Source: a bacterium (GTDB lineage: Bacteria > UBP15 > UBA6099 > JAJRTR01). Taken from it: 24,939 bases of DNA. Of this stretch, positions 1 through 24,939 are shown piece after piece; position 1 is the first letter of the stretch; each line of letters opens with the position of its first letter. A model generated the notes under the pieces. That model saw nothing but the letters and a program-made list of their open reading frames with translations. It was not told the origin of the DNA and did not search any database. Location of the stretch: contig JAJRTR010000199.1 of assembly GCA_024278215.1 (NCBI GenBank), positions 1 through 24,939 of the forward strand, given 5' to 3'. The position numbers and the translations under genes were made by a program.

Positions 1-894
1 GCGGGACCGTTCGCCAACATCGCGGTCGGCCAGTCGTCGATTATTGCAGATCAGATCGGCCTTAAATGCGCAGATTACCACGTCACGGAATCGGGATTCG
101 GCGCGGACATCGGATTCGAGAAATTCTGGAACATCAAGTGCCGCTTCAGCGGCCTGATACCGAACTGCTCGGTTATCGTGGCGACGACGCGCGCGCTGAA
201 ATGCCACGGCGGCGGACCCGCGGTTCTGCCCGGCGCGCCGCTGGACAAAGCATACACGAGCAACAACCCGAAACTCGTTGCGGCCGGTTGTGAAAACCTC
301 CTCGCACACATCGAGACAGTCAAGACTGCCGGTATTCCACCTGTCGTCTGCATCAACGCATTCTCGACAGACACAGCGGCGGAAATCAAGGCTATCAAAA
401 AAGCTGTCGAATCAGTCGGCGCACGCTGCGCTGTTTCCAAACACTGGGCAAGGGGCGGCGACGGCGCTCTGGAACTCGCGGACGCGGTTATTGACGCCTG
501 CGAGGACAAAGTCAAATTCAAATTCCTCTATGAGGACAAAGTGCCTCTGGGCAAACGCATCGAACTGATTGCTAAAAAAGTTTATCACGCGGACGGCGTG
601 GCATATTCACCGGTCGCGGAAGCCAAGCTGAAAAAGATGGAAGCGGACCCGAAGATGAAGGACTTCGCAACATGTATGGTGAAGACTCACCTCTCGATCT
701 CGGACAATCCGACGCTCAAGGGCGTTCCGAAGGGCTGGACGCTCACTATTCGCGACATCCTGACATATGCGGGCGCGAAATTCCTCGTACCAGTGGCAGG
801 AGACATCAAACTGATGCCCGGCACGTCGGCGGACCCGGCATATCGCAGGATCAAGGTCGACACCAGGACAGGTAAGGTAAAAGGATTATTCTAA
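1..894 (+). CDS. fhs: Formate-tetrahydrofolate ligase, C-terminal part (5' end outside window)
   Basis: This enzyme activates formate with ATP and tetrahydrofolate to 10-formyl-THF, the entry step of the methyl branch, in the cytoplasm. The reading frame is open from base 1 and gives 297 codons of a protein normally about 560 residues long, so roughly the C-terminal half is present. Family landmarks are visible: GPFANIA near the start, [14 protein letters not shown] shortly after, KCHGG in the middle, and near the end [16 protein letters not shown] and a final GKVKGLF. An internal ATG at 178 is not the start, because the homology continues upstream of it. A strong terminator follows at once, so fhs ends its own transcript while the acs operon starts from a separate promoter. 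Identity is secure; only the missing 5' end is unknown. Confidence 0.96.
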
Positions 895-903
895 GAAAAC
901 CAG

Positions 904-935
904 GCAGGTGGGGCGCAATGCCCCGCCTGCTTTTT
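904..935 (+). terminator. Rho-independent terminator after fhs
   Basis: An 11-bp stem (904-914 with 920-930, one G-T pair) closes a 5-nt loop, GCAAT, and is followed by five T. It starts 10 bp after the fhs stop codon and separates fhs from the acs operon. Confidence 0.9.
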
Positions 936-979
936 ACTTAACATTGTTATTGTGTTGGAAAGTTTAGTTAACAGGTCGG

Positions 980-1008
980 TTGGCAATAAGGTTAGACCTC
1001 CTTATAAT
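980..1008 (+). promoter_or_regulatory. Sigma-70-type promoter of the acs operon
   Basis: TTGGCA at 980-985 and a perfect TATAAT at 1003-1008 are separated by exactly 17 nt. Transcription should begin near 1014-1016, about 55 nt before the GTG start of cooC. It is the only strong promoter match between the fhs terminator and cooC, and I see no comparable one inside the operon. Confidence 0.75.
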
Positions 1009-1030
1009 ACAGGGATGTGCAGGCGGTTGA

Positions 1031-1049
1031 ATGTTGCGCCCCGCAACAT
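1031..1049 (+). promoter_or_regulatory. Perfect 19-nt palindrome in the acs operon leader
   Basis: ATGTTGCG (1031-1038), a CCC centre and CGCAACAT (1042-1049) form a perfect 8-bp inverted repeat. It lies just downstream of the predicted transcription start and directly before the AGGAAAAGG ribosome-binding region. It could be a dyad operator for a repressor or an RNA hairpin affecting access to the cooC ribosome site. The sequence alone does not decide between them. Confidence 0.55.
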
Positions 1050-1068
1050 CAGGAAAAGGTGAGCATCG

Positions 1069-1845
1069 GTGAAGATAGCTGTTTCGGGCAAGGGTGGTGT
1101 TGGAAAAACCACATTCAGTGCGCTATTGTGCAATGAATATGAAAAAGAAGGAACAGTCGTTCTGGCTGTGGACGCTGATCCCGATGCGAATCTCGCGGGC
1201 ACACTTGGATTCACGGCAGACCAGGCCCCTACCCCGATTTCATCGTTGAAGGAACTTATCGAAGAGCGAACCGGAGCGAAAACGGGCGCGTGGGGCGGAT
1301 ATTTCAAGCTTAATCCAAAGGTGGACGACATCCCCGGGCAATTCTGTGTAAAGCGCGGTTCATTATCCCTTATGCTGCTTGGTACGGTGGAGAATGCCGG
1401 GCACGGCTGTATATGCCCTGAAAGCGCATTCCTGAAAGCGTTGATGTTGCATATCGTGTTCAATGAGAACCAGCACCTGATAATGGACATGGAAGCGGGG
1501 CTCGAACACCTCGGACGCGGCACGGCAACGGCAGTGGACGCGATTGTGGTAGTCGTGCGCCCGGACATGAAGAGCCTGGAGACGGCACGGAGGATCGTGC
1601 CTTTATGCAAAGAGTTGGGAATAGCAAAGCTTTTTTATGTGGGCAACGAAGCCCAGGACGAAAAAGATGTGGAATTTCTGGAGAAGAACTTGAACGACCA
1701 TCCACTGCTGGGAGTTATACCGGCGAGTGCGGAGGTCAGGGATTCGGGCCGAGAGGGACGCGGCCCGTTTGGTGATGAAAAAGTGAACGAAGAAGTGAAA
1801 AAAATTCGTAAACGCCTTGAAGAAGAGGCGGACGTTTCTAAATAA
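1069..1845 (+). CDS. cooC: CooC-type nickel-insertion ATPase (first copy)
   Basis: CooC proteins are MinD/SIMIBI-class dimeric ATPases that help insert nickel into the C-cluster of carbon monoxide dehydrogenase. The 258-residue protein starts at a GTG preceded by AGGAAAAGG. It has a deviant Walker A motif, SGKGGVGKTT (residues 6-15), VDADPDAN at about 34-41, and the Cys-X-Cys pair C114/C116 that binds metal at the dimer interface in characterised CooC. The DMEAGLEHL segment is the expected Walker B/switch region. It lies 47 bp upstream of acsA, its presumed client, and is the first gene of the operon. A second paralogue is encoded at 10735. The family is clear; which enzyme each paralogue serves is inference. 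Confidence 0.9.
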   Translation: MKIAVSGKGGVGKTTFSALLCNEYEKEGTVVLAVDADPDANLAGTLGFTADQAPTPISSLKELIEERTGAKTGAWGGYFKLNPKVDDIPGQFCVKRGSLSLMLLGTVENAGHGCICPESAFLKALMLHIVFNENQHLIMDMEAGLEHLGRGTATAVDAIVVVVRPDMKSLETARRIVPLCKELGIAKLFYVGNEAQDEKDVEFLEKNLNDHPLLGVIPASAEVRDSGREGRGPFGDEKVNEEVKKIRKRLEEEADVSK

Positions 1846-1857
1846 AAATCTAAATAA

Positions 1858-1880
1858 TCCCGGATGTAAAAACACCGGGA
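1858..1880 (+). promoter_or_regulatory. Small hairpin in the cooC-acsA spacer
   Basis: TCCCGG (1858-1863) pairs with CCGGGA (1875-1880) around an 11-nt A-rich loop. The 3' arm merges into the very G-rich acsA ribosome-binding site, GGAGGGGAGG (1878-1887). There is no T run, so it is unlikely to be a terminator. It may modulate acsA initiation or protect the 3' mRNA. Confidence 0.4.
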
Positions 1881-1892
1881 GGGGAGGCATAA

Positions 1893-3866
1893 ATGGCAGA
1901 AGAAAAAAAAGCCAAACAGAAGTACTATGGCCCGGCGGACAAAAGGACGATCGATCCGGCATCCGAGGCGGTCATAGCAAACAGGTGCGATGACGGGTTT
2001 ATTGACCTGTTCGCCCGCAGTGATGCGATGTACCCCCGCTGCAAGTTCGGATCGGAAGGCGTATGTTGCAGAGTATGCGCGATGGGACCCTGCCGCGTGC
2101 AGCCGGACAAACCCGGCAAGGACAGGGGTGTTTGTGGAGCGAACGTCGACACGATCGTCGCCCGCAACTTCATCAGGATGGTGGCGGCGGGAGCGGCGGC
2201 GCACTCGGATCACGGCAGAGCCGTGTGTGAGACACTGCTCGCAGTTGCCAAGGGGCACAGTAAGGATTACGAGATCAAGGACGAACAGAAAGCGATCAAG
2301 GTCGCTCTCGACATGGGTATTGAAGTCGGCGACAGGCCGATAGTCGATATCGTCAAGGACATTGCCGAACTGGCGCTCGCACAGTACGGACAGCAGCAGG
2401 GCGAAGTACTATATACTAAGAAGGCCCCGCTGAAACTCCAGGAAAAATGGCGCGAACTCGGTGTCATACCCCGCGGAATCGACCGCGAGATAGTCGAGAT
2501 ACTGCACCGCACACACATGGGTGTTGACCACGATTACGAACACCTGCTGCTCCAGGGCGCAAGGGCTGCTCTGGGTGACGGCTGGGGCGGTTCGATGATC
2601 GCCACAGAATTACAGGACATCCTTTTCGGAACACCCGAACCGATAACCTGCGATTGCAATCTCGGAGTGCTCGAAGAAGACAAAGTCAATATCATCGTTC
2701 ACGGACATGAACCACTGCTCTCCGAGATGATAGTCGCCGCGGCGAGTTCAGAGGATATGCTCAAGGAAGCCGAAAAGGTCGGCGCTAAAGGTATTTCCCT
2801 GAGTGGAATCTGCTGCACAGCGAACGAAATCCTTATGAGGCACGGCGTACCGCCGGCCGGCAATTTCCTTCAGCAGGAACATGCAATTATGACCGGCGCG
2901 GTTGACGCAATGATAGTTGACGTACAGTGCATCATGCCGTCATTGCCAGAAGTTGCCAGGTGCTACAACACAAAAGTGATTTCGACATCGCCCCTGGCGA
3001 AGTTCCCGGGCGCCGAACACATTCAGTTCGACGAGGACGATGCTTTGAATATCGCAAAGAAGATTGTTAAAAAAGCAATCGAAAACTTCCCGAACAGGCC
3101 GGATAAGGTTTTCATTCCGGACGAGAAAGAACAATTCATCGGCGGTTTCAGCCACGAGACGATAAACTATCTGCTCGGCGGAACATTCCGCGCTTCATAC
3201 AGGCCGCTGAACGATAACATCATCAACGGCAAGATTCGCGGCGTGGCCGGTGTGGTCGGGTGCAACAACCCAAAGGACACACACGACTGGGGCCACACCG
3301 AGATGATCAAAGAGCTGCTCAAAAACGACGTGCTCGTGCTCGTCACCGGCTGCACGGCTATCGCAGTCGCAAAACAGGGCCTGTGCCGCCCGGAAGCGGC
3401 AGCGAAATATTGCGGACCCGGCCTGGCGGAAGTGTGCGAAACAGTCGGCATACCGCCGGTGTTGCACATGGGTTCATGCGTGGACAATTCGCGCATTCTG
3501 ATAGCCGCGACAGCGATGGTCAAAGAAGGCGGACTCGGCGACGATATATGCGATCTGCCCGCAGCAGGCGCGGCGCCCGAGTGGATGAGCGAGAAAGCTA
3601 TCTCCATCGGACAGTATTTCGTATCGTCCGGTGTTTACACGATGTTCTGCACGACATTCCCGTTCACAGGCTCGAAAAACGTGATGGAAGAGCTGACGGT
3701 GGGAATGGAAAAGAAATACGGCGGAATGTGGGATTTCGAGATGGACCCGGTTATCGCCGCCCAGAAGATGATTCAGCACATCGACAAGAAGCGCAAGGCT
3801 CTCGGCATAGACAAAGCAAGAGAACGCGTGCTCTTCGATATGGAAAAACGCAGGGAAATGGCGTGA
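1893..3866 (+). CDS. acsA: Carbon monoxide dehydrogenase catalytic subunit of CODH/ACS
   Basis: This is the Ni-Fe-S enzyme that reduces CO2 to CO for acetyl-CoA synthase, or the reverse, in the cytoplasm. The 657 residues match the bacterial AcsA/CooS length. N-terminal cysteines C50, C58, C59, C62, C67 and C81 fit the D- and B-cluster ligands. C-cluster ligands are visible as H272 (VHGHEP), C307/C308 (GICCTANE), C346 (VDVQC), C457 (VVGCNNP), C487 (VTGCTA) and C529 (HMGSC). All expected metal ligands are present, so the enzyme should be active. ATG follows the strong site GGAGGGGAGG. The gene sits between cooC and acsB, which favours the acsA (synthase-associated) role over a free-standing CooS. 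No CooF-type ferredoxin or hydrogenase gene is adjacent. Confidence 0.97.
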   Translation: MAEEKKAKQKYYGPADKRTIDPASEAVIANRCDDGFIDLFARSDAMYPRCKFGSEGVCCRVCAMGPCRVQPDKPGKDRGVCGANVDTIVARNFIRMVAAGAAAHSDHGRAVCETLLAVAKGHSKDYEIKDEQKAIKVALDMGIEVGDRPIVDIVKDIAELALAQYGQQQGEVLYTKKAPLKLQEKWRELGVIPRGIDREIVEILHRTHMGVDHDYEHLLLQGARAALGDGWGGSMIATELQDILFGTPEPITCDCNLGVLEEDKVNIIVHGHEPLLSEMIVAAASSEDMLKEAEKVGAKGISLSGICCTANEILMRHGVPPAGNFLQQEHAIMTGAVDAMIVDVQCIMPSLPEVARCYNTKVISTSPLAKFPGAEHIQFDEDDALNIAKKIVKKAIENFPNRPDKVFIPDEKEQFIGGFSHETINYLLGGTFRASYRPLNDNIINGKIRGVAGVVGCNNPKDTHDWGHTEMIKELLKNDVLVLVTGCTAIAVAKQGLCRPEAAAKYCGPGLAEVCETVGIPPVLHMGSCVDNSRILIAATAMVKEGGLGDDICDLPAAGAAPEWMSEKAISIGQYFVSSGVYTMFCTTFPFTGSKNVMEELTVGMEKKYGGMWDFEMDPVIAAQKMIQHIDKKRKALGIDKARERVLFDMEKRREMA

Positions 3867-3919
3867 TTCCGCATGACTTCACGATTATTTAATGATACTA
3901 CGAAGGAGGTAACACAAGA

Positions 3920-6154
3920 ATGTCAAAGATAATCGCAGCAGCAGGCATTCGGGGCGCGCACACCATCGTTGACAGGGTCGAAGCAGACTTGAAACGCGCT
4001 ATCGACAAATTCGGTCCCAACCAGGAAGTCGCATTCCCGAACACTGCTTACTATCTGCCTATAATTTATGGTATCCTCGGAGATAAAATCGAAAAGCTCT
4101 CCGATATGGAACCTGTAATTGCAAAATGCAAGACACTTTTACCGCCAATGGTAAAAGAGAAGAATCACCTTCCATATCTCGCGCCCGCGCTGGACGCAGG
4201 CATGGCATCACTTTTCGCCCAGGAAATGTCCGAGGGCATACGCTATGTTGAAGACCCCGATTTCTATGTTCAGGGCGAAGACCCCGAAGAGGGCAAAATC
4301 TGGCTCGGCGCGGCAGACGACGTTATTCTAAGAAAACGCGGAGTCGAGTTCGTCGACGGCACAGCTCCCGGATTCGCAGCCATCGTCGGCGCGGCTCCCA
4401 CCTCGGCAATCGCCTCGAAACTCGCTCTCGAAATACAGGAAAAGAACCTCTACTGCTTCATGGCGGCCAGCCATGACGGGAAGACATTCTCTGAACAGCT
4501 TGTTGAAGAAGGCGTCCAGATCGGCTGGCCCACAAGGCTCGTTTCCTTCGGTCCGGACATCAGCGCCGCCGTCTTCGCAATCGGCTTTGCCACGCGCGCG
4601 GCCATGAGCTTCGGAGGCATCGAAGCCGGTGATTTCCGCAAAATCCTTATCTACAACAAGGATCGCTGCTATGCCTTCGTCATGGCTCTCGGCACAGTCA
4701 CAGAAGAGTGGTACGCCACTGCGCTGGGCTGCGTCAACTACGGATTCCCGGTTATTGCCGACACACCGATACCCGAGGTCCTGCCCACCGGTATCTGCAC
4801 CTATGAGCACGTCGTTTCCAATATTCCTTACGACACCATGGTCCAGAAGGCTGTCGAAGTGCGCGGACTGAAGGTCGAAGTCGCCAAGGTAGACATCCCG
4901 CTCTCTTACGGGCCCGCCTTCGAGGGCGAGCGCGTGCGCGGCGCGGACATCTATCTGGAATGCGGCGGCGGCAAGAGCGACATGTGCGAGTATGTCGAAA
5001 CAAAGGAAATGGACGATGTCGAAGACGGCAAGATCACTGTCGTCGGACCCGACATATCCGATATTCAGAAAGACCCTTCGCCTTACCTCGGCAAAAAAGG
5101 CTATCCGATCCTGCCGCTTGCCATTCATGTCGAAGTCGCAGGACGCAAGATGGAATCAGATTATGAGCCCATCCTCGAACGCCAGGTTCACCACCTGCTC
5201 AACTACTGCCAGTTCATCATGCACATCGGACAGAGGGACATCGCCTGGCTGCGCGTCTCGAAGAACGCGGTAGATAAAGGATTCACTTTCGGCACCATCG
5301 GCACCATACTTCACGCCATGCTGCACAAAGACTTCGGAGCGATCTTCGACAAAGTCCAGATCACTCTCTACACCGAGCAGAAAAAGGTTGAAGAACTTGT
5401 CGCAAAAGCAAGAGCGGCATACAAGGAACGCGACTCCAGGGTCGAGAACATGACGGACGAAACGACAGACACATATTACTCGTGCACACTGTGCCAGTCC
5501 TTCGCCCCCAACCACGTATGCGTCGTCAGCCCCGAAAGAACGGGCCTGTGCGGATCATATAACTGGCTGGACTGCAAAGCATCAAACGAGATCAACCCGA
5601 CAGGCCCCAACCAGCCGGTCGAAAAAGGTGAAGTGATAGACGAACGTCTCGGACAGTGGAAGGGCGTCAACGACTTCGTGTCCGAAGCGTCGCGCGGAAA
5701 CATCACTCACTACAACTTCTACAGCATCATGAACCAGCCTATGACCACATGCGGCTGCTGCGAGTGCATCGCGGCGGTACTGCCCATGTGCAACGGCCTC
5801 ATGACCGTCAACCGTGACTATACCGGCATGACCCCCTGCGGCATGAAGTTCAGCACACTCGCCGGAACAGCCGGCGGCGGATTGTCCACACCGGGATTTG
5901 TCGGGCACAGCAAATACAACATCATCCAGAGAAAATATCTTATCGCCGAAGGCGGTCTTTTGAGGATGGTGTGGATGCCCAAGATGCTGAAAGAGGAAAT
6001 GGCGGACCTGCTCAAAGCGAGAGCCGAAGAACTCGGCGATCCGGACCTCATCGACAAAATCGCAGACGAAACAGTCGGCGTGACCGAAGATGAAATCCTC
6101 CCCTTCCTCCAGGAAAAGGGACATCCGGCTCTTACGATGGAATCAATAATTTGA
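3920..6154 (+). CDS. acsB: Acetyl-CoA synthase (CO-methylating), bacterial type
   Basis: The enzyme condenses CO, a corrinoid-bound methyl group and CoA to acetyl-CoA at the Ni-Ni-[4Fe4S] A-cluster. Its 744 residues include the N-terminal CODH-docking domain that archaeal CdhC lacks. A-cluster ligands are C522 and C525 (SCTLCQSF), then C534 and C544, plus the C611-G612-C613 motif that binds the distal nickel (TTCGCCECI). Each lies 16 residues after its Moorella AcsB counterpart as I remember that numbering. The start has a textbook ribosome site (AAGGAGGT) 7-9 nt upstream. It follows acsA by 53 bp with no terminator between, in keeping with the tight AcsA-AcsB complex. No damage is seen. Confidence 0.97.
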   Translation: MSKIIAAAGIRGAHTIVDRVEADLKRAIDKFGPNQEVAFPNTAYYLPIIYGILGDKIEKLSDMEPVIAKCKTLLPPMVKEKNHLPYLAPALDAGMASLFAQEMSEGIRYVEDPDFYVQGEDPEEGKIWLGAADDVILRKRGVEFVDGTAPGFAAIVGAAPTSAIASKLALEIQEKNLYCFMAASHDGKTFSEQLVEEGVQIGWPTRLVSFGPDISAAVFAIGFATRAAMSFGGIEAGDFRKILIYNKDRCYAFVMALGTVTEEWYATALGCVNYGFPVIADTPIPEVLPTGICTYEHVVSNIPYDTMVQKAVEVRGLKVEVAKVDIPLSYGPAFEGERVRGADIYLECGGGKSDMCEYVETKEMDDVEDGKITVVGPDISDIQKDPSPYLGKKGYPILPLAIHVEVAGRKMESDYEPILERQVHHLLNYCQFIMHIGQRDIAWLRVSKNAVDKGFTFGTIGTILHAMLHKDFGAIFDKVQITLYTEQKKVEELVAKARAAYKERDSRVENMTDETTDTYYSCTLCQSFAPNHVCVVSPERTGLCGSYNWLDCKASNEINPTGPNQPVEKGEVIDERLGQWKGVNDFVSEASRGNITHYNFYSIMNQPMTTCGCCECIAAVLPMCNGLMTVNRDYTGMTPCGMKFSTLAGTAGGGLSTPGFVGHSKYNIIQRKYLIAEGGLLRMVWMPKMLKEEMADLLKARAEELGDPDLIDKIADETVGVTEDEILPFLQEKGHPALTMESII

Positions 6155-6178
6155 TTCCGCATTGACCGAATACTATAC

Positions 6179-6204
6179 CTCCCGGGCCGCGCAAGGCCCG
6201 GGAG
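6179..6204 (+). promoter_or_regulatory. Strong GC hairpin in the acsB-acsC spacer
   Basis: A perfect 10-bp stem (CTCCCGGGCC, 6179-6188, with 6195-6204) closes a 6-nt loop. Flanking AATAC (6169-6173) and GTATT (6206-6210) can extend it past a small internal loop. The downstream sequence is not a T run, so full termination is unlikely. It sits 25 bp after acsB in the longest spacer of the acsA-acsD segment (177 bp). A role in 3' stabilisation, processing or partial attenuation is plausible. Confidence 0.6.
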
Positions 6205-6331
6205 TGTATTCTATTAAGAGTCCGGGCCACAGGCTCTCTGCCATTTCGCAGGAAAAGTCGTAAAACGCGAATGAGTAAGAACCTGAAACCGGACAAACAA
6301 CCTGTAAAAAGAAAAGAGGAGGTGCGAATGA

Positions 6332-7675
6332 ATGGCACTTACAGGAATTGATATTTTCAAAAGGCTGCCGAAGACAAACTGCGGTGATTGCGGAGTGCCC
6401 ACATGTCTTGCTTTCGCCATGGCTCTTGCAGCCGGCAAAGCGGACCTCGAAAAGTGCCCGCATGTATCCGATGAAACAAAAGAAGCCCTCGGCGCGGCCT
6501 CGGCGCCACCCATCAGGCCATTCAAGATCGGTGTTGGAGACGATGCGGTTGCAGTAGGCGGCGAGACAGTTGAATTCCGCCACGAAAAAACCTTCGTAGC
6601 GCCCACACCGATTGCGGTTCTCGTCTCGGCGGATGATGACGATGCCGTGATTGAAGCAAAGGTTAAACAACTCGACGATCTGCAGTTCGACAGGGTCGGC
6701 GTGATTCTCAAACCGAACATCGTAGCAATCAAGGACCCCGCCGGCGACAAGCTCGCGGACCTGGTCGCTAAGGTTCAGGGTATTAAGAAAGCGCCGTTGA
6801 TACTTATCAGCGACAGCGTAGACGCACTCAAAGCAGGCGCGGCAGCCGCCGGCGACAACAAACCGGTTCTTTATCCCGTTACTGCCGACAACGCCGATGC
6901 CATGGCCGAAATCGGCAAGGAAACCGGCTGCCCGCTCGGACTCAAAGCAGACAGTTACGACGCTCTTTCGGAACTCGCCGAAAAACTCATAAAGGCCGGC
7001 ATCAAGGACATGCTGCTCGACACCGGCGCGCGCGACTTGAAACAGGCTTTCCAGGATAGTGTCGCCATCAGAAGATTCGCTCTGAGGGCGGAACACAGGC
7101 CGCTCGGGTTCCCCACTCTCACGTTCCCGTGCGAAATGTCCGACGATCCCATCATGGAAGCTATGATCGCCGCCACTTTCATCTCGAAATACGGCGGGAT
7201 CATTGTACTCAGCGACCTCAAGGGCGAAGTCGTATTCCCGCTCATGCTGGCGCGGCTCAACATCTTCACTGATCCGCAGCGCCCGATGGCTACTTCCGAA
7301 GGCATCTATGAGATAGGCAAACCGACAGAAAAATCTCCACTCCTGATTACATCGAACTTCTCCCTTACCTACTTCATCGTATCGGGCGAGATCGAGGCGA
7401 GCCGCGTTGACTCATGGCTCCTTATCAAGGACACGGAAGGTCTCTCGGTCCTCACGGGCTGGGCGGCGGGAAAGTTCGTCGCAGACGCTATCGGTCCCTT
7501 CGTCAAGAAGAGCGGCATCGAGGACAAGATAGCTCACAAGAAAATCGTCATCCCCGGATTCGCGGCGCAGATCAGCGGCGAACTCGAAGAAGAACTACCC
7601 GGCTGGGAAGTTATCATCGGACCGCGCGAGGCATCTCACATCGCGGCTTTCCTTAAAGGATGGGCGCCGGATTAA
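6332..7675 (+). CDS. acsC: Corrinoid iron-sulfur protein, large (gamma) subunit
   Basis: With AcsD this forms the corrinoid protein that accepts the methyl group from methyl-THF (via AcsE) and delivers it to AcsB. The 447 residues begin with a [4Fe-4S] domain, C17, C20, C25 and C42 (CX2CX4CX16C), followed by a TIM-barrel domain and a C-terminal B12-binding domain, with GWAAGKFVADAI near residue 373 and IIGPREASHIAAF near the end. ATG 6332 lies 9 nt after AGGAGG (6317-6322). A second ATG at 6328 is out of frame and stops after seven codons. Its partner gene acsD is five open reading frames downstream rather than adjacent, an unusual split. Confidence 0.95.
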   Translation: MALTGIDIFKRLPKTNCGDCGVPTCLAFAMALAAGKADLEKCPHVSDETKEALGAASAPPIRPFKIGVGDDAVAVGGETVEFRHEKTFVAPTPIAVLVSADDDDAVIEAKVKQLDDLQFDRVGVILKPNIVAIKDPAGDKLADLVAKVQGIKKAPLILISDSVDALKAGAAAAGDNKPVLYPVTADNADAMAEIGKETGCPLGLKADSYDALSELAEKLIKAGIKDMLLDTGARDLKQAFQDSVAIRRFALRAEHRPLGFPTLTFPCEMSDDPIMEAMIAATFISKYGGIIVLSDLKGEVVFPLMLARLNIFTDPQRPMATSEGIYEIGKPTEKSPLLITSNFSLTYFIVSGEIEASRVDSWLLIKDTEGLSVLTGWAAGKFVADAIGPFVKKSGIEDKIAHKKIVIPGFAAQISGELEEELPGWEVIIGPREASHIAAFLKGWAPD

Positions 7676-7746
7676 GTGCATCTTTGCAGATGAAAACAGG
7701 TCTATTAGTATTTGCAGGACCGGCGGCTCGAGAAAATCGACGATTC

Positions 7747-7781
7747 GGCCCCGGATATGGCGGCTCGAAATTTCCGGGCCG
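7747..7781 (+). promoter_or_regulatory. Imperfect hairpin in the acsC-acsE spacer
   Basis: CCCGGA (7750-7755) pairs with TCCGGG (7773-7778), and flanking GGCC bases can extend the stem with a bulge. The hairpin ends about 7 nt before the acsE ribosome site GGGAGG. There is no T run. A short motif, GGCGGCTCGA, occurs twice in this 123-bp spacer. Function unknown. Confidence 0.35.
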
Positions 7782-7798
7782 CGGCAAGGGAGGTTTAG

Positions 7799-8698
7799 AT
7801 GGACACAGTCTATTTGACAGGTGAAAACCTGAATATCATGTCGAAAACGATCGGCCCGGCTATGAAGGAACGCAATCCCGAACCCATCAAAGCTATGGCG
7901 CTCGAAATGGATAAGGCCGACATCGACTATATCGACATCAATCTTGGTCCCGCCCGCAAAAACGGCGAAGAGATGATGCAGTTCGTTGTGAAAACAGTGC
8001 AGGAAGTTACGGACAAACCGCTCTTTCTCGACACGACAAACGCATCCGCCATTGAAGCGGGACTCCAGGTTTACGAACGAAAATGTGACGCGAAACCAGT
8101 TATCAACTCGATCTCATGCAGGCCCGAACGCATGGAAATGCTTATGCCCGTCGCCAAGAAGTACGACGCGGCATGTGTGGGGCTTCTCATGGGCGTCGAG
8201 GGCATCCCGCGCGACGAAAACGAACGTGGTATGCTCTGCACGGAGTTTATGATGAAGGCCGATGAATACGGAATCGAACACGACGACATTTTTCTCGACC
8301 CGATCGTGGTTCCCGCGCCGTCACAGCAGATACAGGTGGCGGGCTGCACCAACTTCATGATGATGTTCCGCGACATCGCTCCGGGTTGCAGGGGCACGTG
8401 CGGACTCTCGAATATCTCGAACGGCGCGCCGACACACCTGCGAGGCATTATCGACAGAACCTACATGATCATCATCAACAGTTTCGGCATGAGCGGCGCT
8501 ATAATGAACTTCACCGACCAGAAACTCATTGACCTTATGCGCGGCAAACAGCCCGAAATCTATGACTTTGTCGTCAGTGTTTTCAACGGTGAAGAAGTAG
8601 ACGTCGCTTCACTCGACAAGGAAAAACAGGATTACTACAAAACCGTTAAAATCATAACGGGCGAAATCCTTTATTCCGACTCATGGCTTGATCTTTAA
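7799..8698 (+). CDS. acsE: Methyltetrahydrofolate:corrinoid/iron-sulfur protein methyltransferase
   Basis: AcsE transfers the methyl group from 5-methyl-THF to Co(I) of the AcsCD corrinoid protein, linking the two branches of the pathway. It is a pterin-binding TIM barrel: GENLNI at the N-terminus, IDINLGPA (about 45-52), LDTTN with D78, VINSIS with N103, LDPIV with D167, and GLSNISNG with N205, which line up with the folate-binding and catalytic residues of Moorella AcsE. At 299 residues it is somewhat longer than the roughly 262-residue Moorella protein; much of the surplus is a C-terminal acidic stretch after about residue 255. The GGGAGG site is 8-9 nt before ATG. The acsV start follows within 25 bp, so the two are probably cotranslated. 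Confidence 0.93.
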   Translation: MDTVYLTGENLNIMSKTIGPAMKERNPEPIKAMALEMDKADIDYIDINLGPARKNGEEMMQFVVKTVQEVTDKPLFLDTTNASAIEAGLQVYERKCDAKPVINSISCRPERMEMLMPVAKKYDAACVGLLMGVEGIPRDENERGMLCTEFMMKADEYGIEHDDIFLDPIVVPAPSQQIQVAGCTNFMMMFRDIAPGCRGTCGLSNISNGAPTHLRGIIDRTYMIIINSFGMSGAIMNFTDQKLIDLMRGKQPEIYDFVVSVFNGEEVDVASLDKEKQDYYKTVKIITGEILYSDSWLDL

Positions 8699-8719
8699 AA
8701 AGGGAAAGGATTTACGGGT

Positions 8720-10738
8720 TTGGTGAAAATGAATAAAACAGGCGAAGAAATTCTTGCGGTAAAGATACTGCCGGAAGAATCGGTGATAAGGGTGGAGAGC
8801 GGTACCAACCTGCTCGAGGCTTTAGTGTCCGCAGGCATAAGGATAAACGCCCGTTGCGGCGGCGCCGGCGCGTGCGGCAAATGCAAAGTCGTCATAAAGG
8901 ACGGAACCGTTGAAGAGCTGAGCGACGAGAAGTCGCGGCTCACGGCTGAAGATAAGGAAAAGGGCATCAGACTGGCATGCCGCAGCATTGTACGCGAAGA
9001 CATTATTGTGGAAGTGCCGTTCGAGTCGAGGGTCAGAAAACTCGCCATGGGCGAGAAGGATACCGTGGAGGGGCGCAAGCGCATCCCGCCATGCGAAAAG
9101 GTAGATTACTTTTCACACGGCACACACGACGCGCCTGTCAGAAAGTTCTATATCGAACTCGCTGAACCTTCACTCCAGGACAACAGCGGCGACCTTACAA
9201 GGCTTTTCGGAGCCCTGCACAGGGAACACGGCATAGATGTCCGCGAGATAGACCTGCCGGTCCTTCGCATACTGCCCGGCATTCTTCGTGAAGCTGAATG
9301 GAAAGTCACCGCCAGTATCCTCTGCGAAGGCACAAATTGCGAGAAAGGTGCCGAAAACTGCTCGATCAAAAACTGCTCGAACCTAAGCATTGTCAGGGTC
9401 GAACCCGGCGACACTACCGCATCTCAATTTGCTCTTGCCGTCGATGTCGGCACCACTTCCATACACGTCCAGATCGTAGACGTGGTCAACAGAAAACCGG
9501 TCTGCAAGTCGGCTGAATATAACGGCCAGACCGCTTTCGGGGAAGATGTCATATCTCGCATAGTCTACTCGCTTAAAGACGGCCACCTGGAACAACTCCA
9601 GCGCGCCGCCGCCCGCACCATCAACGAGCTTCTCAAGGAATTGCTCGGCGAGGCCGGGCTCACAGCTTCAGACATTTCCTTTATCACGGCGGCAGGCAAC
9701 ACAACTATGACCCAACTGCTCGCCGGTATAAACTCGAAGCACCTCCGGGAAGCACCCTATGTGCCCACTGTGAATGCCCTTCCATGGCTCAAAGCCGAAG
9801 ACATCGGCATTGACGTGGAACCCAACACGCCTGTTTATCTCTTCCCCGGCGTCGCAAGCTACGTCGGCGGAGACATAGTTTCAGGAATTATGGGGTTCGG
9901 CCTCGCACGAATGGACGAACTCACTTTATATCTCGACCTTGGCACCAACGGCGAAGTTGTCGTCGGCAACAAGGAATGGATGATGACGGCCTCTTGCTCC
10001 GCGGGCCCCGCTTTCGAAGGCGGCGGCCTCACATGCGGCATGAGGGCCACTCTCGGCGCTGTCCAGGATTTCTTCATGGACCCCGATACAAAGGAACCCG
10101 TCGTTATCACCATCGGCAATAAAAAGCCCATCGGTGTATGCGGCTCCGGCGTTATCACCATCCTGGCGGAACTCCTCCGCTTCGGCATTCTCCAGCAGAA
10201 CGGCAAGCTCAACCCCGACACAGGTTCCGACAGAGTCCGCGAAGGCGAAAGCGGCCTCGAATATGTTCTCGTCTGGAAAGAGAAATCCGGCAGCGGTGAA
10301 GACATCATCATCACCGAAGCCGACCTGGATAACATCCTGCGCGCAAAGGGCGCGGTTTATGCAGGTTGCGCTTCTCTCATCAAGCAGGTCGGACTCACCT
10401 TCGACATGCTACAGAAAGTAGTTTTAACCGGCTCTTTCGGCAACTACGTGGACATCCGGAGCGCAATAACAATAGGGCTCCTGCCCGACCTGCCGCTCGA
10501 TGTCTACTGCTTTATCCCCAACGGCTCACTGCTGGGCGCGCGTCTCGCTGCCTTCAGTTGCGCACTCACCGGGGAGGCGGAACAAATCGCTAAATCTATG
10601 ACCAACATCGAACTCAGCGAAGACTCTACGTTCATGGACGGCTACATGGCGGCGATGTTCCTGCCGCACACTGACACGTCGCTGTTCCCTACGGTCAGCG
10701 CCGAACTGGAAAAGCTGAAAGAAGGGTACAAATCATGA
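8720..10738 (+). CDS. acsV: ATP-dependent reductive activator of the corrinoid protein (RACo)
   Basis: This protein uses ATP to return inactive Co(II) corrinoid protein to Co(I). The N-terminus is a plant-type [2Fe-2S] ferredoxin domain with C46, C52, C55 and C87 (RCGGAGACGKCK and LACRS). A linker/middle region follows, then an ASKHA-type ATPase domain from about residue 238 (LAVDVGTTS) with LDLGTNGE and CSAGPAFEGGG, the DUF4445/RACo arrangement. The 672-residue length fits the family. The start is uncertain: TTG 8720, GTG 8723 and ATG 8729 are in frame, and AAAGGA (8705-8710) is best spaced for TTG or GTG. Its stop overlaps the start of the second cooC by ATGA. Position next to acsE supports this substrate over other corrinoid methyltransferase systems. 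Confidence 0.92.
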   Translation: MVKMNKTGEEILAVKILPEESVIRVESGTNLLEALVSAGIRINARCGGAGACGKCKVVIKDGTVEELSDEKSRLTAEDKEKGIRLACRSIVREDIIVEVPFESRVRKLAMGEKDTVEGRKRIPPCEKVDYFSHGTHDAPVRKFYIELAEPSLQDNSGDLTRLFGALHREHGIDVREIDLPVLRILPGILREAEWKVTASILCEGTNCEKGAENCSIKNCSNLSIVRVEPGDTTASQFALAVDVGTTSIHVQIVDVVNRKPVCKSAEYNGQTAFGEDVISRIVYSLKDGHLEQLQRAAARTINELLKELLGEAGLTASDISFITAAGNTTMTQLLAGINSKHLREAPYVPTVNALPWLKAEDIGIDVEPNTPVYLFPGVASYVGGDIVSGIMGFGLARMDELTLYLDLGTNGEVVVGNKEWMMTASCSAGPAFEGGGLTCGMRATLGAVQDFFMDPDTKEPVVITIGNKKPIGVCGSGVITILAELLRFGILQQNGKLNPDTGSDRVREGESGLEYVLVWKEKSGSGEDIIITEADLDNILRAKGAVYAGCASLIKQVGLTFDMLQKVVLTGSFGNYVDIRSAITIGLLPDLPLDVYCFIPNGSLLGARLAAFSCALTGEAEQIAKSMTNIELSEDSTFMDGYMAAMFLPHTDTSLFPTVSAELEKLKEGYKS

Positions 10739-11508
10739 AAACCGCAACTATTGCTGTAGCAGGGAAAGGCGGCACCGGCAAGACCACTACCTGTGCTCTC
10801 ATGGTGCGCTACCTCATAAAGAACGGGCTGACTCCTATCCTTGCGGTAGATGCCGACCCCAACACAAACCTGGCCGAATCGCTCGGCTCGTCTCCCGATG
10901 ATTCCATCGGCGGCGTTCTCGCAGATTTCATGGAAAGCAGAGCTTCCATCCCACAGGGAATGACAAAGGAAGCTTTTCTCGAATTGAAACTAAACGAAGC
11001 TCTCGAAGAAACAAGCGATATCGATTTCCTCGTCATGGGCCGCAAAGAGGGACAGGGTTGTTACTGCTACCCCAACGCAATCCTCAAAAACTACATCGAT
11101 AAGCTCTCTACCAACTACCGATACGTTATCGTCGACAACGAAGCCGGCATGGAATGTCTGAGCAGAAAGACGATCGCCGATATATCGATTCTCGTTCTCG
11201 TGTCGGACCATTCTGTAAAAGGGCTTCGCGCAGCGAGACGAATCAATGAACTGGTGGATGAGTTAAAAATCGAGGTGGAAAAACGCTACCTTATCTTAAA
11301 CAGGTATAACAGCGATAATGAGGACCTGCTTCGCAAGTTTGTGGACGATGTGGAATCGGAAAAAGTGTTTAAAGTGCCGGACAGTAAAGAAATAGTCGAA
11401 GCGGACGCCAGGGAAACATCCTTCCTCGAATTGTCCGACGACATCGACGCGGTAAAATCAGTAAACGCATTTATGGAAGAAGCGCTCGGCGAGGCCGTCA
11501 AAGCCTGA
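10735..11508 (+). CDS. cooC: CooC/AcsF-type nickel-insertion ATPase (second copy)
   Basis: This is a second MinD-like maturation ATPase of 257 residues, paralogous to the first gene of the operon. It has a Walker A motif AGKGGTGKTT (residues 9-18), VDADPNTN (38-45), the metal-binding C109-X-C111 pair (GCYCYPN) and the VDNEAGMECLSR switch segment. Translation is coupled to acsV by a 4-bp ATGA overlap. It differs clearly from the first copy (GCYCYPN against GCICPES; VDNEAG against MDMEAG), so it is an old paralogue rather than a recent duplicate. In related clusters the CooC-like ATPase near the corrinoid genes is called AcsF and has been linked to ACS or CODH maturation. Which client this one serves here is inference. 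Confidence 0.88.
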   Translation: MKTATIAVAGKGGTGKTTTCALMVRYLIKNGLTPILAVDADPNTNLAESLGSSPDDSIGGVLADFMESRASIPQGMTKEAFLELKLNEALEETSDIDFLVMGRKEGQGCYCYPNAILKNYIDKLSTNYRYVIVDNEAGMECLSRKTIADISILVLVSDHSVKGLRAARRINELVDELKIEVEKRYLILNRYNSDNEDLLRKFVDDVESEKVFKVPDSKEIVEADARETSFLELSDDIDAVKSVNAFMEEALGEAVKA

Positions 11509-11555
11509 ACCGGACGATTGCATATTCCATCAACGAATATTTTGGAGGTAAAATC

Positions 11556-11777
11556 ATGGCGGAAATGGTAGAAAAAGAAATGTTTGACGGCAAAAAAGTC
11601 AAACTCATCGGCCCCGATTATGACGCGGGCTCACTCGCAGGAGGAACATCCTATAGCTGGAAAAGTAACATCGTCGGCAGAGACCAGTACATCAAGTATG
11701 TTTCGGAATCCGAAAGATACTGGTACACTCCGATGGATCAGTGGTTCGGCAGCGAAAAACGCAAGAACCCTGCATAA
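11556..11777 (+). CDS. Small protein of unknown function within the acs operon (73 aa)
   Basis: I do not recognise this protein. The ATG is preceded by a strong site, GGAGGT (11543-11548), and the frame is clean over 73 codons. It begins with an acidic/polar stretch, MAEMVEKEMFDGKKVKLIGP, has a glycine-rich turn (SLAGGTSYS), and is notably aromatic in its second half: six Tyr and three Trp in all, including ERYWYTP and DQWF. It ends in a basic tail, EKRKNPA. There are no cysteines, signal peptide or membrane segment, so a soluble, non-metal-binding small protein is likely. It lies 47 bp after the second cooC and 54 bp before acsD on the same strand. A 6-bp hairpin (ATATTC 11522-11527 with GAATAT 11535-11540) precedes its ribosome site. 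A role with the corrinoid protein or cluster maturation is only guilt by association. Confidence 0.8.
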   Translation: MAEMVEKEMFDGKKVKLIGPDYDAGSLAGGTSYSWKSNIVGRDQYIKYVSESERYWYTPMDQWFGSEKRKNPA

Positions 11778-11793
11778 AAAGGAGCATCAAATA

Positions 11794-11832
11794 ATGTTTG
11801 AAACCTGTAGCAAAGAATCTGATACCTTATAA
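11794..11832 (+). CDS. Possible 12-codon leader peptide coupled to acsD
   Basis: An ATG at 11794, 9 nt after AAAAGGAG (11777-11784), opens a reading frame encoding MFETCSKESDTL. Its TAA stop overlaps an ATG start of acsD (TAATG). The ribosome site is better than anything directly before ATG 11832, which suggests that ribosomes load here and re-initiate at acsD. It may instead be chance, with acsD starting at TTG 11847 from its own GGGGGTGG site. No regulatory codon run is obvious. Confidence 0.4.
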   Translation: MFETCSKESDTL

Positions 11833-12788
11833 TGGGGGTGGACTCATTGGCTTTAGAAATTCCAAAACAGAGATACTCAGGAACGATTAAGGAAATACCC
11901 GTAGGCAAAGAAGGAAACCAGCTGGTGGTCGGAGGCGAAACAGCATTCCCCTTCTATTTCTTCGAAGGCGAAATGCCCAACAGACCCCGTATCGCAATGG
12001 AAGTCTACGACGAAAAACCCGAGGAATGGGCACCGGTAGTCATGGAGCCCTTCGCGGATGTTCTCGATGACCCGGTCGCATGGGCCAAACTCAACGTCGA
12101 GAAGTACAACGCGGAAATTATCGCTCTGCAACTCGTCAGCATCGACCCTAACGGAACAAACGCATCCGCTGAATCTGCGGCTGAAACAGCACAGAAAGTC
12201 GCGGATGCCGTCGACGTTCCCGTCATGGCGCTCGGTGTCAACAATGTCGAAAAGGACATGGAAGTTCTCCGCCTCATCGCTGAAAAATGCGAAGGCCGGA
12301 ACCTCATAATCGGCCCGGTAACTGAAGGCAATCACAAACAGATCGGTGCCCCGTGCATTGGCTACAAGCACACTGTCATGGCATCCACGCCTATCGACGT
12401 TAATCTCGCGAAACAGCTCAACATCCTGCTCACCACTCTCGGCGTCAAGGAAGACAAACTTATCATCGACCCGACAACCGGCGCTCTCGGCTACGGCATG
12501 GAATACTGCTACACCGTTATGGAACGCATCAGGATGGCCGCCATCGCTTCCAACGACACTCAACTCCAGTATCCATTCTTCTCCAACGTAGGCAAAGAAG
12601 TATGTAAAACAAAAGAGGCGAAACTCGGCGACGATGACGCGAGATACGGCGACCCGGCTACTCGCGGAATTATCATGGAATGTGTAACCGCTGTCTGCCT
12701 CTTACTCGCAGGCTCCGACATCATATCCGTCAGGCATCCGAAAACTGTCGAAATGCTCAATAAGTATCTCGACTTCTTTCTCGCCTGA
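11832..12788 (+). CDS. acsD: Corrinoid iron-sulfur protein, small (delta) subunit
   Basis: AcsD is the TIM-barrel partner of AcsC in the corrinoid iron-sulfur protein. The 318 residues show EIPKQRYSGTIKEI at the N-terminus, TAFPFYFFEGEMPNRP, AMEVYDEKPEEW, LQLVSIDPNGTN, TPIDVNLAKQLNILL, IIDPTTGALGYGMEY and a C-terminal VRHPKTVEML, all family hallmarks. The start is uncertain. ATG 11832 overlaps the stop of a 12-codon frame. TTG 11847 (giving MALEIPKQ, the usual family N-terminus) has GGGGGTGG (11834-11841) at good spacing and may be the real start. It is the last gene of the operon; a weak hairpin plus T7 follows. It is separated from acsC by acsE, acsV, a cooC and two small frames. Confidence 0.94.
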   Translation: MGVDSLALEIPKQRYSGTIKEIPVGKEGNQLVVGGETAFPFYFFEGEMPNRPRIAMEVYDEKPEEWAPVVMEPFADVLDDPVAWAKLNVEKYNAEIIALQLVSIDPNGTNASAESAAETAQKVADAVDVPVMALGVNNVEKDMEVLRLIAEKCEGRNLIIGPVTEGNHKQIGAPCIGYKHTVMASTPIDVNLAKQLNILLTTLGVKEDKLIIDPTTGALGYGMEYCYTVMERIRMAAIASNDTQLQYPFFSNVGKEVCKTKEAKLGDDDARYGDPATRGIIMECVTAVCLLLAGSDIISVRHPKTVEMLNKYLDFFLA

Positions 12789-12796
12789 CATCTGTT

Positions 12797-12824
12797 GAAC
12801 ATCTGATATTTGTGTTCTTTTTTT
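12797..12824 (+). terminator. Weak intrinsic terminator after acsD
   Basis: GAACA (12797-12801) pairs with TGTTC (12813-12817) around an 11-nt loop, followed by seven T. It begins 9 bp after the acsD stop. The stem is short and AT-rich, so partial read-through into folD is likely. Confidence 0.45.
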
Positions 12825-12861
12825 CTCAACGTCTACGGGGTTCACCCTGAAAACGATGAGG

Positions 12862-13032
12862 CAGCCGAACACCACATCTCGTGTACGGCTGTTGCTTAAA
12901 TTTTGTTTTACAGGGGCCTGTCCCCGGTCGGCTGTCATAGACATGTTTTTATTGCTCGATTTTTTACAAACGTACACAGGGTCGGCACCCTTTACGTTAA
13001 AAACATGCAAGTTACTGCCCGACCATGGGCAG
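12862..13032 (+). repeat. Cluster of hairpins between acsD and folD
   Basis: Four or five inverted repeats follow one another. (1) CAGCCG-a-ACAC (12862-12872) pairs with GTGT-a-CGGCTG (12881-12891), 8-nt loop. (2) GGGG/CCCC (12913-12925). (3) CATGTTTTTA (12942-12951) pairs perfectly with TAAAAACATG (12998-13007) and encloses AACGTA/TACGTT (12969-12974, 12993-12998) and AGGGT-cggc-ACCCT (12978-12991). (4) CTGCCC/GGGCAG (13015-13032). CAGCCGA (12862-12868) can alternatively pair with TCGGCTG (12928-12934). No protein gene is credible here. It could be a cluster of REP/BIME-like intergenic repeats or a structured folD leader RNA; I do not match it to a known riboswitch. Confidence 0.6.
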
Positions 13033-13066
13033 GCTTCGCACAATAATCTATTAATGGAGGTTATAT

Positions 13067-13948
13067 ATGGCGGAAAAAATCGACGGCAAAGCCATAGCAA
13101 TGCAGATCCGCGAGGAAGTCGGCCGGGACGTTCTCAAACTCAAGGAAGAAACCGGCGTACATGCCGGTCTGGCTGTCATTCTTGTAGGCGAAGACCCCGC
13201 ATCACAGGTATATGTCAAAAACAAAGGTATCGCCTGCGAAAAATGCAACATCAACTCATTCGAGCACAAACTCCCCGCGGACACAACCGAGGATGACCTC
13301 ATCAAACTGGTCGACGAACTCAACAACGACCCGAAGGTTCACGGCATCCTGTGCCAGTTGCCCCTTCCCAAACACATCGACGAGAACAAAGTCCTTCTGG
13401 CTATTGACCCCGCCAAGGACGTAGACGGATTCCATCCCATGAACGTCGGCAAATTCATGACACTGAAGAAATATTCCGACATCTCATCCATGGGCCTGTT
13501 TCTGCCCTGCACTCCTTATGGCTGCTGTGAACTGCTCGACCGTTCCGGCGTCGAATGCAGCGGCGCAAACGCCGTAGTCATAGGACGCAGCAACATCGTC
13601 GGCAAACCCGTTTCCATGCTGCTCATGTCCAAAAACGCAACAGTCACAATCTGCCACTCACGCACAAAGAATCTACCCGACGTAGTGCGCGGTGCCGACA
13701 TCATCGTAGCCGCTATCGGTGTGCCTAGATTCGTCAAGGGCGACTGGGTGAAAAAGGGTGCGGCAGTTATCGACGTCGGCGTAAACAGGCTTGACACAGG
13801 CAAACTATGCGGCGATGTCGACTATGACGCGGCATTCGAGAATGCTGCGTATATCACCCCCGTGCCCGGCGGCGTAGGACCTATGACCATTGCCATGCTC
13901 ATGAAGAATACTCTCATGTCGGCCACTAATGTGTCAAAACTGAAATAA
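13067..13948 (+). CDS. folD: Bifunctional methylene-THF dehydrogenase / methenyl-THF cyclohydrolase
   Basis: FolD converts 10-formyl-THF through methenyl-THF to methylene-THF using NAD(P)H, the two methyl-branch steps after Fhs. The 293 residues contain [10 protein letters not shown] with Y49 and the catalytic K53 (the YxxxK pattern), [27 protein letters not shown], the Rossmann segment [20 protein letters not shown] and the C-terminal signature [11 protein letters not shown]. The active-site lysine argues for cyclohydrolase activity as well, which would explain the lack of a separate fchA. A GGAGG site lies 8 nt before ATG. It follows the acs operon across the hairpin cluster and ends in its own strong terminator, so it may be partly independent of the operon. 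Confidence 0.96.
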
Positions 13949-14000
13949 GCATTTTGACTTAAAATATTTCAAGTTTTATTATTTAATATTTATTGTTGAA

Positions 14001-14034
14001 AAAAGGCCCCGGTAGATTTCAACCGGGGCCTTTT
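14001..14034. terminator. Strong bidirectional-type terminator after folD
   Basis: A perfect 13-bp stem, AAAAGGCCCCGGT (14001-14013) with ACCGGGGCCTTTT (14022-14034), closes an 8-nt loop. The A/T runs on both sides make it a candidate terminator in both directions, but only folD points toward it. It marks the end of the pathway locus. Confidence 0.9.
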
Positions 14035-14152
14035 GGGAATAGCGATAATCAGGTGGCTGCACTTCTTATTGCAAATCTTACTTTACCCGAATCCTTTTTT
14101 GGATTTCGCCGTCATTTTCACCTGAACTTACTTTATCTATGATTGAATCTGA

Positions 14153-14182
14153 TTGGACAAATCTGTGTGCAAACGATAAATT
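14153..14182 (+). promoter_or_regulatory. Candidate promoter of the MoxR-type ATPase gene
   Basis: TTGGAC (14153-14158) and TAAATT (14177-14182) are 18 nt apart and lie about 37 nt before the ATG. The match is moderate, but a promoter is expected here because a strong terminator lies upstream. Confidence 0.4.
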
Positions 14183-14218
14183 AGTAATGACAACATGTTG
14201 AAAAGGTGGAGAAAAAGA

Positions 14219-15049
14219 ATGGCTTACGATTTTAAAACCCAGTTTAAGGGCACAGAAAAATACATCACTTCGCAATCGCTCCGGGAAGTTGTAAATGCCG
14301 CAATCGTCCTTGCACGCCCCCTGCTCGTCAAGGGTGAACCCGGCACCGGGAAAACCCTGCTCGCTCATGCTATCGCTGAAGACCTGGGAAAAGAACTCAT
14401 TGTATGGAATGTCAAATCATCTACAAAAGCCAAAGACGGACTCTACATCTATGACACAGTACAGCGCCTCCACGACAGCCGGTTCGGCGACAACGATGTG
14501 TCCGACATCAAACAATTCATCCACCTTGGCAAACTCGGCGAGGCTTTCGATTCCGATAGACAAGTTGTTATCCTCATAGACGAAATAGACAAAGCGGAAC
14601 TGGAGTTCCCCAACGATCTTCTCAACGAACTCGACGAAATGTCCTTTTATATCCATGAAACAAAAGAGACTATCACTGCGAAGCACAGACCGATCGTCAT
14701 CATAACAAGCAATAACGAAAAGGAATTGCCCGACGCATTTCTGCGGCGATGCCTGTTCCATTTTATCGAATTTCCGGATGAGGCGATGATGGAAAAAATT
14801 GCTTATGTGCATCATCCTAATGTGCAGCGAAAACTTCTGGCGGAAGTCATACGACGTTTCTACTGGATAAGGCAAATGGACGAACTGAGGAAAAAACCTT
14901 CGACAAGCGAACTTATCGACTGGGTGCAGGCGCTCATGGCAGGCGGCGTCAATCCGGCAACATTAAAAAAGGAGATACCCTTCCTTGGTGTACTGTTGAA
15001 AAAAGAACAGGACATAGCAATACTTAACGCTCGCTCCGGCAGATATTGA
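14219..15049 (+). CDS. MoxR-type AAA+ ATPase
   Basis: This is an AAA+ ATPase of the AAA_5/MoxR kind, chaperone-like enzymes that usually activate metal-dependent or multi-subunit partners together with a von Willebrand A-domain protein. Walker A is GEPGTGKT (about residues 38-45), Walker B is VVILIDEIDKAE, and sensor 1 with the arginine-finger region reads TSNNEKELPDAFLRRC. I chose ATG 14219 (276 aa) because AGGTGGAG stands 7 nt upstream; an in-frame ATG at 14195 adds eight basic residues but has no ribosome site. No VWA-domain gene is nearby, so this is an orphan. It lies between folD and leuA and is separated from both by over 250 bp. A link to CODH/ACS maturation is possible but unsupported. 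Confidence 0.88.
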   Translation: MAYDFKTQFKGTEKYITSQSLREVVNAAIVLARPLLVKGEPGTGKTLLAHAIAEDLGKELIVWNVKSSTKAKDGLYIYDTVQRLHDSRFGDNDVSDIKQFIHLGKLGEAFDSDRQVVILIDEIDKAELEFPNDLLNELDEMSFYIHETKETITAKHRPIVIITSNNEKELPDAFLRRCLFHFIEFPDEAMMEKIAYVHHPNVQRKLLAEVIRRFYWIRQMDELRKKPSTSELIDWVQALMAGGVNPATLKKEIPFLGVLLKKEQDIAILNARSGRY

Positions 15050-15324
15050 TTATGGTCAACCTTGATTTCATATCTCCTTCGTAGAATCCGTGGACTAAAT
15101 ATTCAACCTGAAAAAACTTGTTGAAACAGTAATAAAGGACCATATTAGTTACAGACTTTTCCGCTTGTTATTGATGTGAAAATAGAAACTCCGGAATAAC
15201 TCAAAAAAAGTCGCAAGTGTTGTATATAAATGAGAGTTATATAGAATTAAATAATTGTTACGCAAAGGCCGGCGTGTTTGTGCGCGGCCCGAAAACACAC
15301 GGAAGATAGGAGCAGGAAAGTCTT
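15050..15324. other. 275-bp spacer with candidate leuA promoter and leader hairpins
   Basis: No gene is seen. TTCAAC (15102-15107) and GTTGAA (15120-15125) form a weak hairpin after the ATPase gene without a T run. A weak promoter candidate for leuA is TTGTAT (15220-15225) with TAGAAT (15242-15247), 16-nt spacing. The leader then offers two mutually exclusive hairpins: GGCCG/CGGCC (15267-15271, 15285-15289) and GTGTTT/AAACAC (15274-15279, 15293-15298). The GGAGC region before ATG 15325 is the leuA ribosome site. No leucine-rich leader peptide was found. Confidence 0.4.
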
Positions 15325-16968
15325 ATGGCAAAGAAAAAGCAGAGTGAAAAAGACAGGGTAATTATCTTCGATACGACACTCCGCGACGGCGAGCAGTCAC
15401 CCGGAGCCACCATGACGGTCAACGAAAAGCTTCAGGTGGCCCAGCAGCTTGCGAGGCTGAATGTGGACGTTATCGAAGCTGGATTTCCCTTTGCATCGCC
15501 GGGTGATTTCGAGGCTGTACAGCTTATAAGCCGCCACGTGCATGGCCCGACTATCGCAGGACTGTGCCGCACTGAAAAGGCCGATATCGAAAGGGCCTGG
15601 AATGCTGTTAAAGATGCTGACAGAAACAGACTTCATACATTTATCGCGACATCGCCTATTCACATGAAAAAGAAACTCGGCAAAACACCGAAACAGGTTG
15701 TGAAAATGGCGCAGGATGCTGTTGCGCGTTGCAGGCGGTTCACGGATAACGTGGAATTCTCTTGCGAGGACGCGACACGTTCCGAACTGGATTTCCTCTG
15801 CGAGATTGTCGAGAAAGCGATCGACGCGGGCGCGACAACAATAAATATTCCCGACACTGTGGGCTATGCGATGCCGCAGGAATTTATTGTGATGCTGCGT
15901 GAATTGATCTCGAAGGTGCCGAACTCGAATAAGGCGATATTCAGCACACATTGCCACAATGACCTCGGGCTCGCGGTCGCTAATTCACTGGCTGCGATAG
16001 TGTCCGGGGCACGCCAGGTGGAGTGTACGATCAACGGTCTCGGAGAGCGGGCGGGCAACGCTTCGCTCGAAGAAATTGTGATGGCGCTGCGCACAAGGCC
16101 GGACATTATGAAACCATGGACCGGGATTGTGACGACTGAAATATACCGCACGAGCCGCCTTGTCGCACGTGTGACAGGCATAAATGTGCAGCCGAATAAG
16201 GCGATTGTCGGCAGCAACGCATTTGCGCACGAAGCGGGCATCCACCAGGACGGCATGCTTAAAGACAAGAGAACTTATGAAATTATGGATGCTGATTCCA
16301 TCGGGTTGTCGAAAAGCAATCTCGTGCTTGGCAAACACTCCGGCAGACATGCTTTTATCGACAAACTCAATGAAATAGGGTACGAACTCGACTCCGCACA
16401 GATAAATAAGGCATTCGCGGAATTCAAGAACCTTTGCGACAAGAAAAAAGCGGTCTCCGACCATGACATAATGTCTATTGTCGAAGACGAGATCATGCAT
16501 ATACCCGAGACGTTCAAGTTGATTTCTGTCAACGTGATGTGCGGCGGCAGAGTGAAGGCGACGGCGATGATCGAGATGTATGTGGGCGACAGTAAAGTCG
16601 AAGAGGCGGCGATTGGTGTCGGCCCGGTCGATTCTGTTTACCAGTGCATAAGAAAGATAACGGGCGAAGATATTCAACTCGTGGACTTTTCGGTCAAGTC
16701 GGTTACGGGCGGTATAGACGCTATTGGTGAAGTAACGGTCAGAATTGCGGGCGATGACAAGAATATCTTCACAGGCAAGGGCGGCAGCGTGGATATAATC
16801 GAAGCCAGCGCGAAGGCCTATACGACTGCGATCAACAAGATGATCTTCTGGCGCGAGAACGAGAACAGGCGCGAGGCGGATTCCGGCAAAACGCCCGAAA
16901 AGAAGTCGGCAAAGAAAAAGAAAACTAAAAAGAAGACTAAAAAGGCCGGGGCTAAGGCAAAGAAGTGA
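15325..16968 (+). CDS. leuA: 2-isopropylmalate synthase with lysine-rich C-terminal tail
   Basis: LeuA condenses 2-oxoisovalerate and acetyl-CoA, the first committed step of leucine synthesis and a consumer of the acetyl-CoA made by the upstream pathway. The 547 residues comprise a DRE-TIM catalytic barrel (FDTTLRDGEQSPGATM near the start, metal ligands H209 and H211 in STHCHNDLG, GLGERAGNASLEE), the linker with GIHQDGMLKDKRTYEIM, and a C-terminal leucine-binding regulatory domain to about residue 505. GIHQDG and the regulatory domain favour LeuA over homocitrate or citramalate synthase. Odd feature: the last 28 residues contain 15 lysines (KKKKTKKKTKK core), absent from ordinary LeuA. The frame stays open with normal stop and dapB follows 49 bp later. 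Confidence 0.92.
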   Translation: MAKKKQSEKDRVIIFDTTLRDGEQSPGATMTVNEKLQVAQQLARLNVDVIEAGFPFASPGDFEAVQLISRHVHGPTIAGLCRTEKADIERAWNAVKDADRNRLHTFIATSPIHMKKKLGKTPKQVVKMAQDAVARCRRFTDNVEFSCEDATRSELDFLCEIVEKAIDAGATTINIPDTVGYAMPQEFIVMLRELISKVPNSNKAIFSTHCHNDLGLAVANSLAAIVSGARQVECTINGLGERAGNASLEEIVMALRTRPDIMKPWTGIVTTEIYRTSRLVARVTGINVQPNKAIVGSNAFAHEAGIHQDGMLKDKRTYEIMDADSIGLSKSNLVLGKHSGRHAFIDKLNEIGYELDSAQINKAFAEFKNLCDKKKAVSDHDIMSIVEDEIMHIPETFKLISVNVMCGGRVKATAMIEMYVGDSKVEEAAIGVGPVDSVYQCIRKITGEDIQLVDFSVKSVTGGIDAIGEVTVRIAGDDKNIFTGKGGSVDIIEASAKAYTTAINKMIFWRENENRREADSGKTPEKKSAKKKKTKKKTKKAGAKAKK

Positions 16969-17017
16969 CGCCCTGCAATTGCTGGAATTATCAACATGCG
17001 GGAGAGGTAATACAGGT

Positions 17018-17821
17018 ATGACAACAAAGATAAAAGTACTCGTGGCTGGTGCCGAAGGCAGGATGGGGCGCGAAGTAGTGCGGGCAGTGACCGCCGAGAG
17101 CGACATGGAAGTTGTGGGCGCGTTCGACATGAAGGGCGTGGGAGAAGACATAGGACTTGATGCCGGTGTCGGTGCGCTCGATGTTGCGGTGAGTGATAAT
17201 CTGGCAGATATACTTAAGACCGCGAAACCGAAAGTGATGGTGGACTTCGCCGTAGCGAACGGCTTTGAAAAGAGGGCGATGGCGGCGCTGGATGCGGGTG
17301 TGCGGCTTGTCGTGGGCACTACGGGTGTCGGTGAAAAGTCGATGAAGAAAATAGCGGATAAGGCCGCGACAAGGAAGCTTGGAGTGCTGGTGGCACCGAA
17401 TTTCGCTATCGGTGCTGTGCTCATGATGCAGTTTGCGGCAGAGGCTGCAAAGCACATGAAGGGAGTAGAGATCATCGAGCTGCACCACGATGCAAAAGTG
17501 GATGCGCCTTCAGGAACGGCGGTTGCAACGGCCGAGAGAGTGATGGCGGCAAGAAAAGGTATGCCCGGACACGCAGACCCCACAAAATTTGAAAAATTAA
17601 AGGGGGCGCGAGGCGGGCGGCTCGGCGATATTTCTATTCACAGTGTGCGGCTGCCAGGTTTCCTTGCGTCGCAGGAAGTTATCATGGGCACACAGGGACA
17701 GACGCTTACGATACGGCACGATACAATATCGCGAGAAGCGTTTATGCCGGGTGTCGTTCTGGCGGTGCGCAGGATTATGAAAAAGAGATCGTTCGTGTTC
17801 GGACTCGAAAATCTGCTATGA
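17018..17821 (+). CDS. dapB: 4-hydroxy-tetrahydrodipicolinate reductase
   Basis: DapB reduces hydroxytetrahydrodipicolinate with NAD(P)H in lysine and diaminopimelate synthesis. The protein opens with the Rossmann motif VAGAEGRMGREV, continues with VVGTTGVGEKSM and LVAPNFAIGAV, and carries the signature ELHHDAKVDAPSGTA with its catalytic His pair and Lys. RLPGFLASQEVI and IRHDTISREAF complete the C-terminal domain. I chose ATG 17018 (267 aa) because GGGAGAGGTAA precedes it and the Rossmann strand begins there; an upstream in-frame ATG at 16979 would add 13 unrelated residues. It lies 49 bp after leuA and is probably cotranscribed. No other dap gene is present. Confidence 0.95.
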   Translation: MTTKIKVLVAGAEGRMGREVVRAVTAESDMEVVGAFDMKGVGEDIGLDAGVGALDVAVSDNLADILKTAKPKVMVDFAVANGFEKRAMAALDAGVRLVVGTTGVGEKSMKKIADKAATRKLGVLVAPNFAIGAVLMMQFAAEAAKHMKGVEIIELHHDAKVDAPSGTAVATAERVMAARKGMPGHADPTKFEKLKGARGGRLGDISIHSVRLPGFLASQEVIMGTQGQTLTIRHDTISREAFMPGVVLAVRRIMKKRSFVFGLENLL

Positions 17822-17909
17822 TGTTACCTGCATGTCTTTCTGAACAGTATAACGCATTACAGCGATGGAGATCGGTGTAAAACAGTAGATGAGAAAGACC
17901 GGTTAGAAA

Positions 17910-18146
17910 ATGAACAGAATATTCGACGGCAAGAGCGAAGCAGGAGCAGGTTCGAGACAATATATCGAGGAGATACTCAAGAACGCGCGGGGCGGCCCCC
18001 GCAGGACTATTGACATCTTGAGGGAAATAGTTGTGGATATGTGCGAAACCGCCGGCCTGGCAACTGTATGTGATGTGGATGATCTCAACGCGCGAATGGA
18101 CTTGATCGAACAAAGCCTGAGAGAATTAGAGAATCCGGAAGCATGA
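17910..18146 (+). CDS. Small hypothetical protein (78 aa)
   Basis: I do not recognise this protein. A TAG stands two codons before the ATG, so the start is fixed within the frame, but the ribosome site is poor. The sequence is soluble, with a basic Gly-rich N-terminal third (KSEAGAGSRQ, GGPRRT), a hydrophobic helix (IDILREIVVDMCETAGLATV) and a C-terminal amphipathic, coiled-coil-like helix (DLNARMDLIEQSLRELEN). Its shape recalls small accessory or oligomerisation proteins. It lies 88 bp after dapB and 61 bp before the PP2C phosphatase on the same strand, so it might be an interaction partner of that regulator, though this is only positional. Confidence 0.5.
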   Translation: MNRIFDGKSEAGAGSRQYIEEILKNARGGPRRTIDILREIVVDMCETAGLATVCDVDDLNARMDLIEQSLRELENPEA

Positions 18147-18207
18147 ACACAGGCAGGCCGATCGCAACAGAACAGTTCTTTTCATTGAACGGACTTTTAT
18201 CGACTAT

Positions 18208-19833
18208 ATGAGAATCGGAATAGCAACAAAGATAATACTTTTTCTGCTGGTTATGTTCACATGCACGGCTATCGGTGTCATCCATTACACACAGAAAATA
18301 GTGTTCGACAACTATCTTGAGTACAGGCAGAAAGAACTTTCCGGGCTTGCCAGGGCACTGGATGAAACTATTGTGCAGGTATCACCGGATACATTCGGCC
18401 AGGTGCGCACAAGGATAATTGACCTGCTTGCTTCTCAGACTAACGGTCGAATTATTATCTCTGATTCTTTCGGAAAAATATATTACGATTCCAGGCGGAT
18501 AAGGGTGGGCCTGAATCTCCACAAAAAGAACGAACTCAGGATCAGCGATGGAAAAAGGACAGAGCAATTCCTGCTTCGAACGACAAATTTCAGGAAAGAT
18601 CAACTCGAACCACAGTATCAGACTCCTGAAAAACTTCCGAGATACATGAGTCGTCTCGACGATGTTTCACTTGTCTATTTTGCGCCGCTTCATCTTCAAT
18701 CGGAAATAATCGGGCAGGTCATGATAGACGAACCGCTCTCGCCGATGACTCGCTATATTACACGGGTGCGCGACAGTATTCTGCTGCTCATGGCGCAGAT
18801 ATTCCTTGTCGCCGCCGCTCTCGCATTCCTTGTGATTAACAACAGCGTCGTGAAACCGCTGAAAAGTGTGCAGGAACTTACAAAGAAAGTCGCGCAAAGT
18901 GAATTCGACGAGAGGCTTGAACTGAAAACCGGCGATGAAATAGGTGATCTCGCCAGAAGTTTCAATACGATGGTTTATAATCTCCAGAAATTTACCAGTG
19001 AGTTACAGGATCAGAATGCCGGCCTGATTCATCTTTCAAGTGAGCTCGAAATGCGCAACCAGGAAATGAACAGAAAGCATAAGCTTATAGATTTCGACCT
19101 CAGGCTTGCGCATAACATTCAGCAGGAACTGCTTCCACAGGTGTATCCCAGGATCGACGGGGTCGTGATCAGCGCGGCAAACTTCCAGGTCGGTGAAATA
19201 GGCGGCGACTGCTTCGATTTCTACAAATTCGGAGACAAGAGGCTCGGCGCGTTCATCGGAGATGTGTCGGGAAAGGGGATTGCGGCGGCGCTTGTAATGA
19301 GCATGGTCACGATTCTGTTCGCCCAGCTTAAGGACAGGTTGACGTCCCCGGCGCGAATTCTTGGAAATGTCAACGACATTATGTACAGGCATTTTGGGAG
19401 TCAGCACTCGATCTACCTGACATGTTTCTTCTTCAATCTTGATATGGAAGAAATGAAACTGACTTATTCCTGTGCGGGGCACAACCCGCCGATCAGGTAC
19501 AGAAAAAGCACGGACGAAGTGGTGAATCTTGAATCCGAAGGGTTCGGGCTGGGTATGTTTTCAAAGGTTCTTTATGAAGAAAAAACAATCGATGTGCTGC
19601 CCGGCGACAAGATTATCCTGTTTACGGACGGAGTTGTGGATACGAGGAATATGGATGGCGGCATGTTCGGCTTCGACAGGCTGGTATCGACGGTGAAGCG
19701 ATACAAGGATTCCAATAGTTTCAGGATGACGCATTTTATCGTGGAAGAACTGGAAGAATTCGCGGGCGATGCGCCCAGGCAGGATGACCTGACTCTTATC
19801 GTGATCGAAATTCAGGAAAAAAAGAACCCTTAG
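18208..19833 (+). CDS. Membrane HAMP-domain PP2C-type (SpoIIE/RsbU-like) serine phosphatase
   Basis: This is a sensor phosphatase that probably dephosphorylates a serine-phosphorylated anti-anti-sigma-type protein in response to an extracytoplasmic signal. Transmembrane segment 1 is at about residues 8-27, then an extracytoplasmic domain of about 160 residues, transmembrane segment 2 at about 190-212, a HAMP domain (VVKPLKSVQELT to GDEIGDLARSFNTM), a coiled coil, and a SpoIIE-type PP2C domain from about 300. Metal-binding signatures are GGDCFDF with D334, GDVSGKG with D352, FTDGV with D474, and QDDLT with D526/D527, so the enzyme looks active. The ATG has only a weak ribosome site. No STAS or anti-sigma kinase gene is nearby. 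A repeat-like 17-mer follows the stop directly. Confidence 0.9.
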   Translation: MRIGIATKIILFLLVMFTCTAIGVIHYTQKIVFDNYLEYRQKELSGLARALDETIVQVSPDTFGQVRTRIIDLLASQTNGRIIISDSFGKIYYDSRRIRVGLNLHKKNELRISDGKRTEQFLLRTTNFRKDQLEPQYQTPEKLPRYMSRLDDVSLVYFAPLHLQSEIIGQVMIDEPLSPMTRYITRVRDSILLLMAQIFLVAAALAFLVINNSVVKPLKSVQELTKKVAQSEFDERLELKTGDEIGDLARSFNTMVYNLQKFTSELQDQNAGLIHLSSELEMRNQEMNRKHKLIDFDLRLAHNIQQELLPQVYPRIDGVVISAANFQVGEIGGDCFDFYKFGDKRLGAFIGDVSGKGIAAALVMSMVTILFAQLKDRLTSPARILGNVNDIMYRHFGSQHSIYLTCFFFNLDMEEMKLTYSCAGHNPPIRYRKSTDEVVNLESEGFGLGMFSKVLYEEKTIDVLPGDKIILFTDGVVDTRNMDGGMFGFDRLVSTVKRYKDSNSFRMTHFIVEELEEFAGDAPRQDDLTLIVIEIQEKKNP

Positions 19834-19850
19834 AATTTTGCAATCGGCTC
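19834..19850 (+). repeat. Solo terminal inverted repeat of the MITE-like element
   Basis: The 17 bases after the phosphatase stop codon match the right terminus of the repeats at 22496 and 24803 with one difference (AATTTTGCAATCGGCTC here). With the preceding AG the match is 19 nt long, 18 identical. No second end or internal sequence is visible nearby, so it looks like a remnant or a partial insertion. Confidence 0.5.
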
Positions 19851-19876
19851 GGAATGACTGATTATTCCTGTTTTTT
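19851..19876 (+). terminator. Possible terminator after the phosphatase gene
   Basis: GGAAT (19851-19855) pairs with ATTCC (19864-19868) around an 8-nt loop and is followed by TGTTTTTT. The stem is short but well placed 17 bp after the stop. Confidence 0.45.
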
Positions 19877-19939
19877 CCATTTTAAAGACAATGTAACTTA
19901 TTATTTAAAGATACTATTATATAATATATGGCCCTGCCC

Positions 19940-19962
19940 CGGATTTCTCACAAAGAAATCCG
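19940..19962 (+). promoter_or_regulatory. Hairpin before the TPR gene
   Basis: CGGATTTCT (19940-19948) pairs perfectly with AGAAATCCG (19954-19962) around CACAA. Flanking GCC/GGC tracts can lengthen the stem imperfectly. A TATAAT (19920-19925) lies just upstream without a good -35 element, so the hairpin may be in a 5' leader of the TPR gene. It could also be an intergenic repeat. Confidence 0.35.
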
Positions 19963-20004
19963 TTGCGGCATGATTGTGGCCTGTACTTTTTAAGGTGAAT
20001 AGTT

Positions 20005-20889
20005 TTGTTGGTTCCTACAGTTGAAAAACAACCTGGCATTATACATAAGTATTGGGTGCTTACAGCAGTATGTTTAATAATAATGTCGACATCTGCGATT
20101 GTCTATGCGCAGGCAACACCGGGCGAGCCCGGCCCCAAAGCGTATGTGAAGGAATATCAGGACCCGCTCGATGCGAATAAGGAAGGATATGACGATTACG
20201 AACTGGCGAAGATGCACTATGACCGCGCGGTGGATTATCATCTGTCGGGAATGCTTGTGCAGGCGGTCGAGCAATATAAAAAGGCAATAATTCTGGACCC
20301 TGAAATGGCGGCGTATCATGCGGACCTTGGTGAAGCGTACCGGGTGATGGGAAACACGCGGGGCGCGATTTCCGAACTGGAGACGGCGGTCGAGTTGTCG
20401 CCCGGCATGGTGAACGCACTCACGACACTGGGCGTGATATACGAGCGGGAAAACCTGCCGCACAAGGCGATTGATTATCATCGGCGGGCAATAAAGATCG
20501 ATCCGCGCCATTACGTTGCATACAACAACCTCGGCCATGCTTATGATACGCTTGGCCTCGTGCGGGCGGCGATGGACAATTATAAAAAGGCGATCGAAAT
20601 AAAAGAAGACTTCTCGCCGGCTTATGACAATCTCGGAACGGACCTCATGCGGTTGAACAGGCCGCAAGAGGGCATAAGCATGTTGAAAAAGGCTATTGAT
20701 TACGCGGGAGAAGGACATCCGCAACTCGGACTTTATTACAACGATCTCGGCGCCGCTCTTGTTATGAGTAAAGACTACGAAAAAGCATACAGCGCTTTCG
20801 AGAAAGCACTCTCTCTTTCTCCCAACAATCCGGACATACAGAGAAATTTCATATTTATCAGAGACCACTTATATGGCAAGAGCAATTAA
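20005..20889 (+). CDS. Exported tetratricopeptide-repeat protein
   Basis: The 294-residue protein is made of TPR helices and should act as a protein-binding scaffold outside the cytoplasm. It starts at TTG 20005 (or TTG 20008), 6-9 nt after AAGGTGA. An N-terminal signal peptide is visible: about 17 polar residues, a hydrophobic core (WVLTAVCLIIMSTSAIV) and a likely cleavage site at YAQA, near residue 37. From about residue 68 to the end six TPR units follow, with the usual pattern, for example AAYHADLGEAYRVMGNTRGA and AYNNLGHAYDTLG. There is no cysteine after the signal, so it is not a lipoprotein. Its last 17 bp overlap the next gene, suggesting coupled translation and a joint function. Confidence 0.85.
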   Translation: MLVPTVEKQPGIIHKYWVLTAVCLIIMSTSAIVYAQATPGEPGPKAYVKEYQDPLDANKEGYDDYELAKMHYDRAVDYHLSGMLVQAVEQYKKAIILDPEMAAYHADLGEAYRVMGNTRGAISELETAVELSPGMVNALTTLGVIYERENLPHKAIDYHRRAIKIDPRHYVAYNNLGHAYDTLGLVRAAMDNYKKAIEIKEDFSPAYDNLGTDLMRLNRPQEGISMLKKAIDYAGEGHPQLGLYYNDLGAALVMSKDYEKAYSAFEKALSLSPNNPDIQRNFIFIRDHLYGKSN

Positions 20890-22294
20890 GAAACGAGAAT
20901 TCGGCGGTGCGCCGCCTATAGATTTCCTTGATTTAAGCTACTTTATGCCGCTTATGACGGCGGCTGCACTCAAGGAGTCGGCAGCATTTCCCATATCGTA
21001 TGGCGGCCCCCTGAAAATGCTTGCCACCCTGGCACAGCCACTCGGCAGTCTGGCACGCCGTCAAACATTCGAGCGTTTTGTCAAAGTTTTGATGGTAAAT
21101 GAATACGAAGCCACCGGAGCGCGGCCCGAAAAATATGCAGGCTGGGTGACAAGACAGTACGACGCAAGAAGATATAATTATATTGTCATCGGCCCGCCTC
21201 TCGGGTCGCTTGTCTATCTTTCTTCTATTCTCGATGCCCCGTTCCTGCCTTTGAATTATGCGGTTGCGTGTCGCCGCAAAGCCATAAATCCCGACGACAT
21301 AAAGGAACATCTCGACACAGGCCGAAAACTCGCCGATTACTATCTCAACAACAATCCCGATATCCAGGTCACACAGGAATATGACCCCGTTCATCAGCGC
21401 CTCAGGATCAAGAACGGCTCGATTCTGCGATGCCGTTTCCAGAAACTTCCGAAAACGTACAGAACATTTATCAAAAGGCATCTCGCAGAGAACGGGACAA
21501 TCATGTTTATCGAATCCCGCATCGGATGGCGGCAGTACAAGGTCAAAGACAATTTCTTTTTTCAGATCGGCACACCGGGCGGAATTCCCGACGACGAATA
21601 CATTCGCGGCAGCAAGAGACTCGAACTTTTCCGCCAGCGCTTCCTCCAGGACAAAGCGGTCTACAGGCTGCCGCTGCCCAACGAACTGCAGCCGGAAAGC
21701 AAGTTCGGCGTGACACCCTCAATACGCAACGATACGCTTGCCGCCGCTTACAGCATGAAACGCAATATATGCCAGCTTTTCACGAACGACATCTATCAGA
21801 TCAACAAACTCGTTTCCAGACTTTTCCTGCTCTGCGCACGCCGTGAAGGGCTGAGACCAAGCTATTGCTACGTCCAGTCGGGACAGTTCCTTTCGCCATA
21901 CTGGTGTATGCAAACGCTCACAGTTCCGATATGGGTTCCCTCGCCATGCTACCCGGCGCTGCAATATGTGGACGAGTTCCTTAAGAGTTATCCTTTTGAA
22001 ATAGAGGAAGTGCTTCTTTCGTTCGAGCCCTCTATCGAGGAGGCCCCGGATTTCATAATGCTCAAACGCTGGAAAGAGACAATCGGAGCCGATACGAAAA
22101 TACGCTACATCGGCATGAACCCGTCTCGATACCCGGCAGACTTCAATGCCTTCTTTAAGTATTGGCCCGAACTGAGCAAATGGGCGAAACGCCGCCGCCG
22201 GCCCATGGACATGCGCATAACTACCGATAACTTCATCGATGAGGCGCAGAACTGCGGCATACATTTTCAGATCACAGAAAACAACAAACGATAG
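20873..22294 (+). CDS. Large protein of unknown family (473 aa), coupled to the TPR gene
   Basis: I do not recognise this protein. It starts at ATG 20873 inside the end of the TPR gene and runs 473 codons without damage. No signal peptide is apparent despite moderately hydrophobic stretches near residues 28-36 and 102-120. A conserved-looking Gly/Pro segment, IGPPLGSLVYLSSILDAPFL, follows beta-strand-like YNYIVI (about 100-106). A later part (HLAENGTIMFIESRIGWRQY, then FFQIGTPGGIPDDEYI) faintly resembles the strand-turn-strand end of a Rossmann-type methyltransferase, but no SAM motif is convincing. The C-terminal region is aromatic, with PYWCMQ, WVPSPCYPALQYV and a basic patch, KWAKRRRRP. 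It is probably cytoplasmic whereas the TPR partner is exported, which leaves their relation open. Confidence 0.8.
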   Translation: MARAIKKREFGGAPPIDFLDLSYFMPLMTAAALKESAAFPISYGGPLKMLATLAQPLGSLARRQTFERFVKVLMVNEYEATGARPEKYAGWVTRQYDARRYNYIVIGPPLGSLVYLSSILDAPFLPLNYAVACRRKAINPDDIKEHLDTGRKLADYYLNNNPDIQVTQEYDPVHQRLRIKNGSILRCRFQKLPKTYRTFIKRHLAENGTIMFIESRIGWRQYKVKDNFFFQIGTPGGIPDDEYIRGSKRLELFRQRFLQDKAVYRLPLPNELQPESKFGVTPSIRNDTLAAAYSMKRNICQLFTNDIYQINKLVSRLFLLCARREGLRPSYCYVQSGQFLSPYWCMQTLTVPIWVPSPCYPALQYVDEFLKSYPFEIEEVLLSFEPSIEEAPDFIMLKRWKETIGADTKIRYIGMNPSRYPADFNAFFKYWPELSKWAKRRRRPMDMRITTDNFIDEAQNCGIHFQITENNKR

Positions 22295-22492
22295 TGGCGG
22301 AGTAGCGCAATGCGATGTCATACGGGGTATGCACCCGGCCCGACTGGATCACGGCGTTGCGTGTCCCGCGGATTCGCCGCCTCCTGAACAGCGTCGCCTG
22401 CGGCTACCTCTCTTCGACGAAACGTACATGGCCGCCGTCACTTTCTCCCCCTGCCGGCAGTTCGCCGTTCCACGTCTATATAGCATTTATTA
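22295..22492. other. GC-rich spacer with no supported gene
   Basis: This 198-bp stretch lies after the 473-aa gene and before the repeat. Short open frames exist (for example 22315-22497, 60 codons rich in Arg and Pro), but they have no ribosome site, end inside the repeat and resemble nothing I know. No clear terminator was found. It may hold decayed coding sequence. Confidence 0.4.
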
Positions 22493-22496
22493 TTTA

Positions 22497-22675
22497 GAGC
22501 CAGTTGCAAAATTATGTTCGAAGCGAGGTCGAGCGAAATTGGTCGGAAGCAAGGCGGAGGTGCAAAATCCCCGCAGGCGTACTTGTAGAGTACGTCGAGG
22601 ATGATTTTGTGCCGACAACGCAGCTGTTAACAATTGCAGCCGACCGTAGCCGAATCAGAATTTTGCAATTGGCTC
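22497..22675 (+). mobile_element. MITE-like repeat, complete copy
   Basis: This 179-bp element is bounded by 17-bp terminal inverted repeats: GAGCCAGTTGCAAAATT (22497-22513) and AATTTTGCAATTGGCTC (22659-22675), one mismatch. It is flanked by a TTTA direct repeat (22493-22496 and 22676-22679) that may be a target duplication. Inside, GGTCGG (22541) pairs with CCGACC (22640), CAAAATC with GATTTTG, and the centre has the hairpin CGTACT-tgtag-AGTACG, so the whole unit can fold into a long hairpin. It encodes no transposase. A nearly identical inverted copy begins at 24803. It probably depends on a transposase elsewhere in the genome. Confidence 0.75.
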
Positions 22676-22733
22676 TTTAGAATTGCATACGTATAGTTAC
22701 GATTATCATGTACAAAGGAAAGAACACTTTATT

Positions 22734-22755
22734 GTCGTGTCAACGATGACACGAC
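22734..22755 (-). terminator. Perfect hairpin after the patatin gene
   Basis: GTCGTGTCA (22734-22742) pairs with TGACACGAC (22747-22755) around a 4-nt loop. Read on the minus strand it starts 21 bp after the patatin stop, but only a mixed A/T stretch follows rather than a clean T run. It is a terminator or an mRNA 3'-end stabiliser. Confidence 0.55.
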
Positions 22756-22776
22756 AGTCGATTATTTGCCATTCGG

Positions 22777-23862
22777 TTACGATAAATTCGTGCCGGGCGC
22801 CGGCTTTTTCTGGTAAATTCCGCGCCTGGGGCAATTTCGCGGGTGATTCTCGGTATTTTCGAACCAGGCGAGATACTTCTCCATACTTGTTCTTCCCGAC
22901 TCGACGAGCGCTGTCTTCTTTTCTTCAGACAGGTCCAGCTCGGTCGTAAACACGCCAAGGGAATCAATAAAAACACTTCTCGCCCAATCGTCCTCATGCA
23001 GATGTTTATTACCCAATTGGTTCATGACAATCCTGACCAGAACTTTTGAAAATTCCAGCAGATTATTTATTTCGGCAGTACGCCTCTGGCGGTAGTCCCT
23101 GTAAACACCCATTTGCTCCGGGGTGTCGAGATGAAAGCCAAGTGTCTGTTTGTTATACATATATGGACTTGCATAAGGATGTTCCTGAAGGAATATTGCG
23201 TTCGCCCGCTTGTAATAATCCGTTTCAATCCCCATCAAGCCACATTCGGTATTCTCTATGTACTTTCTCCTGTCAAACAGTTTGATTGGATAGTTATTGA
23301 CAACTCCGCCGTCGACTATAACATCTCCACGCTCATTGTTGGTGGATGCGAAAAAAAATGGGATCGACATGGACGCTCTCAAGGCATCAGAAATCAAAGA
23401 GTCCGGTGTGTTTTCAAATGACATGACTTCACCGAATCCGGTGCTCAGATTCGTTGTGCATACGTAGAGATCGCCTGCCGATTCATTCTCTTTCAGGTCT
23501 CTGAATGTAGCGCCCGGTTTCCCGATCTTCTTTTCTATCAATTCCTCGATCCAGTTATTGAAATAATCGCCTGAAAACCACCCGAATTTTTTCAGCAGGC
23601 GGCCCGCGTCTTTTATTTCATTGAATACGCCTGTATCCTCATTGATAAACTGTGTGAAATCCAGTTCCAATGCTTCTTTCCGAATTTCTGCGCTTGTATA
23701 TCCTATCGCAACGAGCGCGGCAAATATCGCACCGGCGCTCACTCCGCCGAAACGCTTCACCGAGCCCAGTATATCCTTCTCCTCCATGACCTCGAGCGCG
23801 CCGATATATGCGATTCCCTTTACTCCGCCACCTTCAAATACAAGATTCCTGAATAAGTCCAT
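22777..23862 (-). CDS. Patatin-like phospholipase/acyl hydrolase
   Basis: Patatin-family serine hydrolases cleave acyl esters of lipids with a Ser-Asp dyad. The 361-residue protein has the oxyanion loop FEGGGVKGIAYIG (residues 9-21), the nucleophile elbow GGVSAG with S42, and the catalytic Asp in VDGGVVNNYP (D184, DGG motif). All catalytic elements are intact. No signal peptide or membrane segment is evident, so it is probably cytoplasmic. The domain ends near residue 230; the rest is a charged helical region with no recognised motif. AAAGGTAA precedes the start. It is divergent in orientation from the rest of the window and is upstream of one repeat copy. The physiological substrate is unknown. 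A CBASS effector role is not supported, because no cyclase gene is present. Confidence 0.92.
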   Translation of the reverse strand: MDLFRNLVFEGGGVKGIAYIGALEVMEEKDILGSVKRFGGVSAGAIFAALVAIGYTSAEIRKEALELDFTQFINEDTGVFNEIKDAGRLLKKFGWFSGDYFNNWIEELIEKKIGKPGATFRDLKENESAGDLYVCTTNLSTGFGEVMSFENTPDSLISDALRASMSIPFFFASTNNERGDVIVDGGVVNNYPIKLFDRRKYIENTECGLMGIETDYYKRANAIFLQEHPYASPYMYNKQTLGFHLDTPEQMGVYRDYRQRRTAEINNLLEFSKVLVRIVMNQLGNKHLHEDDWARSVFIDSLGVFTTELDLSEEKKTALVESGRTSMEKYLAWFENTENHPRNCPRRGIYQKKPAPGTNLS

Positions 23863-23920
23863 TCTACGTTACCTTTCCCGCTCCTTCTCCGAAACCGGAA
23901 ATCCATTTTTTCGCGTAATC

Positions 23921-23948
23921 CGGATACCGCGTTCTATAGTACTGTCAA
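23921..23948 (-). promoter_or_regulatory. Candidate promoter of the patatin gene
   Basis: On the minus strand a perfect TTGACA (23943-23948) is followed 16 nt later by TATCCG (23921-23926), about 60 nt before the patatin start. The -35 is consensus and the -10 is weak. Confidence 0.4.
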
Positions 23949-24041
23949 GGCTGTTGTTCGCGTGCAAATAAAAAGAGTCTGATCACGAACATGCGACCTG
24001 CACGGTTCCTGCTATACCGGGTTATGAACAACCCTCCGCCC

Positions 24042-24608
24042 CTACCTTATCAGCTTGCTGATTTCCTGGAATTCACGATCGTTTTTTGTTTCCATAAGTT
24101 GGAAAAGCGCCATCTCCGTCGAGCAGGAAAATGCGCCGCATTGCAGAGCACGCCTTGTAGCTGTCGCGGCGTTCTCTTCTGCGCGTGACGAGACTACATC
24201 GGTGAGCCAGTGCATATTGTAGCCCGCAGCGATACCGTCAAGTGCCGACTTAATGACACAGATATGAGCTTCGATTCCACCTATGAGAATGTTTTTCCGG
24301 CCCGATTCTTCGATTGCGCGCGTAATCGCGCGATCATCAAAAACACTGAAAGCGTCCTTTTCGTAGGGCGAAAACAGGTGGCCGATTGCTCCTTTCACGT
24401 GGGCGACAGTGGGACCGAGTCCCTGTGGATATTGTTCGGTGACGATGATGGGAACTCCCAGAAGAATGCAGCCCCTTGTTATTTTCGCCGCATTGTTAAG
24501 GAGTCCGTCGATAGCGTGAATATGCGGAACGAACCGCTGCTGTATGTCTACAATAAGCAAAAGTGTATCTTCTTTTTTCAACCTTCCCGGCTTAAGATGC
24601 TGCGTCAT
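24042..24608 (-). CDS. Isochorismatase-family cysteine hydrolase
   Basis: Members of this family hydrolyse isochorismate, nicotinamide or other amide/ether substrates with an Asp-Lys-Cys triad. All three residues are present in the 188-residue protein: D21 (LLIVDIQQRF), K84 (YEKDAFSVF) and C117 (GIEAHICV), and the cis-peptide region VTEQYPQGLG is typical. The short form without an aryl-carrier domain and the sequence SALDGIAAGY fit the ISOC1/YcaC-like hydrolases rather than true isochorismatase. The substrate cannot be told. GGGGAG stands about 9 nt before the ATG. It precedes the patatin gene on the same strand, with a 179-bp gap that holds a separate promoter candidate, so they need not be one operon. 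Confidence 0.9.
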   Translation of the reverse strand: MTQHLKPGRLKKEDTLLLIVDIQQRFVPHIHAIDGLLNNAAKITRGCILLGVPIIVTEQYPQGLGPTVAHVKGAIGHLFSPYEKDAFSVFDDRAITRAIEESGRKNILIGGIEAHICVIKSALDGIAAGYNMHWLTDVVSSRAEENAATATRRALQCGAFSCSTEMALFQLMETKNDREFQEISKLIR

Positions 24609-24802
24609 ATTTTAGTCTCCCCTATTTTTTTCGACCAACCGCTTTTCAAGATATTATCACAAAGAGCACGGTCTTTTTATCACCTTCCTGTTAAAAAGTT
24701 CATGCCTGTCGCGGCCCCCCCTGCTTTTCTGCTAATTTTCAGGAATGGAGTATGCACTTGACACAACCAATACGAACAGCGGACTGCGCATTATTTTCTA
24801 TG
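24609..24802. other. Upstream spacer of the isochorismatase-family gene
   Basis: This 194-bp AT-rich stretch between the hydrolase start and the inverted repeat copy contains no supported gene. On the minus strand it must hold the hydrolase promoter, and a TAATAT lies about 45 nt before the start, but I cannot pair it with a good -35. A TTGACA on the plus strand near 24760 has no matching -10. Confidence 0.4.
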
Positions 24803-24939
24803 GAGCCAATTGCAAAATTCTGATTCGGCTACGGTCGGCTGCAATTGTCAACAGCTGCGTTGTCGGCACAAAATCATCCTCGACGTACTCTACAAGTACG
24901 CCTGCGGGGATTTTGCACCTCCGCCTTGCTTCCGACCAA
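24803..24939 (-). mobile_element. MITE-like repeat, inverted copy, cut by window end
   Basis: The 137 bases from GAGCCAATTGCAAAATT to the window end are the reverse complement of 22539-22675 with a single visible difference (GTTGAC here against GTTAAC there, read in the same sense). The missing part would include the other terminal repeat. With the copy at 22497 it encloses the patatin and isochorismatase-family genes in inverted orientation. Confidence 0.75.

Follow-up and report, generated by a model that had tools for sequence, protein, structure and literature searches.

P73, a conserved small protein encoded in CODH/ACS operons and linked to AcsD by gene order and gene fusion, is a candidate docking subunit of the corrinoid iron-sulfur protein

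We describe P73, a 73 aa protein encoded in bacterial CO dehydrogenase/acetyl-CoA synthase (CODH/ACS) operons, which forms a family of its own and is tied by synteny and gene fusion to AcsD, the small (beta) subunit of the corrinoid iron-sulfur protein (CFeSP). We propose that P73 is a small accessory subunit of CFeSP in one clade of CODH/ACS systems, most likely an AcsD-linked docking adaptor, and put the probability of this reading at roughly one half. CODH/ACS stands at the centre of the Wood-Ljungdahl pathway, which is often regarded as the oldest route of carbon fixation, and AcsD is one of the proteins that carry the methyl group in that pathway.

The P73 gene was found in a 24,939 nt contig (the window; JAJRTR010000199.1, assembly GCA_024278215.1) of a bacterium of the UBP15 lineage. 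The ORF occupies positions 11556 to 11777 of the forward strand, runs from an ATG start to a TAA stop and translates to the 73 residues MAEMVEKEMFDGKKVKLIGPDYDAGSLAGGTSYSWKSNIVGRDQYIKYVSESERYWYTPMDQWFGSEKRKNPA; a Shine-Dalgarno sequence, GGAGG (11544 to 11548), lies 7 bases 5′ of the ATG. A preliminary description, made from the sequence alone, had reported a small gene with a strong ribosome site between an ATPase gene and acsD, and both the gene and its position were borne out. The gene order in the window is fhs (end)-cooC-cooS-acsB-acsC-acsE-acsV-cooC-P73-acsD-folD, so that P73 is flanked by the second cooC-type gene (10735 to 11508), the product of which we take to be a CooC/AcsF-type ATPase and which is the upstream neighbour in many loci, and by acsD (11847 to 12788).

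The neighbouring genes, all on the forward strand, make up a conserved operon. The identity of acsD rests on homology to the AcsD part of a fusion protein (L138); that part matches the solved structures 2h9a_B and 4djd_D of the CFeSP small subunit as well as the Pfam family CdhD (PF03599). Its start is probably the TTG at 11847, with GGGGGTGG upstream, rather than the ATG at 11832 given by mechanical ORF calling, because relatives begin at the matching codon. The acetyl-CoA synthase gene acsB (3920 to 6154) was identified by phmmer against solved ACS structures (E 2e-195) and by PF03598, and the CO dehydrogenase gene cooS/acsA (1893 to 3866) by its place in the operon and by homology to the PF03063 part of another fusion (L147). 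Two further ORFs of the conserved operon are presumably acsC, the large subunit of CFeSP (6332 to 7675), and acsE, the methyltetrahydrofolate:corrinoid methyltransferase (7799 to 8698); the ORF at 8720 to 10738 we take to be acsV, the reductive activator of the corrinoid protein.

P73 is a genuine gene and evolves under strong purifying selection. It is present in all seven genomes examined of the window's phylum, the other six copies sharing 46-51% identity with that of the window, and lies between cooC and acsD in every one. A scan of genome contigs with the single sequence gave no match, and a profile of seven relatives was needed; with it, 33 named loci were found, 27 of them outside the window's group, in Dehalococcoidia, Desulfomonile and other 'Deltaproteobacteria', Myxococcota, Candidatus Zymogenus and a Spirochaetes metagenome-assembled genome (MAG). 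Wider genome searches raised the total to 96 loci with 94 distinct sequences, spread over the UBP15-like lineage, Dehalococcoidia, Desulfobacterota, Myxococcota, a Spirochaetota MAG and others. Across 14 independent close pairs, dN/dS lay between 0.00 and 0.16 (median 0.05). Homologues beside acs genes and purifying selection, both proposed as checks in the preliminary description, were thus found, the former among 96 loci with conserved gene order.

The family consensus is ...V.[VI]LG.TYE.GkP.....WR.K...R.E.l.YL...ERYW[YF]S.[DE]W[FY]GSEKRKxPA, with W35, G65, S66, E67, K68, R69 and the terminal Ala invariant or nearly so, and the family alignments carry the signature RYW[YF]...GSE[KR]RKxPA at the end of the protein. 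Since 91 of the 96 proteins end exactly six residues past GSE, and 89 of the 96 end in Ala, the position of the C-terminus is itself conserved. The window's copy has six Tyr, three Trp, a basic tail and no Cys, as had been described, but freedom from cysteine does not hold as a family trait: the copies of two loci (L008 and L010) have two Cys each.

That the protein matched no recognised family was upheld. When P73 and 27 relatives were scanned singly, no Pfam, NCBIfam or PHROG family was matched beyond chance. The best Pfam hit, PF25658 FV_peptidase, reached 15.4 bits (E 0.013) against a curated cut-off of 27 bits and was matched by one of 27 members; NCBIfam gave nothing for the window protein and a lone hit at E 0.047 among the 27 members; both were rejected as chance, as were weak PHROG hits. 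PDB sequences gave no match (best profile hit E 0.55, to an unrelated protein), nor did phage records and viral contigs. Our searches of the open-access literature turned up no account of this gene.

P73 is linked to AcsD by gene order and by fusion. In 82 of the 96 loci its gene stands immediately 5′ of acsD, and in another 12 it forms the C-terminal domain of an AcsD fusion, so that it adjoins or is fused to AcsD in 94. The other two are L186, where P73 stands at a contig end, and L148, the one true exception, in which acsD is encoded on the opposite strand some 5 kb off and P73 stays upstream of cooS. The fused chains are 474-513 aa long, with AcsD at approximately residues 1-307 and P73 as the last 42-68 aa, separated by a linker of about 115-145 aa that includes a short conserved segment. 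No separate P73 gene was seen in any of the 12 fused loci. In most of the fusions (L135-L146), the stretch between AcsD and P73 carries an additional conserved piece of about 50 aa (EGALCEIVQIMDMP...LAPG.A.ALIK), which gave no Pfam match.

Three Desulfomonile-like loci (L021, L147 and L149), considered as exceptions in which P73 precedes cooS, were rejected as such: Pfam shows that the gene directly after P73 encodes an AcsD-CooS fusion (PF03599 and PF03063 in L147). These single chains of about 1130 aa (L021:6500-9892, L147:3887-7282 and L149:3922-7362) join the CFeSP small subunit to CO dehydrogenase.

The suggestion that the small protein is tied to the corrinoid protein is therefore supported by the synteny and the natural fusions. 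The preliminary description had offered a small subunit, a chaperone or an inhibitor, of the corrinoid protein or of its activator. The permanent fusions speak for a subunit or docking element and make a transient chaperone less likely. AcsV, the activator, is also a less likely partner, because P73 sits in many operons without acsV nearby (the Dehalococcoidia loci, and UBP15 loci L010 and L013).

P73 is nearly confined to genomes that encode acetyl-CoA synthase. Co-occurrence with acsB was seen in 66 of 72 P73-positive genomes. In a broad sample of 193 genomes, AcsB (PF03598) was present in 23 and P73 convincingly in 10, all within the 23 (Fisher p 7e-11), seven of the ten coming from the window's own phylum and an eleventh, weak hit (G134) being left out. 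Among 395 genomes of the phylum of L031, AcsB occurred in 252 overall and in 51 of the 57 with P73 (p 5e-6); in a 251-genome sample of the phylum of L020, the five with P73 were all among the 38 with AcsB. A four-genome phylum, with ACS in all four and P73 in none, says little at that size. The lack of a PF03598 hit in six P73-positive genomes is likely due to missing assembly, and P73 still adjoins acsD wherever the locus was examined. Most of the ACS-positive genomes sampled do not encode P73; many ACS systems work without it, so that the chemistry does not depend on it.

Mapped on a tree of AcsD, the presence and absence of P73 take five changes, whereas shuffling gave mean values of 24-32 for the larger groups, and the AcsD-P73 fusions form one clade with a support of 93. 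This history fits a single gain followed by several losses, with one fusion.

We compared five proteins (AcsD, AcsC, AcsB, CooS and AcsE) for alignment columns that are conserved where P73 is present and changed in several lineages lacking it. Such columns clustered only in AcsB, at residues 197-345 (4508 to 4954 in the window), and no clustering was seen in the other four proteins. This region holds 23 of 39 columns at a threshold of two lineages and 14 of 19 at three, where 27% would be expected. The scan gave p<0.001 at 90% conservation with two or three lineages and 0.001-0.09 at other settings. This footprint in AcsB is exploratory, as it emerged from a search of five proteins over a range of thresholds and the rows lacking P73 group together on the tree. 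Ten pseudo-loss controls drawn from P73-positive subclades gave no such concentration in AcsB, save for one control with a single hit.

Genomes fetched later gave the same picture. In 29 P73-less rows, conserved residues were lost at 14.5% inside the region and 4.6% outside it; in 22 P73-positive rows, the losses were 2.8% and 1.9%. At similar divergence, seven divergent P73-positive rows lost 3.7% inside and 3.9% outside, compared with 12.0% and 4.1% in 41 P73-less rows, and the excess loss appeared in 10 of 12 P73-less clades (p=0.002). AcsB 197-345 is thus conserved with P73 and repeatedly changed without it. Strong change in this region was observed in seven P73-lacking genomes of the phylum of L020 (L232, L233, L234, L235, L237, L240 and L243), several of them small and in one or a few contigs.

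Alignment to ACS structures places the region in the second half of the ACS N-terminal domain and the first stretch of the middle domain. The N-terminal domain of Carboxydothermus hydrogenoformans ACS comprises residues 2-315, and in a published AlphaFold3 model of the ACS-CoFeSP complex it lies against AcsD, the beta subunit of CoFeSP (PMC12289521).

Our data are consistent with a model in which P73 would link these two proteins. We infer that P73 would be held by or near AcsD and would reach the N-terminal/middle domain of ACS, with the C-terminal segment of P73, which is aromatic and basic ([E/L]RYW[YF]...W[FY]GSEKRKxPA), and the preceding helix holding CFeSP near the ACS N-terminal domain. 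Such an arrangement would favour the meeting of the methyl-corrinoid with cluster A, and so efficient methyl transfer. The natural AcsD fusions lend indirect support to P73 being a stoichiometric subunit of CFeSP or CODH/ACS.

The AcsB footprint would also suit a factor that acts on ACS, and the strongest competing explanation, which we regard as improbable, is that P73 is an assembly or maturation factor, serving either the corrinoid or Fe-S loading of CFeSP or the Ni loading of ACS together with the neighbouring CooC/AcsF-type ATPase. A cooC gene is often right beside P73, as in the window, and P73 has no enzyme signature. However, in many loci it is folD, not cooC, that lies immediately upstream; the footprint falls in the N-terminal and middle domains of ACS, whereas cluster A is in the C-terminal domain; and permanent fusion to AcsD, as in 12 genomes, would be unusual for a transient chaperone.

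AlphaFold2, run with 27 relatives, predicted a hairpin plus one helix for P73, with low confidence (pLDDT 65.7). A complex with AcsD had been proposed for prediction, and for this an artificial chain was built from P73, the intergenic codons (stops read as Gly) and AcsD, with nine rows paired; AcsD was mostly well folded, and P73 was left undocked, with confidence there mostly below 50. Given the artificial chain and the small number of paired rows, the outcome counts as a weak negative, and it would also suit a partner other than AcsD alone.

The missing docking also bears, weakly, against a second and somewhat less probable alternative, namely that P73 serves only to stabilise the structure of AcsD, or of the AcsC-AcsD heterodimer, and makes no contact with ACS. 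The tight synteny with acsD and the C-terminal fusion would be expected of such a stabiliser, but neither AcsD nor AcsC shows a co-variation cluster, and the long linker of the fusions suggests reach rather than tight packing. Least probable is a regulatory or inhibitory subunit that idles CFeSP or ACS, for instance by plugging a site with its tail: the strictly placed C-terminus is what a pocket-fitting tail would have, but P73 is operon-encoded without any regulator-like domain, and its one-to-one fusion with AcsD means that there it cannot vary independently.

Comparison with known parts of the machinery sets P73 apart. The epsilon subunit (CdhB) of the archaeal ACDS complex is likewise an extra small subunit in one CODH/ACS branch only (PMC11474084), but it has a Rossmann fold and binds the alpha subunit of CODH, whereas P73 has 73 aa, no PDB match and a tie to AcsD. 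P73 shares its operon with AcsD and is directly fused to it in 12 genomes, yet has no CdhD (PF03599) match, and AcsD works without P73 in most of the ACS-positive genomes sampled. Like CooC/AcsF and AcsV, P73 is an accessory gene of the operon; unlike them, it has no nucleotide-binding or ferredoxin features, and it is present in operons without acsV nearby.

Other appendages of AcsD offer a further parallel. Like P73, they are joined to AcsD and probably link CFeSP to partners, but their sequences are unrelated to it, and two of the three types occur in P73-less lineages. In seven P73-less loci (L159, L161, L163, L164, L165, L167 and L170), AcsD has an Ala/Lys/Glu-rich tail of about 200 aa with a short conserved peptide at its end (e.g. 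VDKLLAQVNRVNRRN; an example gene is L159:4993-6579), possibly another CFeSP tether. Single chains of about 880-990 aa at L158:11199-13853 and L169:11190-14168 join methylenetetrahydrofolate reductase (MTHFR; PF02219), TPR repeats and AcsD, and L160 and L166 were assigned to the same type by length and N-terminus. The third type is the AcsD-CooS chain. In one genome without P73, a 227 aa multi-cluster ferredoxin-like protein with Fer4 domains is encoded between acsD and cooS (L162:13142-13825). The long linker of the AcsD-P73 fusions, together with the AcsD appendages of P73-less lineages, would fit a recurring need to tether CFeSP to its partners.

Overall, P73 is probably an overlooked small part of the CODH/ACS machine, because it is a companion of AcsD and in some bacteria is even fused to it. 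It was missed by the family databases searched and is common to several phyla, including Chloroflexota and Desulfobacterota. More tentatively, a whole clade of bacterial CODH/ACS may possess a subunit, previously unrecognised, by which the corrinoid protein is coupled to the ACS N-terminal domain, giving a tethered methyl-transfer complex unlike the free-standing CFeSP of model acetogens, with different AcsD tethers in other lineages. P73, or the AcsD-P73 form, may offer a more stable complex and a handle on the channelling of methyl groups.
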